From: Alicyclobacillus sp.
GTDB taxonomy: Bacteria; Bacillota; Bacilli; Alicyclobacillales; Alicyclobacillaceae
Reading direction: 5' to 3'
DNA length: 64,000 nucleotides
NCBI GenBank assembly: GCA_023511295.1
Contig: JAIMBT010000021.1
Location: forward strand, 1 to 64,000
In this document: one piece after another, positions 1 through 64,000 of the stretch
Numbering within the stretch: the stretch's first letter is position 1
How the letters are laid out: every line of letters begins with the position of its first letter
Program-made: the position numbers and the translations under genes
Notes under the pieces: generated by a model
Databases searched by the model: none
The model's input: only the letters and a program-made list of their open reading frames with translations
Told to the model about the DNA's origin: nothing

Positions 1-7
1 CGGCCAC

Positions 8-332
8 AAGGGAATGGTGGTCCGCTGTTGGTCGGACAGAGGCGCCCGTTTCGCGGGACAGCGGAACCGCAGGGTCTTATCGCCCGGCGAGACATTGCGC
101 CAGGCCCTCGACAGGCACTCCCCGGCGCCAACAAGGGAACGCGGTTCCGCTGTCCGCCCGCGCAGCACCCGAGCCGCGGACAACAAGGGACTCGCGTTCC
201 GCTATCCCACAGACCAACCCCCGATTTCAAGCCGAACAGAGGGCTGGACACGCCAATAGCGGAACGCGAGTCCCTTAACGCCGCCGAGATCGGGCCCCCG
301 GTGCAAAATAGAGGAACGACAGTCCGCTACCG
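8..332. repeat. Cluster of six short REP-like repeats in both orientations
   Basis: No gene is seen from 1 to 511. Instead a degenerate ~22-bp element occurs at least six times: direct-sense copies near 8-31, 133-155 and 185-208, and inverted copies near 55-77, 255-277 and 307-332. The core reads roughly AAGGGACT-n-GCGTTCCGCTAT. The copies at 185-205 and 256-276 are a perfect 21-bp inverted pair, and 56-70 with 141-155 is a perfect 15-bp inverted pair. The same core recurs at 45.8-46.06 kb in another intergenic region, so this is a dispersed repeat family rather than a local accident. Function unknown; palindromic REP/BIME-type DNA is the closest analogy. Confidence 0.75.
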
Positions 333-340
333 GGGCCAGC

Positions 341-440
341 CAAAGCCAGCCAAAGCCAGCCAAAGCCAGCCAAAGCCAGCCAAAGCCAGCCAAAGCCAGC
401 AAAAGCCAGCAAAAGCCAGCAAAAGCCGGCAAAAGCCAAC
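341..440. repeat. 10-bp tandem repeat, about ten copies
   Basis: Ten consecutive 10-bp units lie directly beside the REP-like cluster. The first six are identical (CAAAGCCAGC) and the last four drift (first base A, then GGC or AAC endings). The perfect half followed by a decaying half is typical of slippage-prone satellite DNA. It lies 3' of the acyl-CoA synthetase gene, whose stop is at 512, and no gene is disrupted. Confidence 0.85.
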
Positions 441-511
441 AAGGCCGCCAACGCCCGGCAAGGAGCGGGAGCGGCCGTTCCAAACCCACCCCCGCCAGCC
501 CGGGCGCAACC

Positions 512-2596
512 TTATCCCTCCGTCGTCGAGCTCGGCGCCGCCGCAGGTGAACCCGTGATGTCCAGCACCAACTGCTCCAGGATGTCGCTGTCCTCCAGCC
601 CCGTCACGTCCCCGCGGACCTCGCCGTCACGCAAGATCTCGCGGAGCATGCGGCGGATGATTTTGCCGGATCGCGTTTTCGGCATAGCGTCCACGAAGTG
701 GATCCGCTCCGGCCGCGCGAACGATCCGATGTCGTCCACCACCTTCTGCTTGAGCTCCGCCACCAGTCGCTCCTCTACCGCGCGCACCCGGACGGCACCA
801 GCACCCGCCCCCGCGCCGCCGTCCGAGCCGTCGCTCCCACCGGCGTCACTGCCGGCCGCCATCGCCGCAACATACCCCTGATCTAACGTGATGAACGCCA
901 CCGGCACCGCACCTTTGACCTCGTCCGGCTGCCCTACGACCGCTGCTTCCACCACCGCAGGGTGCGTGATGAGCGCGCTTTCCATCTCCATCGTGCTAAT
1001 GCGGTGGCCGGACACGTTGATGACGTCGTCCACCCGTCCCAGCACCCAGAACTGGCCGTCCGCGTCGCGTACGGCGCTGTCGCCAGTGAAGTAGGCCCCG
1101 GGGACCTGCGTGAAGTACGACTGCAGGTACCGATCTCGGTCCCCGAAGATGCCCCGCGCCAGACTCGGAAACACATTGCGGATGACCAGATACCCCGGCG
1201 TGCCGTCCGGAACGGGTGTGCCCTCTGCGTCCACGACCTCCAAACGGTGTCCGAAGAACGGTACCCCGCATGAACCCGGTTTCATCGGCGTTGCGCCAGG
1301 CAGGGACGCGAGCGGCGTGCCGCCGGTCTCCGTCTGCCCCCACGTGTTGTTGATGACCACCTGTCCGTTTCCAAAGGCCTTGCGCATCCACTGCCAGGCC
1401 TCCGGATTGAGCGGTTCGCCCACCGATACCAGCAGTTGGACGGAGCGCAGATCGTAGTCCCGCGCCAAATCCAGCCCGTACTTCATCATCATCCGGAACG
1501 CGGTTGGAGCAGAGAACAACTTGTTCACCTGGTACCGCTCCATCACTTCGTACAGCCGCCCGCGTTGCGGGTAGTCGATAGCCCCTTCGTAGAGGATGGT
1601 GGTCGTCCCGAGGGCCAGCCCGCCAACCAAGACGAAGATATGCGACGTCAGCCAGCCGATGTCGGCGGTGTTCCAGTACACGTCTTCCGGGCGCAGGTCG
1701 AGCTGGTATTTCGTGTATGCGTAGGTTCCAAGCAAAAAGCCGCCGCCAGCGTGCACAATCCCCTTCGGTTTCCCGCTTGTGCCGCTCGTGAAGATGAGCA
1801 GCCCCGGGTCGTTGCAGTCGAGCGGCGCGGGCGGGCAGGTGCTGTCCACCGACGCCATCAGCTCGTCGTAGTCCAAGTCGCGGTACGGCGTCATCGGCGT
1901 GTCCAGGCCCGGAATGCGCCGGTAGACCACCACATGCTCGACGCGATGCGGCCCCTCCAGTGCCGCGTCCACCGTCTCCTTGAGGCGCAAAGTCTTCCCC
2001 CGGCGGTAACTGCCGTTGGCGCAGACCACGACGCGCGCGCCGGAACTGACGATCCGCTCCCGCAACGCCTCCGGGGAAAACCCGGCAAAGACTGTGTTGT
2101 ACAGCACGCCGATGCGCAGGCAGGCGAGGAGCACGACGTACGTTTCCAGCAGGTTCTGCATGTAGACGCTCACCACGTCGCCCTTCTCCAACCCGAGCGA
2201 CTTCAGGACGTTTGCGAACTTGCTGACCTCCCGGTGGAGTTGCCCGTAGGTGAGCGACCGCCGCTCGCCGTTCTCACCTTCGAAGAACAGGGCCACCTTA
2301 TTGCGGTACAGCGGGTCCTTCGCGTACCGGTCCACGCAGTTTTCCGACACGTTGAGGGTGCTCCCCGGAAAGAAGGCGAAGTCCGGCATCTCGCCGGAGA
2401 TCACCGTGTCGCCCCGATGCTGCCAGACCAGTTCGTCTGCAATCTCCGTCCAAAACGACGCCGGGTCCTCGATGGACGCGCGGTACTTTGCGAGGTATGC
2501 ATCGGCCGATGCGCAGTACGAGTGTGCGCGGTAGGTCTGTGGCGGATCAATCTTCGGACTGCTGGCCAGCAACTTGAGTGTCTCCTCGGTCGACAT
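512..2596 (-). CDS. AMP-forming acetyl/acyl-CoA synthetase
   Basis: This 694-residue member of the acyl-adenylate superfamily should convert a short-chain carboxylate, ATP and CoA to acyl-CoA, AMP and PPi in the cytoplasm. Visible landmarks are the N-terminal ACS domain, the phosphate-binding loop FTSGTSGKPKG, the NTWGQTETGG motif that holds AMP, and the C-terminal TRSGKIIRR segment with the acetylatable lysine. Two things are odd. The second Trp of the usual TWWQTETG motif, which closes the acyl pocket in acetate-specific enzymes, is Gly here. A Gly/Asp/Ala/Ser-rich stretch of about 30 residues interrupts the C-terminal domain. The ATG at 2596 is chosen because GAGGAG lies upstream; a 26-residue upstream extension is open but looks non-coding. 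The chain resembles Acs overall, but the substrate may be propionate, butyrate or a branched acid. Confidence 0.9.
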   Translation of the reverse strand: MSTEETLKLLASSPKIDPPQTYRAHSYCASADAYLAKYRASIEDPASFWTEIADELVWQHRGDTVISGEMPDFAFFPGSTLNVSENCVDRYAKDPLYRNKVALFFEGENGERRSLTYGQLHREVSKFANVLKSLGLEKGDVVSVYMQNLLETYVVLLACLRIGVLYNTVFAGFSPEALRERIVSSGARVVVCANGSYRRGKTLRLKETVDAALEGPHRVEHVVVYRRIPGLDTPMTPYRDLDYDELMASVDSTCPPAPLDCNDPGLLIFTSGTSGKPKGIVHAGGGFLLGTYAYTKYQLDLRPEDVYWNTADIGWLTSHIFVLVGGLALGTTTILYEGAIDYPQRGRLYEVMERYQVNKLFSAPTAFRMMMKYGLDLARDYDLRSVQLLVSVGEPLNPEAWQWMRKAFGNGQVVINNTWGQTETGGTPLASLPGATPMKPGSCGVPFFGHRLEVVDAEGTPVPDGTPGYLVIRNVFPSLARGIFGDRDRYLQSYFTQVPGAYFTGDSAVRDADGQFWVLGRVDDVINVSGHRISTMEMESALITHPAVVEAAVVGQPDEVKGAVPVAFITLDQGYVAAMAAGSDAGGSDGSDGGAGAGAGAVRVRAVEERLVAELKQKVVDDIGSFARPERIHFVDAMPKTRSGKIIRRMLREILRDGEVRGDVTGLEDSDILEQLVLDITGSPAAAPSSTTEG

Positions 2597-2734
2597 CCCA
2601 TCACCATCTCCTCGTTGTGCGCGGGCGAATCCACCGAGATCGAAAGACGACCCGGCGCGCCCGTTTCCCGGCAACCGACAATGTTCCGTCTATTCCATCA
2701 TAGGAGGGTCTGGTAGGATGCGCAACCGGTGGGT

Positions 2735-2765
2735 TTTGTCGAACGGAATCGAGCTTTGTCGAACG
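2735..2765. promoter_or_regulatory. 11-bp direct repeats upstream of the acyl-CoA synthetase
   Basis: TTTGTCGAACG occurs at 2735-2745 and again at 2755-2765, 20 bp apart, about two helical turns. It lies 140-170 bp upstream of the synthetase start, between that gene and prfB. Spacing on one helix face suits a regulator binding as tandem units, but no promoter could be placed with confidence. Confidence 0.3.
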
Positions 2766-2825
2766 AGGCGGTTCGATCCGCCATCGGACGCCGCCCCATC
2801 GTCCCATCCCCAGTTCAGCAGCCGA

Positions 2826-2866
2826 ACAGAGAAACGGCCAGCCCCCGCACGGCGGGAACTGGCCGT
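2826..2866 (-). terminator. Terminator downstream of prfB
   Basis: Reading leftwards past the prfB stop, an ACGGCCAG / CTGGCCGT stem encloses an inner GC-rich stem and is followed by TTTCTCTG. The U-tract is short but the position, 18 bp past the stop, fits an intrinsic terminator for the secA-prfB transcript. Confidence 0.6.
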
Positions 2867-2883
2867 ATTTCCGCAATCGGTTG

Positions 2884-4042
2884 TTATACGTCGAGATCAT
2901 CGCCGGCACCCGTAGCGGAGGCTTTGCCCTGGGCAATCGCCAACTGCCAACGCAGGTACGCGTCGATGAAGGAGTCCAGCGCCCCATCGACCACCGCCTG
3001 TACGTTGCCGACCTCGTGGCCCGTACGGTGGTCTTTCACCAACGAGTACGGGTGGAACACGTAGGAGCGAATCTGGCTGCCCCAAGCGATGTCCTTCTGC
3101 TCGCCGCGCAGCTCCGCCAACTGTGCCTCCTGCTCCTGCCGGCGCTTCTCGTACAGGCGGGCGCGGAGCAGGTTCATCGCCACCGCGCGGTTTTGGATCT
3201 GGGACCGCTCACTTTGACAGGTCACCACAATCCCCGTCGGCAAGTGCGTGATGCGCACAGCCGAGTCGGTCGTATTGACGTGCTGGCCGCCGGCCCCCGT
3301 CGAGCGGAACGTGTCAATCCGCAGGTCTTCGGCTCGAATCTCGACGTCAATCTCGTCGTCAATCTCCGGGATGACGTCGACCGAGGCGAACGACGTGTGC
3401 CGACGTCCGGAAGCGTCGAACGGCGAGATCCGCACGAGACGATGCACGCCCTTCTCGGCCTTCAGGTAGCCGTACGCGTTGTGCCCTTTGATCATGAGCG
3501 TGGCGCTCTTCAACCCCGCCTCGTCGCCGGGCAGGTAGTCGACGACCTCGACTTTGTAGCCGTGATCTTCCGCCCACCGCATGTACATGCGGTACAAGAT
3601 GAGCGCCCAATCCTGCGACTCCGTGCCGCCGGCGCCGGGGTGGAGTTCGAGGATGGCGTTGCTCTTGTCGTACGGGCCGGAGAGCATCAGCTCCAACTCG
3701 AACCGCTCAATCGCCTCGCTCTGCCGGCGAGCGCCCTGGTCCGCGTCCCGGAACAGGTCCCAATCCTCCTCTTCCGCCGCCAACTCCAACGTGACTTCGA
3801 GGTCCTCTTGCGCAGCCTCCAGCGCAGTCATCTTCTCGACCACGCCTCGGATTCCGTTTAATTCAGAGATCACCTTTTGCGCGGCCGCTTGGTCGTCCCA
3901 GAACGACGGCTGTGCCATCTTGGCCTCTAGCGCTTGGATGCGGGTCTCCTTGCTGGAGACGTCAAAGAGACCTCCTGATATCCGCTAAACGCTTAGCCAT
4001 ATTTTGCAGCTCCGACCGGAGCTCCCCGAATGTCTCTGCCAC
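2884..4042 (-). CDS. prfB: Peptide chain release factor 2 (programmed +1 frameshift)
   Basis: RF2 recognises UGA and UAA stop codons on the ribosome and triggers peptide release. The gene reads as 26 codons from a GTG at 4042, then an in-frame TGA at 3964-3962, and resumes in the +1 frame for about 359 more codons. The first 26 codons encode the usual RF2 helix ending ADIRRSL. The downstream part carries the SPF anticodon-like motif (RISPFDASG) and the catalytic GGQ (GAGGQHVN). AGGAGG lies ten bases before the GTG, inside the end of secA, and only 6 bp separate the secA stop from this start, so the two are translationally close. A predictor ignoring the frameshift would start at the internal ATG at 3918 and lose 41 residues. 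The total of about 385 residues includes a short C-terminal extension. Confidence 0.95.
3961..3976 (-). other. RF2 autoregulatory +1 frameshift site
   Basis: On the minus strand the sequence reads AGGAGG-TCT-CTT-TGA-C. This has the three classic parts of the RF2 recoding signal: an internal Shine-Dalgarno-like AGGAGG, a slippery CTT codon, and a TGA followed by C. When RF2 is scarce, the ribosome pauses on TGA and slips +1 onto GAC, so RF2 limits its own synthesis. The arrangement is seen directly; the mechanism is established for prfB. Confidence 0.95.
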
Positions 4043-4048
4043 TGGCCA

Positions 4049-6439
<2,391 letters not shown>

Positions 6440-6482
6440 CTGAAGGTCACGCCCCTCTCGACAATTCGTCTCCTAAAGCTCC

Positions 6483-6511
6483 ATTGTACATGGAGGGGCG
6501 TGATATCACAA
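6483..6511 (-). promoter_or_regulatory. Sigma-A-type promoter of secA
   Basis: On the minus strand TTGTGA (6511-6506) and TACAAT (6488-6483) are separated by exactly 17 bp. Transcription would start near 6476, about 37 bases before the secA start codon. Confidence 0.7.
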
Positions 6512-6540
6512 CTGTTTACAAAATGCAAGTGTTGCCGATA

Positions 6541-6807
6541 TCAGTCGTCGACCCGTCGCCCCCCGGTGGCCATCGCGGTGACAATCCCGAGCAACACACC
6601 GGTCATACCCATCAGCCACCAGACGGAGTGCGTCGCGCTGAAACCAATCAGTAACAGGATGGCAAGTGCGACATTCACGCCGAGATCCACTGCCAAGGTC
6701 CTATCCGCCCGTTTGCCGAGGACATATCCGGCTCCCCAATAGACGGCTTTCCAGAGGACGAAGAAGAGCAAAATCTGACCAATCCAGTCAAGGATGATCA
6801 CGGCCAT
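6541..6807 (-). CDS. Small integral membrane protein, unknown function
   Basis: This 88-residue protein has three or four hydrophobic segments (for example QILLFFVLWKAVYWG, NVALAILLLIGFS and WLMGMTGVLLGIVTAMA) and ends in a short basic/acidic tail. No family is recognised. A strong GGGGGAG abuts the ATG at 6807 with no spacing, so the GTG two codons later (6801) is probably the real start. It sits between the hpf terminator and the secA promoter on the same strand and may be transcribed alone. Confidence 0.65.
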   Translation of the reverse strand: MAVIILDWIGQILLFFVLWKAVYWGAGYVLGKRADRTLAVDLGVNVALAILLLIGFSATHSVWWLMGMTGVLLGIVTAMATGGRRVDD

Positions 6808-6964
6808 CTCCCCCTTCGCATGGGCGAATGCCTATTCTCGGCACATCCTATGCGACTGGGACGGCGCGCGTGACGGACGCGGTCGCGGGCGTGGAGGCGG
6901 ACATCCGTCGCCAGAGCCCACCTGCCCACGACGGCGGGAGCATTTCCTTCCTGCTTGAAACGGC

Positions 6965-6991
6965 AAAAGGCATCCGTCCAAGACGGATGCC
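6965..6991 (-). terminator. Terminator of hpf
   Basis: A perfect stem, GGCATCCGTC / GACGGATGCC, with a short loop is followed on the minus strand by TTTTGCC. It lies 41 bp past the hpf stop. Confidence 0.85.
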
Positions 6992-7031
6992 AAACGTTCC
7001 GGTTCATCGGACGGTGCGGCAACCCGTGTGT

Positions 7032-7607
7032 TCAGCTCGGCTGAATCAGCCCGTAGCTGCCGGCGTTGCGCTTGTACACCACGTTCGTCTCGTTGGTCTC
7101 GGCGTTCACGAAGACGAAAAAGTCGTGACCGAGCAGGTCCATCTGGAGGATGGCCTCCTGTACGTCCATCGGTTTCATCGGGAAGCGCTTGACCCGTACG
7201 ACCTCGGCCAGGTCCTCGCTGAGTTCCTCCTCCGTGTCCGCTGCGGCTGCGGCCAGTGCGTACGCGCTGTTGTCCGCACGCTGCCGGATGCGCGTGCGCA
7301 GCCCTTGCTCGCGAAAGCGCTTGTTGACCTTCGCCTTGTACCTCGTCAACTGCTGTTCCAGCTTGTCGACCACGAGGTCGATAGAGGCGTACATGTCCTC
7401 GGACTTCTCCTCCGCCCGAAACAGGACCCCGTGTACCTGGAACATCACTTCCACGCGGTGCAGGCCTCGCTGGACCCACAGTGTCACCGAGACTTTGCCT
7501 TCAGGGGGAGCATCAAAGAACTTCTCGAGCCTGCGGATCTTCTTCTCTACGTAACTCTGCAACGCCTTCGTTACTTCGATATGATCTCCGCGCACTTGAA
7601 TGTCCAT
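7032..7607 (-). CDS. hpf: Ribosome hibernation promoting factor, long form
   Basis: This 191-residue protein binds 30S subunits and dimerises 70S ribosomes into inactive 100S particles in stationary phase. Residues 1-100 form the S30AE domain (MDIQVRGDHIEVTKALQSYV onward), followed by a variable Ala/Glu-rich linker and the C-terminal dimerisation domain (RVKRFPMKPMDVQEAI, NVVYKRNAGSYGLI) that defines the long type. The ATG at 7607 has AAGGAG eight bases upstream; longer open frames upstream are discounted. A TACAAT element about 30 bp upstream could be its -10. Its place between the flagellar genes and secA matches Bacillus yvyD. Confidence 0.93.
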   Translation of the reverse strand: MDIQVRGDHIEVTKALQSYVEKKIRRLEKFFDAPPEGKVSVTLWVQRGLHRVEVMFQVHGVLFRAEEKSEDMYASIDLVVDKLEQQLTRYKAKVNKRFREQGLRTRIRQRADNSAYALAAAAADTEEELSEDLAEVVRVKRFPMKPMDVQEAILQMDLLGHDFFVFVNAETNETNVVYKRNAGSYGLIQPS

Positions 7608-7867
7608 GACGTCACTCCTTCCCGTATACCTCCATTGTACCGCACAGGGTCCACATATGACAGACAAGTTTGATAAATTTGCGGGGGCACGGATACGTGC
7701 GACGAGCAGACTTACGCACCGTTCGATTCCGGCCAGACACATGAGGGGACGGCGCAGGCCGCTCGCCGATGCGCAGGTCCTCCCACCGGTTTCCGCAACC
7801 TCGTGCGCCGCTGCATCTGCCAGCCGACTCCGCGAGGAGACGGGCTGCCAGAGGCAGCCCCCGCCCC

Positions 7868-8278
7868 TCACACGGACCAATCTCGGGTCAATCCTCTGGG
7901 GTTCGCTGTCTCCACGAAGTGCCGCAGCCCTTCCGGGGGGAACCGCTCAATGACCGTGCCCGTGGCCTTGTCCACCACGTTCAACCACACGTCGTTCGTC
8001 GGAGCAGACGTGTCAATCTCGACCCGCGTTGGACCGCCGGCGAGCAGCTGATTCAGCCGGTCCACGCTCTTTTGCAAGGCCGTGTCAGACAGCGTCCCCT
8101 CCTCGGCCATTTGCGTCGCGCCGGCTTGTTTCGCTTCGCTTGCGGACCCGGTGGTGCCGGCGGTCCTCACCTTCCCGGTGGCCCCCGCGTTCAACACCTT
8201 GTCGACCAAGGACCCGGTTCCCGACGCCGAGCCCACACCCGTCACCCCATGACCCCCGTAGTCTTCGAATCCATCCAA
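7868..8278 (-). CDS. flaG: FlaG-family flagellar protein
   Basis: The C-terminal half carries the FlaG signature: a helix (LQKSVDRLNQLL) followed by DVWLNVVDKATGTVIERFPPE and a short tail. In other bacteria FlaG affects filament length; in Bacillus (YvyC) it is encoded next to fliD. The N-terminal half is Gly/Ser/Ala-rich and variable. The TTG at 8278 is preferred because AAGGAG lies ten bases upstream; a GTG at 8329 would add 17 residues but has no ribosome binding site. Here flaG follows fliS, whereas in Bacillus it precedes fliD. Confidence 0.8.
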   Translation of the reverse strand: MDGFEDYGGHGVTGVGSASGTGSLVDKVLNAGATGKVRTAGTTGSASEAKQAGATQMAEEGTLSDTALQKSVDRLNQLLAGGPTRVEIDTSAPTNDVWLNVVDKATGTVIERFPPEGLRHFVETANPRGLTRDWSV

Positions 8279-8392
8279 AGGACTTCCCTCTCCTTCGCCG
8301 GCAATGGTGTGATGAAACCGAACCGCCACGCGTCACGATGCACATCCCCAACCGCTGCGGTGCGCAGGATGACGCGTGCGACACGCTGATCT

Positions 8393-8806
8393 TCAGACGC
8401 CTTGTCCCGTCCCAGTGCCTTGCGCCGACTGGCTTCGCACGATGCGCGCCGCCTCGACCCATGCCTCCCGCAATTCTTCGATGCGGGGCAGGATGTCATC
8501 CAACGGCGCCACGGATTTCTCCACGTTGGCCTCCAACAATCGCTTGTAGAACCAATCGTACAGCGCAGCCAACGCGTGCGATATCTCGTATTCCATCTTG
8601 AGCGTGTTCCGCAACTCAACGACAATGTCCTGCGCTTTGCGAAGGTTCGTATGAGCATTCGGCACATCGCCCTCGACAATGGCCGCCCGCGCCTGACGCG
8701 TGAACCGAACCAGCCCGTCATACAACATGATGAGGAGGCCTTCAGGTGTCGCCGTTTGGACGGCGGTGTTGCGATAGGCTGCATAGGCACCGTATGACAC
8801 ATGCAT
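8393..8806 (-). CDS. fliS: Flagellin export chaperone FliS
   Basis: FliS binds the C-terminus of newly made flagellin and delivers it to the flagellar export gate. The 137-residue chain shows the family pattern: YGAYAAYRNTAVQTATPEGL at the N-terminus, LIMLYDGLVRF, and the four-helix bundle segment with YDWFYKRLLEAN. It lies in the fliD-to-flaG run of late flagellar genes and is probably co-transcribed with them. Confidence 0.93.
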   Translation of the reverse strand: MHVSYGAYAAYRNTAVQTATPEGLLIMLYDGLVRFTRQARAAIVEGDVPNAHTNLRKAQDIVVELRNTLKMEYEISHALAALYDWFYKRLLEANVEKSVAPLDDILPRIEELREAWVEAARIVRSQSAQGTGTGQGV

Positions 8807-8872
8807 TCCCCCTGTCTCTTCGATACTAGGCCGCTGTGCGTCCGTCCCTCGATGGTTCAGTGACGCCCAGTC

Positions 8873-9313
8873 CTACCCGACAAAATCTCGGACGCCCGTG
8901 GTGTATGTCACCGGATGATAGGTCTGTTCCAACCGCTGCTGCTGTTCGACTTGCGCCGTTCGCTGGCGCAACCACGCCATGCGTTCCGCGAGAGCGGACT
9001 CCAGTTGCGCATTCTGCAGCAGTACGGACTGGAGCATCTCTTGGGCGTCGCGGCACTCCTTCGCACACATCCCGGATTCCCCGTCGCTCGCTGACGGTTC
9101 CGCAACGCCGAATTCGTGCCATTGCAAGTTCAAGCCGCTCGCGACCATTTGTTCAATCTGAACGTAGTGAAGGGCGCGATGGTGCAACATCGGCAATGCG
9201 CCACTGCGCTCCTCTGCACTGCGCAGTTCAGAGAGGGCACGTTCCCCCAACGCCAACATGTGTCGCGCGTGATCCACGATGGTCGCATAGAGCGTCCGCT
9301 TGTCCGTTCCCAT
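8873..9313 (-). CDS. Unrecognised helical protein in the FliT position
   Basis: This 146-residue, mostly helical protein is predicted to form antiparallel helices (HARHMLALGERALSELRSAE; an Ala/Gln/Leu-rich second half with ERMAWLRQRTAQVEQQQRL). It starts at the ATG at 9313, which has GGGAG five bases upstream and lies only 19 bp after the fliD stop. No family is recognised with confidence. Its place between fliD and fliS, its size and its helicity suggest a FliT-like chaperone for the filament cap FliD, but in Bacillus fliT follows fliS. Confidence 0.75.
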   Translation of the reverse strand: MGTDKRTLYATIVDHARHMLALGERALSELRSAEERSGALPMLHHRALHYVQIEQMVASGLNLQWHEFGVAEPSASDGESGMCAKECRDAQEMLQSVLLQNAQLESALAERMAWLRQRTAQVEQQQRLEQTYHPVTYTTGVRDFVG

Positions 9314-9332
9314 ACCAACTCCCTGCCCTTCA

Positions 9333-11396
9333 TCAGCCGCCGGACGCGGAAGATCCGGACGAGCCACCGCCCAACATCGCCATCAGTCCGCCCGACTGGT
9401 TGTTGATCTGCGCCAATGCCTGTTCCATCTGCGAGAATTCGTTCTGGTATCGCTGCTGCAACTGGTTGAGTTGCTGCTGCATACTGGTCGCCTGGCTGTC
9501 CATCCCGCTAATCTGCTGGCCCAGATAGCTCGTGTCTACCGAGTCCGTCCCGAACAAGCTGCTGAAATCGGCGTTCGGGTCAATCAGCGTGTACGTCATG
9601 AGGCCCGCTCCCGTGATGGTGGCGCCACTTGCCGTGGTTGTCTGGATTTCAGAGCTGACATTGGGGTTGGCCCCCGCTTGAGCGGTCAACTGCTGAATCT
9701 GGCTTTCGAGATCATTGTACAGCTGGACGCCGATTCCAGTTCCGACGCCCGAGGTGGCGCCTGGCAGCTGGGGGTTGTTGGTAAACAGGCGCATCACCGC
9801 CTGCGGGTTCGACTGAATCGCGTTCTGTAGTTGGGTCGGATCTACCTGCAAGAGCCCGTACGTGTTCCAACCGGTCGTCGTCACCCCCGGTGCAATAGCG
9901 CCGGATGCGGGACCGGTCAGGGGATCAATCGGAGAGATGCCAATCGCTTGCAGGGAATTGTAGCCGGAAGGCTGTCCGCTAACAATCTGTTGTATATCAT
10001 TCTCCAGTGTATTCATCGCACCGCCCAGCGTCGGGTCATTCTCCAACACGCCAGTCTGTGCCTTCTGGTTCCACTGGTCAATTTGCGTCTGCGTCATTTG
10101 CGAAGCTTGCTGTTGCGTCAGCGGTTGATAACTGTAATCCCGCTTTTCGTTGTACAGTCCCTGCATCAATTGAAGGGTTTGGTTGTACTGCTGGACAAAG
10201 TTTTCGATGGATTTGACCACAGAAGACACGTCCGGCGTCACACTGATGTTGACCGGAGACGACGAAGTCCCTTGCAGGTTCAACTGCAACCCGTTGAACG
10301 TCGGTTGGTTGGTCGCGCTCACCTCATCGACGCCGTTCACCGTAAACGTCGCGTCCTGCGCCACCTGTTGCGCTTGCGCTCCCGAGTATCCAGGAAATCC
10401 AAACACACCGGAGGGATCTGAGACGCTGATGAGAGACAGCAACTGTTCAGATGTCCCACCGCTATCGGTCGACGTCGGCATGAGCGTGATGTTGGAGCCG
10501 CTGCTGGAAATCTGAGCGGTCACACCGGTGGTCGCCGAGTAACCATTGATGGTCTGGACCATGTTGGACAGGGTTCCGGACAGGCTCATCTTTTGCCCGT
10601 TGATATAGATGGTTGCGGCGGTGCTCAGACCGTTGCTCAGGTTCGTTGCCCCAGTCAGTCCCGCGGACTTCTGTGCGTTCTGCACGTCAAACGCGTCGCT
10701 GAAAAACTGAGCGGTCGCTGCGTCCACATTGACCTTCGCAGCTCCGCCGGTCGCGGTCGTCTGGAACACAAACCGGTCGGAGTTGGTATCGAAGAACGCC
10801 GTCACACCAACTGACGGATTGCTGTTGATTTGATTCAAGACGTCTTGCAGGGTGTTCGTGCCGGAAAAGGAGAACGACTGACCATTGATGGTTAATGTGA
10901 CCCCATTCGCATACGTGCCACCCGTCGCTCCATCCGCAATGGACGACAACGGTGTATCGCTCGGGTAGCTCGCATCCGTCGTCGGAATGGCCGCCGCAGA
11001 GGACAAGGTTGCCCCCTGAGCCAGCTGCCCGACCGTTACACTGTACGTCCCCTGCGGCGTCACCGGACTCGCAGATGCGGTGACGACGCTGGCGTCGGAT
11101 GACGTGGTCTGGTTCGCCAAGAAGGTCGACTGAAGCTGCATGTTCTGAACCTGGTTTTGCAGGTCGGTCAGCGAGGCATTCACCTGTTGGTAGCGAATCT
11201 CCTGCCATTGCAACACCTGCCGCTGTTGCAAGAGCTGGATGAGCGGGACCTGAGCAGCGCCCATCAACCCCTGAACCATCGCGTCCGTATTCACGCCGGA
11301 TGCCAGTCCAGACAACCCGGACCCAGGTGTGTAGCTGACGGACCCAACGCTGGCAGACCCGCCGGTCCCCCCTTGCAGCGAACCGATATACGTCAA
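9333..11396 (-). CDS. fliD: Flagellar filament cap protein FliD
   Basis: FliD forms the pentameric cap under which flagellin subunits are folded into the filament. The 687-residue chain opens with a Gly/Ser-rich segment and the family N-terminus (SGLASGVNTDAMVQGLM, then a coiled coil with LQQRQVLQWQEIRYQQVN). It ends with the matching coiled coil (QQQLNQLQQRYQNEFSQME) and a Gly/Ser tail. The TTG at 11396 is chosen because AAAGGTGG lies seven bases upstream; a GTG at 11426 is possible. It lies directly downstream of hag. Confidence 0.93.
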   Translation of the reverse strand: MTYIGSLQGGTGGSASVGSVSYTPGSGLSGLASGVNTDAMVQGLMGAAQVPLIQLLQQRQVLQWQEIRYQQVNASLTDLQNQVQNMQLQSTFLANQTTSSDASVVTASASPVTPQGTYSVTVGQLAQGATLSSAAAIPTTDASYPSDTPLSSIADGATGGTYANGVTLTINGQSFSFSGTNTLQDVLNQINSNPSVGVTAFFDTNSDRFVFQTTATGGAAKVNVDAATAQFFSDAFDVQNAQKSAGLTGATNLSNGLSTAATIYINGQKMSLSGTLSNMVQTINGYSATTGVTAQISSSGSNITLMPTSTDSGGTSEQLLSLISVSDPSGVFGFPGYSGAQAQQVAQDATFTVNGVDEVSATNQPTFNGLQLNLQGTSSSPVNISVTPDVSSVVKSIENFVQQYNQTLQLMQGLYNEKRDYSYQPLTQQQASQMTQTQIDQWNQKAQTGVLENDPTLGGAMNTLENDIQQIVSGQPSGYNSLQAIGISPIDPLTGPASGAIAPGVTTTGWNTYGLLQVDPTQLQNAIQSNPQAVMRLFTNNPQLPGATSGVGTGIGVQLYNDLESQIQQLTAQAGANPNVSSEIQTTTASGATITGAGLMTYTLIDPNADFSSLFGTDSVDTSYLGQQISGMDSQATSMQQQLNQLQQRYQNEFSQMEQALAQINNQSGGLMAMLGGGSSGSSASGG

Positions 11397-11513
11397 TCCA
11401 GACCCACCTTTCTCATCGAAGGTCACCGTACAGTTCGAATGCGCCGTGCCACTTCGCGGTCACCAGCCACAAGTGACGCGGCTTGCGACATGGCCGTGCG
11501 CGATACGGAGCTG

Positions 11514-11537
11514 GCCGGCTGGCCGATGCCAGCCGGC
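11514..11537 (-). terminator. Hairpin downstream of hag
   Basis: GCCGGCTGG and CCAGCCGGC form a perfect 9-bp stem with a 6-base loop 36 bp after the flagellin stop. No U-tract follows, so it may stabilise the abundant hag message or partly attenuate read-through into fliD rather than terminate. Confidence 0.5.
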
Positions 11538-11572
11538 GCGCGACTCCAACGAGCTTGCCTACCGAGGCCCCA

Positions 11573-13009
11573 TCAACCGAGGAGCTTGAGTACCAGCTGC
11601 GGCTGCTGGTTCGCCTGCGCCAGCATGGAGATGGCTGCCTGCTGCAGGACGTTGTCCTTCGTGAACTCTGCCATTGCGGACGCCATGTTGGTGTCCGTGA
11701 TCCCCGCCTGCGCGGTCGACAAGTTCTGCGAGGCGGTATCCACGTTGTTGATGGTACTCTGCAAACGGTTCTGGTAAGCGCCGAGATTCGCCTGCTGCAA
11801 CGAGACCGTTTGCAACGCGCTGTCGAGTTTCGTGATGGCCGACTCCGCGCCACCCTGTGTGGTGATATCCAGATTCCCCACGCCGAGGCTGTTCGCGTCC
11901 ATCTCGTTGATGGTGATGTTCATCGTCTCGTTTTGGTTGGCGCCAATCTGCAGCGTCAACCCGGAGCCGACGGTGATGGTTTGGTTAGCGCTGAGGGTGT
12001 TCGACGTGTCTCCGCTGGAGGTTGGCGCGAGCGTGAAGGACAGCCCTTGCTGCGCACCGGTGAGAATGGTGACTTGGTTCCCCGCAACGGAATAGTCGCC
12101 GCTCGTGAGGCTGTTACCCGCGGAATCCGTGATGGTACCGGTGATGGTTGCGTCCGTACCGGTTGTGCTCACCGGCGTCGTGTTCAGAGTATCCGAGCTC
12201 GACAACATGCCGTCCGCGCTATCCTGAATCTTCAGGGTCGCCGCCTTGCCAACGTCAGAGGTGGTCAGGGTCAACGTGTTGGCGGAGGCATCGTACTTCG
12301 CCGTAACCCCGGACACCGTGCTGGTGATAGACGACGCCAAGTCGCTGAACGATTCCCCGGCCGTCACACCGATAGCGTACGTCTTGCCGTCGTACGTGAT
12401 GTTCATGGAACCGTCTGTCGTGTTCAGTGTCTTGCCGCCACTGTCCACCGAAAGGGTTTCCGTGGCAGCCGTCGCGTACGTCAACGTCGCTCCGGATGCA
12501 ATCGTCAGAGAGCCCGCCTGCGTCGCGTTCGTCTGAGCGAGTTGCGTAAAGTTGGTGCTGTCCGAGGTGCTCAAGCCCAAGGCCCCCGTCAGCAGTTTCT
12601 GGGTGTTGAACTCCGTCGTGTTTGCGATGTTGTTGATCTCGCTGGTGAGCTGGCTGACCTCTGCCTGCAAGGCCTGGCGGTCCTGGCTGGTGTTCGTGTC
12701 GTTTGCCGATTGAACGGCCAGTTGCCGCATGCGCTGCAGGATGTTCTGCGTCTCGTTCAGGGCGCCAGATGCCGTCTGGATGAGCGAGATGCCATCCTGC
12801 GAGTTCTGTGACGCCTGGTTCAAACCGTTGATTTGCGACTGCATTTTCTGCGAGATGGCGTAACCCGCTGCGTCGTCTGCCGCGCTGTTGATCTTCTTGC
12901 CGGTGGACAGCTGCTGTAGAACCTTCTGCAGCCCGTCCTGGTTCTGTGTCAGTGCGGACAGTGCGCTCATGGACCCCAGGTTGTGATTGATAATCAACCC
13001 AAAACTCAT
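11573..13009 (-). CDS. hag: Flagellin
   Basis: This is the filament subunit, exported through the flagellar type III apparatus. The conserved N-terminal D0/D1 region ([52 protein letters not shown]) and the C-terminal D0 region ([19 protein letters not shown], then a [11 protein letters not shown] end) flank a Thr/Ser-rich variable domain at about residues 190-390. The length is 478 residues. The ATG at 13009 is chosen, with GAGGAGG nine bases upstream; a GTG three codons earlier is too close to it. A near-consensus sigma-D promoter lies at 13082-13108. The fliW and csrA genes that usually lie just upstream are absent. Confidence 0.96.
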
Positions 13010-13081
13010 GACCTTCACCCCTCCTCAAAGTCTTGGCCAGCTTCAGCGGGGGTCGCACCCGTCGGAAGCCTTCCACTCCTT

Positions 13082-13108
13082 ATATCGGCAGGAGTCGTCC
13101 CATCTTGC
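13082..13108 (-). promoter_or_regulatory. Sigma-D (sigma-28) promoter of hag
   Basis: On the minus strand GCCGATAT (13089-13082) matches the sigma-28 -10 element exactly, and GCAA lies 15 bp upstream where TAAA is the consensus. Transcription would start near 13074, giving a leader of about 65 bases. The cognate FliA-type sigma factor is encoded at 17655-18374. Confidence 0.85.
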
Positions 13109-13162
13109 ATACGTTCGACACAAAAACTCGGTTTTCCACTATCTCATGGGCGTCACGTCACG

Positions 13163-13735
13163 CTACTTCCGCATATCTATCAACGCCCCGACCGGTGGTG
13201 ACGAGATCTGCAACTCCGGCGGCTGCGCGGCGTAGGCGTGCACCCGTTCCGGGGTGAGCGCCACCCGAACGGGCTGGACCTGTTCTTCCACTCGGGGCGG
13301 CTGGACGTCGACGTAGATCTGCACGCTCCCAGGCTGGTAGTGGATGTGCACCGAAAACGGCCCTGGTACCAGCGTGGGCCGAAACTGCCGTTGCTCGGCC
13401 GCGTAACGGGAAACGTACTGCTTCGTCGGGTCCCCCTTCTCGATGTGCAGGAAACGCTGCCCCCATGCGGCAGTCGATGCCGTTCCGTTCGCTGCCGCTT
13501 CGGCCGCGAGAGCCGCTTGGTGGCGCATGAATTCAATCGGCGCCCGCAAACCCTCGTCCGCGAACGCCTGCGTCTGGTCAATGGTGAGTTGGCCCGGTGT
13601 GTACTGGATGTCGAGGGTATCGGTCGCGTTTTGAATCTCCAACCGGCCTGCCGGCGCGTCGACCTGCCACTGCTGCGGCGTGTAGCGCAGGCCGATTTGA
13701 CCCAGGACCTGGTGGATGTCAATCTGCGGGACCAT
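13163..13735 (-). CDS. YviE-like flagellar-region protein (DUF6470)
   Basis: This 190-residue soluble protein matches the pattern of Bacillus YviE: an N-terminal QIDIHQVLGQIGLRYTPQQW segment, repeated phrases in which peptides alternate with QYTPG or HYQPGS turns, and a Pro-rich C-terminus (PPRVEEQVQPVRV). The function is unknown. It sits between flgL and hag exactly where yviE lies in Bacillus. The ATG at 13735 has AAGGAG ten bases upstream. Confidence 0.8.
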   Translation of the reverse strand: MVPQIDIHQVLGQIGLRYTPQQWQVDAPAGRLEIQNATDTLDIQYTPGQLTIDQTQAFADEGLRAPIEFMRHQAALAAEAAANGTASTAAWGQRFLHIEKGDPTKQYVSRYAAEQRQFRPTLVPGPFSVHIHYQPGSVQIYVDVQPPRVEEQVQPVRVALTPERVHAYAAQPPELQISSPPVGALIDMRK

Positions 13736-13797
13736 ATGGCGGCCGCTCCTTCCGAAGGCACCGCAAGTACGCGGCAGTTGACGTGGTACCGCCGTGG

Positions 13798-14688
13798 TTA
13801 CTTCAGGAAGTTCGCCAACGTCGGCACCAAGATCTGCGCCCCGACGGAGAGCGCCGCTTGTTGGACCGTCTGGGCGGTGGTCAGTTGCGTGATGACCTGC
13901 GCCATGTTGGCGTCCTGAACGTTTGCGAGCAGGCTCTGCAGGTTATTCGAGAGGCTCTGCAGCCGGTTCTGCGTCAGGTTGACGCGGTCCGATCTCGCAC
14001 CCGCATCCGCCTGCGCAGCGGACATCGCCGACAGCCGCGAGTCGAACGCTCCCAACAGGTTCGTGATGGCGCTCGCGTCATTGTTCTTCAGGTCGCTCGA
14101 GAGTTGGCTGAGCAACCCGAACGCGTTGTCCGCAGCACCCGCCTGCCCGAAGAAGTCGTTGCCCGGCGTGTTCACCGCGACATGCGTCCCGTCCCCGATG
14201 TCGTACAGCACTGCGCCTTCGTTGGTCTTCGTGTTCTCTGCCCCAGTCGCGGGATACGGCGGTTGGTCGGTCGACTGCCCGCCGAAGATGTACTGGCCGT
14301 TGTACTGGGTGTTGCCGATGGTCACGAGCTGCTGGTACAGCTGGTCCACTTCCGACGCAATCGCCGCCCGGTCGGACTGCGTCTCCGTCCCCGAACTGCC
14401 CTGAACCGCGAGGTCGCGCGCGCGTTGGACAATCGACTGCGCCTGGTTCATGGTTGTGCTTGAGAAGGACAGCCACTGCCCTGCCGTGGTCGCGTTCGTC
14501 TGATACTGCTGATACGCGGCGATTTGGCTGTGGTACTGCAGCACCAGGCCGGCCCCGACGGGGTCGTCTGCAGGCGTGTTGATCCGCTGTCCGGTCGCCA
14601 CCTCATTCTGCAACTGGCTCAACTCTGTGTAGTTGTTCTGCAGGTTGCTCACCAATTGCTGGTTGAGCATGTTCTGCGTTATCCGCAC
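13798..14688 (-). CDS. flgL: Flagellar hook-filament junction protein FlgL
   Basis: FlgL (HAP3) joins the hook-side adaptor FlgK to the flagellin filament. The 296-residue chain begins MRITQNMLNQQLVSNLQ and contains the flagellin-like segment ATGQRINTPADDPVGAG. It ends in the amphipathic coiled coil LTTAQTVQQAALSVGAQIL. The GTG at 14688 is chosen because GGGGG lies six bases upstream; it also gives the canonical N-terminus. It lies downstream of flgK in a continuous run. Confidence 0.93.
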   Translation of the reverse strand: MRITQNMLNQQLVSNLQNNYTELSQLQNEVATGQRINTPADDPVGAGLVLQYHSQIAAYQQYQTNATTAGQWLSFSSTTMNQAQSIVQRARDLAVQGSSGTETQSDRAAIASEVDQLYQQLVTIGNTQYNGQYIFGGQSTDQPPYPATGAENTKTNEGAVLYDIGDGTHVAVNTPGNDFFGQAGAADNAFGLLSQLSSDLKNNDASAITNLLGAFDSRLSAMSAAQADAGARSDRVNLTQNRLQSLSNNLQSLLANVQDANMAQVITQLTTAQTVQQAALSVGAQILVPTLANFLK

Positions 14689-14804
14689 CTGTATCCCCCC
14701 ACGTTTCCTCGCGTGCCGCCATGCTTCGGGCGTGTTCACCGTCCGTCATGGAGGCGTTCCAGGGCAACGCTCCACGCTCGCCGGTGACCAGTATCCGCTG
14801 CGCC

Positions 14805-16517
14805 CTACACCTCGTTCATCAAGGTGTCGAACATCGACTGGATGGTCTCGACAATCTTCGCCGACGCGTTGTATCCCTGCTGGTACTTGAGCATGTTCGC
14901 CATCTCTTCGTTCAAATCCACACCCGAGACGGATTGCCGCTGGTTGTCCACCTGTTGAACCAGGTTGGTTTGTGTGGTCACCTCGTGGTTCGCCGTCTGT
15001 GCCTGAATGCCAATCTCGCCGACCTGACCTTGAAGGAATTGATTGAGCGTACCGGACATGTTCAGGGACGGGTCTGCGGGATTGTTGAAATTGAACTTGG
15101 CGTTCGCAACGTCACTGGCCGTCATCGCGAGGGTGCCGTCTCCAGACAGCGCTGGGTCACTGCTCGTCCACGTGGAGCTGCTGCCGCTCTGCGTAACCTG
15201 CGGCTGCAGCGCAAATCCGACCTGGCCTCCACTCACCCCCACCGTGATGTTTGCCGCGGTGATAGGGGTCCCCGCTGCAGCGTTCGATCCGGCTGTGAAG
15301 AAATCCGGAAACCCCGCCGCCGCCACCTGTCCCTGCGCGGAGTAGCCGAGTTTCAGCAAACCGTTGATGCCGTTGACCTGGACGATGGTCCCGGCTGGCA
15401 CCGTGACCAAGGGCGGCGAAACCGATTTGTCAACCGTCACCCCATTCGCAGGATTACTCGCAATGGCGCTGACGGACGTCGGGTTGGCGCTCCCCGCCCC
15501 CGCAAACGTCGTCCCATTCGGGAGCGTACCGGAGACCGGAAAGCTGTCCGACCCGGGTGGGAGCGGGAACTGCCACGCGCCGTCCAGCGTGACGTTCACG
15601 GGCCCGTTCGCCAGTTGCTGCGCGAAGGTGTCTAAGTCGGAGGCGTAGGCGTTCACTTTGGTGAGCGAGTCCTCAATCCCCCGAATCTGCCCGCTGGTGG
15701 TGCTGCTCGGGTAGATGGCCGTCACGCTGCTGGAACTCGCCTGTCCGCCGTCCGGAACCAGTTCCTGCTTCACTGTCGAGCCGACGACCGCCGGACTCCC
15801 GTTCGTTCCGATGGTCAGACTCATCGTCCCGTCGCTCGCGGTGGTGGTGGAAATGTCGACGAGGTTCGACAGTTGGTCGAGCAGCAGGTCGCGTTGGTCC
15901 ATGAGGTCGTTTGGATGGGACCCTGCAGCCGTCGCCGCAGCAATCTGACCGTTCAAATTGGCGAGCGTCGCGAGATCTGTATTGACCTGTGTGATGGTGG
16001 CGTTCAATTGGGTATTCAGGTCAGACGTCAACTGGTTGTACTGGTTGCCCATCTGGTTGAGTGTGTCCGTCAGGGTGACCGCGTTCTGCTGCAACTGCTG
16101 CGCGGCGCTCAGGTTTCCCGGATTTGACCCAAGCTGGCTCCACGCGGACCAGAAGTTCTGCATCATCGTGGACAGCCCGGTGTTCGAGGGTTCGTCCAGG
16201 ATGCTGCTGACCTGGTTCATCGTGGTTTGCATCACGGTCCACTGGCCGAGCGCGCTGTTCGCCTGCCGGTACTGTGTATCCAGAAACGCATTGCGGATGC
16301 GGGTAACGGATGCCACCTGTGCTCCGGTGCCAAGCTGCGTCGAGATGGGGCCTTCCCCCGGCACGGAGAGGTACGGCATCGACACCACGTTTCCGGTCTG
16401 GCGGGAGTAGCCCGGGGTGCTGGCGTTGTCCACGTTGTTCGCCGTGACGTCGAGCTGCGCCTGGTTCAACAAAATCCCCTGGACAGCCGTGTCGAGCCCG
16501 AGAAAGGTGCTGACCAC
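14805..16517 (-). CDS. flgK: Flagellar hook-associated protein FlgK
   Basis: FlgK (HAP1) is the first junction protein on the hook tip. The 570-residue chain begins with the rod-family helix (STFLGLDTAVQGILLNQAQL, followed by NNVDNASTPGYSRQ) and closes with the matching C-terminal helix (SGVDLNEEMANMLKYQQGYN). The GTG at 16517 has AAGGGGG seven bases upstream. Upstream of it the flgN-flgK spacer contains an 8-bp tandem repeat. Confidence 0.94.
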   Translation of the reverse strand: MVSTFLGLDTAVQGILLNQAQLDVTANNVDNASTPGYSRQTGNVVSMPYLSVPGEGPISTQLGTGAQVASVTRIRNAFLDTQYRQANSALGQWTVMQTTMNQVSSILDEPSNTGLSTMMQNFWSAWSQLGSNPGNLSAAQQLQQNAVTLTDTLNQMGNQYNQLTSDLNTQLNATITQVNTDLATLANLNGQIAAATAAGSHPNDLMDQRDLLLDQLSNLVDISTTTASDGTMSLTIGTNGSPAVVGSTVKQELVPDGGQASSSSVTAIYPSSTTSGQIRGIEDSLTKVNAYASDLDTFAQQLANGPVNVTLDGAWQFPLPPGSDSFPVSGTLPNGTTFAGAGSANPTSVSAIASNPANGVTVDKSVSPPLVTVPAGTIVQVNGINGLLKLGYSAQGQVAAAGFPDFFTAGSNAAAGTPITAANITVGVSGGQVGFALQPQVTQSGSSSTWTSSDPALSGDGTLAMTASDVANAKFNFNNPADPSLNMSGTLNQFLQGQVGEIGIQAQTANHEVTTQTNLVQQVDNQRQSVSGVDLNEEMANMLKYQQGYNASAKIVETIQSMFDTLMNEV

Positions 16518-16572
16518 CGCGATTCCCCCTTTGTAAACGATGTTCCACATCCGATTCCGGCTGAACGCGGCC

Positions 16573-16640
16573 GTTCAACCGTTCAACCGTTCAACCGTTC
16601 AACCGTTCAACCGTTCAACCGTTCAACCGTTCAACCGTTC
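16573..16640. repeat. Eight perfect copies of an 8-bp repeat between flgN and flgK
   Basis: GTTCAACC is repeated eight times without error from 16573 to 16636, with a ninth partial copy (GTTC). It lies between the flgN stop (16674) and the flgK start (16517), on the transcribed strand as GGTTGAAC. Perfect short arrays of this kind are prone to slippage; changes in copy number would alter the leader of flgK but not a reading frame. Confidence 0.9.
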
Positions 16641-16673
16641 GAGCGTACGTCGGCTCCGCTCGGCGCCGCATGT

Positions 16674-17162
16674 TTACACCTGCCGGTCAAACATCCGGAC
16701 CGCGGTGGGCATGCGCTGCGTCGGCCCGTATTGTTCGCCCGTGCCGACCGCCGCGACGGTTTCAATCAGCTTGTCCACGTAGCGAAGGGAGAATGCGGTG
16801 AGCGCGGCATTCCTCTCGTTCGCCAGGGCGAGATCTCGGATGACGCTTTTCAGGTCTTCGCTCGCCTGTACCAGCACCTCGGCAGACCGTCTATCGAGAT
16901 GGCGAACGATCTCGGTGACGGTCACGCCCTCCGGCCTCACCCCAAGCGCCTCCGCCAGCGCACGCGCGGCGGCCGCGCGTTGGCGCTCGGCCTCCACGAC
17001 ATCCGCCGCCTCGGTTCGCACCGCTACGACCAGCGCCGATAGGACGTCCGTCTGCCCATTGACCAGCGCCTGCCGCTGCCGTTCCGTCAACCGGAGCATC
17101 CGGCGATGGCGGTCCGTCATCATCTGAAGGACGCGGACCAACTCCTGCACCAACGTCTGCAT
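16674..17162 (-). CDS. flgN: Flagellar chaperone FlgN-like
   Basis: The 162-residue helical protein has the length, position and helix pattern of FlgN/YvyG, the export chaperone for FlgK and FlgL. Examples are MQTLVQELVRVLQMMTDRHR, then LTERQRQALVNGQTDVLSAL. It lies between flgM and flgK as in Bacillus. The ATG at 17162 has GGAGG ten bases upstream; an upstream open stretch of 29 codons is judged non-coding. Confidence 0.85.
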   Translation of the reverse strand: MQTLVQELVRVLQMMTDRHRRMLRLTERQRQALVNGQTDVLSALVVAVRTEAADVVEAERQRAAAARALAEALGVRPEGVTVTEIVRHLDRRSAEVLVQASEDLKSVIRDLALANERNAALTAFSLRYVDKLIETVAAVGTGEQYGPTQRMPTAVRMFDRQV

Positions 17163-17270
17163 CCCGCCGTCACCTCCCTGTTCACCACAGCGTGTCGCTG
17201 AACGCCGCATCGCTAGGCGCAGGCATCCGGAATCACCGTCACCCTGCACCTCGTTTCGGCGCCGGCAGCC

Positions 17271-17507
17271 TTACGCCTTGTCGTCAAACAGGATGCCGCT
17301 CTCGACCAGTTTCGTCGCCAACTGGTTCACGTCTATCGGCTGACCCGCGCTGAACATCCGTTTCAGCGCCTCTATCCGCTCCGCTCGCTGGGCCGTGTCC
17401 CGGGCTGCGGGCTCCGTCTCCGGAGACGACTTCCCGACAGGTGCCGGTGTCCGATTTGCATTCCGAACGCTCTGATACGGGTTCCGCTGCACGTCGTCAA
17501 TCCGCAC
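17271..17507 (-). CDS. flgM: Anti-sigma-28 factor FlgM
   Basis: FlgM holds the motility sigma factor inactive until the hook is finished, when it is exported. The 78-residue chain has the disordered N-terminus (MRIDDVQRNPYQSV) and the C-terminal sigma-binding helices (AQRAERIEALKRMFSAGQ, DVNQLATKLVESGIL). The GTG at 17507 is preferred to one three codons earlier because AAAGGGG then has proper spacing. Its target is encoded immediately upstream. Confidence 0.9.
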   Translation of the reverse strand: MRIDDVQRNPYQSVRNANRTPAPVGKSSPETEPAARDTAQRAERIEALKRMFSAGQPIDVNQLATKLVESGILFDDKA

Positions 17508-17654
17508 CCTCGCCACCCCTTTCGCGCCGTTCCTCTATGTATATATCGCGTTTCTCCGCAAATCCTTGCATGCCCAGTGGCGTGTTCGCCGTCCTCGTTC
17601 CCGATTTTCGCGGGACCCGTTCGGTCCGCGCCGCCGCTTTTCGCGTCGTCGCCT

Positions 17655-18374
17655 TCACTCCGCGAGCAGTCCGCGCAAGCGCAGGATGGCTTTGCTGTGA
17701 ATCCGGGAGATCTGCGACTCGCTCAACTCCATCACATAGGCAATCTCTTTGAGTGTCAGCTCTTCCTGGTAGTACGCGTAGAGCACCTGCTGTTCGCGAA
17801 GATCTAGGAGGCGCAGCGCCTGCGCCAACCGCCCGGCCAACTCCACTCGGTCCAAGCGCTGTGCTGGGTTCATCTCAATCCGCTCATCCGGCGCATCCCA
17901 CGCACCGCGCTGTTCGAGCTCGTCGAGGGACCACACCGTCGTCCATTCGAGGTCTCCCAACCACTCGCCCAACCGGCGTTCATCAATACCCAAATATTCC
18001 GCCAGTTCTGCATCCGTCGGCGTGCGCAGCAACTGGTGTGCCAGGACATCGAACGCCTCGCGCACGCGCCGGTGTTTGTCACGCAACGCCCGCGGCACCT
18101 GGCGCAACTTTTGCACCTCGTCCAGCATCGCACCGCGGACGTATGGCTGCGCAAACGACCCGAAGGTCGCCCCCCGCGACGAATCAAAGCGCTCCAGCGC
18201 CTTGTACAGACCCAAGACGCCGGCGCTGACCAGATCTCCGCGCTCGAAGGCACCGATACCGACGACATTCGCGACGCGGCTGGCCATCTTGTACACCAAC
18301 GGGAGGTGTTCTCGGACGAGCTCATCATGCTTGCGCTGCTCCCACTGTTGATACTTCTCCTGGACAGAGTTCAC
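17655..18374 (-). CDS. sigD: RNA polymerase sigma factor, FliA/SigD family
   Basis: This 239-residue sigma-70 factor directs polymerase to late flagellar and chemotaxis promoters. Region 2 (LVYKMASRVANVVGIGAFER, then DLVSAGVLGLYKALERFD), a region 3 helix (RTPTDAELAEYLGI) and region 4 (ELTLKEIAYVMELSESQIS) are all visible. The start is the GTG at 18374, with AGGTGAG nearby. In B. subtilis sigD is at the end of the large fla/che operon; here it lies between yvyF and flgM, next to its own anti-sigma gene. The hag promoter in this window carries its -10 signature. Confidence 0.93.
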   Translation of the reverse strand: MNSVQEKYQQWEQRKHDELVREHLPLVYKMASRVANVVGIGAFERGDLVSAGVLGLYKALERFDSSRGATFGSFAQPYVRGAMLDEVQKLRQVPRALRDKHRRVREAFDVLAHQLLRTPTDAELAEYLGIDERRLGEWLGDLEWTTVWSLDELEQRGAWDAPDERIEMNPAQRLDRVELAGRLAQALRLLDLREQQVLYAYYQEELTLKEIAYVMELSESQISRIHSKAILRLRGLLAE

Positions 18375-18407
18375 GCTCTCACCTGCCTCTGTCGCTGCAC
18401 TCTGCGG

Positions 18408-18791
18408 TCAGCGCGAAAAATACCCCCGCCTGTCCTGGCCGGCGCGTTTTGTCAAGTCCTCGCGCGCGGACTGCAAGGCTGCTGTCAACTCTTCTGCACA
18501 CTTCGTGCAATACCGCCCTGCTTGCGTCGGCGCCCCGCACCGCTCACACGGGTAATTGAGGTTCGGGTTGTCGCGGACGAGAAGCAGTCCCTCCCGAATG
18601 AGGTCCACGACGTCGTTCGGGTCGACCCCCGTGCCCTCCGCAACTTCCATGAGGTTTGCCAGCGGATTCTGTTTCAGGTACGCCCGGACCGTTTGGAACA
18701 CCTGTTCCTGCTCTTCGACGCAATTGGGGCACAGGTCGCGGCGCCCTTTGTTGAACAACCGATGGCAACGTTTGCAGTAGGCAATCGGCAA
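18408..18791 (-). CDS. YvyF-like zinc-ribbon flagellar operon protein
   Basis: This 127-residue protein carries two CxxC pairs near the N-terminus (YCKRCHRLF and LCPNC) and two more near residues 80-100 (CERC and CTKC), arranged as two zinc knuckles around a helical middle (LANLMEVAEGTGVDPNDVV). It matches the family called flagellar operon protein YvyF, of unknown function. The start is a TTG at 18791 with AGGAGG eight bases upstream. It precedes the sigma factor gene by 33 bp, and comFC lies upstream. Confidence 0.85.
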   Translation of the reverse strand: MPIAYCKRCHRLFNKGRRDLCPNCVEEQEQVFQTVRAYLKQNPLANLMEVAEGTGVDPNDVVDLIREGLLLVRDNPNLNYPCERCGAPTQAGRYCTKCAEELTAALQSAREDLTKRAGQDRRGYFSR

Positions 18792-18864
18792 CGTCAGCCC
18801 CTCCTCGCTGCCCTCATTATACCGATCCTACCGAACCAGAGCCAGACGACGCGAATTTTGGCAG

Positions 18865-19701
18865 CTATTCGACGTGCGCAATCACAGCGCACCCGGCCAC
18901 ATCCAGCCCGGCAGCGAGGAGAGGCGTCAGACAGGCCTGCAGCGTGGCGCCGGTTGTCACGACGTCGTCGATGAGCCACAGGGGCACCTTGCGCGGCGGC
19001 GCGCATGCGACGTCAAACGCGCCGCGCAGCGATTGTTCACGAGAGACAGCGGACTTGGCCGTCTGGGTGCCAGCGTCCGGTCGCCGGGACAACACTTGGA
19101 CGACCGGCACACCCAACCGAACGCCAAGTTCGGACGCAAGGAGCAGGGTGTGGTGGTACCCGCGGGCGCGGTAGCGCTCCACAGACGTCGGCACCGGGAC
19201 GATGATGGTATCCTGGAATCCATCCGGCGACGGACCCACCACAGCCAATAGATGGGCCATGTGTGCCGCGAACCAACGCGTGGCATCGAGGACCCCATCG
19301 TACTTCCACGGTCGAATCAATCGTTGCACGAACCCGCCGTATCGGAACGCGCTGTACACCGGCACCTGTTTGCCGGCCACTTGCAGATGCCGACCGTAGC
19401 AACCGGGAGGTTGCGAGTAGGCCTCCTCCAGGCATAGCGGGCACACCCAGCGACCCAGGACCGCCTCCGTTTCGACGAGGTGAACCCGTTGCTGGGCCGC
19501 GGGACCGAAATCCCCCTCGACCAGCGGCTTTGAATGCCACCCACCCCCGCGGTTTGGGCGATGGCACAAAATGCAGGGAGAAGCCTGCGGATAGAGCGCA
19601 TCCAACACAGCCGTGAACCCGCGCCGCAGCCGCAGTCGGGCGCTGACCGCCGGGAGCGCCTGCACCGGTCCAGACACGACGAGTCCCTCCCGAGCAGTCA
19701 C
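18865..19701 (-). CDS. comFC: ComF family phosphoribosyltransferase-like protein (ComFC)
   Basis: The 278-residue protein has an N-terminal zinc-binding region (CILCHRP, then CPLC) and a C-terminal phosphoribosyltransferase fold with the PRPP loop LWLIDDVVTTGATL. Such proteins are needed for DNA uptake in competent Bacillus. The start overlaps the degV stop by 4 bp, so the pair is translationally coupled. The helicase gene comFA, which usually lies between degV and comFC, is missing. Confidence 0.9.
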   Translation of the reverse strand: MTAREGLVVSGPVQALPAVSARLRLRRGFTAVLDALYPQASPCILCHRPNRGGGWHSKPLVEGDFGPAAQQRVHLVETEAVLGRWVCPLCLEEAYSQPPGCYGRHLQVAGKQVPVYSAFRYGGFVQRLIRPWKYDGVLDATRWFAAHMAHLLAVVGPSPDGFQDTIIVPVPTSVERYRARGYHHTLLLASELGVRLGVPVVQVLSRRPDAGTQTAKSAVSREQSLRGAFDVACAPPRKVPLWLIDDVVTTGATLQACLTPLLAAGLDVAGCAVIAHVE

Positions 19702-20543
19702 ACCGTGGTCGGGTACCAGATGAGCGCCATCAGCCCGGCGCCGGTATGGGTGCCAATCACCGGGCCTAGTTCACTCTGTGCGAAGTCGTGTTGCGGGTAC
19801 TGCGCCTGTAACTCCTGCATCAACGCGGCTGCTTCCGGCTCCCGCTCGGCGTGGATGACGCCGACCCGCAACCTCGGCACGGTGCTGGCCGCAGCGTGAA
19901 ATTCGTTGAGGATACTCTCCATCGCCTTGCGGTGCGTGCGTACCTTCTCGTAGAGCTCAATGCGGCCGTCCACCATATGCAAGATGGGCTTAATCTGCAG
20001 GAGCGAACCGACGACTGCCGCTGCGCCGCCGATTCTGCCACCTTTCCGAAGGTTCTCCAAGGTGTCAATCACGAACCGAGCCTGCATTGCCTCCCGCACC
20101 TGTTCCCAGTAGACTTGGATGTCCTCCGGCGCCGCACCCTGCCAGGCCATTCGGACACCGTCGAGCAGCGGTCCGGCAATCCCGTAACTGGCAATCTTCG
20201 AATCGACGACAATGACCCGTCCGTCGACGGACGCCGCGGCCGTCTTCGCCGACTGCAGAGTGCCGCTCAAATTCCCCGAGAGCAGAAGGCACATGACCGC
20301 GTCATGGTCAGCCAAGAGGCGCCGAAAAGTCGCCGCGAACTCCCCTACGGGCGGTTGCGAAGTGGTCGGGAGGGTCGCCGCTTGGCGAAGCTTCGCGTAG
20401 AACGTCTCATTGTCGAGGTCCACCCCTTCCCGAAACACCTCGTCGCCGAACACGACGGACAGCGGCACCACGGTCACACCAAATTCGACAGCCTGTTCCG
20501 CCGTGAGGTATGCCGTGCTGTCCGTGACAAATGCGATATTCAC
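19698..20543 (-). CDS. degV: DegV family fatty-acid-binding protein
   Basis: DegV proteins bind a fatty acid and, in FakB form, present it to the kinase FakA. This 281-residue chain begins MNIAFVTDSTAYLT, carries the DVxLL-like segment HDAVMCLLLSGNLSGTLQSA, and has a second domain ending in the GPVIGTHTGAG loop. The GTG at 20543 gives this canonical N-terminus and has AGAGG nine bases upstream. It is followed by comFC with a 4-bp overlap. In Bacillus degV follows degU directly; here 4.9 kb of other genes intervene. Confidence 0.9.
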   Translation of the reverse strand: MNIAFVTDSTAYLTAEQAVEFGVTVVPLSVVFGDEVFREGVDLDNETFYAKLRQAATLPTTSQPPVGEFAATFRRLLADHDAVMCLLLSGNLSGTLQSAKTAAASVDGRVIVVDSKIASYGIAGPLLDGVRMAWQGAAPEDIQVYWEQVREAMQARFVIDTLENLRKGGRIGGAAAVVGSLLQIKPILHMVDGRIELYEKVRTHRKAMESILNEFHAAASTVPRLRVGVIHAEREPEAAALMQELQAQYPQHDFAQSELGPVIGTHTGAGLMALIWYPTTV

Positions 20544-20692
20544 TGCAATCATCCTCTTTTCAAGGGAATCTCGCTTTCATGATTGGTATATTAACGGGTA
20601 TATGGTAACATTTCGATTAAGTACACGAACGCACACACCGAATCCGGCGCCCCTGCCGGTCATTCGCCCATTCGATGACAGGAGGGCCATCC

Positions 20693-22030
20693 ATGCGAAC
20701 CTTGGGACAGAAAATTCGAGAGGCTCGCCTCCAGCGAGGTCTCACGCAGCACGACCTGGCTGGAAATTTGGTGACCGCCAGCATGATTAGCCAGATTGAA
20801 GCGGACCGAGCCAACCCATCTTTCACCCTGTTGCGCAGCATTGCAGACCGCCTCGGTTTGGATGTCCGCTACTTCCTGACCGACATGGACGACAAATACA
20901 TCACCACAGCCCGGTTGAAATTGGTGCAGTACCACCTGCTGTCAGGGGATTTGCCGAAGGCCCTTGAAGCGCTGGACGAGATAGAGCGGCCGGAGACGCC
21001 TGGCGAGAACCTCCACCTGTACCTGTGCGTCAAAGCGACGGCGCTGCGCCTGGCCGGGCAGTTCGTCGACGCGGTCCACCTCGTGGAGGAACTGCGCGAG
21101 CAAGCGTATCGCACCATGGACAAGCCCCTGCTTGTACAGGTCCACCGAGAGTCAGGGTATATTGAATATGCCATGAACAACTTCCAGGGCGCAATGATGG
21201 AGTGGAGAGAAGCCGCGCGTTTAGGCGAGGAACTGCTCGAGACACCGGTGACCGACAGCGTGGAGCTGGGTTGGGATCTGACGGATGTGTACCTGTCGCT
21301 GGCGGATTTGTGCCAGCAGACCGGCGACGACGAAGAGGCGCGCGGTTGGTTGAACAAGGCCCATCAATTGGCAGGGTCGGCCCCGTTGTTGAAGCGGATT
21401 GCCGATACGTACGTCCGCGCCGCCCACGTGCTGCTCGACGACCGGTTGCCCGGACCGGCTCACTCAGCGGCTGAGAAAGCTCTGGCTGTGATGGGAGCGG
21501 CACGGCAGGTGGAGCGCCAGATTGTCATCCTCGCCAGGCTGCAAGATGAGTCGGCTCCATCGGCGGAATCCCTTGCAGCGCTGCCCCTCGACGATTGGTC
21601 GTACTCGGCCATTGAAACTTCCGGAACAGACCCCGTGGAGTTTCTGGACACGGAGGTGAACCTGCTCGAGACGTGGATCCGCCAGGGAAACCTCGAACGA
21701 GCGCGAGATCGGATGGAGAGGGCCTCCAAGCTGATGGAGGGCTACCGACATCAGCTCGATGCGGAGCCGAACTGGTACGCTGCACTGGACCTCCGCCTCA
21801 AAGTGTGCCAGGCGGATTGGCTCCATGCGAGCGGAAAGCAGAACGAGGCTGCCATACAGCTACAGACCGTGCTAAAGGAGGCAGATCCGCTGGACGATGA
21901 TCTGCGGCGGCAACTCTTCTCGCGTCTGCTGGGGTGGTACGCAGAAATGGGAAAAGTGGACGAGGTGGTGAAGTTGACCGAGCAATTGCGGGCCCAAGTC
22001 CAGGACGATGCGTCCATCGCCACTCTCTAG
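20693..22030 (+). CDS. XRE-type HTH regulator with TPR domain (RRNPP-like)
   Basis: Residues 1-65 form a Cro/CI-type helix-turn-helix (GQKIREARLQRGLTQHDLAG, then MISQIEADRANPSFTLL). Residues from about 75 to 440 are a run of helical tetratricopeptide repeats (for example LVQYHLLSGDLPKALEALDE). The 445-residue layout is that of NprR-type members of the RRNPP family, whose TPR domain binds a short exported-and-reimported peptide; this is a family inference. ATG 20693 has AGGAGGG seven bases upstream. It stands alone on the plus strand, and its stop overlaps the stop of the convergent GGDEF/HD-GYP gene in the tetranucleotide CTAG. A possible promoter is TTGGTA-N17-TAACAT just upstream. Confidence 0.88.
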   Translation: MRTLGQKIREARLQRGLTQHDLAGNLVTASMISQIEADRANPSFTLLRSIADRLGLDVRYFLTDMDDKYITTARLKLVQYHLLSGDLPKALEALDEIERPETPGENLHLYLCVKATALRLAGQFVDAVHLVEELREQAYRTMDKPLLVQVHRESGYIEYAMNNFQGAMMEWREAARLGEELLETPVTDSVELGWDLTDVYLSLADLCQQTGDDEEARGWLNKAHQLAGSAPLLKRIADTYVRAAHVLLDDRLPGPAHSAAEKALAVMGAARQVERQIVILARLQDESAPSAESLAALPLDDWSYSAIETSGTDPVEFLDTEVNLLETWIRQGNLERARDRMERASKLMEGYRHQLDAEPNWYAALDLRLKVCQADWLHASGKQNEAAIQLQTVLKEADPLDDDLRRQLFSRLLGWYAEMGKVDEVVKLTEQLRAQVQDDASIATL

Positions 22031-23859
22031 GCGAGGTCTTCTTCGTGGCTCTCGGTCAGAAGGCCAATCTCCTCGACGACCTCAATGAAGGGTTCGACGA
22101 GGTTTGGGTCAAACTGGCTACCAGCGCAACGGCGCAACTCGATAAACGCCTCCTCCATCGACCGCTTGCGCTGATAAGGTCGACTGGTGGTCATGGCGTC
22201 GAAGCTGTCTGCGATGGTAAGGATGCGGGCTTCCAAGGGGATATCATCGCCCTTTAAGCCATCCGGGTAGCCTGTCCCATCGTACCGCTCGTGATGGTGG
22301 CGGATGATGGGCAGGCATGGTCCCAAGCTGGGAATCGGCTTCGCAATGTTCTCCCCAATCTCCACGTGCGACCGCATAATCTGCCACTCGTGGTGCGTGA
22401 GCGGCCCACGCTTCGCCAGCACCTCAATCGGTACCTCTACTTTGCCGATGTCATGCAGGTAGGCACCAAAGCGCAGATACCGAAGTCGCTCGGCAGACAG
22501 GCCGACGCGTTCCGCCAGTGCGGACGCGTACACGACATCGCGTTCGGTGTGTGCGTATGTATAGCGATCTTTGGAGTTCAAGATGGCGAGGAATACCTGA
22601 ATCGTCTTGATGATCTCCTGGTCATCGTGATCAAGTGCAAAGTCCCGCTTCATTTCGTCGAGGACAGACTCAAACAGCGAGACCTTGTTCCGCCCCGTGA
22701 ACTTTCCCTTGTACAACGCTTCGTCGACCATCACCATGAGTTCTTTCTTGTTGCGCGCCATCTCGGGAAAGCGGGCGACACCGATGCTCACGGTCATGCG
22801 ACGCCCGGGAAGCTGATCTGCGCCCGGAAAGTCGGCGGATTCGATGGCGCGCCGCAGCACTTCGGCCTTAAGTTGCGCCTGAGCGAGATCATAGTTGGGC
22901 AGCAATACCATGAACTCCTCCCCGCTCACCCGCGCCTGCTCTTCGCCGGGCAACAGGTTCGCTCGGAGGATGTCGGCGACGGCGCGCAGGGCGTCATCTC
23001 CCCGCACATGACCCCAGATCTCGTTGTAGCGCCGGAAGTGATCAATATCCAACATGAGCAAGGCGAACTCAGACTTGGCCTCAATCCACTCGTCGATCTT
23101 GGAATGGATGTAGCGGTGGTTGTGCAAACCCGTCAACTCGTCTGTGATGGCGAGGGCCCGGAAGTGCCGAGCCATCTTGAAGTAGTCGCGGTAGGACCAC
23201 GCGACCAACATGACGAGGGCCGTGAACAGCAATGCGCCGGCGAGGCCTGCGGTATGTAGGACTGTGGCAAGCAACACACCGAGAAGAATCTCGATGCAAT
23301 ACACGAGTAGGACCTGCGGGGGGTATGTCTCCTTCCACAGCGCTCGAAAGTCTCTCATTCCAACGTAAACAGCTAGGTGCAAACCGAAAAATGCCATATG
23401 CGCAACGATGAAGACCAGCGTGAAAACCAACATCGAAGCAGCCCACGAAGGATCCGACGGCGACGGGGCAGAGCTGAACAGGCCGTAGACGGACCGGGCA
23501 AAGAGTATCACAGCCACAGTTCCAGCTGCATTGGCGACCTGCGTATACCAGAACTTTCCGTACCGGATTCCTGTGCTTAACGCGTACGCCACTCCGGCCC
23601 ACGCGACCACGTACAAAGGATAGGCTAACGAAAACCCGATGAGGTACACGTCCTCCAGAGTCATATCGGCCTTGGCGTGAATCGGAATGCGGGAGCGTTC
23701 CGCAAGAACGAGCAACCCAGAGAGGGTGTAAAAAACCACCCACTCCGGGATTGACAATGCCCCATGTCGCGAAAAGGCCCAGAAGCTAATCCCCGAACAG
23801 ATCACAAGCGCGAAGACCGTAGACCTGATAGCCCTGGACCGCTTGTTACCCCCGTTCAT
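22027..23859 (-). CDS. Membrane-bound GGDEF / HD-GYP cyclic-di-GMP protein
   Basis: The first ~210 of 610 residues contain about six membrane helices. A GGDEF domain follows (ITDELTGLHNHRYIHSKI; the active-site loop reads SGEEF instead of GGDEF), with no RxxD inhibitory site before it. The C-terminus is an HD-GYP phosphodiesterase domain with the complete signature (AYLHDIGKVEVP, HHHERYDGTGYPDGL). The protein may both make and degrade cyclic-di-GMP, or use GGDEF as a GTP sensor. ATG 23859 has GAGGGG seven bases upstream and overlaps the end of the DUF5317 gene by 14 bp, so the two are coupled. Confidence 0.9.
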   Translation of the reverse strand: MNGGNKRSRAIRSTVFALVICSGISFWAFSRHGALSIPEWVVFYTLSGLLVLAERSRIPIHAKADMTLEDVYLIGFSLAYPLYVVAWAGVAYALSTGIRYGKFWYTQVANAAGTVAVILFARSVYGLFSSAPSPSDPSWAASMLVFTLVFIVAHMAFFGLHLAVYVGMRDFRALWKETYPPQVLLVYCIEILLGVLLATVLHTAGLAGALLFTALVMLVAWSYRDYFKMARHFRALAITDELTGLHNHRYIHSKIDEWIEAKSEFALLMLDIDHFRRYNEIWGHVRGDDALRAVADILRANLLPGEEQARVSGEEFMVLLPNYDLAQAQLKAEVLRRAIESADFPGADQLPGRRMTVSIGVARFPEMARNKKELMVMVDEALYKGKFTGRNKVSLFESVLDEMKRDFALDHDDQEIIKTIQVFLAILNSKDRYTYAHTERDVVYASALAERVGLSAERLRYLRFGAYLHDIGKVEVPIEVLAKRGPLTHHEWQIMRSHVEIGENIAKPIPSLGPCLPIIRHHHERYDGTGYPDGLKGDDIPLEARILTIADSFDAMTTSRPYQRKRSMEEAFIELRRCAGSQFDPNLVEPFIEVVEEIGLLTESHEEDLA

Positions 23860-24397
23860 TCGCAAGCCCCTCATTCCCCAGACGCATTGCGTACTGGATC
23901 AAAACGATCAACCCAATTGAGAACAATACGTCTCCGATACTTAGCAGGCTACCAGACCACACATTGAAAGCGAAGATATCGCCCAAAAAATTCAGGTGGG
24001 TATGCCCACTCATCGCTATACTTTTCCCATAGTGACCAGCTTTGAGGGCCGGCAGGATCTGTGGTGCCATCATCTGGATTGCCGGTACATATGCAGGCAT
24101 CCTCAGACCGTTTGAGAGCAGTGCAACGAAGTTGCAGACCGTACCAGCCAAGGTCCAGGCGACACCAGGTACACGCATATTTACCAAACAAAACGCTATG
24201 AGTAATACATAGCTCAGGACGATAGTTACCTCGTAAACTGTGCCGGAAAAATAGGATATGGAAATATGCTGGAGAATGTAGGGAACCGGTAACATCCACA
24301 GAACGCGAAGCCGGAGGTTCCCCATGTTCCACAGGCTGCCCTTACGAATCCAGCCTATCACTAATCCAGCCAAAATAACTAGTACCTCAAAGGTCAA
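23846..24397 (-). CDS. DUF5317 family membrane protein
   Basis: A 183-residue polytopic membrane protein with about five hydrophobic helices and the pattern of DUF5317: a central LLSNGLRMPAYVP segment and a GDIFAFNVWSGSLLSIGD loop near the C-terminus. Function unknown. The start is a TTG at 24397 preceded by GGGGTGG. It is noticeably richer in A+T than its neighbours, a hint of a different origin. It overlaps the downstream GGDEF/HD-GYP gene and is separated from the upstream 31-codon gene by a strong terminator. Confidence 0.82.
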   Translation of the reverse strand: MTFEVLVILAGLVIGWIRKGSLWNMGNLRLRVLWMLPVPYILQHISISYFSGTVYEVTIVLSYVLLIAFCLVNMRVPGVAWTLAGTVCNFVALLSNGLRMPAYVPAIQMMAPQILPALKAGHYGKSIAMSGHTHLNFLGDIFAFNVWSGSLLSIGDVLFSIGLIVLIQYAMRLGNEGLANERG

Positions 24398-24427
24398 TTT
24401 TCCACCCCATTCGACACTATACTAGGA

Positions 24428-24456
24428 AAGGAAAAGGCCGGAGAACCGGCCCTTTC
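24428..24456 (-). terminator. Terminator of the 31-codon gene
   Basis: A perfect GGCCGG-n4-CCGGCC stem is followed on the minus strand by TTTTCCTTT. It begins about 25 bp past the small gene's stop and would isolate that gene from DUF5317. Confidence 0.85.
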
Positions 24457-24477
24457 CCGAATCACTCACTTAACTTA

Positions 24478-24573
24478 TCAGCTTCCAGGTATGATGTTGA
24501 CAGCTGCTTGCGCGGCCACATAAAACAGAACAATTGCACCGAAAAACAATCCAGACTTCACCTTGTTCGACAT
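24478..24573 (-). CDS. 31-residue secretable or membrane peptide
   Basis: An ATG at 24573 preceded by GAGGAGG opens a 31-codon frame closed by TGA and a strong intrinsic terminator, a complete single-gene unit. The product has a short basic start (K4, K6), a hydrophobic core (LFFGAIVLFYVAA), an AQA motif and an eight-residue tail AVNIIPGS. This is the layout of a minimal signal peptide followed by a short mature peptide, as in Phr-type signals, but a single-pass membrane protein is equally possible. It is co-oriented with the DUF5317 and GGDEF/HD-GYP genes. Confidence 0.7.
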   Translation of the reverse strand: MSNKVKSGLFFGAIVLFYVAAQAAVNIIPGS

Positions 24574-24739
24574 CGGCGGTTCCTCCTCAGAATAAGGGAC
24601 AGATTCGTCCCGATTCTGAAGTGCTGTGGTGTGTGCTGTGTCAAATAAGTTGCCTGTCAGGTCACCTTACACGTGGTCAGTGAGTCCAACAAGCCGTTGC
24701 TGCGATGTGTGCTGCAGGAGTTACACCCCGATTGACTGC

Positions 24740-24745
24740 ATTATA
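24740..24745 (-). promoter_or_regulatory. Possible -10 element upstream of the 31-codon gene
   Basis: A perfect TATAAT on the minus strand lies in an A+T-rich stretch 167 bp upstream of the small gene. A convincing -35 at 17 bp was not found (TTGTCA is only 7 bp away). The rest of 24574-24847 shows no gene. Confidence 0.35.
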
Positions 24746-24847
24746 CGATGTCTGACAATCGATTACTAGCGGGTTTGTAAAAGATAGGACTTTTGTCCCG
24801 AAATTTATCCAGCCCTAACCATTTTCAGCTCAATAATTGTCGTATTT

Positions 24848-25288
24848 TTAAGGAAGCAGAGACAAAGCGTCGCGCGTGACGTCGCGGAGAAGTTCAAAAT
24901 GCCGAAGGTCGTAGACGCAGCACACCGCCGTGGAGCTGGCACACAAGGCGCGTAGCTGTTGTGCGACCTCGTCCTCGTTGTGCACCGAAACGCAAACCAT
25001 CCCACCGTAGTCTTCTGCAATCCGCTGGGCAATCTCCAGTGTGTGGTCTGTCGAATGGACGTCAATCACACACACCGTGCGCCGACGGGCCGAGTACGCG
25101 GTGCTCGCGAGCAAGGTTCGCAGCAGCCCCTCGATACTAGACTCCACGTTTTGAACCAGGAGGATGATTTGCACGGGATGCGCCGGGCCGGCCGCGCTGC
25201 GCCGTCGCGCGATGGCCCGTACCGACTGCCACACAACCATCACCGCGCCGTACACCGCAAGAGCCCAGAAAAACAACGCTTCCAACAT
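24848..25288 (-). CDS. Short membrane-anchored protein with glycosyltransferase-like fold
   Basis: This 146-residue protein has one N-terminal membrane helix (MLEALFFWALAVYGAVMVVW), a basic stretch, then a segment resembling the start of a family 2 glycosyltransferase (VQIILLVQNVESSIEGLLRT, followed by VIDVHSTDHTLEIAQRIAE). The rest of a GT2 domain, including a clear DxD site, is missing, so catalysis is doubtful. The ATG at 25288 has GAGGGG seven bases upstream. Function unknown. Confidence 0.75.
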   Translation of the reverse strand: MLEALFFWALAVYGAVMVVWQSVRAIARRRSAAGPAHPVQIILLVQNVESSIEGLLRTLLASTAYSARRRTVCVIDVHSTDHTLEIAQRIAEDYGGMVCVSVHNEDEVAQQLRALCASSTAVCCVYDLRHFELLRDVTRDALSLLP

Positions 25289-25449
25289 GGTCGTCACCCC
25301 TCGCTGCAATATATGCCGAGCAGCGAGGGCGGACTCCGTGTGGAAGCGGATTTCGATGCGAACGTGCGTTCAGGATATGCCATCGGCGCGCCTGTTCGAA
25401 CCTCGGTGCCGACGGAGGGCCAGTGCACGAGTTGCTCCAGCGGCGGACG

Positions 25450-26106
25450 CTAAGAGGGCAGCCACTTGCGTTTCACGGCGACCAGAACCGCCTGCGTGCG
25501 GTCTGTGACCTCCAACTTTGAAAAGATGCTGGAGACGTGGTTCTTCACCGTCTTCCCGGTGATGTGCAGCATTTTGGCGATGTCGTCGTTGCTGCGGCCG
25601 TTGGCAATCTCCCGCAGCACGTCCATTTCCCGATCTGTCAGCACATCCCGCCAACTTTCGTTCAGGTCCGCATGAAACTGGAACTGGGCGATGACGGTAT
25701 GCGTCACCTGTGGATGAACGATGGCTCGTCCGGCGTACACCTCGCGGATGGCGCGAATGATCTCTGTCGCAGATCCGTCTTTCACCAAATACCCAGAGGC
25801 CCCCGATTTGAGCGTCTCCAGGACGTACCCGTCTTCGTCGTGCATGGTCAGGATGATGATGCGCACGTCTGGGTATCGCTGTTGGATGCGCTTCAGCGCC
25901 TCGACACCGTTGAGATACGGCATGTTGATGTCGAGCAGGACCACATCCGGCTGCACGTCCTCGAGTCCGAGCAGTAAGTCGGCTCCATGCCGCCAGATGC
26001 CGACAATCTGAATGTCTGGTTCATATTGCAAAATCTCGCGGACGGTCTCGCGAAACTGTTCGTTGTCATCGGCGATCCCGACGCGAATCGTTGGCTGGTT
26101 AGGCAC
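25450..26106 (-). CDS. degU: NarL/LuxR-family response regulator DegU
   Basis: The 218-residue protein has an N-terminal receiver domain (acidic pocket ADDNE, phosphoacceptor Asp59 in VVLLDINMP, conserved Lys in LVKDGS) and a C-terminal LuxR-type helix-turn-helix (LTDREMDVLREIANGRSN, then KTVKNHVSSIFSKLEV). In Bacillus DegU governs exoenzymes, competence and motility. Its start overlaps the degS stop by 8 bp, so kinase and regulator are coupled. Confidence 0.9.
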   Translation of the reverse strand: MPNQPTIRVGIADDNEQFRETVREILQYEPDIQIVGIWRHGADLLLGLEDVQPDVVLLDINMPYLNGVEALKRIQQRYPDVRIIILTMHDEDGYVLETLKSGASGYLVKDGSATEIIRAIREVYAGRAIVHPQVTHTVIAQFQFHADLNESWRDVLTDREMDVLREIANGRSNDDIAKMLHITGKTVKNHVSSIFSKLEVTDRTQAVLVAVKRKWLPS

Positions 26107-27253
26107 CCCACTGTTCTCCCCTATCTAACGGCAGTTGCATCACAACCCGGGTCCCGCTTGCACCTTCCCGGTTATCGCCGTATACCTCAAGCGTACCGCC
26201 GAGAACGGCCATCCGTTGACGGCAGATCATCAGGCCGAGCCGTCCGTTCTCTACCCATTCGCTCCATTCTGCAGTGGACACCCCGACCCCGTCGTCGCGG
26301 ACCTCTACACCGAGCCGGGCGTCTCCGTACGTCAGTCGGATCTCCACGTGACGCGCGGCGGCGTGCTCCGCCACATTGCGCAGCGCTTCTTGCACGCATC
26401 GGAAAATGGAGATCTTCTCCGTTGGCGCGAGCCGGGCTTCCATCCCAACCAGGGTGACGGTGGTGGCTACATCGTGGCGCTCTGTCCACTGTGCGGCGTA
26501 CCGTTTTAAGGTGGGGACCAAGCCGAGGTCGTCCAACAGCGGCGGGCGCAGATCAAACACAATCTGCCGGAGGTCGTGAATGACGTTACCAAGTCGCTCC
26601 TGCAAGTCGCGTTTCACGTCTCTATCCCCCGCCCGCCCGTAGTCCGCAGACTGCATCCGCATCGAGACGCTCGCGAGGTGCTGCATGGGGCCGTCGTGAA
26701 GCGTCCGGACCAGCTGGCGGCGCTCGTCCTCTTGCAGGTTCAACATCCGCATCCCGACAATCCGCAGTAGGTGCGCGTCCTCCAAGGTGGTCGCCAAGTC
26801 TCCGAAGTCGACATCAAGGCTCTGCGCGGCCCGGCTGAACTGAATCAGGAGCTCCTCCGCCTGCTGCGCGGTCACGCGGATGGCTTTCAACCGCCGGGCA
26901 ATCTCATCTCTCCTCAGGCGAAGCTGCACTTCTCGCTCCTGCCACTGCCCAAGGGCGGACTGCAACTCGTACGCTTCGTCATACACCCGCTTCATGTCCT
27001 GTTCCGAGCGTCCATCTGCCTTGCGACTGATGGCGGCCAAACGCTGTCGCGCCTTTCGGCTCTCCAGCTCGAGGTTCTCCACGCGTGCAATCGCCTCAGC
27101 ACACGCCTGTTGCATCTCCTCGTACTCCGCTTCCAAGATGCGAACTTCCTGCTGGGTGGCCTCGGCAATCTGTTCGACCTGGCGACGCCCCTCGGAGATA
27201 GCCTGCAACGTATGTCGAATGGTGGTGCGCATCTGTTCGATCCGGTCCTGCAT
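26099..27253 (-). CDS. degS: Cytoplasmic sensor histidine kinase DegS
   Basis: This 384-residue kinase has no membrane segment. A long coiled-coil sensor region (residues 1-180) precedes a HisKA_3 dimerisation helix with the phosphorylated His in RTLHDGPMQHLAS and a GHKL ATPase domain (VQEALRNVAEHAAARH, EVRDDGVGV, NGRLGLMICRQRM). It phosphorylates DegU. The ATG at 27253 has GAGAGGG upstream. The metK terminator lies just upstream, so degSU is probably transcribed separately. Confidence 0.92.
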   Translation of the reverse strand: MQDRIEQMRTTIRHTLQAISEGRRQVEQIAEATQQEVRILEAEYEEMQQACAEAIARVENLELESRKARQRLAAISRKADGRSEQDMKRVYDEAYELQSALGQWQEREVQLRLRRDEIARRLKAIRVTAQQAEELLIQFSRAAQSLDVDFGDLATTLEDAHLLRIVGMRMLNLQEDERRQLVRTLHDGPMQHLASVSMRMQSADYGRAGDRDVKRDLQERLGNVIHDLRQIVFDLRPPLLDDLGLVPTLKRYAAQWTERHDVATTVTLVGMEARLAPTEKISIFRCVQEALRNVAEHAAARHVEIRLTYGDARLGVEVRDDGVGVSTAEWSEWVENGRLGLMICRQRMAVLGGTLEVYGDNREGASGTRVVMQLPLDRGEQWGA

Positions 27254-27403
27254 CGGACACCATCCCTCTCGGGGACCCTGTCGACCCGTGTCGGTTGCGA
27301 TACTGATGCATTCGACAATTTGACAGCGGTTCCTTCAATCGGGAACGCTCGTCATGCCCAATTTTGGGCATAGTGGCGCACGTACATGGTTGGTGTCTCA
27401 TGC

Positions 27404-27440
27404 ACAAAAAAACGGCACGCTGCAACTCGACAGCGTGCCT
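27404..27440 (-). terminator. Terminator of metK
   Basis: GGCACGCTG and CAGCGTGCC form a perfect 9-bp stem followed on the minus strand by seven T residues. It starts about 80 bp after the metK stop. Confidence 0.93.
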
Positions 27441-27519
27441 GAGGGTAAGGGTGATGATACACCTTTCGGCGACCCGCTCTCCGATGTGGGGGTCGTGCGC
27501 GGCAAGACGCCCGGCGGCC

Positions 27520-28716
27520 TTACAGCCGTTGGGCCGCCTCCGCCAGCACCGCCGCTTTGTCCGTCCGCTCCCACGGCAGGTCGAGATCGCTGCGCCCGAA
27601 GTGTCCATACGCCGCCGTCTGGCGGTAAATCGGCCGGCGCAGGTCGAGATCTCGGATGATGGCCGCCGGCCGGAGATCAAAGTGGTCGCGGATGAGACGC
27701 ACGATGGCGTCCTCGCTGATCTTGCCGGTGCCGTAGGTGTCCACCGAGATTGAAACCGGGCGGGCCACCCCAATCGCGTACGCGACTTGGACCTCGCACT
27801 TCTCCGCCAAACCCGCCGCAACGATGTTCTTCGCCACGTAGCGGGCGGCGTATGCCGCACTGCGGTCCACCTTCGTGGGATCTTTCCCTGAGAACGCACC
27901 CCCGCCATGGCGGGCGTAGCCGCCGTAGGTGTCCACGATGATCTTCCGGCCCGTGAGTCCTGCGTCGCCCTGCGGGCCACCAATCACGAAGCGCCCCGTC
28001 GGGTTGATGAAGTAGCGCGTCTCGGCGTCCAAGAACGCGGCCGGGACCACGGGGTCGATGACGTGCCGCCGCAAATCCCGATCTATCTCCGCCAACTCCG
28101 TATGCTCGTCGTGCTGCGTAGAGATGACGATGGTGTCCACGCGGCGTGGCTTGCCGTCCTCGTACTCAATGGTCACCTGGGTCTTGCCGTCGGGCCGCAG
28201 ATACGGCAGCGTCCCATCGCGCCGAACTTCGCTCAGGCGGCGGGCCAGGCGGTGGGCGAGTGAGATTGGCAACGGCATCAGTTCCGGCGTCTCGTTGCAG
28301 GCAAATCCGAACATCAGGCCTTGGTCACCCGCGCCAATCCGGTCAATCTCCTGGTCCGCATCCGCCCCACTGCGCGTTTCGAGTGCAGCGTCGACACCCT
28401 GAGCGATGTCCGGCGACTGTTCGTCAATAGACGTGATGACCGCGCAGGTTTCGGCGTCAAAGCCGTACTTGGCGCGCGTGTAGCCAATCTCCTGGATGGT
28501 GCGCCGAACCACTTTCGGGATGTCCACGTAGCAATCGGTCGTGATTTCACCGGCCACGAGCACAAGGCCCGTGGTCACCGACGTCTCACATGCTACACGG
28601 GCGTTCGGGTCTTTGGACAAGATCTCATCCAACACTGCGTCAGAGATCTGATCACAGATTTTATCGGGATGCCCTTCCGTGACGGATTCGGACGTAAACA
28701 GTCGACGATTGCCCAC
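27520..28716 (-). CDS. metK: S-adenosylmethionine synthetase
   Basis: MetK makes S-adenosylmethionine from methionine and ATP. The 398-residue chain carries the N-terminal [20 protein letters not shown], the ATP motif [10 protein letters not shown], and the P-loop-like [16 protein letters not shown]. The start is a GTG at 28716 with AAAGGAGG seven bases upstream. No SAM-I riboswitch core was recognised upstream, but the leader contains nested palindromes. Confidence 0.96.
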
Positions 28717-28740
28717 GGGCGTTCCTCCTTTTCCTCAACA

Positions 28741-28824
28741 GTGCAGCCATAGCGAAGGCACGGTTGCCTGCACCGCCAGCACGTGGGAGTCCGAACAGGC
28801 CTGTCCGGAAGACAAGCCCCACGT
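28741..28824 (-). promoter_or_regulatory. Structured leader of metK
   Basis: Two inverted-repeat systems precede the metK ribosome binding site: GTGCAG (28741-28746) with CTGCAC (28768-28773), and a larger nested one from 28781 to 28824 in which ACGTGGG pairs with CCCACGT around a near-perfect 20-bp palindrome centred on ACAGGCCTGT. None of the conserved SAM-I bases was recognised. The A+T-rich stretch at 28836-28890 is the likely promoter area. Confidence 0.45.
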
Positions 28825-28928
28825 TCTATCGAATTCAAAACACACATATGGTAATCGATTTGACCCAACCCGTCAATTCGCCTGCAGCCACCCGGCCGGC
28901 CACAAAGAGAACCTCTCCCCCCGACGAA

Positions 28929-28954
28929 GAACAGGGGCCAAAGGGCCCCTGTTC
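28929..28954 (-). terminator. Hairpin terminator downstream of the SASP gene
   Basis: A perfect 11-bp stem, GAACAGGGGCC / GGCCCCTGTTC, with a 4-base loop lies 80 bp past the SASP stop. The following TTCGTC is only weakly U-rich. Confidence 0.65.
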
Positions 28955-29033
28955 GCCAAATAACATGCTTTGAAGTTTGTTTTCTCGCCACCCGGCGTAA
29001 CGCTCTGTCGGTTGTCCCCAACCCGAACCCGTC

Positions 29034-29249
29034 TTACAACGTGCCGCCGCTCAACGCTTGTTCCGCGTAGGCAACCAGTCGCTTCGTGATCTCCCCGCCG
29101 CAGCGGCCTGCATCGTGACTGGTGATGTGCCCCCAGTAGTCCTCGCTGCCCTGATGCACCGGCAGGCCGAGTTCCGCGGCAATCTCGTACTTCATGTTGT
29201 CGAGCATCTGATGCGCCTCTGGAACGAGAAAGTGGTTGTTTCCCGGCAT
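29034..29249 (-). CDS. Alpha/beta-type small acid-soluble spore protein
   Basis: The 71-residue protein coats and protects spore DNA. It shows both family blocks: FLVPEAHQMLDNMKYEIAAE with the GPR-protease-type ELGLP region, and GHITSHDAGRCGGEITKRLV. The second block departs slightly from the usual TSRQNGSVGG, with HDAGRC in place of RQNGSV, including an unusual Cys. The ATG at 29249 has GGGGGAGG six bases upstream. Expression late in the forespore by sigma-G is expected, though no promoter was assigned. Confidence 0.92.
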   Translation of the reverse strand: MPGNNHFLVPEAHQMLDNMKYEIAAELGLPVHQGSEDYWGHITSHDAGRCGGEITKRLVAYAEQALSGGTL

Positions 29250-29336
29250 CTCGAGCACCTCCCCCAAGCATCGTCCTTGCGGACGACCTTAGTGTGCACC
29301 ATCGCCGGGCGTCGACCCTGGCGAGTCGATGGCCGT

Positions 29337-30101
29337 TCAGTCAGGTGAATCCGCCCCAAACAAAACCTGCCACGCGAACCTTGGCAACGCGAGCTGCCGG
29401 CGCCAGCGGCTGGGCTGTGTAACCAGCCGGTACAGCCACTCGATGTTCAGGCGCTGCATCAGACGCGGTGCGCGCTTTACCGTCCCACCCCAGACGTCGA
29501 TGCTGCCGCCCACTCCAATCGCTACACATGGCGGCAGCTTTCCAAGGGCATCGTGAATCAGCTCTTCCTGCCGTGGCTGGCCGATGCCAACCAACCACAC
29601 GTTCGGTTCAAACGCGGCGACCTCCGCTAACACCTCGTCCAATTCGGACGGCTGGAAGTATCCATTTCGGCCTGCAAATTCATGTGACGAATAGCTCCTC
29701 CGCAGACGGTCGAGCGCCGCGTCCAGTGACGTCTGCGACGCGCCAAGCAGAAAGACGCGCAGAGACTGTTTCCGATCCGCTGCCGTGCGCAGCAACTGCT
29801 GCACGAGCTCCACCCCAGTCACGCGTTCGCGAAGTGGCACCTGCTTGCGGCGGGCGGCCCAAAGCACGCCGACCCCGTCTGGCGTGACGAGGTCGGCCGC
29901 CCGGGCAATCTGCTGTACCCGCGGATGAGACCGCGCCATCATCACGAACTCCGGTCCGGCCGTGATGACCATGCGGTGAGATTTCTCGTCAATCCACAGG
30001 AGGAGCTGCTCGACGACCTCCTGGTTATCCCCTGTATGAAACCGCACGCCGAGGATGTCCACGCTGGCCGCTCTCGTCCGTTCGCTACCGAGTATGCTCA
30101 A
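29337..30101 (-). CDS. tagA: WecG/TagA/CpsF family glycosyltransferase
   Basis: Members transfer N-acetylmannosamine or a related sugar onto lipid-linked GlcNAc for wall teichoic acid or exopolysaccharide. The 254-residue chain carries VDILGVRFHTG, ADLVTPDGVGVLWAAR (catalytic Asp region) and NVWLVGIGQPRQEELI, with the C-terminal WLYRLVTQPSRWRRQ. The start is uncertain: TTG 30101 has GGAG too close, and GTG 30062, before the VDILG motif, has a weak GAGAG. No other teichoic acid genes lie nearby. Confidence 0.85.
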   Translation of the reverse strand: MSILGSERTRAASVDILGVRFHTGDNQEVVEQLLLWIDEKSHRMVITAGPEFVMMARSHPRVQQIARAADLVTPDGVGVLWAARRKQVPLRERVTGVELVQQLLRTAADRKQSLRVFLLGASQTSLDAALDRLRRSYSSHEFAGRNGYFQPSELDEVLAEVAAFEPNVWLVGIGQPRQEELIHDALGKLPPCVAIGVGGSIDVWGGTVKRAPRLMQRLNIEWLYRLVTQPSRWRRQLALPRFAWQVLFGADSPD

Positions 30102-30211
30102 TCTCCATCACTCCAACCATCCTCGCGCCGCGCAATTCCTTTTACCGCGGGCGGGCGTTCCGACCTTATCCTATCGGGGTTCGCGCAGACTGTCCAGCGA
30201 AGTGCATGGGC

Positions 30212-31747
30212 TCAGTGCTGTGGCGGCGGTAAGAGATTCAGCAGCCAGGCGTCGGCGTTGTCTTCCGTGATGGAGCGAATCTGGATGCCGAACAGTTGCG
30301 GCTGGTCTAGGTACACCGACTTGCCGTTCGACAGCGTGACCCATGCGTTGACGAACGCGTAGAGCCCGTCGTGGTAGTCGATGGCAAAACCTGCGTTGTC
30401 CACCGGCTGATTCTGGTAAGTAAACGGTGTGTCCGGGTCCAGGTTGACGTAGAGGGTGACAGGGTCCGGTGGATCTGAATCCGTGATGGGTTGCGTCGTG
30501 TCTGAGACGCCCGAGAGCGATCCGTCCACACCGATATGCACCCGGTTGTCTCCCGCCACAGGGTGGAACCCGGTCCAGTTCTGCTGCCCATGTTGCAGGA
30601 AGCGAATGACGCCGTGAAAGTTCGCTGGGACCTGAAAATCCACGGTGACGCCGGTGTTTTGCGCCGAACCTGCCGCTTTCAACTGTTGCGTCAACGTCGC
30701 GTTGAAGGTCTGTTCGCTGACGCCAAACGACCGCTGGAACGCTGTCGCCTCCGATTCTCCTAGGTTGAGCCGATAGAAATACGCCGCAAAGGCTTGCTTG
30801 CCGCGCTGTTGCAGCAGATCCCGTACCGCCAGCCAGTCCTGCAATTCGAGGTCATACGGTGCGGTCCCGGATAACACCTTCTGCTCATCTGCAGCGAGCG
30901 GCCACAGCGTACCCTTCGCCGCGGGCTCAATCACGCTCTCCGCCATCTGCTTCGCATATCCTTCGTACGCCACAGACCCCTGCACGGCCGCCTGGGCGGT
31001 CATGCCGTCGGTGACCGCAAGGCCTTCGTTCATCCAACTCGGAAAGTTCTGCTCCACGTTCAGGTTCAAAATCGCGTGCGTCAGTTCGTGCGCGAGCGTG
31101 TTGGCCAGCTCAGCGTCGGTCGTGTTCTGGTACAGCGGCACCACGATGGTGTCCGCTTGCGTGAAACCGCCGGTGTCGAGGGTGAACTGAGATGCCTGAT
31201 TTCCGGACACGCCAAGTGCGCGCAGTTGCTGTTGGTAATCCGCGGCGGTCCCAGCGAGATCAATATAAATCTCTTGATACACGTTCATCTGCAGTTCCTG
31301 CGAGTCCAGATGGACAATCTGGTACTGATGGAGTACCCGTTGCACGCGCGCCACCTGGCTGGCCGATACGTCTTTCGCCGGTCTCAAGGAGATGAGGCGA
31401 CTGTTGTCACTCTCCACATAGGTGGGCATCATTCGGATGTCGGACGCGGTCGTCTGTCCCCCCGTTGGACGGGACGTCGCGTTGTGCGTACCCTGCGGGG
31501 CGGACCCATTCGTGGGTCTCTGCGTACCCGACGGTGCCTTGTCCGACGGGTTCACGGCCGTGCGGTTCCCGCCCGGTGGGCGTGGCGCGCTCCCCCCGGT
31601 CTGACTGGCGAAGGGACTCGACTGCAGGACCCGGCGTATCCAATCAGGGTGTCGCTGGTACGCGATGGTGCCGAGGGACACGGCAAGCAACGTCAACGCC
31701 AATGCCGAGACCGTGACATGAAACACCCTGTCCGTTCGCTTCCCCAC
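30212..31747 (-). CDS. Membrane-anchored MA-type metallopeptidase
   Basis: A 511-residue protein with an N-terminal membrane anchor (VFHVTVSALALTLLAVSLG), a Pro/Gly/Thr-rich linker, and a gluzincin zinc site: AHELTHAILNLN followed by NEGLAV with the third ligand Glu. The C-terminal ~200 residues are beta-rich and unrecognised. The GTG at 31747 is chosen because GAGGAGG lies nine bases upstream. It is related in its catalytic part to the protein at 34356-37040, which shares HELTHA and the NEG motif. It probably acts outside the membrane; the substrate is unknown. Confidence 0.82.
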   Translation of the reverse strand: MGKRTDRVFHVTVSALALTLLAVSLGTIAYQRHPDWIRRVLQSSPFASQTGGSAPRPPGGNRTAVNPSDKAPSGTQRPTNGSAPQGTHNATSRPTGGQTTASDIRMMPTYVESDNSRLISLRPAKDVSASQVARVQRVLHQYQIVHLDSQELQMNVYQEIYIDLAGTAADYQQQLRALGVSGNQASQFTLDTGGFTQADTIVVPLYQNTTDAELANTLAHELTHAILNLNVEQNFPSWMNEGLAVTDGMTAQAAVQGSVAYEGYAKQMAESVIEPAAKGTLWPLAADEQKVLSGTAPYDLELQDWLAVRDLLQQRGKQAFAAYFYRLNLGESEATAFQRSFGVSEQTFNATLTQQLKAAGSAQNTGVTVDFQVPANFHGVIRFLQHGQQNWTGFHPVAGDNRVHIGVDGSLSGVSDTTQPITDSDPPDPVTLYVNLDPDTPFTYQNQPVDNAGFAIDYHDGLYAFVNAWVTLSNGKSVYLDQPQLFGIQIRSITEDNADAWLLNLLPPPQH

Positions 31748-32016
31748 ACCGAACGACCTCCTCGTCCGCTCTGGGCGGTCCGTGTCGCGCCGATGTCCGA
31801 GCAAACGGCGCCCGCGTTCGCAATGTACATACGTTTACGAGTCAGTGTAACCCGATTTGGGCAAACTTGAAACGCCCCAGCGTACCGCGTGCGGGCGGAA
31901 TCACCGCTCGGCCAGAATGCCCGGCTGGTCGAAGGCGGCGTGGGGCGGGGCGGGGGGCCCAGAAATCCTGCGGTGGCATGGCGGAACTTGGCAGTTCTAA
32001 AATTCGCAACGCGGCG

Positions 32017-32045
32017 TTGACATTGCAGTGGGCTGGTGGTATAGT
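32017..32045 (+). promoter_or_regulatory. Strong sigma-A promoter of the cold-shock gene
   Basis: TTGACA (32017-32022) and TATAGT (32040-32045) are spaced by exactly 17 bp. Transcription from about 32052 would give a 5' leader of about 115 bases, typical of cold-shock mRNAs. The rest of 31748-32016 shows no gene, only a G-rich stretch near 31940-31975. Confidence 0.88.
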
Positions 32046-32167
32046 TAGCGTCGAAGTCAAATCAATGAGTACGATGATGCTTGGAAAAGTAACGCTTGTA
32101 CGGCAATTTCAGCAGTACGGTCGCTACTAAGGGCCTGGGTCATGGTACTTCAGTAGGAGGCATTTTT

Positions 32168-32368
32168 GTGCAACAAGGTACAGTAAAGTGGTTCAACGCA
32201 GAGAAGGGCTACGGCTTCATCCAGGTGGAGGGCGGCAACGACGTGTTCGTTCACTACACCGCCATCAATGGTGACGGCTTCCGTACCCTCGAAGAGGGCC
32301 AGCGCGTCGAGTTCGAGATTGTCGAAGGACAGCGTGGACCCCAGGCTGCGAACGTAACCCGGCTGTAA
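32168..32368 (+). CDS. cspB: Cold-shock protein, CspA/CspB family
   Basis: This 66-residue single-stranded nucleic-acid chaperone has RNP1 (KGYGFIQV), RNP2 (VFVHY) and the compact beta-barrel length. The start is a GTG at 32168 with AGGAGG seven bases upstream. It is a complete single-gene unit with a strong promoter, a long leader and an intrinsic terminator. Confidence 0.95.
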
Positions 32369-32382
32369 GCCCCATCTGCTTC

Positions 32383-32412
32383 AAAGCGCCCCGCGATTGC
32401 GGGGCGCTTTTG
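32383..32412 (+). terminator. Terminator of the cold-shock gene
   Basis: AAAGCGCCCCGC and GCGGGGCGCTTTT form a near-perfect 12-bp stem with a 4-base loop and a T-run, 15 bp after the stop. Confidence 0.95.
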
Positions 32413-32540
32413 TTATCCCTGGGTCCGTGCGTCCGCTGTGGAGAGAAGCCGGCGAAAGCGGTGCCGCGGAAAGACCACCGGCTGTGTTGCCTAGGTCGGT
32501 CGGTCCGTCCGCGGGACGGACCGACTGGCCCTGCCCATGG

Positions 32541-34310
32541 TCAGCGGTTGGCTGTCCAGGGTTTGAGAATCTCGTCCACCGCCGCCCGCAGCCGCTCGAC
32601 TGCGGCAGCACAGGCCGCTTCGGATGTTCCCTTGGCGCCAACGTAAAACTTAATTTTCGGCTCCGTCCCCGACGGGCGAACGGCCAGCCAAGAACCGTCA
32701 ACAAACCCGAACTTCAGCACATCCGCTTGGGGAAGGAACAGGGCCTGCCGCTGTTTCACACGGCCGTCCAGCCCGACGTCCGTTCGCTCCCGCGTGTGGT
32801 AATCCTCCACCCAAGCAACCGGCATCTCTGGCACGCCAATCCCGTTCTCCCGCAAGTCCGCCATGAGGGAGGCAATCGCAGCCTGCCCTGCCGCCCCGGG
32901 CAACGTCGCGCTGACGAGCGCTTCCGCGAAATACCCAACCCGCTCGTACAAATCGGCCAGCGCATCCACCAGGGTACGGCCCGCCCGCTTGTGCCAGGCC
33001 GCCATCTCCGCAATCAGCAGGCAGGTCTGCACGGCGTCTTTGTCCCGGACGAAGTCAGCCGCCAGGTATCCGTAGCTCTCTTCGTATCCGAAAAGAAACG
33101 TATGTTCGCCGCTGCGCTCGAACTGTCCGATTTGGTCGCCGATATACTTGAAACCAGTGAGCGTGTCCACCACCTTGACGCCCAACTGCCTGGCCGAAGC
33201 CGCCCCCAGCTCCGACGTCACGATGGTCTTCAACACGACACCGTTGCCGGGGAGCACGCCGCGGGACTGGCGTTCGCGAAGCACAAAGTCGACCAACAGG
33301 CCGCCGACTTGGTTGCCGGTCAACAGCCGGTACGAGCCGTCCCCCATGCGGACGGCGACGCCGACGCGGTCTGCGTCGGGATCAGTCCCCATCACCAGGT
33401 CCGCCTCCACAGCGCTGGCTTGGCGAATCGCGAGAGACAGGGCTTCCGGCTCCTCCGGGTTCGGGCTCGCCACTGTCGGAAACGACCCGTCGGGCGCCTC
33501 CTGCTCCCGCACCACCTGGACCTGGTGGTACCCCGCTTGTTCCAACGCCCGCCGAACCGGCACATTCCCGGTGCCGTGCAGCGGAGTGTAGACAATCCGC
33601 AGCGCACGGCGGTCATCTGCACGGACCGTGGACACCGACAGGCGCGTGACGACGGTGTCCACGTACGCGGTGCGGACGTCGTCTGGCACAAAGAGGATGG
33701 CGCCCGAGCGGATGCCGTCGTCCAGGCCGACGAGCGGCAGGTCAAACCCACTCGGGATGTCTGCAATGGCAGCGGTCACCGCCTCCGCTTCGTTCGGAAG
33801 TATTTGACACCCGTCCGCGTTGTAGACTTTGTACCCGTTGTAAGCCGGCGGGTTGTGACTGGCGGTAATCATCACGCCGCCAACCGCCTGAAGCGACCGC
33901 ACTGCGAAGGACAGTTCCGGCGTCGGGCAGAGGGACGGGAACACGTAGCTCCGGATGCCGTGGGCCGCGAACACCCGTGCTGCTTCGAGTGCGAACTCGC
34001 GGGAGTGGTGCCGGCAGTCGTAGCCGACGACCGCGCGCAGATCCCCCGTCCCGCTGGCCCGCCAGTAATGGGCAAGTCCTGCGGACGCCCGGCGAACCGT
34101 AAACAGGTTCATGCGGTTGGTTCCTGCGCCCATCACCCCGCGCAGTCCCCCGGTGCCAAACGCAAGTTCCCCGTCAAACCGATCTAAGATATCCGCTTCG
34201 GCGCCTGCAATCCGCTCCAGTTCCGCCCGCAATTCGTCCGGTAGCGCGGGTTGACGCCGCCACGCCTCATACGCTTTCTGCGCCCGTGCCATTCGCTGTT
34301 CCGTTTCCAT
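32541..34310 (-). CDS. pgcA: Phosphoglucomutase / phosphomannomutase
   Basis: The 589-residue enzyme interconverts hexose-1- and hexose-6-phosphates for wall and exopolysaccharide precursors. All four domain signatures are visible: GTGGLRGVMGAG, the phosphoserine loop MITASHNPPAYNGYK, the metal loop GTDPDADRVGV, and the phosphate-binding RPSGTEPKIKFYV. The ATG at 34310 has GAGGAGG seven bases upstream. It is nested between the two HExxH peptidase genes. Confidence 0.94.
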   Translation of the reverse strand: METEQRMARAQKAYEAWRRQPALPDELRAELERIAGAEADILDRFDGELAFGTGGLRGVMGAGTNRMNLFTVRRASAGLAHYWRASGTGDLRAVVGYDCRHHSREFALEAARVFAAHGIRSYVFPSLCPTPELSFAVRSLQAVGGVMITASHNPPAYNGYKVYNADGCQILPNEAEAVTAAIADIPSGFDLPLVGLDDGIRSGAILFVPDDVRTAYVDTVVTRLSVSTVRADDRRALRIVYTPLHGTGNVPVRRALEQAGYHQVQVVREQEAPDGSFPTVASPNPEEPEALSLAIRQASAVEADLVMGTDPDADRVGVAVRMGDGSYRLLTGNQVGGLLVDFVLRERQSRGVLPGNGVVLKTIVTSELGAASARQLGVKVVDTLTGFKYIGDQIGQFERSGEHTFLFGYEESYGYLAADFVRDKDAVQTCLLIAEMAAWHKRAGRTLVDALADLYERVGYFAEALVSATLPGAAGQAAIASLMADLRENGIGVPEMPVAWVEDYHTRERTDVGLDGRVKQRQALFLPQADVLKFGFVDGSWLAVRPSGTEPKIKFYVGAKGTSEAACAAAVERLRAAVDEILKPWTANR

Positions 34311-34355
34311 GCTGTAACCTCCTCGGCGACCCCATCCAGATGACCTTGCCGCCCC

Positions 34356-37040
34356 TCAGCCCTGCGCCTGCACGCGTACCAACTCCAGTCCGTTCGGAAT
34401 CGCAATGGCCGGATAGACGTGGGCGATGTTGCCGTCCGCATCATACAGGATCACCTGGTCCACAAACGGCAATCCAAAATAGTTGACGAGATCAAACTCC
34501 TGCCGGTCCTGCGAACCGCCGTCCCCGCCACTGCCCAGGAACCAGTCGCCGCTGACGGCGACGGACACGGGCGCCACCGACGTCACCGTCAGCCCGTCCG
34601 GCGCGGTCACGGTGCCGTCCGCATTGCAGACGAAGTCGTAGGTCTGGTTCGGCACGAGCCCGCTGACGAGGAACCGCTGTCCACTCGGGTTGATGAAGTA
34701 GACCTGCTGCGGGCCGTTGGGCAAGGTGCGGACCCGCACCGCCATCGCTTGATTCGGTCGGCTCGCGTCCTTCGCGAGCACCTTCGACACTTCCGATGAG
34801 AAGGTGCTGAACGACTCGCCAAACGTATCCGCGAAGGCGTTCGGGTCCGAATCGATCTTGCGCACGTACTGCAGGAACTTGTCCCACCCGTACTTGGCAA
34901 TCAACTGCTGCACGGCGAAGTAATCCTGCGCCTCGACGTTGTAACTGGCGTTCAAGGTATCCCCTTGCCCGAGCGGAATGAGCGCGCCCTGTTGCTGCTC
35001 GGCCACGATGTCCACCCACTCGTCCCACTGGATGCCCTGCTTCAGCATATTCGATGGACTGCCGTCGGCCTCGGCATCCACCCCCTCTGTCCACGCGGTT
35101 CCCTCATTCGCCCAACTGGATATCTGCGTGCTCAGCTCCGTCATCACGGCGTGCGTGAGCTCGTGCGCAAGGATGTTCAGCCCGTCCACGGTATCAAAGG
35201 TTGGCATCAGGACGTTGATGGTCCGGCTGCCTTCCTCGGATGCCACCGACTGCTCCGCAATCTGCTGCGACTCCGTCTGGGAGTAGCCCTCGTCGAGATA
35301 GTGCTGTTGATACGTCTTGGTGGAACCGTACAGGTTGATCTGCACCGCTCCCACCGGCTGCGCCCCCATCTGTTGGACGACCTGGGGGTACACGTGCTCG
35401 AAGATGGTGCCGACTGAGCGCAGTTCGTCGGCCGTCACACCGCTGTCCTTCGCCGTGATGACCGCATGTGCCGTGGTGAGCGACGAACCCGTCGGGAGCG
35501 ACGGCATCGACACGTTCACGTGGACAGAAGATCCGCCCGCCAGGAACGGTTGCAGGAGGTACACGGCGTCCTCGTTGGTCAGCGCGGCGAACACCTCGTA
35601 GGGCCCCGTCGGGACCGTCGTCGAGAACGTCCCGTTGGCTTGAACGTCTGCATAGTAGTGGGCGTGCGTGATGGTGTTGCGCAGAGAAATTTGAGTGACC
35701 GAATAGGGTTTCGATCCGCCAAACGACAGAACCCCGTCGACCTGCGTCATCTGCTGCTGTGTGGTCACCGCAAGCGGCTTACTCGCTCCCTGTGCAGCGG
35801 AGATGTCCTCTCCGACCCACCCTGTCTCCGAGGTCTGTACGGCGACGACCGTGGCACTGGACGTATGGAGGGCGTCGTCGAACGACCCATCGTTGGCCGT
35901 CGTCAGTACGTGAAGTTGACCGAGGCTGTCCGCGATGACCACCCGACCGACGGTCGGGTCACCGGCGGCGTCCGTGAGTGTGCCGCGAACCACGAGCTCC
36001 CCGCCTGCGCGGGTGAGCGACACACTGTGATTGGCCGCATTCACCTCGGCTTGAACGCCGGCGGTCTGCAGGGCCGAGACGGGCAGGTAGATTTGCCCCC
36101 GCCAGGAAAACAGCGTCGTGGCAACTGTTTGCCCTGCAATGCGGACGGAGCCGTCGACCTCCTTCGGCAGGTTTTCAATGTCGAGGCGCTGCCCGTTCCA
36201 GTCAGCGGTAATCCCGTGCGCCCGGAGCACCGACTGCAAGTACCACACCCCGAAGCTGGTCGTGCTGCGGTACAGGACCGTCGGCACCGTGCCCCACAGG
36301 TGCGCTCCTTGCCAAACCGCAGCCGTTTGCGGCTTTAGGGACTGTTCTGCCGTGTGCACCGCGGTGCTCGTAGGGGACGCCACACCACCGCCAGTGACCG
36401 ATGTCGCCTGGTTTCCGGCGATGGCCGCGTTCTGCGTCGCGGCAGTCGCCCCCCCGTTCAGCGTCAGGGTCTGCGTGGCAGGCGCGTACGTCGCTGACCC
36501 GCCGAGGGCGGTGAGAACCGGGGCGGCCGGGACGTAGGTCGTTCCGCCGAAGGCCAGGGTACCGGCGGTGGACAGGTTCTGGCCGTCCACCGCAACGGTC
36601 GCGTTTGGCGCGACCGTCGGAAGTTCAGGCAAAAGCAGGGAGCGCCCGTCCCACTTCGCAGTGTATCCGTAGGTCTTCAGCAGTTGTTGCAGGTACCAGA
36701 TGCCGAAGAACGTCGTGTGGTCTGCCACGAAGTACGGCACGTTTCGCCACAGGCTGCCGTTGACCACGAGCGGGCCACTGCGCCAATTCGATACCACCGA
36801 AGGCGCTGCGTAGGCAGCCGGTCCGGTCAGTACGCCGGTTCCAACCCAGCCCCCTGCCAGCGCCAGAACCGCCATCGCAGCGGCGGCCTGTTTCCGTGTG
36901 GAGGGATGCGCCTTCCCACGTCGACCGTGGGCACTCCGGGGCGCCCTGCTTGCGCTCTGTTCGGCGTGTGCCGGTGCGCCTTTCCTCTCATTTCGCTTCG
37001 CAAAGTTGGTCGTAGAGCCATTCTGCCGCAATCCATTCAT
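34356..37040 (-). CDS. Secreted MA-type metallopeptidase with duplicated stalk domain
   Basis: This ~894-residue exported protein has a basic N-terminus, a signal sequence ending in GPAAYA, and two copies of a copper-amine-oxidase-N-like stalk module. Matching phrases are FFGIWYLQQLLKTYGYTAKW and FGVWYLQSVLRAHGITADWN. A repeat-rich middle follows, then a zinc site (AHELTHAVMTEL with Glu in NEGTAW at about residue 590) and a beta-rich C-terminus. ATG 37040 has GGAG immediately before it; the TTG three codons on has better spacing, so the start is uncertain. The catalytic part is a paralogue of the 30212-31747 product. Confidence 0.82.
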   Translation of the reverse strand: MNGLRQNGSTTNFAKRNERKGAPAHAEQSASRAPRSAHGRRGKAHPSTRKQAAAAMAVLALAGGWVGTGVLTGPAAYAAPSVVSNWRSGPLVVNGSLWRNVPYFVADHTTFFGIWYLQQLLKTYGYTAKWDGRSLLLPELPTVAPNATVAVDGQNLSTAGTLAFGGTTYVPAAPVLTALGGSATYAPATQTLTLNGGATAATQNAAIAGNQATSVTGGGVASPTSTAVHTAEQSLKPQTAAVWQGAHLWGTVPTVLYRSTTSFGVWYLQSVLRAHGITADWNGQRLDIENLPKEVDGSVRIAGQTVATTLFSWRGQIYLPVSALQTAGVQAEVNAANHSVSLTRAGGELVVRGTLTDAAGDPTVGRVVIADSLGQLHVLTTANDGSFDDALHTSSATVVAVQTSETGWVGEDISAAQGASKPLAVTTQQQMTQVDGVLSFGGSKPYSVTQISLRNTITHAHYYADVQANGTFSTTVPTGPYEVFAALTNEDAVYLLQPFLAGGSSVHVNVSMPSLPTGSSLTTAHAVITAKDSGVTADELRSVGTIFEHVYPQVVQQMGAQPVGAVQINLYGSTKTYQQHYLDEGYSQTESQQIAEQSVASEEGSRTINVLMPTFDTVDGLNILAHELTHAVMTELSTQISSWANEGTAWTEGVDAEADGSPSNMLKQGIQWDEWVDIVAEQQQGALIPLGQGDTLNASYNVEAQDYFAVQQLIAKYGWDKFLQYVRKIDSDPNAFADTFGESFSTFSSEVSKVLAKDASRPNQAMAVRVRTLPNGPQQVYFINPSGQRFLVSGLVPNQTYDFVCNADGTVTAPDGLTVTSVAPVSVAVSGDWFLGSGGDGGSQDRQEFDLVNYFGLPFVDQVILYDADGNIAHVYPAIAIPNGLELVRVQAQG

Positions 37041-37242
37041 CTCCACTGTCTCCGTGCAGGACCCCGTGCACAGGGCCGACACGGACATCGCAAGTGATCT
37101 GACCTGTCGCAATCGGACGTTTAGAAATTGGACGTTCTGCGGAAAAATCCTTGTCGGGACCTGTCAAACCGGGGAGGAAAATGGTTGCGCCGAGAGAAGG
37201 AGATGGGTTGCGCCAAGAAGGAGTTCCATTGGAGACACGCCG

Positions 37243-37275
37243 ACAGCCGCCGCGGTGAACACCGCAGGCGGCTGT
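37243..37275. terminator. Strong hairpin between the peptidase and hydrolase genes
   Basis: ACAGCCGCC-GCGGTG pairs with CACCGC-GGCGGCTGT around a two-base loop with one bulge. It lies 45 bp past the hydrolase stop on the minus strand. No U-tract follows in either direction, so its role as a terminator is only likely. Confidence 0.5.
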
Positions 37276-37319
37276 CTTGGACGGTGAGCCAGTGAGGGCG
37301 CGGCGGTCAGAGGCGCCGA

Positions 37320-38135
37320 TTACACCAGCTGCTCGCCGAAGAAAGTCAGGGTGCGCGCGAACGCATCGCGGCTCGCGTCGACGTTGTAGGAGCGGCGCGT
37401 GTCGTTGAAGAACGCGTGATGGGCTCCAGGATAGACGATGTACGTGAAGTCTTTCCCCGCAGCTTTCATGGCTTCCGCGAACGCCGGAATGGTCTGCGTC
37501 AACTGCACGTCCTTCTCCGCGAAGAAACCGCGGACAGGACACTGGATGCGCTCCAGCACCTCTTGCTTCGGCGCCCGGCCGTAGAACATCACGGCAGCCT
37601 TCAGTTGGTCGTCGTGGCCAGCGAGGTGTGCGGCCAAGGCGCCGCCCATGCAGAATCCCACCGCACCGACGCTGCGTCCCTTGCTCGGAGCGAACTCGTT
37701 CCGCAGGAAGTTGGCGGTCGCCACCAACTGGGCGGTGTACCGGTCGTTGTCCAAGCCGCCGAAGAGGCTCTCGAAGGTGGTCTTGACCTTGCGGCCCTCG
37801 TCGCCCGGGAGCGCCTCCATCGCCTTGTCGCGTTCCGCCGGGTTGCCCCACGCCGTCGGCGGCAGGTTCTCGAGAAACTGCTTGACGGCCTCAATGGAAT
37901 CCCGCTCCTTACCCGGCACACGACGCCCCCCTTCGGCGTACAAATCCGGCGCGAAGGCGACGTAACCGGCCTCTGCGAAGCGGCGGGTCACGTCCTCAAT
38001 GTGGTCGTCCACGCCCCAGATCTCCTGAAAGACAATCACCGCTGGCAGTGGCTCCGAGACATTCGTCGGGTAGGCTGCGTACCCCGTGTACTGGCTCTTG
38101 TCGCCGTACGATACCCACTCGGTGTGCAACGGCAT
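37320..38135 (-). CDS. Dienelactone hydrolase family protein
   Basis: The 271-residue alpha/beta-hydrolase has the oxyanion region VIVFQEIWGVDDHIEDV, the nucleophile elbow GFCMGG with catalytic Cys, an Asp in FFAEKDVQ, and the catalytic His in GAHHAFFND. These define the DLH family, which opens dienelactones and is often a general carboxyl-ester hydrolase. The ATG at 38135 has GAGGAG eight bases upstream. It is divergent from moaB. Confidence 0.9.
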   Translation of the reverse strand: MPLHTEWVSYGDKSQYTGYAAYPTNVSEPLPAVIVFQEIWGVDDHIEDVTRRFAEAGYVAFAPDLYAEGGRRVPGKERDSIEAVKQFLENLPPTAWGNPAERDKAMEALPGDEGRKVKTTFESLFGGLDNDRYTAQLVATANFLRNEFAPSKGRSVGAVGFCMGGALAAHLAGHDDQLKAAVMFYGRAPKQEVLERIQCPVRGFFAEKDVQLTQTIPAFAEAMKAAGKDFTYIVYPGAHHAFFNDTRRSYNVDASRDAFARTLTFFGEQLV

Positions 38136-38223
38136 TGTGCTCACTCCTCTCCGTCAGATACTCTGTATTGTAGAGCAAACGGTTGTCCATCCCCAAATCG
38201 GGCAGGAAGCGAGGGAACCCGCC

Positions 38224-38754
38224 ATGATGGAACACAATGCGAGTACAGACCAGGTGCGCCGCATCGCCGTCCTTACGGTCAGCGACTCGGTGAGCCGTGG
38301 ACGCAACCAGGACACGAGCGGCGACGTGATTCAAGAGAGGCTGGAAACAGCCGGGTTTCAGGTGGCGGAGAGACACTGTGTCCCCGACGAGCGGGCGGAG
38401 ATTGCCGCGCAGCTTCGGGCGTGGGCAAGTGACCCCGCCATCGCCGGGATTGTGACGACCGGCGGGACCGGGATCGCTCTGCGGGACGTCACCCCGGAGG
38501 CGACGAGGGACGTGATTGAGAAGGAATTGCCGGGCATGGCGGAGGCGATGCGGGCAAAATCACTCCAGAAAACGCCGTTCGCGATGGTCTCACGACAGGT
38601 TGTGGGGGTGGCGAACGGAACACTGGTGGTCAACCTGCCCGGCAGCCCGAAGGCTGTCGCCGAGTGCCTCGAGGTGATCTTGCCGGTGTTCAACCACCTG
38701 TTCAACCTGCTGGCGGGTCATACGCGCCACGACACCCCCCCGGGCGGCCCATAG
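38224..38754 (+). CDS. moaB: Molybdenum cofactor protein MoaB/MogA
   Basis: This 176-residue protein belongs to the MPT-binding family that adenylates molybdopterin. It shows AVLTVSDSVSRGRNQDTSGD, the GIVTTGGTGIALRDVTPEAT loop and LVVNLPGSPKAVAE. The ATG at 38224 follows GAGGGA by seven bases. No other cofactor genes lie in the window. Confidence 0.9.
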   Translation: MMEHNASTDQVRRIAVLTVSDSVSRGRNQDTSGDVIQERLETAGFQVAERHCVPDERAEIAAQLRAWASDPAIAGIVTTGGTGIALRDVTPEATRDVIEKELPGMAEAMRAKSLQKTPFAMVSRQVVGVANGTLVVNLPGSPKAVAECLEVILPVFNHLFNLLAGHTRHDTPPGGP

Positions 38755-38759
38755 CCCGG

Positions 38760-39233
38760 TTACACCCCGTCCGAATCGCCGTTTCCGACGCTCCAGAGGA
38801 GCGCCAGCAGCGGCTTGGACTGAACGGTATAGCACACCGCTCTCCCCTTGCGGGTACGCTCAACGGCCACGTACGGACCCGCTGGATACAGTCGGTAGGT
38901 GATTGGCGGATGGCCCACCACGAGGTGGAGCACCGGCCCTTCCAGCTTCGGCGGTTTGCGGTTTCGGTAGAGAAAGTTGGATTGGTTGAAGGCGTCGATG
39001 GCTTGCGACAGCCACGCAGGGTCTGCGGTGGTCTGTGCAGAGGCGGGCAGGGCAGGTGGTTCGCCGGACGAAGTGAGGATTGCGCGGGAGACCTGCTCCA
39101 CCGACAGTGGGCGGTGCACGGCATATCGTTCCGTAACCCGCTGCAGATACCGGCTCGGCAGGCAGATGAGGCAGATGCACACCACGCCGAAGATGTGCCA
39201 GAACCAGTTCCAGAACGGGTTCGCAAACGTCAT
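38760..39233 (-). CDS. YfmQ-like membrane-anchored protein
   Basis: A 157-residue protein with one N-terminal membrane helix (FWNWFWHIFGVVCICLICLP) and a soluble domain with AIDAFNQSNFLYRN and a beta-rich end. The layout recalls Bacillus YfmQ, of unknown function; the match is by pattern only. ATG 39233 has GGGAGGG upstream. It converges on moaB, with 5 bp between the stops. Confidence 0.7.
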   Translation of the reverse strand: MTFANPFWNWFWHIFGVVCICLICLPSRYLQRVTERYAVHRPLSVEQVSRAILTSSGEPPALPASAQTTADPAWLSQAIDAFNQSNFLYRNRKPPKLEGPVLHLVVGHPPITYRLYPAGPYVAVERTRKGRAVCYTVQSKPLLALLWSVGNGDSDGV

Positions 39234-39353
39234 TGCAGGTCCCTCCCATCCGAACCATTGTACGACGACGAGCGCCGAAAATGGAACATTTCACCGATTC
39301 GGATGGGTTGCCTCGTGCATGTCTGAACTCGTTCATGGCGATGAGTTGCGGAA

Positions 39354-39376
39354 ACCGCGGCCCTCAGGGCCGCGGT
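39354..39376 (-). terminator. Hairpin terminator downstream of ykuS-like gene
   Basis: A perfect ACCGCGGCCC / GGGCCGCGGT stem with a three-base loop lies 37 bp past the stop, followed on the minus strand by TTCCGC. The U-tract is weak. Confidence 0.6.
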
Positions 39377-39412
39377 CGCCCGCATTACGGATGGGGACCC
39401 CAAAACAGCTGC

Positions 39413-39658
39413 CTACTGCAGGTAGGCCTTGACGCGTTCGTACACCTGCTCCGGGGACAGTCCATCGCAGGAGACCACTGGGCAGTCGGCCACGACATCC
39501 TGCATGCCCATCACGTTCTTGTCTGCACCGGTGATGCAGATGCAGTCGGCGTTCGGCGTATGTCCTTGACTCGAATCCAGGTCCACCACCTGGCAGCCCT
39601 GTGATTGTAAGTACGCTTTGACCGGGTCGAGCCCTCGTTCAACGGCCACCGTATTCAT
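39413..39658 (-). CDS. ykuS: YkuS-like UPF0180 protein
   Basis: This 81-residue protein has the UPF0180 pattern: a helix (GLDPVKAYLQSQGCQVVDLD), the central DCICITGADKNVMGMQD, and a C-terminal helix. Function unknown. ATG 39658 has GGGAGG upstream. It lies between bioY and the yfmQ-like gene on the same strand. Confidence 0.85.
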   Translation of the reverse strand: MNTVAVERGLDPVKAYLQSQGCQVVDLDSSQGHTPNADCICITGADKNVMGMQDVVADCPVVSCDGLSPEQVYERVKAYLQ

Positions 39659-39778
39659 CGCTCTTCCTCCCTTGCTACACAGCGCCACATCGCTGGCGTG
39701 GACGCCACGTTCGCTTGAGAGTGTGCCCACGCCCCGCGCGGGGTATGCAGTCCGCTCGGCTCCGGGACGCCGTCCTGC

Positions 39779-40378
39779 TTACCCCTGCGACTCATCTGCG
39801 AGCTTCACGACCGACTGGCCGGCCGGTCCGACCAACCGGGTGACAGGGTAGATCTCCCGCACGACGGACCAGACGATGGTCGTCACGAGGGCCTTCACGG
39901 TATCGCCGGGTAGGAAGATGTAGAAGCCGGAGGCGAGCGTCCTCTGTAGGGAGTAGTGCAGGACGTGCATCAGCCAAGCGGCGCCGAGGGCGTCCTCGAG
40001 GAATACGCCCACGACTTCAACAACGACGAATCCGAGGATGAACGTCATCACTCGCGCGCCGCGCAGGCGCGGCAGCACGAGGCCAATCAACCACGCCACA
40101 ACCGCCCATCCCACGACGTATCCGCCGGAAGGGCCGAGAAAGATGGAGAATCCGCCTGACCCGCCGAGAATCGGCACCCCCGCAGCCACCAGGACGAGGA
40201 TGAGCAGCATGCTGAAAAAGCCGTACATCGGTCCGAGCAGCGCTCCTGCCAGAAGCGGGACGATGTTCTCCAGCACAATCGGGACCGGCCCCACATCCAC
40301 CCGCAGGAAGCTGAACACCACCAGGAGCGCTGCAAACAGCGCCGAGAAGACCACACCGCGGACCGTCAGACGCACCAC
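39779..40378 (-). CDS. bioY: Biotin-specific ECF transporter S component BioY
   Basis: The 199-residue membrane protein binds biotin and works with an energy-coupling factor. Six hydrophobic helices are visible, with the BioY hallmarks VPIVLENIVPLLAGALLGP, FSIFLGPSGGYVVGW and YIFLPGDTVKALV. The GTG at 40378 (or the next GTG, 40375) is chosen because AGGAGAGG lies six bases upstream; a frame opening further upstream runs through the operator and is probably untranslated. Its partner module is encoded divergently at 40549. Confidence 0.94.
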   Translation of the reverse strand: MVRLTVRGVVFSALFAALLVVFSFLRVDVGPVPIVLENIVPLLAGALLGPMYGFFSMLLILVLVAAGVPILGGSGGFSIFLGPSGGYVVGWAVVAWLIGLVLPRLRGARVMTFILGFVVVEVVGVFLEDALGAAWLMHVLHYSLQRTLASGFYIFLPGDTVKALVTTIVWSVVREIYPVTRLVGPAGQSVVKLADESQG

Positions 40379-40396
40379 CAGAAACCTCTCCTCTCG

Positions 40397-40430
40397 ATTG
40401 TTAACTTTGTCGTATAATGAAGTTGACATT
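40397..40430. promoter_or_regulatory. BirA-like biotin operator
   Basis: ATTGTTAAC (40397-40405) and GTTGACATT (40422-40430) form an imperfect inverted repeat with a 16-bp spacer and closely resemble the Bacillus bio operator recognised by BirA with biotinyl-AMP. On the minus strand it overlaps a TTGAAA-N17-TATACG promoter for bioY, and it also contains TATAAT on the plus strand. It is well placed to repress the S component and possibly the ECF module. Confidence 0.8.
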
Positions 40431-40465
40431 CGGTTTCAAGATACTGAAGGCCTTGCGAGAATGCA

Positions 40466-40514
40466 AGTGGGCGTGTGCGGGTGCTTCCTCAAGCTGACGA
40501 ACACCACGCCCACT
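40466..40514 (+). promoter_or_regulatory. Inverted repeat in the ECF gene leader
   Basis: AGTGGGCGTG (40466-40475) and CACGCCCACT (40505-40514) are a perfect 10-bp inverted pair with a 29-base loop, ending 35 bp before the ECF start codon and just ahead of its ribosome binding site. Role unknown. Confidence 0.4.
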
Positions 40515-40548
40515 GGAGGCATGTGCGGGCCTCGACAGGAGGGAGTCC

Positions 40549-43254
40549 ATGCCGGCGCCGTACGCCAAGGCTCAAACAACAGAGGAACGACGCGCACGGA
40601 GCGAACCGTTGCAGCTGCACGGCGTGACGGTTGTTCTACGCCGCGGCGTCGAGCTGGTGCACGCTCTGCAGCCCACCACTCTCCGGCTGTCGCAGTCGCA
40701 GTGGACCGCCGTGATTGGCCGCAACGGCAGCGGCAAAAGCACCCTTGGCAAGGTCCTCGCCGGCCTCTCGTCCGTCTCGCGCGGCGAGGTCGTCTGGCCG
40801 CAGGGCGCGCAACCTGCAGATATTCGGATGCTGCTGCAAAACGCGGACGCACAGATTGTGGGGTCCACCATCGAGGAGGACCTGCGCTTTGGATTGGAGG
40901 TGGCGGGACGCGCCGCGCCGGCCGACCGGATGCTTGGCGCACTCAAACAGGTCGGGCTGGACAAGCCGCTGTCGACCCCCGTCTCCACCTTGTCCGGCGG
41001 CGAGCGGCAGTTGCTGGTGCTGGCGGGCGCTGTCGTAACGCAGCCGCAGTGGCTTATCTGCGACGAGATCACCGCGCACCTGGACCGGCGCACGCAGACC
41101 CGCGTTCAGTCCGTCGTGGAGGGCCTGCGGCAACGCGGCGTAGGCATTGTCTGGATTACGCAGCGGCTCGAGGAGCTCGCCGCCGCAGACCGCGTGCTCG
41201 CACTGGAGGACGGGGCGGTGGTGTTTGACGGAACGCCGCGGACCTTCTTCCGGTCCGCCTGGCGCCCCCTCGGGTTCACCCCGCCGCCGCCCGTCCATCT
41301 GAGCCTGGCCCTGGAACGGCGAGGGTTCCACTTTCCGTGGCTGCCCCTCACAACCCGTGAACTGGTGAACGCGTTGGCAGATCACCCGGACACGCCGCCG
41401 AGGGAGCTCCATCCGGCCCAGCGCGCCGTGCCATGCGGTGGCGGCGCAGCCCAGCCCCCCGCCGAGCCCGTCGATGGGGACGCCACCCGCGACCGAGGCG
41501 TGGCCTCCGGCCCAACCCGTCCTGCTGACGAGCCGGGCTTCACCTGCCACGGCGTCACGGTGACCGCGCCCCGGCGCCCCGGCCCGCTGCCATCGGTGCT
41601 CCTCGACGACGTGCACCTCGACCTTCAGCCAGGCGCTGTGACCCTCGTCGTCGGGCTTCCCGGCGCCGGCAAGACCACCTTACTGCGCACGCTCGCTGGG
41701 TTGGTCGTGCCAACGGCCGGGAACGTCACCTGCGACGGGCGGTCCGTGTTGCAACGCGGGCGCCCGGACATGCGCGTTCTCGGCGACGTGGAAGTGGTGT
41801 TTCAAGCGCCGGAGCGGCTGTTCTTCCGGCCGACGCTGGCCGCAGAGTTCGCGTACGCCCTGCGAGCGAAGCGGGTTTGCTCGGCACAGGCGGACCGGCG
41901 TGCGCGGTCCGCCCTGGAATCCGTGGGCCTGGCGGACGTGCCGCTCAGTGCCCCGCCGTTTGATCTGAGCGGGGGCCAACAAAGGCGGGCTGCCCTGGCG
42001 TTGGCCGCTGCGGCCGAGGGGCGTTGGTACCTGCTCGACGAGCCGACGGCTGGGCTCGATCCGGTCGCCGTCGACGCGGTCGTCCGCTGGGTGGACCACC
42101 TGGCGCACAGAAGCGGGGCCGGCGTCGTCCTGTCCACGCACGACCCGGACCATTGGCTGCCCATCGTCGATTCGGTGGTGTTCCTGGCACACGGCCGCGT
42201 CGTGGCTCACCTGCCTGCGTCGGCCCTGCGTGCCGACTCGACACACTGGGCCGCCGCAGGGCTGGAGCCGCCCGCTTCGCTCGAGTTGGCCGCGGCGCTC
42301 ACACGGGCCGGCTGGCCGGTTCCGAGCGAACCGGTGCCGACAGTGGACACGCTGGCCGAGCACATCTGTTCGGCTGTCGCTCGGACCGCGCACCCCGATG
42401 CAAGGGAGGACGTGGCCCGGCCGGTGACGACAGCGCTGGACGCGGACGTCGGCGCCAGCCGGGTCGTGGCAGAGACGGGGCCGGGTGCCGGCGGTGTCGC
42501 ACTCTCCAACCTAGATCCTCGGGTCAAGTGGCTCGGGGTGCTGCTCTTGTCGGTGGCTGTATTGTCCACGTCCCTGCCTGGCGTCGCGGTGGCAATCGCG
42601 GTCTGCGCGGGACTCCTCGCCTGGGCGCGCATCTCCCTCCGGACGGTGTGGCGCTTGGCGCGGGTGTTCCTCGTGTTCGCCGTGTCGGCGACGGCGTTTG
42701 CCGGGCTGACCCTGGCGCCGGGGGCTGGGAAGGTGCCGTGGTGGGGCCGAATCGACTGGTCCTCCAGCCACGCCCTCACGACGGGGTTTTCGCTGTTGCG
42801 CGTGCTCGTGGTGCTGGTGCTGGGCGTGGTGTTCACGGAGGCGACCAGTCCCCTCCAGATGAAGCGCGGCTTGGAACAAGGGCTGCGGTGGCTGGCGCCG
42901 CTGCGGGTTCCGGTCCAGGCCATCTCGTTTGGTGCGTCCCTCGTCCTGCGCTTCATCCCACTCTTGGCGGCCGAGGCCGAACGGTTGGCGGAGATTGTCC
43001 AAGTGCGGGGAAAGCGATCCGGTAAGCCGGGGCGCGTCCGCTTGCGGGACGCGCCCCGGGTGGTGGTGCCGATGTTGTTCTCGGTGTTTCGCCTGGGGGA
43101 AGAACTGTCGTTCGCGATGGAAGCCCGCGGTCTGCGGACGCTTGATCAGCTGCCGCTGGCCTCAGGTGGGCGCCTGTCCCGGCGGGATGTCGTGGCGATA
43201 GCGGCGGCCGCGGCCATGGCCGCGCTGGTGGCCGGCCTTCGTCTCATCCCCTGA
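40549..43254 (+). CDS. Single-chain ECF module: EcfA-EcfA-EcfT fusion
   Basis: The 901-residue protein joins three parts normally encoded as separate genes. Domain 1 (about 20-260) is an EcfA ATPase with GRNGSGKST, LSGGERQ and WLICDEITAHLD. After a low-complexity linker, domain 2 (about 330-570) is a second EcfA with GLPGAGKTT, DLSGGQQRR and LLDEPTAGLD. Residues from about 640 are the membrane protein EcfT, ending with the coupling helix that carries an EARG motif. The ATG at 40549 follows GGAGGG. With divergent BioY it should form a complete biotin importer. Confidence 0.92.
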   Translation: MPAPYAKAQTTEERRARSEPLQLHGVTVVLRRGVELVHALQPTTLRLSQSQWTAVIGRNGSGKSTLGKVLAGLSSVSRGEVVWPQGAQPADIRMLLQNADAQIVGSTIEEDLRFGLEVAGRAAPADRMLGALKQVGLDKPLSTPVSTLSGGERQLLVLAGAVVTQPQWLICDEITAHLDRRTQTRVQSVVEGLRQRGVGIVWITQRLEELAAADRVLALEDGAVVFDGTPRTFFRSAWRPLGFTPPPPVHLSLALERRGFHFPWLPLTTRELVNALADHPDTPPRELHPAQRAVPCGGGAAQPPAEPVDGDATRDRGVASGPTRPADEPGFTCHGVTVTAPRRPGPLPSVLLDDVHLDLQPGAVTLVVGLPGAGKTTLLRTLAGLVVPTAGNVTCDGRSVLQRGRPDMRVLGDVEVVFQAPERLFFRPTLAAEFAYALRAKRVCSAQADRRARSALESVGLADVPLSAPPFDLSGGQQRRAALALAAAAEGRWYLLDEPTAGLDPVAVDAVVRWVDHLAHRSGAGVVLSTHDPDHWLPIVDSVVFLAHGRVVAHLPASALRADSTHWAAAGLEPPASLELAAALTRAGWPVPSEPVPTVDTLAEHICSAVARTAHPDAREDVARPVTTALDADVGASRVVAETGPGAGGVALSNLDPRVKWLGVLLLSVAVLSTSLPGVAVAIAVCAGLLAWARISLRTVWRLARVFLVFAVSATAFAGLTLAPGAGKVPWWGRIDWSSSHALTTGFSLLRVLVVLVLGVVFTEATSPLQMKRGLEQGLRWLAPLRVPVQAISFGASLVLRFIPLLAAEAERLAEIVQVRGKRSGKPGRVRLRDAPRVVVPMLFSVFRLGEELSFAMEARGLRTLDQLPLASGGRLSRRDVVAIAAAAAMAALVAGLRLIP

Positions 43255-43290
43255 AGCCAATTTGCGGCGCCAGGAAGACGTTGAGACGGT

Positions 43291-43309
43291 ACCGGGACGC
43301 AATCCCGGT
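43291..43309. terminator. Hairpin between convergent genes
   Basis: ACCGGGA and TCCCGGT form a 7-bp stem with a 5-base loop between the ECF stop (43254) and the oxidoreductase stop (43323). No T-run; may act on either strand. Confidence 0.4.
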
Positions 43310-43322
43310 GGCCAACATCCGC

Positions 43323-44309
43323 TCACTGGGCGACGCGCAACACAATCTTGCCGACGTTCCGGTTCTGTTCCATGCGCAGGTGCGCTTCCCGCACGTCCTG
43401 CCAGTCGAACACCGAATCCACCACCGGCGCCATCCGCCCGTCCGCAAACCGCGGCATCGCGAAGGCGGCAAACGCCTGACTCAGGGCAGCCTTGCGTTCG
43501 ACCGAACGAGACCTCAAAGCGGTGCCAATCACCTGCAACCTCCGGCCGAGCAGCAAGCCGAGGTTCACCTGGTCGACGTGGGTACCGCCCATGGTGCCGA
43601 TGATGACGAGCCGCCCGTCCACGGCGAGACTCTGCAGGTTTGAGTGGAAGTAGGGGGCGCCGACGAAGTCGAGGATGATGTCCACCCCGCGTCCACTCGT
43701 CTGCTCCGCCACCCAGGCCGCGAAGTCCCCCTCCTTGTAGTTCCAGCCCGCACGCGCGCCGAGTTCCAGACACCGCGCGAGCTTCTCCGGACTGCCCGCG
43801 GTGACCAGTGAAACGGCCCCAACCTCGCGCGCAAGTTGGATGGCCGCTGTCCCGACCCCGCTCGCGCCCGCGTGGATGAGCACCGTGTCACCGCCTTGGC
43901 AGCCAGCGAGATCGATTAAGTTCAAATACGCCGTCAGGAACACTTCCGGGATGGCGGCACCCTGCTCATACGTCAGGTTGTCGGGCAGCCGCATCGCCAT
44001 CGCCGCGGGGACCACCGCTTGCTCTGCGTAACCGCCGCCCGGTAGCAGCGCACACACGCGGTCCCCCGGCTGCCAGCCGGCCACACCCGGGCCGACGGCA
44101 GCCACTTCACCGGCCACTTCGAGGCCGAGGATCTCCGACGCACCCGGCGGCGGCGGATAGTGCCCTCGCCGCTGCAGCAGGTCCGCGCGGTTCAGCGCGG
44201 TCGCGTGGACCCGAATCAAGAGTTCGCCGGTTCCCGGTTCAAGGTCCGGCACCTCGCCGAGGTAGAGATTTTCCACATCGCCAAACGCTTTCAGCAAGAC
44301 GGCCCGCAT
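43323..44309 (-). CDS. Zinc-independent NAD(P)H:quinone oxidoreductase (MDR family)
   Basis: The 328-residue enzyme belongs to the quinone oxidoreductase/PIG3 branch of medium-chain dehydrogenases. It has the N-terminal GroES-like fold (LNRADLLQRRGHYPPPPGAS, ILGLEVAGEVAAVGPGV) and the Rossmann motif HAGASGVGTAAIQLA. The zinc ligands of alcohol dehydrogenases are lacking. ATG 44309 has GGAGGGG upstream. Confidence 0.92.
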   Translation of the reverse strand: MRAVLLKAFGDVENLYLGEVPDLEPGTGELLIRVHATALNRADLLQRRGHYPPPPGASEILGLEVAGEVAAVGPGVAGWQPGDRVCALLPGGGYAEQAVVPAAMAMRLPDNLTYEQGAAIPEVFLTAYLNLIDLAGCQGGDTVLIHAGASGVGTAAIQLAREVGAVSLVTAGSPEKLARCLELGARAGWNYKEGDFAAWVAEQTSGRGVDIILDFVGAPYFHSNLQSLAVDGRLVIIGTMGGTHVDQVNLGLLLGRRLQVIGTALRSRSVERKAALSQAFAAFAMPRFADGRMAPVVDSVFDWQDVREAHLRMEQNRNVGKIVLRVAQ

Positions 44310-44364
44310 CTCCACACCCCTCCGAAACTTGTTTCCTGCACCGTATCGCTTCCGCGCGCCCGCG

Positions 44365-45390
44365 TCAACGAGGCGATCTGTTCGCGTTCGCCCGTCCACC
44401 CGCCGACACGGGTTCCCAATCTGGCACTGCCGCCTGCCAGACGGCGCCGGGCTCCTGAAGGACAATCCGATCTCGCTCCGCCCCCGCCACGGCCAACAAC
44501 CGCTGCAGTGGCTCGGCAACCGGTTCCATGGAGAGCACGAACGTGTTCCAGTGCATCGGCGCGAGCTGGCGCGCCCCGCTCTCCTGGAACATCGTCCACG
44601 CCTGTTCAGGCGTGCAGTGGGCGCCTTGAAAGGTGTCTGGAGCGTACGCGCCGATGGGCATGAAGGCGAGGTCAATTGGGCCGTAGCGATCTGCCAACCC
44701 GCGGAACACCCCGGTCGCCGCGGTGTCCCCCGCAAACAGGATACGGGTGCCGCGGTACTCCACGACGTAACCGGTCCAGTGGTAGTCGCGGTTCCAAGGA
44801 AACCGCGCGCCCCAGTGGCGTACGGGCACGGCGGTCACGCGTACGCCGGCCTCGGTCTGCACGGACGCTTCACCGCGCAACTCGTGCACAGGGCCGCAGG
44901 CCAGCCGCCGAAGCAGTCGGGCGGTGTTCGCCGCGGTGACCATCTCCGGCCCGCCCTGTCGCTGGTTGCCCTGCACCACGCGGCGAAGGGACGGGAGGTC
45001 GAAGTGGTCGAGGTGGGCGTGGGAGAGGAGGACGAGATCAACCCGCCCATCGAGATCTGCGGCGGTCAGCGCGGGGCCGGTATACCGTTTGGGGCCAATC
45101 ACCACGCCCGGGAAGATTCGCACCCCAACCCGCGAGAACAGGACGGGATCTGTGAGGATGCCGACATCGTAGAACTGGATGAACACGGTCGAGTGGCCAA
45201 TCCAAGTCGCCGTAACGCGGTCTGTCGGCCACTGGTCCAACTTCGGGCGCAGCGCAGGGTCTCGGTACGGCGGCTTCGGCAGGTGCAGGCGCATCCGGGC
45301 GTACTGAACGAGCACCGTCCCGGCGATGACAGCGAGCGCAGCAACCACGGCAATCACAATCCACAGCCACAGCATGAGTCTTCGCGTCAC
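44365..45390 (-). CDS. Membrane-anchored metallo-beta-lactamase-fold hydrolase (NAPE-PLD/UlaG-like)
   Basis: About 341 residues: an N-terminal membrane helix (LWIVIAVVAALAVIAGTVLV), then an MBL domain with TWIGHSTVFIQFYDVGILTDP, the zinc motif SHAHLDHFD, further ligands in VRHWGARFPW and FAGDTAATG, and HWNTF near the end. This pattern is shared by NAPE-PLD-like lipases and UlaG-like lactonases; the substrate is unknown. The start is uncertain: GTG 45390 gives a basic TRR before the helix but GGGGAG is only one base away; ATG 45375 is the alternative. Longer open frame upstream runs into tRNA-Tyr and is not real. Confidence 0.85.
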   Translation of the reverse strand: MTRRLMLWLWIVIAVVAALAVIAGTVLVQYARMRLHLPKPPYRDPALRPKLDQWPTDRVTATWIGHSTVFIQFYDVGILTDPVLFSRVGVRIFPGVVIGPKRYTGPALTAADLDGRVDLVLLSHAHLDHFDLPSLRRVVQGNQRQGGPEMVTAANTARLLRRLACGPVHELRGEASVQTEAGVRVTAVPVRHWGARFPWNRDYHWTGYVVEYRGTRILFAGDTAATGVFRGLADRYGPIDLAFMPIGAYAPDTFQGAHCTPEQAWTMFQESGARQLAPMHWNTFVLSMEPVAEPLQRLLAVAGAERDRIVLQEPGAVWQAAVPDWEPVSAGGRANANRSPR

Positions 45391-45412
45391 GCTCCCCGTC
45401 CCAGTGTCAAGA

Positions 45413-45447
45413 CGGGTAACAGCGGACCCTTGGCCCGCTGTTACCCG
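45413..45447 (-). terminator. Perfect long hairpin between tRNA-Tyr and the MBL gene
   Basis: CGGGTAACAGCGG and CCGCTGTTACCCG form a perfect 13-bp stem with a 9-base loop about 80 bp downstream of the tRNA. No U-tract follows, so it may be a processing or partial termination site. Confidence 0.55.
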
Positions 45448-45526
45448 TGAACTTGTCTGTCGCATATTGTCCCATGAAGTTGCCGATGAACCGCGCGCTG
45501 GCCGGTTCGGTCCGGCGGCCCTGGAA

Positions 45527-45610
45527 TGGTGGAGGGGGTAGGATTCGAACCTACGAAGCTCTCGCAACGGATTTACAGTCCGCCCCAGTTGGCCGCTTTG
45601 GTACCCCTCC
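45527..45610 (-). tRNA. tRNA-Tyr(GTA)
   Basis: The minus strand folds as a type II tRNA: acceptor GGAGGGG / CCCCTCC, anticodon arm GCGGA-CTGTAAA-TCCGT with anticodon GTA, a long variable arm, a TTCGAAT T-loop, discriminator A and an encoded CCA. Length 84 bases including CCA. It resembles Bacillus tRNA-Tyr closely. Confidence 0.96.
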
Positions 45611-45797
45611 ATGGTCTACCGCGGCACACCGATGGGCCGCCGAGCAGGATGTACGTTATCACAGGCGGCACAGAGACGTCAAGGGGGTGAAGTGGATGAG
45701 GTGGCGTCGATGGAGCAGCTGCCTACAAGCGAACGTGATTTGGGGGGGTGGCGCGGGAGTGGGGCGGGAGTGGGGCGGGAGCGCGCAGCGGGGGTGC

Positions 45798-46063
45798 CGC
45801 CCCACTCTCCGGCGGATTAAGGACTGCCGTTCCGCTATTCCGCGCGCAGCGGGGGTGCCGCCCGCATAGAGCGGAACGACAGGGCGCTATCGGAAGCCAG
45901 AGGCGACAGCACGCGAAAGGTGCCGCGTTCCGCCCCACTCTCCGGCGGATTAGGGACTGCCGTTCCGCTATTCCGCGCGCGGCAGGGGTGCTGCTCGCAT
46001 AGAGCGGAACGACAGGGCGCTATCGGAAGCCAGAGGCGACAGCACGCGAAAGGTGCCGCGTTC
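45798..46063. repeat. Tandem duplication of a 133-bp repeat-rich unit
   Basis: Two ~95% identical 133-bp units, 45798-45930 and 45931-46063, lie head to tail in the 548-bp gene-free stretch between tRNA-Tyr and the LigB-type gene. Each contains a pair of inverted elements (GGACTGCCGTTCCGCTAT, then ATAGAGCGGAACGACAGG) of the same family as the repeats at 8-332. G-rich simple sequence precedes them (45745-45790). No supported gene is present. Confidence 0.88.
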
Positions 46064-46158
46064 CGCCCCCCTCCCCCGTTCATTCAACGAAAGGCAGACC
46101 TTCCTCGCGCGGCCACGCCCGCAACCCGAGGAAGGTCTGCCCTGCCCGTTCCGCACGG

Positions 46159-46971
46159 TTACGCCGTCGGCCGCACCGCCGCGCACAGCAAGCCGAAGTA
46201 CGTCGGCACCTCGTACGACAACAGTTCCGCCGTCCGCTCAGCGTGCGGAATGGCGCCTGCCAGGATGAGCGTCTGCCAAATCCCGTCGGGCTTCGCGTTC
46301 TCGACGAACGCGCTGTCGAAGTCGGCAACCCCTTCGAGCCGGTTCTCCTTGACCAGCTCAACGACCTGCGCGTCCAGTTCCGCTGCCGCCGGGTGATACC
46401 CGTAGGGGCCCTCTGCCTGATGCGCATGCGCCCAGTCGCAGCTCGCAATCAGGCCAATCCGCTTGCCAGACGCCTCGACCGCCGCCCGCAGGGCCTCGCC
46501 CATCCGGAGGTGGTCCGCATACGACAGAGCCCGCGACGGACAGATGGCGACCACCGGCACGTCCGGCATGAAAAACAGCGGCACCATCACACCCCAATCC
46601 ATCGGCAGGCAGGACATCGGCCCGTCCGCTGTCGCGTATCCGACCGCCGCCACGGGAATCTCGCGCGACGTTGCCGCTTGGGTGATGGCGCGGGCGAGAT
46701 CGCGGTCAATCCGCTTCTCCATTCGCACCACCCCACCATCTTGCAACTCACCGAACATCCGATACGCATCGCTCACCGAGAACTGCCCCTCCACGCGCAG
46801 GCCGTGTGGCGTCAGAACGACAATGGCATCCGGGTTCGCTGCCGCCATCTCGCGTCCGAGTTGCTCCATGCTCTGCCGTGTTTTCGCCATGAGGTTCGGG
46901 TTGGACGGCGACAACTCCTCGATGATCTGTGAGCCGTGCGGTGTCAGACAGGCGAAGACGAAAGATCCCAT
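46159..46971 (-). CDS. LigB-type class III extradiol dioxygenase family protein
   Basis: A 270-residue protein of the extradiol dioxygenase subunit-B/MEMO fold. It carries FACLTPHGSQIIEEL near the N-terminus, DAIVVLTPHGLRVEG, a DWGVMVPLFFM motif, and IASCDWAHAHQ with candidate metal-ligand histidines. True ring-cleaving enzymes open catechol-type rings using Fe(II); others in the fold are not oxygenases, so the activity is open. ATG 46971 has GGGAG eight bases upstream. It is divergent from the aldo/keto reductase. Confidence 0.82.
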   Translation of the reverse strand: MGSFVFACLTPHGSQIIEELSPSNPNLMAKTRQSMEQLGREMAAANPDAIVVLTPHGLRVEGQFSVSDAYRMFGELQDGGVVRMEKRIDRDLARAITQAATSREIPVAAVGYATADGPMSCLPMDWGVMVPLFFMPDVPVVAICPSRALSYADHLRMGEALRAAVEASGKRIGLIASCDWAHAHQAEGPYGYHPAAAELDAQVVELVKENRLEGVADFDSAFVENAKPDGIWQTLILAGAIPHAERTAELLSYEVPTYFGLLCAAVRPTA

Positions 46972-47126
46972 GACAGCCACTCCCTTCATTTGATGCGCGT
47001 GTCGCTCGCAAGACCGAAGTCCCCGATTTCCCTTTCCCTGCCGATTCGCTTACAATGTGACACGAGGCAGCGGACAGGTTCAACTTGTCTGATGTTCATT
47101 CTATTCTACCTGGAGGTGGCTATGAT

Positions 47127-48080
47127 ATGGAATACCGCAGGCTCGGAAAGAGCGGGATCAAGGTCTCCGAGATCGCGTTGGGGAGCTGGCTTACATACGG
47201 AACCGTTACGGAAAAGGAACAAGCGATTGCATGCGTCAAAACCGCGTACAATCTCGGCATCAACCACTTCGACTGCGCCAACGTCTACGGTGCGGAGCCA
47301 CACGCGGCAGAACGTGTGCTCGGTGAGGCGCTGGCCAACTACCCGCGCGACAGCTATATCATCACCACCAAGGCCTTCTGGCCCGTGGGCAAAGGGGTCA
47401 ACGACCGCGGGTTGAGCCGCAAGCACTTGTTCAGCCAGATTGACCAGAGCTTGAAGGCGCTCGGCGTCGACTACGTCGACATCTTCTACTGCCACCGCTA
47501 CGATGCCGAGACTGACCTGGAGGAGACCCTCCGTGCGCTCGATGACCTCGTGCGGCAGGGGAAAGTCCTCTACGCCGGGCTGAGCGAGTGGAAGCCGAAC
47601 CAGATTGCAGACGGCATTCGCCTGCAGCGAGAGTTGAACCTGCACAAGTTTGCGGCCAGCCAGCCGGTCTACAACATGTTCAACCGCTACATCGAGCAGG
47701 CGGTGGTACCCATCTGTGCGGACGCCGGCATCGGTCAGGTGGTCTTCTCTCCCTTGGCGCAAGGTGTGCTCACCGGCAAGTACCGCAAGGGTCAACCTGC
47801 CCCCGCCGGGTCCCGCGCCGCGACGGACAAGGTCAAAGGTGCGGTCGAGCGGATGCTGACGGACAAGAATCTCGAGAAGGTGGAGCGGCTCGAAGGTCTC
47901 GCGCGCGAGGCTGATCTGTCCGTCGCCCAGCTGGCACTTGCGTGGGTGCTGCGCTTGCCGGAAGTCAGCAGCGCGCTGATTGGTGCGAGCCGGCCAGAAC
48001 AGGTGGAGGAGAACGTGAAGGCCTCCGGCGTCAAACTGTCGGATGACCTCCTGGCGAAGATTGAAGAAGTCCTCGCATAG
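47127..48080 (+). CDS. Aldo/keto reductase
   Basis: The 317-residue NADPH-dependent TIM-barrel reductase belongs to the Kv-beta/YghZ-like branch. It has MEYRRLGKSGIKVSEIALGS, the catalytic Asp/Tyr region (INHFDCANVYGAEPHAAER), a Lys in YIITTKAF and a His in IFYCHRYDAETDLEE. ATG 47127 follows GGAGGTGG by seven bases. It converges on the SDR-end operon at a shared terminator. Confidence 0.93.
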   Translation: MEYRRLGKSGIKVSEIALGSWLTYGTVTEKEQAIACVKTAYNLGINHFDCANVYGAEPHAAERVLGEALANYPRDSYIITTKAFWPVGKGVNDRGLSRKHLFSQIDQSLKALGVDYVDIFYCHRYDAETDLEETLRALDDLVRQGKVLYAGLSEWKPNQIADGIRLQRELNLHKFAASQPVYNMFNRYIEQAVVPICADAGIGQVVFSPLAQGVLTGKYRKGQPAPAGSRAATDKVKGAVERMLTDKNLEKVERLEGLAREADLSVAQLALAWVLRLPEVSSALIGASRPEQVEENVKASGVKLSDDLLAKIEEVLA

Positions 48081-48176
48081 GGCGCACGCGGGCGTCCGTC
48101 CGCGGTGGATTCCGCCGCGCGGTTTCGGGCTTCCCCTCTCCTTCCGCGCGATGCGTCGTCCGTAAGCACAGGAGCG

Positions 48177-48222
48177 AAAACGGCCCCGCCATCCGGTATC
48201 CGGACCTCGGCGGGGCCGTTTG
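48177..48222. terminator. Bidirectional terminator
   Basis: AACGGCCCCGCC and GGCGGGGCCGTT form a near-perfect 12-bp stem with T-rich flanks on both strands (TTTTCGC leftward, TTTGGC rightward). It serves the aldo/keto reductase and the six-gene minus-strand operon. Confidence 0.9.
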
Positions 48223-48225
48223 GCG

Positions 48226-49023
48226 TTACAGTGCTCGAATCACCCCGCCGTCCACGAGGATGGTCTGGCCTGTCATGTACCCGTTCGCGGGCGACAGGAG
48301 AAACGCGGCCAGGCGCCCGAACTCGGCAGGAGTCCCGTAGCGCCCCATGGGGATGCGGGCGCGCTCGTCCGCTTGCACCTCTGCCAGCGGGCGGTTCTCC
48401 CGCTTGGCACGTTGGCTGTCCAGCCACACAACCCGATCTGTCTCAATCCGCCCCGGCGCGAGGTTCAACACCTGGATGTTGTCTGCGGCGACCTCCAGTG
48501 CCAGCGTCTTCAGCATCGCCATCGTCGCGGTGCGGACGGTGTTGGATAGGATGAGACTCGGAATGGGCTCGCGCACGGACATCGAGGACACGTTCAAGAT
48601 GCGCCCCCCGCCCGCGCTGCGCAACGCCGGCAGACTGGCGCGCACAAGCCGCACCACACTCAGCAGGTTCAACTCCACCGCCGCCAGCCACTGTGCATCT
48701 GTTACCTGCTCGAACGTCCCGCCGGGCGGTCCGCCCGCATTCGTCACAAGCAGGTCGAGGCCGCCGAGCCAGCTGACGGCGTCCGCGACCAACCGCTCCA
48801 CGTCGGCGGCGGCCGCGACATCTGCGGCAATCCCACAGACCGCGTCTTCCGGCGCACCGGTTTCCGCGCAGATCTCCGCCGCGGTCGCGCGCAGTTTGTC
48901 GATCCGCCGGCTGGAAATCACCACCGTGCAGCCTTCGCGAACGAGTTCCGTCGCGACCGCCCGCCCCAAGCCTTGCGACGCAGCCGTCACCAGCGCCCGC
49001 TTGCCACGCAGTCCCAGGTCCAC
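48226..49023 (-). CDS. Short-chain dehydrogenase/reductase (SDR)
   Basis: A 265-residue FabG-like oxidoreductase with the NAD(P) motif TAASQGLGRAVATEL, NAG in LLVTNAGGPPGG, catalytic Ser in ILNVSSMS, and PG-motif LNLAPGRIETDR. The usual catalytic YxxxK is not obvious: the region after NVSSMS reads LILSNTVRTATMAML, with no Tyr-x-x-x-Lys, so activity may be altered. GTG 49023 has AGGAGG seven bases upstream, 2 bp after the yciI stop. Last gene of the operon. Confidence 0.85.
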   Translation of the reverse strand: MDLGLRGKRALVTAASQGLGRAVATELVREGCTVVISSRRIDKLRATAAEICAETGAPEDAVCGIAADVAAAADVERLVADAVSWLGGLDLLVTNAGGPPGGTFEQVTDAQWLAAVELNLLSVVRLVRASLPALRSAGGGRILNVSSMSVREPIPSLILSNTVRTATMAMLKTLALEVAADNIQVLNLAPGRIETDRVVWLDSQRAKRENRPLAEVQADERARIPMGRYGTPAEFGRLAAFLLSPANGYMTGQTILVDGGVIRAL

Positions 49024-49025
49024 GC

Positions 49026-49304
49026 TCAGCCCTCCTCGGGCAGCGGCAAATCCAGCGTCTGCCACGCGCGCACCTCGACGGTCCGCGCGCCGGAGGTGAC
49101 GATGGGATCCTCGTTTGCCAGTCGAATCCCCTCTTCGTCACTGTCGCACTCGTAGATCACCAGCCCGCCCTTTCCGTCCACGCACGGACCCGCCGCAAAC
49201 ACCTTGCCTTGTTTGTAGAGGTCACTCACGTACTGAAGGTGAGCTGGACGCACCGCTCGGTTCTTCTCTGCATCCACAATCGTCAACAGCGCCAAGTACT
49301 TCAT
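49026..49304 (-). CDS. YciI family protein
   Basis: A 92-residue ferredoxin-like-fold protein with YLALLTIVDAEKNRAVRPAH, GKVFAAGPCVDGKGGLVIYE and a C-terminal DPIVTSGARTVEVRAWQTL. Family members occur with dioxygenase and dehalogenase pathways; the activity is poorly defined. ATG 49304 overlaps the cupin stop by 4 bp and has AGGAGG upstream. Confidence 0.87.
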   Translation of the reverse strand: MKYLALLTIVDAEKNRAVRPAHLQYVSDLYKQGKVFAAGPCVDGKGGLVIYECDSDEEGIRLANEDPIVTSGARTVEVRAWQTLDLPLPEEG

Positions 49305-49720
49305 CGCCCCGCCTCCTGTTGCTTCGCCATCAGTTCCCTGAACGCTTCGCGCGGCGGCGAGAATACGTCGATACAGACGCACCCCTCTGCAGAGGCGGTC
49401 GCTGCGTGCGGGACATTGCCCGGGATGGTCACAGCGTCCCCAGGCCCAATCAGCTGCTTGTGGTCTCCCACTTCAAACTCCAACCGGCCGGAGATGACGA
49501 AGCTCATCTGCTCCTGCGGGTGCTGGTGGGCCGGTGCCACCGCGTTTGGGGCGAAGGTCACGTAACTGATCATCAAATCCTTCCCAAACAGCGGCCGCAG
49601 CACGACGCCCGGTGCCGCCTCGAGCGAGGCGAGCTCTGGCATGTGCTCAAACGAAGGCGTGTAGTCGGCTGTGCCGTCCCACGCCACGCCGTCGCGGAAG
49701 TATTCGCGGTTGACGCCCAT
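49301..49720 (-). CDS. KdgF-like cupin, copy 2
   Basis: A 139-residue single-domain cupin with metal-ligand motifs APAHQHPQEQMSFVISGRLE and GDAVTIPGNVPHAA, closing with VFSPPREAFRELM. The HPxEQ...FSPPR pattern matches KdgF-type cupins, which ketonise unsaturated uronates, but the substrate here is unknown. ATG 49720 has GAGGAG upstream. Paralogue of the cupin at 51563. Confidence 0.85.
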   Translation of the reverse strand: MGVNREYFRDGVAWDGTADYTPSFEHMPELASLEAAPGVVLRPLFGKDLMISYVTFAPNAVAPAHQHPQEQMSFVISGRLEFEVGDHKQLIGPGDAVTIPGNVPHAATASAEGCVCIDVFSPPREAFRELMAKQQEAGR

Positions 49721-49772
49721 CGGATCACGCTCCTCTGCTCTTTGCACACTCACGCTTGCAGACCCAGGTGAA

Positions 49773-50519
49773 TCACAGGTACTTCGCCATCCCACCGTCC
49801 ACGTCGACAATCGTACCCGTCACGTACGACGCGCGGTCAGACGCCAAGAACGCCACCACCGCCGCAACCTCCTCCGGGTTGCCGAAGCGGCCGAGCGGCA
49901 CCTCGAACTGCTCCACTGTTTCGGTGAAGAACGACGCCGGCTTCGCGGCCCACTGGCCGGAGTGGACGAACCCGATGTTGACCGCGTTCACCAAGATGCC
50001 GTCCGGCGCCAGTTCCTTTGCCAGCGCCTTGGTGAACGCCAGGCAGGCTGCGCGATTGGTGCTCGACGCGAAGAAGCGCGCGTCTGGCTGCTTGCCAAAC
50101 ACCGCCGCCATGTTGATGATGCGGCCACCCCGGCTCATGAACGACAGCACCGCGCGCGCAAAGCGGACGTACGCCAACAGCTTCACCTCGACATCCGCCT
50201 GCCACGCCTCGTCGGTCAGCGTCTTAAACGTGCCCGGGTAGGCCTTACCGGCGTTGTTCACCAAGATGTCGATCCGCCCGAATCGATCCGCCACGTCCTG
50301 CACGAAACCGGTCACGGCTGCGGCGTCCGTCACATCGGCGGTCGCCGCGTAGTACCGCTCCGGCCCGAACTGTTCGGCGAGGTCCAAGCAGTCATCCGCG
50401 TGGCGGCTGCAGGTTGCGACGCGGCAACCTTCGCCGAGCAGCGTCTCACAGACGGCGCGGCCAATCCCCCGCGATCCGCCGGTGACAAGCGCCACCTTGT
50501 CCTGTAAACCCAAATCCAT
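49773..50519 (-). CDS. Short-chain dehydrogenase/reductase (SDR)
   Basis: A 248-residue classical SDR with TGGSRGIGRAV, NNAGKAYPGTF, and VDGG near the end. The expected YxxxK after the Ser region is replaced by FASSTNRAACLAFTKA, so the catalytic Tyr is not evident. It starts 11 bp after the ilvE-like stop, with GGGGG upstream. Confidence 0.87.
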   Translation of the reverse strand: MDLGLQDKVALVTGGSRGIGRAVCETLLGEGCRVATCSRHADDCLDLAEQFGPERYYAATADVTDAAAVTGFVQDVADRFGRIDILVNNAGKAYPGTFKTLTDEAWQADVEVKLLAYVRFARAVLSFMSRGGRIINMAAVFGKQPDARFFASSTNRAACLAFTKALAKELAPDGILVNAVNIGFVHSGQWAAKPASFFTETVEQFEVPLGRFGNPEEVAAVVAFLASDRASYVTGTIVDVDGGMAKYL

Positions 50520-50530
50520 GGTGGTGCCCC

Positions 50531-51499
50531 CTATTCGCCGTACACCGGCGTCAGCCAGTCCCGGTAGCGCTCGTCCTGTCCGCGAACCGCTCGGCCATAC
50601 AGCGCCTGCAGCTGCTCCGTGATGGGCCCGGTCGTTCCGTCGCCGACGGGGCGCCGGTCGACCGAGGTGATGGAAGCAATCTGCGCTCCCGTCCCGGCTA
50701 GGAACATCTCGTCGGCGACGTACAGCTCGGTACGGTCGATGGCGCGCACCTCGTACGGAATCCCCAAGGCGTCTGCGAGCTGCAGCACCGCGCGGCGCGT
50801 GATGCCCTCGAGGATGTCCGACGTGATGGGCGTCGTGACGAGGGTGCCTTCGCGGACAATGAAGAAGTTGGCGGAGCTGGCTTCCGAGACCTGACCATCC
50901 GTGGAGAGCATGATGGCCTCGTCGTACCCGTCCGTCGTCGCTGCATCGTTCGCCAGCGCCGCGTTGATGTACCCGCCCGTGACCTTTGCGCGCGACGGAA
51001 TGATGTTGTCCGAGACGCGCTGCCAGTTGGAGACGACCGCTGAGAGCCCCTCCGTCTTCACGTAGTCGCCCATCGGGACGGCGAAGATGGCCACCTCGTC
51101 TCGCAGGCCAGACAGGGTCACCTTGATCACCTGCGACGCCTTGAAGGCGAGCGGGCGGATGTAGACGTTTTGGCGGTACTGGTTTTTCGCCAGGATTTCC
51201 ACCGTGTAGTCGAGGAGTTGTTGTGCGGTGTAGGGGCACTGGATCTTGAGGATCTTGCAGGACTTCAGCAAGCGCTGGTAGTGTTCAAGGCCCTTCATGA
51301 TATAGAGCTGTTCTTGTTCCTCGTTCCAGTAGGCGCGGATCCCTTCGAAGCAGCCTGTCCCGTAGTTGAGCGCGTGCGTGGAGATGTTGACGTTGGCGTC
51401 CGCGAGCGGGACAATCTGTCCCTTGAAGAAACAGTACCCGTTCTCAATCTCCTGCTTTGGCGATGGCCCCTGTGCGGAAGTGGCGACGACTTGTGCCAT
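50531..51499 (-). CDS. ilvE: Branched-chain amino acid aminotransferase-like (fold type IV)
   Basis: A 322-residue PLP enzyme with HALNYGTGCFEGIRAYW, a PLP Lys in SRAKVTGGYINAALAN, EASSANFFIVREG, GITRRAVLQLADALGI and LAGTGAQIASI. It resembles class IV branched-chain aminotransferases that exchange amino groups between Glu and 2-oxoacids. ATG 51499 has GAGGGAGG upstream. Its place among cupins and SDRs, not with ilv genes, suggests a specialised substrate. Confidence 0.9.
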   Translation of the reverse strand: MAQVVATSAQGPSPKQEIENGYCFFKGQIVPLADANVNISTHALNYGTGCFEGIRAYWNEEQEQLYIMKGLEHYQRLLKSCKILKIQCPYTAQQLLDYTVEILAKNQYRQNVYIRPLAFKASQVIKVTLSGLRDEVAIFAVPMGDYVKTEGLSAVVSNWQRVSDNIIPSRAKVTGGYINAALANDAATTDGYDEAIMLSTDGQVSEASSANFFIVREGTLVTTPITSDILEGITRRAVLQLADALGIPYEVRAIDRTELYVADEMFLAGTGAQIASITSVDRRPVGDGTTGPITEQLQALYGRAVRGQDERYRDWLTPVYGE

Positions 51500-51562
51500 G
51501 TCTGCATCCTCCCTCTCTCTATGCCGGCGGGCCCATTTGCCCGCTCGGTTTGGATACCGGAC

Positions 51563-52114
51563 CTACCGGTCTGTTTTCCCACCCTCTGCAGGCGTTTGGT
51601 CGGCTGCCTTCTCGCTCGCCACCGCCTGCTGGCGCAACGCCTCGTCCATCATCTCGCGGTAACCGCTCCGCGGCGGCGAGAAGATGTCGAGCGCGAGGCA
51701 CGGCTTATCGTAGGTCCGGGCACCGTGCGGGACATTCGGCGGGACGATGTACACGTCACCCTTGCGGATTATCCGCTTCTCACCGTTCAGCTCGAACTCG
51801 TACTCGCCCTCAATCATCGTACCAATCTGTTCTTCCGGGTGCGAGTGAACGGGCGCCACGCTGTTCGGCTCCATGTAGACGAAGCTGAGCAGCAGTTTCT
51901 CGCCGAACACCGGTTTGAGTCCCAGTCCTTCGACCACCTTGAGCAGCGGAACGTCCGCGACATTCACGAATTGGGGCTGGAAGTCACCGGTGACCTCGAC
52001 AACCCGCTCGGCCGTGGCAAAGTAGCCACCCGTCCCTTCGCGTTTCGCCTCCGCCTGCGCCCCCTGCTCCGCAGCCGCCTCCGGCAATCTGCCGCTTCTC
52101 ACGTCTTCTGTCAT
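51563..52114 (-). CDS. KdgF-like cupin, copy 1
   Basis: A 183-residue cupin with an Ala/Glu-rich N-terminal extension, then APVHSHPEEQIGTMIEGEYE, GDVYIVPPNVPHGAR and LDIFSPPRSGYREMM, and a charged tail. It is the first gene of the six-gene operon; ATG 52114 has GAGGAG nine bases upstream. Confidence 0.87.
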   Translation of the reverse strand: MTEDVRSGRLPEAAAEQGAQAEAKREGTGGYFATAERVVEVTGDFQPQFVNVADVPLLKVVEGLGLKPVFGEKLLLSFVYMEPNSVAPVHSHPEEQIGTMIEGEYEFELNGEKRIIRKGDVYIVPPNVPHGARTYDKPCLALDIFSPPRSGYREMMDEALRQQAVASEKAADQTPAEGGKTDR

Positions 52115-52157
52115 CCATCCCGTCTCCTCTCGTCTCGTCTCAGCCGAAATATCTTGT

Positions 52158-52187
52158 ATTATGGGATTGTCACGGATACGATGTCAA
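52158..52187 (-). promoter_or_regulatory. Promoter of the cupin-led operon
   Basis: On the minus strand TTGACA (52187-52182) and CATAAT (52163-52158) are spaced by 18 bp, about 40 bp upstream of the first cupin start. The divergent aldolase start is only 46 bp away, so both directions share about 118 bp of control DNA. Confidence 0.75.
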
Positions 52188-52232
52188 TGTTAATTCTGAA
52201 TATTACCGAGTGCAGTGGAAAGGGTGAAGTGG

Positions 52233-53042
52233 ATGCGTTCGAGGAACCAGCGCCCGTCCCCGCCCCCAACCGGCTTGCGTGCACAACTCCTCCATCACCC
52301 GCCTGCCATCGGATCGTTCGTCCTCGGACACGACCCCGGCGTCGTCCGCGTCGCTGACGAAGCAGACCTCGACTTTCTCCTTTTGGACGCTGAGCACGGC
52401 ACCGTCACAGACGGCCAGATTGCGGAATTTGTCGACGTTCGCCGGGGTCTCGACGTCTCCATCCTGGTACGGGCGGGCATCGAGCAGATTCACGCGTTTG
52501 GCCGGTGGTTGGACCACGGTTTGGACGGCCTCGTTGTCGCCGGTGCGCAAACGCAGGAGGACGTCCGAGAGGTTGTCCAGGCCGTCAAGTTCCCGCCCGT
52601 CGGCCGTCGCGGGTTGAATCCTTTCGTACCCGCCACCGGCTACGGCCGCGTCGCCCCGCCGGTGTTCATGGAGCACCAAAACGAACACGGGCTGCTGTGG
52701 ATGATTGCCGAGCGTCGCGCGTTTCTCGACCAGTTGCCGGAGATTTGCCGGATGGACGGGTTGGACGGCGTCTTTTTCGGCCCCTACGACCTGTCCGTCG
52801 ACCTCGGGATTCCCGGGCAGGTGACCCACCCCTTGGTGATGGACCAGATCTGCCGCGCCATCGAGACGCTTCGCGAGAACGGAAAGTTTGCGGGAATCTA
52901 TGCGAAGAGCCCGGCCCTCGCCACACCGTGGCGGGAACGCGGCGTGCAGTTTCTCGCCGTGGGGTTCGACTGGTCCCTGCTCCGCACCGCTTGGGCGGAA
53001 GCGGCCGTACTGCGCGGCGAAGGAGGTGCGCTGCCATCGTGA
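52233..53042 (+). CDS. HpcH/HpaI family aldolase
   Basis: A 269-residue class II aldolase of the HpaI type, which reversibly joins pyruvate and an aldehyde. The metal/catalytic landmarks are LLLDAEHGTVTDGQ and FFGPYDLSVDLGIPG. ATG 52233 follows AAAGGG by eight bases; GTG 52215 is possible. First gene of the plus-strand operon. Confidence 0.9.
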   Translation: MRSRNQRPSPPPTGLRAQLLHHPPAIGSFVLGHDPGVVRVADEADLDFLLLDAEHGTVTDGQIAEFVDVRRGLDVSILVRAGIEQIHAFGRWLDHGLDGLVVAGAQTQEDVREVVQAVKFPPVGRRGLNPFVPATGYGRVAPPVFMEHQNEHGLLWMIAERRAFLDQLPEICRMDGLDGVFFGPYDLSVDLGIPGQVTHPLVMDQICRAIETLRENGKFAGIYAKSPALATPWRERGVQFLAVGFDWSLLRTAWAEAAVLRGEGGALPS

Positions 53043-53133
53043 TCGCGTGCGGCGGCGCGCGGTGCACCCAGAGAACATCCGACGAACCACCGGCACACGA
53101 TACGCTATCCACGAGATACGAAGGAGCTGAGCT

Positions 53134-54288
53134 GTGATGAGTCTGAGATTTGCAGAGCGCGCGACGAGGATTCCCGACTCCGGTATACGAGAGATTGCCA
53201 ACCGGGCGATGGAGTTGCCCGGAGCCATCCGGCTGGAACTGGGCGAACCCGACTTCCCGACACCGCGGCACATCGGAGAAGCGGCGGCGCGCGCCATCGC
53301 CGAGGGGAAGACGCGCTACACCGCGACGTCCGGCCTGCGCGTGCTGCGCGAGCTGTTGGCTGCCAAGCTGAAGCGGGTGAACGGGATTGATGTCCCGTTG
53401 GAGCAGGTGACGGTCACCTCCGGCGGTGCCAACGCCGTCTTCGCTGCCATCGCGTCCATCGTGAACCCGGGTGACGAGGTGCTGGTACCGAGCCCCGCCT
53501 GGCCGAACTACGTGATGCAGGTCCTCGCCTGCGGCGGGGTGGTGCGCGAATACGAGCTCAATCCGGTCACGTTCCTGCCGAACCCCGCAGACCTGGCCGA
53601 GCGGTTCACCCCGCGCACGCGCATCCTCATCGTGAACTCCCCCGGCAACCCAACCGGCGCGGTGCTCCCGCGGGAGACAGCGGAAGCCCTGGTGGACCTC
53701 GCCGTTCGCCACAACTGTTTCCTCATCTCAGACGAGGTGTACGACGAGCTCGTTTTCGACCAGCCACACGTCAGCCTGTTCCCGTTGGCGCCAGACAACG
53801 TGATTGGCATCTACAGCTTCTCGAAGACCTACGCGATGACCGGTTGGCGGCTTGGCTACGCGGTGGCGCGCCGCGACCTGATTGTTACCATGGAACGGGT
53901 TCAGGAGGGCGTGGTGTCGTGCGCATCGCAGGTCTCGCAGGAAGCGGGAATTGCGGCGTTGCAAGGAGATCAGTCCGTGGTCGCAGAGATGCGCGAGTTG
54001 TACCGGGCCCGGCGGGACATGGTGGTTTCCCAGCTCCAGGCCGTGGACCTCTACACGTATACACCGCAAGGGGCGTTCTACATCCTCGTGAACATCGCGG
54101 CATCCGGTTTGAAGTCGCGCGCGTTCGCCCTGGAACTGTTGGACCGGTACCAGGTCGCCGTCGCGCCGGGAAGCGCGTTCGGGTCCTCGGCAGACCACGT
54201 TGTCCGCATCAGCCTCGCCTCTTCGGAGCGGGACCTGCGGGAGGGCGTGACTCGGATTGCGGCGTTGGTGGCGGCGCACCGTGCGTGA
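53134..54288 (+). CDS. Class I/II aminotransferase
   Basis: A 384-residue PLP enzyme with LELGEPDFPTPRHI, IVNSPGNPTGAVLPRET, the PLP Lys in SFSKTYAMTGWRLGY and the Arg in VVRISLASSE. This is the AspC/aromatic-aminotransferase type. GTG 53134 or ATG 53137 both suit AAGGAG. It overlaps the lrgA start by 8 bp. Confidence 0.92.
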   Translation: MMSLRFAERATRIPDSGIREIANRAMELPGAIRLELGEPDFPTPRHIGEAAARAIAEGKTRYTATSGLRVLRELLAAKLKRVNGIDVPLEQVTVTSGGANAVFAAIASIVNPGDEVLVPSPAWPNYVMQVLACGGVVREYELNPVTFLPNPADLAERFTPRTRILIVNSPGNPTGAVLPRETAEALVDLAVRHNCFLISDEVYDELVFDQPHVSLFPLAPDNVIGIYSFSKTYAMTGWRLGYAVARRDLIVTMERVQEGVVSCASQVSQEAGIAALQGDQSVVAEMRELYRARRDMVVSQLQAVDLYTYTPQGAFYILVNIAASGLKSRAFALELLDRYQVAVAPGSAFGSSADHVVRISLASSERDLREGVTRIAALVAAHRA

Positions 54289-54733
54289 GCGTGCTCACCG
54301 AGCCAGCGACAGGGCAGCCATCGGCCTTCGACGCCTCGCTGCCCTGCTGCTGCAGCTGGTGCTGCTCGCGGCACTCGCATACGCGGGTGATTGGACGGCG
54401 AACCGACTGCATCTGCCACTGCCCGGGAGCATCCTTGCGATGCTGGTATTGTTCTTGCTGTTGCAGCTGCGCATCGTACCGATGCGCTGGGTGGAACGGG
54501 GCGGTGATTGGTACATCCGGCACCTGCTCTTGTTCTTCATCCCGCCGGCGATGGGCATCATGGGTTACGCCAACCTGTTGCGCACAGAGGGGATCGCCAT
54601 CGTTCTCACCGTCCTCATCAGCACGGCGCTCGTGATGACCGGCGTCGGTCTCGTCGCGGAGCAAGTCAGCCGGCGGACGGCGAACCGGTGGGGAGACGGC
54701 GCTGTGGCTGAGAAAGGACGAGAGGCACGATGA
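54281..54733 (+). CDS. lrgA: LrgA/CidA family membrane protein
   Basis: A 150-residue protein with about four hydrophobic helices (for example LPLPGSILAMLVLFLLLQLR, FFIPPAMGIMGYANLL). LrgA/LrgB pairs were described as murein-hydrolase regulators; in B. subtilis the homologues PftA/PftB transport pyruvate. GTG 54281 overlaps the aminotransferase stop, and the stop overlaps lrgB. Confidence 0.87.
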   Translation: MRERAHRASDRAAIGLRRLAALLLQLVLLAALAYAGDWTANRLHLPLPGSILAMLVLFLLLQLRIVPMRWVERGGDWYIRHLLLFFIPPAMGIMGYANLLRTEGIAIVLTVLISTALVMTGVGLVAEQVSRRTANRWGDGAVAEKGREAR

Positions 54734-55440
54734 TCTCACTGTCCCCCCACACAGCCTTGGCAGGCGCCCTGTTCATCGCCCTCACCGTCGCCGTGTACTG
54801 GGTCCTGCGGCGCGTGTACGCGCGCGTGCACTTCGTGCTGCTCAACCCCATCTTCAGCAGCGTTGTGGTCCTGATTTTTCTGTTGGTCGTGTTCCACATC
54901 TCCTACAACGCCTACATGACCGGCGGCGTCTGGCTGCGAGACCTGCTCCAACCGGCGACGGTCGCGTTCGCTATCCCACTGCACCGTCACTTCCGACTCC
55001 TGCTCGAGAACGCATGGTCGGTCGCCGCGGGCGTTGTCACGGGCTGCCTCGTCGCAGTGACATCGACCGCCCTGATTGGCCGCGGATTTGGCCTCCCGGA
55101 CGTGATTGTGCGCAGCTTGGCCCCCCGCTCCATCACGACTCCGGTCGCGATGGAGGCCTCCCGCATGGTGCACGGGCTCCCGGTCCTCACCGCGGCGTTC
55201 GTGATTGTCACGGCGTTCTGCGGTCTCTTGGTCGGTCCCTGGGTGATTCGACTGCTGCGCATCCGCACGCCGATTGCCAAAGGCCTCATGTACGGTGCCG
55301 GGGCGCACGGCATCGGCACCTCTCGGGCGTTCGAACTGGGAGATGCGGAGGGCTCGGCATCGAGCCTGGCGATGGTCCTGTCCGCCGTGCTGACGGTCCT
55401 GGTCGTCCCGTGGTTCGTGCCGTGGCTGTTGCAGATCTAA
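54730..55440 (+). CDS. lrgB: LrgB family membrane protein
   Basis: The 236-residue partner of LrgA has several membrane helices and the family core SLAPRSITTPVAMEASRMVH and MYGAGAHGIGTSRAFELGD. It overlaps lrgA by 4 bp (ATGA). After its stop, 55441-55644 holds no supported gene; TACAAT near 55516 could be a -10 for the next SDR. Confidence 0.9.
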   Translation: MISLSPHTALAGALFIALTVAVYWVLRRVYARVHFVLLNPIFSSVVVLIFLLVVFHISYNAYMTGGVWLRDLLQPATVAFAIPLHRHFRLLLENAWSVAAGVVTGCLVAVTSTALIGRGFGLPDVIVRSLAPRSITTPVAMEASRMVHGLPVLTAAFVIVTAFCGLLVGPWVIRLLRIRTPIAKGLMYGAGAHGIGTSRAFELGDAEGSASSLAMVLSAVLTVLVVPWFVPWLLQI

Positions 55441-55644
55441 GCGGCGGCTCGTTTCCGGCCCCGCGCAGCACGCGAGCGGACGGACGGCACGGTCCACGCC
55501 AGCGCACCGCTGCATGGTACAATATGGTGGACCTTCAAGGCACAGACTCGCAATGGAAGCAACTCACGGCAGCGAAAGCGGGGCCACCGACGGTGAAGCG
55601 GCGGAGGTTCACGTAGAAGCGCGGGAGAGGAGAGCAAACGGGAG

Positions 55645-56505
55645 ATGTTTCAGTCGGATTTGCTGAAGGACAAGGTCATCCTCGTCACCGGCGGAGGCAC
55701 GGGTCTGGGCCGCGCGATGGGTGAGCGGTTCTTGGAGTTGGGCGCGCGGCTCGCCATCACCAGCCGCCGCCAGGAGGTGCTGGAGCAAGCTGCGGCCGAG
55801 ATGCGGGAACGGTTGCAGCTCTCGGTGGACCGGGTCTTCGCAACCACCTGTGACGTGCGGGACGCGGATGCCGTACACGCCATGCTCGACGCTGTGACGG
55901 CGCATTTTGGACGGATTGACGTCCTCGTGAACAACGCCGCGGGCAACTTCATCAGCCCGACGGAGCGGCTGTCGCACCGCGCCTTCGACTCGGTGCTGGG
56001 GATCGTTCTGCACGGCACAGTGTACTGCTCGCTGGAGTTGGGTAAACGGTGGATTGCTGCCGGGCAGCCGGGGACCATGTTGAACATCGTGACGACCTAC
56101 GCGACCACCGGTTCAGGCTATGTCGTCCCGTCCGCCGTCGCCAAAGCGGGCGTTGTGGCGCTGACCCGCTCTCTCGCCGCCGAGTGGGGGAAGTACGGTA
56201 TTCGCCAGGTCGCCCTCGCGCCCGGCCCGTTCCCGACGGAGGGCGCATGGTCCAGGCTGCTGCCGACGAAGGAACTGGCCGAAGGTATCCTTCAGCGGAT
56301 TCCACTCGGCCGCGTCGGCGAACGGCCAGAACTCGCCAACTTGGCGGCGTTTCTCGTGTCTGATTTCGCCGGGTACATCAACGGCGATGTGGTGACGATA
56401 GACGGCGGCGAATGGATCTACGGCGCGGGCCAGTTCAACATCCTCGACGCGGTCACGGCGGAACAGTGGGATATCCTGCGGGAGATGACGAAACGCGGTA
56501 AGTAA
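55645..56505 (+). CDS. fadH: SDR, 2,4-dienoyl-CoA reductase-like
   Basis: A 286-residue SDR resembling FadH-type 2,4-dienoyl-CoA reductases of Bacillus: TGGGTGLGRAMGERFLELGA, LVNNAAGNFISPTERLS, LAPGPFPTEGAWSRLLP. The YxxxK is replaced by a VVPSAVAKAG context, as in this branch where the Tyr is not conserved. ATG 55645 has AGGAG upstream. Confidence 0.87.
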   Translation: MFQSDLLKDKVILVTGGGTGLGRAMGERFLELGARLAITSRRQEVLEQAAAEMRERLQLSVDRVFATTCDVRDADAVHAMLDAVTAHFGRIDVLVNNAAGNFISPTERLSHRAFDSVLGIVLHGTVYCSLELGKRWIAAGQPGTMLNIVTTYATTGSGYVVPSAVAKAGVVALTRSLAAEWGKYGIRQVALAPGPFPTEGAWSRLLPTKELAEGILQRIPLGRVGERPELANLAAFLVSDFAGYINGDVVTIDGGEWIYGAGQFNILDAVTAEQWDILREMTKRGK

Positions 56506-56618
56506 GTGCCGCCGACGGATGGCAGAGGGCGCGGTGGCAGAGGGTTTGGTCCATGCCCTCCGCCTCCACGCCCGGTTGCTGTCGGTCAAACATGTGGGCG
56601 CAAGCGGCCGCGCGGAAC

Positions 56619-57086
56619 TTACCGATTCGTTCGCTTGCGCCGACGCGACGTCGCCTTGCGCTTGCTGACGCGCAGTTTCCGCTCGCGTTCGACGCTGGTA
56701 TGCTTGGTGATCATCGCCGGTGTCAGTTGCCCTTTCGCTGTGAACGCGCTGAAATCAAACGGGGTCTTCAGCTCATCCTTCGGAACCTGCATCTCGTCGG
56801 CCAGCATGTCCACATCGAGGACTTCGCGCTCGCGGATGGTGGCCGTAAGGACGGCGTTCTCTCCGGACGGCAACGGGATGGTGATCTCGTCCTCCCCGAG
56901 TTCGTCAAACAGCTCCTGCAGTTCCTCGTAAATCAGCTTGTTCTCTTCGTTGCGCTCCCGAGCAATTTCCTTGTTTTGAAAGTACTTCAGGATGCGCTCC
57001 TCCAATTTGCTCTGAAGTTTCAGAATTGATTCCTCGTCCGGCGCATCTGCGCGGTCGATGAGGTCGCTGCCTGTCGGGTTGGTCAT
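56619..57086 (-). CDS. Coiled-coil protein with basic tail, unknown function
   Basis: A 155-residue soluble protein: an acidic coiled coil (ILKLQSKLEERILKYFQNKE, then EENKLIYEELQELFDELGED), a beta-rich middle with IPLPSGENAVLTATIRERE, and a strongly basic end rich in Lys and Arg. No family is recognised; the basic tail could bind nucleic acid. ATG 57086 has GAGGTG upstream. Confidence 0.7.
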   Translation of the reverse strand: MTNPTGSDLIDRADAPDEESILKLQSKLEERILKYFQNKEIARERNEENKLIYEELQELFDELGEDEITIPLPSGENAVLTATIREREVLDVDMLADEMQVPKDELKTPFDFSAFTAKGQLTPAMITKHTSVERERKLRVSKRKATSRRRKRTNR

Positions 57087-57171
57087 GGTGGTCACCTCGC
57101 CTGAAAACTGGCGCCGGCGGACGACCGTCTGGGGCTCGTCCGCCGCAGCGCAGGTTTCCATTCTACCACGC

Positions 57172-58047
57172 CTACTTCGCGAATGTCATGGCGCCAATGG
57201 ACTGGATGACGGGTTGTTGCCGCACCCAACTGGCCGCCGGCGTCTTGCTCGGTGTGTAAAACACCAGCGCGCCGGGTACCAGGTCTACGTGTTGGCTGAG
57301 GACCTCCTGTGCCGCCTGCACCGCAGACGCAGTCGGTGGGTTGTAGATGGTGCCATTCGCCACCGGAGAAAACTGGTAGTGGCCGGAATCGACGTCAAAC
57401 ACGACGCCCTTCACCGTATTCGGATAGTCGGGACTCATCACGCGGTGCCAGACGACATCGCCAACGGCGACCTGGGCGTTGTACGGTTGCCCCTGTGCCT
57501 CCGCGGAGATGATGCGCGCCATCCAGTACAGGTCCGTACTGCTCACCGCGCTCCGCGGAGCCGTTGCGGTATGCACCACGGCCTCGGTGCGCGCGGTGTG
57601 GGCCGTCGACGGCACCGGCGCGGGCAATCCGCTGCGCGACTCGTCCGGCGTCCCGTTGGGAACCGTGAGGACGGTCCCCACCTGCAGATTCGCGGCGTTC
57701 ACGCCGGGATTCGCCTCTTCCAGCGCCCACGTCGGCACGCCGAAGCTGTGCGCCAACTTCCACAGGGTGTCACCGGGTTTGACGGTGTATGGACAGAGCG
57801 GCAACTTCACTTCGCTGCCGACAAGCAGGTTCTGCGGGTTGATCCCCGGGTTGGATGCCTCCAGCGCAGCAACGGTCGTCTGGTGGGCGCGGGCAATCTT
57901 CCACAGGGACTGGTTCGGTTGTACCGTGACGGTCTGTGTGGCTGCGGAAGCCGCGGTGGTGGGAAGTGTGACAGCAGCCATCATCGCACCTGCGCTCACG
58001 GCCGCGCCGAGAGCCAGGGAGATCTTCCGTTGCTTCAACGACTTCAT
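57172..58047 (-). CDS. LysM-containing SleB-type cell wall hydrolase
   Basis: A 291-residue exported protein with a signal sequence ending near TAASAATQ, two LysM motifs (QPNQSLWKIARAHQTTVAAL and KPGDTLWKLAHSFGVPTWAL), a Ser/Thr/Pro-rich linker, and a C-terminal hydrolase-2 domain with ARIISAEAQGQPYNAQVAVG, the Glu being the likely catalytic residue. SleB/CwlJ-type enzymes degrade spore cortex at germination; vegetative roles also occur. ATG 58047 has a distant GAGAGG. Confidence 0.9.
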   Translation of the reverse strand: MKSLKQRKISLALGAAVSAGAMMAAVTLPTTAASAATQTVTVQPNQSLWKIARAHQTTVAALEASNPGINPQNLLVGSEVKLPLCPYTVKPGDTLWKLAHSFGVPTWALEEANPGVNAANLQVGTVLTVPNGTPDESRSGLPAPVPSTAHTARTEAVVHTATAPRSAVSSTDLYWMARIISAEAQGQPYNAQVAVGDVVWHRVMSPDYPNTVKGVVFDVDSGHYQFSPVANGTIYNPPTASAVQAAQEVLSQHVDLVPGALVFYTPSKTPAASWVRQQPVIQSIGAMTFAK

Positions 58048-58320
58048 CGGTTCAACTTCATCCTCTCGTTTTCGCTTCCGAGGTTAGTTGTCGGGTTGGG
58101 GCACGAGACGTCCCCTCGCAATGCCATCGATTCACCCCGAGCGCGAGCGCCAGCAATGGCTGGTCACAGAAGAGCGGGGCCAACGTTCCCGTCGCCTCGC
58201 TCCGTCTCACGCGTATGTTCCCCCGTACGCTGCGCGCAACACCCATCGAAGGGCTGCCGCACGCGGCGATTCAGCGTTGATGTCCCTACTCTAACATCCC
58301 CCGGCGAGCGACGTCACGGC

Positions 58321-60444
58321 TCAAATCTTGGCACCGCCGCCATCCAGCCAGAAGTCGTCCAGCGGATGCCCCAACACATGGTGCGCAAACCAAGCCTCAT
58401 TCTGGCGCAGGATGGCGCGGTTCCAACTCGGTTTGTTCGACCCGTGCTGCATGCCCTTGAAGATGACCAGCTGCACCGGAACCCCAACATCGCGCAGCCC
58501 TTGGTACAACTCGAACGCGTTCGGCACTGGCACGCGCGCGTCCGCGTCGCCGTGCTGAATCAAGGTCGGCGTTTGCGCATTCCGGACGTAGGTGATGGGT
58601 GACGTGCGCGCGTACACGGCGCCATCCTCCCACGGCGTCGCACCGAGGTAGTGCCTGGTAAACGGATGGATGTCCGTGTTCACGTAGTACGTCATCCAAT
58701 CGCTGATACCGGCCCCGACGGACGCCGCTTTGAACCGGTCGCTGTAGGTCGCGCAAAACGCAGAGATGTAGCCGCCTTGACTCCACCCCATCACGCCGAC
58801 CCGCGCCGCGTCTGCCCAACCGCGCGCAATCAGGGCGTCGACGCCCGAAATGACGTCGTCGTAGTCGCCGAGACCCAGGTTGCCCTCGTTCAACCCGCGG
58901 AAATCTCCGCCGTAGCCCGAACTTCCGCGGTAGTTCGGCTCCAGGACGATGCAGCCCCGCTCGACGAACTGCTCGATGGGGTAGTACTTGCCGGTCGTCG
59001 CCACCGGCAGGGATGCCGCCGTCGGCCCGCCGTGCACGACCACCAGCAGAGGATGCGGCTGTGAACCGTCAAAGTCCGGCGGCAGCGACAGCACCCCCTC
59101 CACCTCCACGCCGTCGCTGGCGTGCCACCGCACCACGTGCTTGCGGCTTGTGGTGTGCGCGGTAAACAACTCCAACGCTTGCGTCACGCGGCGTTTGTCC
59201 AGTCCGTCTCCGCCGACGTACACATCCCACGGCTCCCCCACCCCAGCCTCCAGCCACGCCGCAAAGCATCCATCCGGCGTCACGCTGGCGCCACGGACCA
59301 ACCGTCCCTCGGTGGTCCCTGCGGACGGCAGGGGCTGCCGGACACCGTCCGCTTGCACCAGCTCGACCTTCGTCTGAAGCCGGTCTTGCCATTCCACCAC
59401 CAAGCCGCGCTGCGTCCAGACGACCGGATGGACATTTTCGTCTATCTCAAGCGGTAGTGGCCGCACCGTTCCATCCTGGAAGTGGTACACCCACAGCTCG
59501 TGATTGCGGAACATCTTCCCGTCGCCTGACGTCCGGGTGAACACGCACTGTTGCTCATCCGGCGACACCCGCACCACCGCCCCGATGGGACCTGGCACCT
59601 GCAGTTCCGTCAGCCCGCCCGTACGGAGGTTCATCCGGTACAGACGGTATTGCTGAAAGTCTTCGAAGTTGGTGGACGGTGCCGCCGTGAAGACGAGTGC
59701 GTCGATGCCAGCGAGATCGAAATCAAGGACGTGGAGGTCCGGGCGGTCGAACACAAGCCCTGCGCTGCCGTCCGCCTTCCCGCCGTCTGGCTGCCGCGTG
59801 TCGTCACGGAGATCCCGCGGCCGTTCGTACCGCGTCTCCCTGCGCGCGGATTCGACGGCAAGGTCCACCCGGTAGAGTGCCCGACGCCGGTCGTCGACGT
59901 CGACGTACTCGAACGTCCCGTACCGCTGATCTCGCTCGGCACGCTCCGGCTGGGGCCGGACCGCCGTGAAGAACACCGTGCGCCCATCCGCAGAAAAGCG
60001 GAACGCAAAGACGCCCTCGGGATGGCGCGTGACCGGTACACCCACCGCCTCGTTCCGGGACTTGACGAACACCTGCAACTTGCGGGCCTCTCCTTCGCCA
60101 ACGGTGCGCAGGTACCCCAACCACCGCCCATCCGGCGACCACTGCGGCTGGCTCCCACCGACTGCATCTGGCGTGAGGTTCACCACGTCGTGGGACGCCA
60201 CGTCGTACACGAACACCTGGCTGACGTACTGGTCTTCGTCCCAATCCGCTCGGCGCACCACAAACGCCGCACGCTGTCCATCTGGGTGAACGGCCACCTG
60301 CTCAAACGCCGGTAACGACACCATGTCTTCCACCGTGAAATACGGCTTCCCTGCGTCCGTTGCTCCGCCCGCGGTGGCCTGTGGACCATTGCCAATCGGT
60401 CCCTGCGTCCAGTGACCGGATGACCCGGCCGTACCCAACTCCAC
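58321..60444 (-). CDS. S9 family prolyl-oligopeptidase-type serine peptidase
   Basis: A ~707-residue protein with an N-terminal beta-propeller (WSPDGRWLGYLRTVGEGEAR and similar blades) and a C-terminal alpha/beta-hydrolase domain. The catalytic triad is Ser in MGWSQGGYISAF, Asp in HGDADARVPV and His in MQHGSNK. No signal peptide, so it acts in the cytoplasm on short peptides. GTG 60444 is favoured because AGGAGAGG lies upstream; ATG 60549 would add 35 residues but its GGAGG abuts the codon. Confidence 0.9.
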   Translation of the reverse strand: MELGTAGSSGHWTQGPIGNGPQATAGGATDAGKPYFTVEDMVSLPAFEQVAVHPDGQRAAFVVRRADWDEDQYVSQVFVYDVASHDVVNLTPDAVGGSQPQWSPDGRWLGYLRTVGEGEARKLQVFVKSRNEAVGVPVTRHPEGVFAFRFSADGRTVFFTAVRPQPERAERDQRYGTFEYVDVDDRRRALYRVDLAVESARRETRYERPRDLRDDTRQPDGGKADGSAGLVFDRPDLHVLDFDLAGIDALVFTAAPSTNFEDFQQYRLYRMNLRTGGLTELQVPGPIGAVVRVSPDEQQCVFTRTSGDGKMFRNHELWVYHFQDGTVRPLPLEIDENVHPVVWTQRGLVVEWQDRLQTKVELVQADGVRQPLPSAGTTEGRLVRGASVTPDGCFAAWLEAGVGEPWDVYVGGDGLDKRRVTQALELFTAHTTSRKHVVRWHASDGVEVEGVLSLPPDFDGSQPHPLLVVVHGGPTAASLPVATTGKYYPIEQFVERGCIVLEPNYRGSSGYGGDFRGLNEGNLGLGDYDDVISGVDALIARGWADAARVGVMGWSQGGYISAFCATYSDRFKAASVGAGISDWMTYYVNTDIHPFTRHYLGATPWEDGAVYARTSPITYVRNAQTPTLIQHGDADARVPVPNAFELYQGLRDVGVPVQLVIFKGMQHGSNKPSWNRAILRQNEAWFAHHVLGHPLDDFWLDGGGAKI

Positions 60445-60515
60445 CTTCCCCAACCCCTCTCCTCTACGCACCGGGGGCTGCCCATTCGCAAACCCTGGCG
60501 ATTCAAACAATCCCC

Positions 60516-61103
60516 ATGATACACTGGAATCAAAAGGATTGGACGACATCCTCCACGCGCGAAAGGCAGGGACACGGCGGCTTGATCACGGAACGGCTTC
60601 GACCCGGGATGCGCGTGCTGTTCATTGGGTTCAACCCGTCGCTCACGTCATACGCGCGCGGATTCAACTACGCGGGCCGGAACAACCGGTTTTACCGGGT
60701 GCTGTACCTGTCCGGTTTGACCGACCGACTGTACCAACCAGAGGAGAGCCCACAGCTGCTCGACGCGTACGGGTACGGGTTCACCAACATCGTCAGCCGA
60801 CCGACGCAGCGGGCCGACGAGATCACGCGAGCGGAGTACGCGGAGGGCCGACCGATTCTTCGCAGCAAGCTGGAGTTGTACCGGCCGAAGGTCGCGTGTT
60901 ACGTAGGCAAGGGCGTGTACGCCGAGTTCTCGCGGCGCCGACAGGGTGTCCCATGGGGTTTTCAAGCGGAGCCGCAGGTAGCGGGCGTGCAGGACTTCGT
61001 CGCCCCCTCCACCAGCGGGCTCGTGCGCATGACGCTGCAAGAGCAGGTGGCGCTGTACCGACCGTTGGCCGCAGCCGTGCGGGGAAGGGGAGAGCGGCCA
61101 TGA
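60516..61103 (+). CDS. mug: G:T/U mismatch-specific DNA glycosylase (MUG/UDG superfamily)
   Basis: This glycosylase removes uracil or thymine mispaired with guanine. It carries VLFIGFNPSLTSYARGFNYA (catalytic Asn region of the MUG family), FTNIVSRPTQRADEI, and a C-terminal VAPSTSGLVRM that contains the second UDG motif. ATG 60516 lacks a ribosome binding site; TTG 60582 has GCAGGG and is a plausible alternative. Its stop overlaps the next start in ATGA. Confidence 0.87.
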   Translation: MIHWNQKDWTTSSTRERQGHGGLITERLRPGMRVLFIGFNPSLTSYARGFNYAGRNNRFYRVLYLSGLTDRLYQPEESPQLLDAYGYGFTNIVSRPTQRADEITRAEYAEGRPILRSKLELYRPKVACYVGKGVYAEFSRRRQGVPWGFQAEPQVAGVQDFVAPSTSGLVRMTLQEQVALYRPLAAAVRGRGERP

Positions 61104-61486
61104 ACCGAGAGGAAGACAATCTGCGGCACCTGGCGGAGGCCAGACGCGCGCCGGCGGAGCTATCGTTCTGGGCGCGATGGCGGCCGTATCTGGTCCGCAT
61201 CGTGCTCGGACTTGCCATCGGCATCGTTGCAGCGGTAGCAGCCCTCATCACCGGGAAACGTTGGATAGTCGACGACCTGGCCACACTCGGCATGGTGGTC
61301 ATCGCGTTCTCGGGCTACGCCTTCGTCGGCCGAAGGCAGCCTGGTGGCCAGAGCCTCCGCTCGAGCAGTTCCGGCGCCCGGGCGGGGTTCGCGCAACAGA
61401 TGTCGTGGTTTTGGACACTCTTCCTGGTGGCGTTCCCCATGTTGGTGGTAGCCGTCCTGACGTCCGTGTGGATGCGCAGCCACTGA
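61100..61486 (+). CDS. Small membrane protein (DUF3899-like)
   Basis: A 128-residue protein with three hydrophobic segments (IVLGLAIGIVAAVAALITG, LGMVVIAFSGYAFVG, FLVAFPMLVVAVLTSVWM). The layout recalls DUF3899 proteins, but the match is weak. ATG 61100 overlaps the mug stop by 4 bp, so it is coupled to the glycosylase gene. Confidence 0.72.
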   Translation: MNREEDNLRHLAEARRAPAELSFWARWRPYLVRIVLGLAIGIVAAVAALITGKRWIVDDLATLGMVVIAFSGYAFVGRRQPGGQSLRSSSSGARAGFAQQMSWFWTLFLVAFPMLVVAVLTSVWMRSH

Positions 61487-61538
61487 GACGCGGTGGAGCG
61501 GCCACCGTCCCGTTCCCATCCCGCCTTCGGACATGACG

Positions 61539-61558
61539 GGCCCGGAACCCTCCCGGGC
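61539..61558. terminator. Small hairpin between convergent genes
   Basis: GGCCCGG and CCGGGC form a short stem between the stops at 61486 and 61586. No T-run on either side. Confidence 0.3.
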
Positions 61559-61585
61559 TCGCAGCCCTGCATCCGCGGATTGTCG

Positions 61586-62938
61586 CTATCGCTGCGGCGC
61601 CTCCACGGGCGCCATCTCGTCCTCGGTCGGCGGCTTCGCAGCAGCCAAGTCGTCCGCGCGGTACACCTTCCCGTATTGCGGCATCAGCCGGTTCACCGTC
61701 GGCAGCCCGATTCGTTGGGGCTGCAGCGAGTGAATGGGCATCAGCACCCGCGGCTGGATGGTGTCGATGATGGACAGGATGTCCCCTCGGGCGCCGTGGC
61801 CCGTTGAGCCCACCGAAACAAACTGCAGGTGCAGCGTCTCCAACCAGACGAGCATGTTGTTCCACGCCGGATCAAACGGCCCTAAGGGAGAGCCGTTCGA
61901 ATGCACGAAGACGCCCCCCGGGGCAACCTGGATGTCAATCCAATCGCGAAAGCGGTCGTAGTCGAAGTTCACCACGTAGGTCGACTCGCGGCCCTGCAAG
62001 TCCTGCGGTCGGACGACCTCAAAACCTTTCTCCGCCACCCACCGGCGAGCTGTTTCCGTCCACTGCTCCATTCCGCCTCCGTAAATCGCGCAACCGTCCA
62101 GGTCGCCGCCGAACGCTTCATAAATGTAGGCGTGCGGCGCCTGCACCAACAGCTTTCGCCCAGACCGGCGCACCGCGTCGACGAAGGAATGCAGCCGCTC
62201 GGGATGCCGAGGGTAGTACGAGAAGTAAACCCCCGCCTGCGCGCCCTTCAGCACCTTGGACAGCTTGTCCGCCAACTCACCCTCGAAGAGCATGCCGGTG
62301 TTGTCTTCGTTCAGGGCCCGGGTCCCTTCAATAAACAGAACATCCGGCCCGAAAGCGCGCGCCAGCTCTCCAAACTGCACCGTCCACTCCGGGTGGGCAC
62401 CGTGAAGGCGCAGGTCACCGGAGTACACGAACTTCAGGTCCGGCGTCTCAATCAGGAACGCGGACGCACCCGGCGTGTCGTGGTCCACCTGCACCAGCGT
62501 GATGCGAAACGGCCCGAATTCGGTGACGCTCCCGTACGGCTGTGGCTGGTAGTTGAGGGGCCGATGCGGCCCGTCCAGCACATCGTCGAGGGCACGGAGG
62601 AGCCGGTACGTGTCCTCGTGCAGCAGGACCGGCAGTTCCGTACGAAGGTACGGGAGCAGACCCGTGTGGTCCAGGTGGGAATGGCTGATAGCGACCAGCG
62701 TGTGTAGGCCGGGCGCGTCCGTTCCGTCGTCGAACAGGCCCGGAATCCGCGGCGCGATACCCATCGCCTGGAGGTCGTGGATGCCTCGCGCCGGATTCAC
62801 CGCATCAAACACCGGCGCTGCCGGGTTGAAGATTCTCCCCATGTCGAACACCAAGCGGTGGTCGCCGCAGCGGATCTCAATCACGGTCCCCCCGATGGTA
62901 TCAATACCGCGGTAAAACTGCCAAGAAACCTGATTCAC
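61586..62938 (-). CDS. Metallo-beta-lactamase/beta-CASP-like hydrolase (RNase J-like)
   Basis: A 450-residue protein with an MBL domain (IEIRCGDHRLVFDMG, SHSHLDHTGLLPYL, VDHDTPGASAFLIE, YSGDLRLHGAHPE) and a helical insertion like beta-CASP (VDAVRRSGRKLLVQAP, then MPIHSLQPQ near the end). Related proteins are ribonucleases such as RNase J, but the chain is shorter than RNase J. GTG 62938 has AAGGAG eight bases upstream. A TATAAT on the minus strand at 63089-63084 may be its promoter. Confidence 0.85.
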   Translation of the reverse strand: MNQVSWQFYRGIDTIGGTVIEIRCGDHRLVFDMGRIFNPAAPVFDAVNPARGIHDLQAMGIAPRIPGLFDDGTDAPGLHTLVAISHSHLDHTGLLPYLRTELPVLLHEDTYRLLRALDDVLDGPHRPLNYQPQPYGSVTEFGPFRITLVQVDHDTPGASAFLIETPDLKFVYSGDLRLHGAHPEWTVQFGELARAFGPDVLFIEGTRALNEDNTGMLFEGELADKLSKVLKGAQAGVYFSYYPRHPERLHSFVDAVRRSGRKLLVQAPHAYIYEAFGGDLDGCAIYGGGMEQWTETARRWVAEKGFEVVRPQDLQGRESTYVVNFDYDRFRDWIDIQVAPGGVFVHSNGSPLGPFDPAWNNMLVWLETLHLQFVSVGSTGHGARGDILSIIDTIQPRVLMPIHSLQPQRIGLPTVNRLMPQYGKVYRADDLAAAKPPTEDEMAPVEAPQR

Positions 62939-63148
62939 ACTCGTCACTCCTTCGTTCGGCAAGCCAGTTCCAGGGACGCACTGGACAGCGGCGGCTGACA
63001 CCGACGCTTCGCCCGCCAGACCTCGGTGGATTTGCAGGAACCTGATGACACGACAATCCGACTGCAATCCGCGCGAGGGTAGCATTATAGAATACCACAC
63101 GTTTACGAAAATCTCTAGGAATTTTTGCGTTCAATGGACGATCTCGGC

Positions 63149-63177
63149 TTGTCCTCCAGTCAAAAATCCTCTACGAT
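63149..63177 (+). promoter_or_regulatory. Possible promoter of the sugar permease gene
   Basis: TTGTCC (63149-63154) and TACGAT (63172-63177) are separated by 17 bp. Each hexamer matches four of six consensus positions. It overlaps the small minus-strand ORF at 63160-63288. Confidence 0.35.
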
Positions 63178-63288
63178 AAGGTTGTCGAATCGCGAGAGAT
63201 TGTGACACCACGTTTGGACATGGCGTGCGGCGTCCAGGTTGGTGTCGCCTAACGCGCGGAGGATGCTTTCGTTCAGGAGGGTGCGCAT
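63160..63288 (-). CDS. Possible 42-residue small protein
   Basis: An ATG at 63288 opens a 42-codon frame (MRTLLNESILRALGDTNLDA, then a helix with HVQTWCHNLSRFDNL and an acidic IVEDF end) with third-base GC typical of the genes here. No ribosome binding site is visible and no family is recognised. It occupies most of the intergenic space 62939-63314. Confidence 0.35.
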   Translation of the reverse strand: MRTLLNESILRALGDTNLDAARHVQTWCHNLSRFDNLIVEDF

Positions 63289-63314
63289 TTGCACGGGATT
63301 GGGTTGGTTATCTC

Positions 63315-64000
63315 ATGAGCTTTCGTCTGCGACGCAGTCTGACGGCGTACCTCATGTTGTTGCCCACCTTGGCCATCACGGGCGTGTTCGTCATCTACCC
63401 GGTGGTCGACTCGTTCGTCATCAGCTTCTTCAAGTGGGACATGCTGAGCAATGTCCGGCCATTCGTAGGTTTGCAGAACTACCGGCACATCTTCGCAGAT
63501 CCGCTGTTTCAACGCGCACTGCTGAACACCGTCCTGTACGTCGTCACCTTCGTGCCAATTGTCCTCCTCCTCGGGCTCCTCTGCGCCGTGCTGCTGAACC
63601 AGAAGGTCAAGTTCTTGGCGGCGTTTCGGGCAGCCTTCTTCATCCCGTACGTCACTTCTCTTGCAGCTTCGGGCATCGTGTGGCAGTGGATCTTCAACGA
63701 CCAGTTCGGGTTACTCAACTACCTGCTCAAGCAAGTGGGCATCCAGCCGCAGAACTGGCTGCAGAACCCGCACTGGACCCTTTTCAACCTGGACGTGATG
63801 GGCGTTTGGCAAAACCTCGGCTACGTCGCCGTGATTTTTCTCGCGGGACTGCAAAACATTTCGCGCGAGTACTACGAAGCTGCCGACGTCGATGGTGCGC
63901 GACCGTTTCAGAAGTTTCGACACATCACTGTACCGCTGCTGTCGCCGACGACCTACTTTCTCCTCATCCTAACGACCATCGAGGCCTTTAAGATCTTCCT
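63315..64000 (+). CDS. Sugar ABC transporter permease, 3' end cut off by the window
   Basis: The visible 228 residues form a MalF/UgpA-type permease: a first helix (LTAYLMLLPTLAITGVFVIY), LQNYRHIFADPLFQRALLNT, and the EAA loop EYYEAADVDGARPFQKFRHI. The frame is open to the window end. ATG 63315 has no clear ribosome binding site; an AGGAGG lies 33 bases upstream, so the start is uncertain. A sugar-binding protein and second permease are expected beyond the edge. Confidence 0.9.
   Translation, partial: MSFRLRRSLTAYLMLLPTLAITGVFVIYPVVDSFVISFFKWDMLSNVRPFVGLQNYRHIFADPLFQRALLNTVLYVVTFVPIVLLLGLLCAVLLNQKVKFLAAFRAAFFIPYVTSLAASGIVWQWIFNDQFGLLNYLLKQVGIQPQNWLQNPHWTLFNLDVMGVWQNLGYVAVIFLAGLQNISREYYEAADVDGARPFQKFRHITVPLLSPTTYFLLILTTIEAFKIF

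Follow-up and report, generated by a model that had tools for sequence, protein, structure and literature searches.

What does the stretch between degV and degU do in this genome, and which of its genes belong together? In the window (the whole stretch of DNA analysed, 64,000 nt), the first-pass annotation had seen a signalling segment inserted at this place, and had proposed that a short exported peptide acts on an HTH-TPR regulator and tunes cyclic-di-GMP. All parts of the segment are present at the positions described. The functional core is a different unit from the one then proposed: a tiny gene (24478-24573, minus strand) together with the gene of the membrane protein DUF5317. We put the probability at about 0.6 that the segment contains a conserved signalling cassette, whose sequence features suggest a peptide/DUF5317 input module for cyclic-di-GMP turnover. 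The cassette has the appearance of a lifestyle switch under the control of a peptide and seems to be common to several bacterial families.

Gene order and candidate output enzymes

The segment is flanked by degV (19698-20552, minus strand) and by degU and degS (25450-27253). The lower GC content reported around DUF5317 was reproduced, with 0.49 for DUF5317 and for the tiny gene and its leader against 0.63 for the window. The reading as an insertion was wrong, because the same gene order is kept at the same place, the deg locus, in most genera of the Alicyclobacillaceae, the family of the window. A short GT2-like membrane ORF (24848-25309) is likewise conserved. In g2, g5 and g16 genomes the tiny gene, DUF5317 and the HD-GYP gene are jointly absent from the deg locus. 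Pfam matches support the domains named in the first-pass annotation: HTH-TPR, GGDEF/HD-GYP and DUF5317.

The candidate output enzyme (22027-23874, minus strand) combines a multi-TM input domain with GGDEF (Pfam, E 1.2e-35) and HD-GYP (HD_5, E 3.6e-41) domains. The HD-GYP motifs HDxGK, HHE and GYP are all intact, and judging from them the protein most likely degrades cyclic-di-GMP. The active site of diguanylate cyclases, GG[DE]EF, appears as SGEEF in the window protein and 14 of the 16 homologs inspected; the Bacillus protein has GGEEF. Across lineages, DUF5317 has an HD-GYP neighbour at a distance of at most 2.6 kb in 52 of 55 loci. At a second locus in related genomes, a PAS histidine kinase follows every DUF5317 of the second type; the input domains of the HD-GYP proteins and the kinases are weakly alike (hhalign probability 19-80 %).

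DUF5317 (23846-24397, minus strand; PF17248, E 4e-25) is a multi-pass membrane protein with a TTG start codon. Its gene overlaps the start of the HD-GYP gene by 29 nt, and both genes are convergent to the regulator. The family itself was the only match in Pfam. Among 57 DUF5317 sequences no Cys or His is invariant, while one Asn and two Asp are. The idea of an LspA-like aspartyl membrane peptidase, a speculation, came from these invariant Asn/Asp motifs. Structural comparison gave it no support: for the predicted structure (AF2, pLDDT 92) Foldseek returned nothing below E 0.001, and the best VIA-align score was Z 5.5 against unrelated folds. A literature search found no paper naming DUF5317.

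The tiny gene and its pairing with DUF5317

The tiny gene encodes a signal-peptide-like product of 31 aa, MSNKVKSGLFFGAIVLFYVAAQAAVNIIPGS. The ORF is preceded by a strong Shine-Dalgarno sequence (SD) and followed by a GC-rich terminator. It is not a chance ORF, since 20 of the 41 Alicyclobacillaceae genomes have a homolog and a pN/pS of 0.21 reveals purifying selection of the translation type; the gene proposed in the first-pass annotation is thus real. Representatives of the peptide from three lineages matched no Pfam or NCBIfam family, and the gene, with a product of roughly 30 residues, is previously undescribed.

The tie of the tiny gene to DUF5317 and the HD-GYP gene was confirmed. Every tested DUF5317 gene of the Alicyclobacillaceae is closely preceded by such a tiny gene (deg locus 18/18, second locus 10/10), compared with 9 of 305 other genes passing the same filter. 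The pair is also present in Bacillus/Neobacillus (L108-L111), in G452, G496 and G040, and in loci of a sister family in the same order. A search of 399 Bacilli genomes with the Bacillus-type peptide profile gave mostly chance matches and one genuine match (G452). Beyond this clade, in Geobacillus, Paenibacillus and Clostridia, DUF5317 adjoins HD-GYP and a tiny gene was undetected, thus DUF5317 can work without it.

In the mechanism proposed here, the cassette would comprise a tiny membrane-directed peptide, DUF5317 and a membrane-anchored output enzyme. The signal-like segment would take the peptide into the membrane or out of the cell; its short tail, cleaved free at an A-x-A-like site or still attached, may act on DUF5317, and DUF5317 may set the activity of the neighbouring enzyme. 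In the window, AVNIIPGS would be the tail set free. A farther-reaching version is tentative, namely a new class of peptide signalling: the peptide, matured or sensed by DUF5317, would directly gate a cyclic-di-GMP phosphodiesterase or the second-locus histidine kinase, and its production would be switched by cyclic-di-GMP riboswitches or by an undescribed riboswitch-like leader.

At the deg locus the peptide has the invariant residues K6, G12, A13, A20, A21, Q22 and A23, and its hydrophobic segment is better conserved than the tail. This conservation would suit a tiny protein that is never released and acts as a small membrane subunit, stabilising or tuning DUF5317 and the enzyme, as further regulatory membrane proteins of small size do; a terminator yielding the small protein in excess would suit it as well. 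We consider such a subunit rather unlikely, however, because the invariant AAQA that closes the hydrophobic stretch resembles a signal peptidase site (A-x-A-like), and because the tails, which differ strongly from genus to genus at the deg locus, converge elsewhere on fixed motifs that a mere stub would not need. All second-locus peptides end in PW plus a hydrophobic residue. Bacillus-type loci contain a second, otherwise different tiny ORF that ends in the [FYW][KR]LD-type motif of the first ORF, and duplicated tiny ORFs are also found in Bacillus. These shared ends suggest that the peptide works through its tail, in line with the proposed signalling cassette. Some second-type peptides have a Pro directly after the would-be cleavage point, which disfavours signal peptidase I.

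Promoter, leader RNA and terminator

All control elements lie on the minus strand. Upstream of the promoter lies an operator-like dyad, GGGACAAAAGTCC (24787..24799). Of 20 homologous loci, about 13 have it in the same or near-identical form and with unchanged spacing; its own genome contains 8 sites at one mismatch, compared with 1 for the reversed pattern. A literature search for a DosR-box pattern yielded nothing specific. The -35 position is CTAGTAA/CTAGCAA rather than TTGACA, and the -10 box TATAAT (24740..24745) is conserved in all aligned leaders retaining the 5' part.

The 5' leader of the tiny gene (24571..24733) pairs with its 5' end the SD and the start codon, both of which come to lie within the stem. 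The leader model R1 matches the window at 147 bits. In the alignment 92 % of the cells are paired, against 37-54 % in slid controls, and 8 of 28 pairs carry two-sided changes; for both measures the count in shuffles was 0 of 500. The MFE has a z of -2.95. By its conserved pairing, compensatory changes and enclosed SD and AUG, the window leader classes as a cis-regulatory structured RNA, judging from covariance and folding. A known riboswitch was ruled out, as no Rfam riboswitch, RF01051 included, matched between 20400 and 27600 up to E 10. A riboswitch with multiple targets was rejected too: in each genome the model finds a single leader, always in front of the tiny gene, and other matches are at noise level. 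Related cassettes differ in this respect. The c-di-GMP-I riboswitch (RF01051) precedes six of them (L108, L109, L110, L111, L292, L332), four of the Bacillus type and two second-locus cassettes of Alicyclobacillus, in each case directly upstream of the tiny gene, which strengthens the link of the cassette to cyclic-di-GMP. RNA would gate the production of the peptide: in some lineages the c-di-GMP-I riboswitch would form a feedback loop on cyclic-di-GMP, in the lineage of the window the orphan structured leader would mask the SD and the AUG of the tiny gene.

The tiny gene is separated from DUF5317 by an intrinsic terminator (24425..24458; hairpin of -23.6 kcal/mol, z -4.3), with a GC-rich hairpin at this position in nearly all homologs. 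It would result in more peptide than downstream proteins. Its conserved place directly after the tiny ORF could also indicate leader-peptide attenuation, in which translation of the last codons controls the read-through into DUF5317 and the peptide has no further role; a Pro near the stop in 15 of 19 deg-locus tails fits to this. Attenuation is nevertheless improbable in view of the purifying selection on the hydrophobic part, the tails of 6-15 residues with differing ends, and, in Bacillus, the duplicated tiny ORFs and the recurrence of the tail in a second ORF. Just upstream of DUF5317, TGTCGAA (24410..24416), the core motif of the Spo0A box (PMC3485338), was detected. It is present in 30 of 35 cassette loci against about 3.5 expected from shuffles, and in 61 of 268 other genes; from this enrichment, the locus is probably under Spo0A control.

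The HTH-TPR regulator and known signalling systems

The regulator (20693-22030, plus strand) has an SD, aggagg, 7 nt upstream of its ATG at 20693. Its 445 aa match HTH_3 (E 7e-12) and TPR models in Pfam, a layout within the definition of RRNPP receptors (HTH plus TPRs of the peptide-binding type in 250-500 aa). The predicted model (pLDDT 79) matched PlcR best (PlcR-PapR-DNA) and also ComR, NprR and Rap, with low overall TM-scores and with generic TPR proteins scoring too. The RRNPP-like layout seen in the first-pass annotation is supported, the pairing of this regulator with the peptide is not. Validated receptor-propeptide gaps range from -50 to 191 bp, with a search range of -60 to 400 bp (PMC10075063). 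Here the gap is 2448 bp, the genes are convergent, and HD-GYP and DUF5317 lie in between, outside the RRNPP adjacency range.

Co-occurrence was counted twice, at the deg locus only and with DUF5317 anywhere in the genome, including the second locus. At the deg locus of 41 genomes, 14 had both regulator and cassette, 6 the cassette only, 13 the regulator only and 8 neither (Fisher p 0.74). Among complete genomes, DUF5317 occurred anywhere in the genome in 24 of 27 with the regulator and in 6 of 12 without it (p 0.014, kinship ignored), a weak association driven largely by one subclade. The expected joint occurrence of regulator, DUF5317, HD-GYP and small gene was found for the cassette genes, whereas the regulator is independent at the deg locus. 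Strictly taken, it is not the case that the small gene or DUF5317 is absent from most genomes with the regulator, yet tiny gene, DUF5317 and HD-GYP are kept without it (g4, g10, part of g15). The regulator is a separate neighbour that the cassette does not require. RRNPP quorum sensing, in which the exported tail would be re-imported and bind the regulator, was rejected as highly improbable despite the receptor-like layout and tails of pheromone size (6-9 residues), since the genes are 2.4 kb apart, convergent and lost or kept independently, with the cassette lacking the regulator in six genomes and the regulator lacking any DUF5317 in three (e.g., in g5).

The signalling class, if true, would be an Agr-like layout from unrelated parts that feeds a second messenger. 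DUF5317 gains consistent genomic partners, HD-GYP or a histidine kinase and, in several families, the tiny peptide. If the peptide controls the enzyme, a small peptide would be linked directly to cyclic-di-GMP, which is rarely known in Gram-positive spore formers. A new structured leader RNA comes with the locus, and the related cassettes offer a testable case of cyclic-di-GMP riboswitches driving a tiny peptide gene, not a classical effector.

With RRNPP systems (PlcR-PapR, NprR-NprX, Rap-Phr) the cassette shares a short, apparently secretable propeptide with a tail of pheromone size and a nearby HTH-TPR regulator of predicted PlcR-like fold, but the peptide gene is apart from the receptor-like gene and inherited independently, and the partner that it always has is a membrane protein. 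The operons of c-di-GMP-I (GEMM) riboswitches have their counterpart in the six cassettes with an RF01051 aptamer, whereas the leader in the window is a different structured RNA outside the Rfam families. Among HD-GYP phosphodiesterases with GGDEF, the window protein is typical in its intact motifs and distinct in the SGEEF site and the regular pairing of its type with DUF5317. Agr (AgrD-AgrB-AgrC) resembles the cassette in its layout: a small peptide gene is combined with a multi-pass membrane protein and with a signalling enzyme in the membrane that has a multi-TM input domain and is a histidine kinase at the second locus. DUF5317 differs from AgrB in family and in having no invariant Cys or His as for the cysteine protease, the tiny peptide matches no AgrD family, and the main output of the cassette is an HD-GYP phosphodiesterase.

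Gene order of the deg locus

The HTH_3/TPR regulator (20693-22030, forward strand) comes next after degV (19698-20552, reverse strand) and is convergent with a gene (22027-23874, reverse strand) whose product combines a multi-TM N-terminal region with GGDEF and HD-GYP domains. This gene is preceded by DUF5317 (23846-24397, reverse strand, TTG start) and DUF5317 by a tiny gene (24478-24573, reverse strand). All elements named in the first-pass annotation were found at its positions, and the lower GC around DUF5317 was confirmed (0.49 for DUF5317 as well as for the tiny gene/leader, versus 0.63 for the window). Its view of a segment inserted between degV and degU was refuted: a synteny survey of 41 family genomes from 16 genera revealed the order comF-degV-regulator-HD-GYP-DUF5317-tiny-GT2-like-degU-degS-metK recurring at the same place. 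The short GT2-like ORF (24848-25309), located between the tiny gene and degU and degS, encodes a TM helix and, in truncated form, a GT2-like domain; it is too short to be a full glycosyltransferase and is conserved at this position family-wide with 25-50% identity. At six deg loci (L071, L072, L079, L080, L081, L090), the stretch from the cassette to metK showed no detectable degS and, at some of them, no degU either, so several genera appear to have split up or lost the DegS-DegU pair.

The HD-GYP gene, DUF5317 and the tiny gene are inherited together. They are jointly missing from the deg locus in the genera g2, g5 and g16, which kept the regulator, and are present in g4, g10 and one g15 genome, which lack it. 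In Alicyclobacillus mengziensis the regulator is reduced at its conserved place to a remnant with several stop codons (L067:11661-11882).

The tiny gene and its leader

The signal-peptide-like gene proposed from the sequence is real. Homologs occur in 20 family genomes with the consensus MSxKVKAxLIFGAxVLFSVAAQA followed by a variable tail of 6-15 residues. Over 20 core codons in 19 genomes pN/pS was 0.21 with synonymous differences near saturation, thus the amino-acid sequence is kept. The peptide matched no Pfam or NCBIfam model. The Shine-Dalgarno (SD) region, TGAGGAGGAACC, is near-invariant, and in nearly all lineages a GC-rich intrinsic terminator separates the tiny gene from DUF5317.

The leader, 163 nt long (24571-24733), is conserved in sequence together with structure: pairing joins its 5' end to the SD and start codon of the tiny gene, compensatory changes are numerous in an inner helix, and a third helix is directly adjacent to the SD. 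Pairing was retained in 92% of cells across 16 sequences versus 37-54% with slid partners, and no shuffle equalled it; in two genomes (G034, G037) with a start codon shifted by a few bases, the same upstream stretch largely retained its pairing. A covariance model hit once per genome, solely before the tiny gene; no Rfam family matched the leader. A c-di-GMP-I riboswitch lies directly upstream of the tiny gene in four Bacillus-type loci and at the second, diverged DUF5317 locus of A. pomorum (G017) and A. contaminans (G016). B. timonensis has a second one upstream of its cassette, encoded on the opposite strand (L108:3834-3917, 82.6 bits).

The dyad GGGACAAANGTCC, which resembles a DosR/NarL-family box, precedes the tiny-gene promoter (24787-24799). 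Elsewhere in the same genome it occurs as tandem pairs 23 bp apart, once ahead of a c-di-GMP-I riboswitch (RF01051, 80 bits) and Flp-type pilin operon (L232, C32:7791-7826) and once near a tRNA gene (L229, C5:47648-47683). TGTCGAA, the Spo0A core motif (PMC3485338), is present in 30 of 35 cassette loci, where shuffles predict about 3.5, and in 61 of 268 other genes.

DUF5317 and its partners across lineages

The pairing of tiny gene and DUF5317 is general. A screen with constant criteria (22-40 aa, an SD, a hydrophobic core and Lys/Arg early in the peptide) found a tiny gene upstream of DUF5317 in 18/18 deg-locus and 10/10 second-locus cases (g2/g3 genomes), while 9 of 305 upstream regions of other genes passed. 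The second-locus DUF5317 is more diverged, its peptides end in PW plus a hydrophobic residue (EIPWV, ETPWL, APWPWI, VQSPWF), and in every case a PAS-HisKA-HATPase histidine kinase lies downstream. Outside the family, additional cases came from a sister family within the same taxonomic order, from Bacillus timonensis, B. pinisoli, Neobacillus terrae and one Bacillota MAG (MKFKITM..MFVLAAxSA[FY][KR]LD type), and from the genomes G452 and G496 (MKKAI.FA..ATMFA.SA..). Bacillus-type loci carry a further tiny ORF that begins differently and has a matching [FYW][KR]LD-type end, thus in these lineages the tail is likely the working part. B. pinisoli has two near-identical tandem tiny genes and a third tiny ORF whose start differs (L109:5386-5732), with the similar tails GFRLD, GFRLD and GWRLD.

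At 52 of the 55 loci with sufficient flanking sequence, DUF5317 has an HD-GYP gene no more than 2.6 kb away; such a neighbour was also found at 24 of another 30 loci, for which only 1.5 kb of flank was available. Among these are DUF5317/HD-GYP loci of Geobacillus, Paenibacillus, Bipolaricaulota and Caldatribacterium, in which no tiny gene was seen (e.g., L169, L136, L142 and other Paenibacillus/Geobacillus pairs); in the Paenibacillus/Geobacillus loci DUF5317 may have another input. The HD-GYP protein has intact catalytic motifs, and its GGDEF site reads SGEEF, as in 14 of 16 homologs checked. Across lineages, the multi-TM input domains of the HD-GYP proteins belong to a single family (hhalign E 1e-31), with weak similarity to the kinase input domain (probability 80% or 19% by profile used). 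The AlphaFold model of DUF5317 is confident (pLDDT 92) and had no significant PDB match; invariant are Asn, Asp, Thr and Gly-rich motifs, Cys and His not being among them.

Proposed signalling model and known systems

An exported peptide acting on the HTH-TPR regulator, as in RRNPP quorum sensing, had been suggested initially. The regulator does resemble RRNPP receptors: PlcR-PapR-DNA was the best PDB fold match, and ComR, NprR, Rap and Rgg ranked among the first 50, although TPR proteins of generic kind also scored. Validated receptor-propeptide gaps range from -50 to 191 bp (PMC10075063); here 2448 bp and two genes intervene, thus the adjacency rule is violated. Presence at the deg locus is also independent (both 14, cassette only 6, regulator only 13, neither 8; Fisher p 0.74), hence the pairing was rejected. 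Of the co-occurrence proposed as a check, the joint loss or retention of HD-GYP, DUF5317 and tiny gene held, that of the regulator did not. DUF5317 anywhere in the genome accompanied the regulator in 24/27 genomes versus 6/12 without it (p 0.014), a weak association uncorrected for kinship. Most economically, the regulator is a separate neighbour of the cassette.

We regard gene order, co-inheritance, peptide selection, structured leader, terminator and catalytic motifs as established. Beyond these, the tiny peptide would be inserted into or exported through the membrane, and its tail, free or still attached, may act on DUF5317, which in turn would modulate the membrane-anchored enzyme. Where a riboswitch is present, c-di-GMP could feed back on peptide production, and Spo0A might link the loop to the sporulation/biofilm decision.

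In layout, the cassette is like Agr, with a peptide, a multi-pass protein and a sensor enzyme, yet its parts belong to neither AgrD nor AgrB; RRNPP systems are alike in peptide size and neighbouring regulator only. These comparisons lead us to report the cassette, which may even represent a categorically new kind of signalling, as a putative variant, with undescribed components, of signalling through peptides or small proteins.
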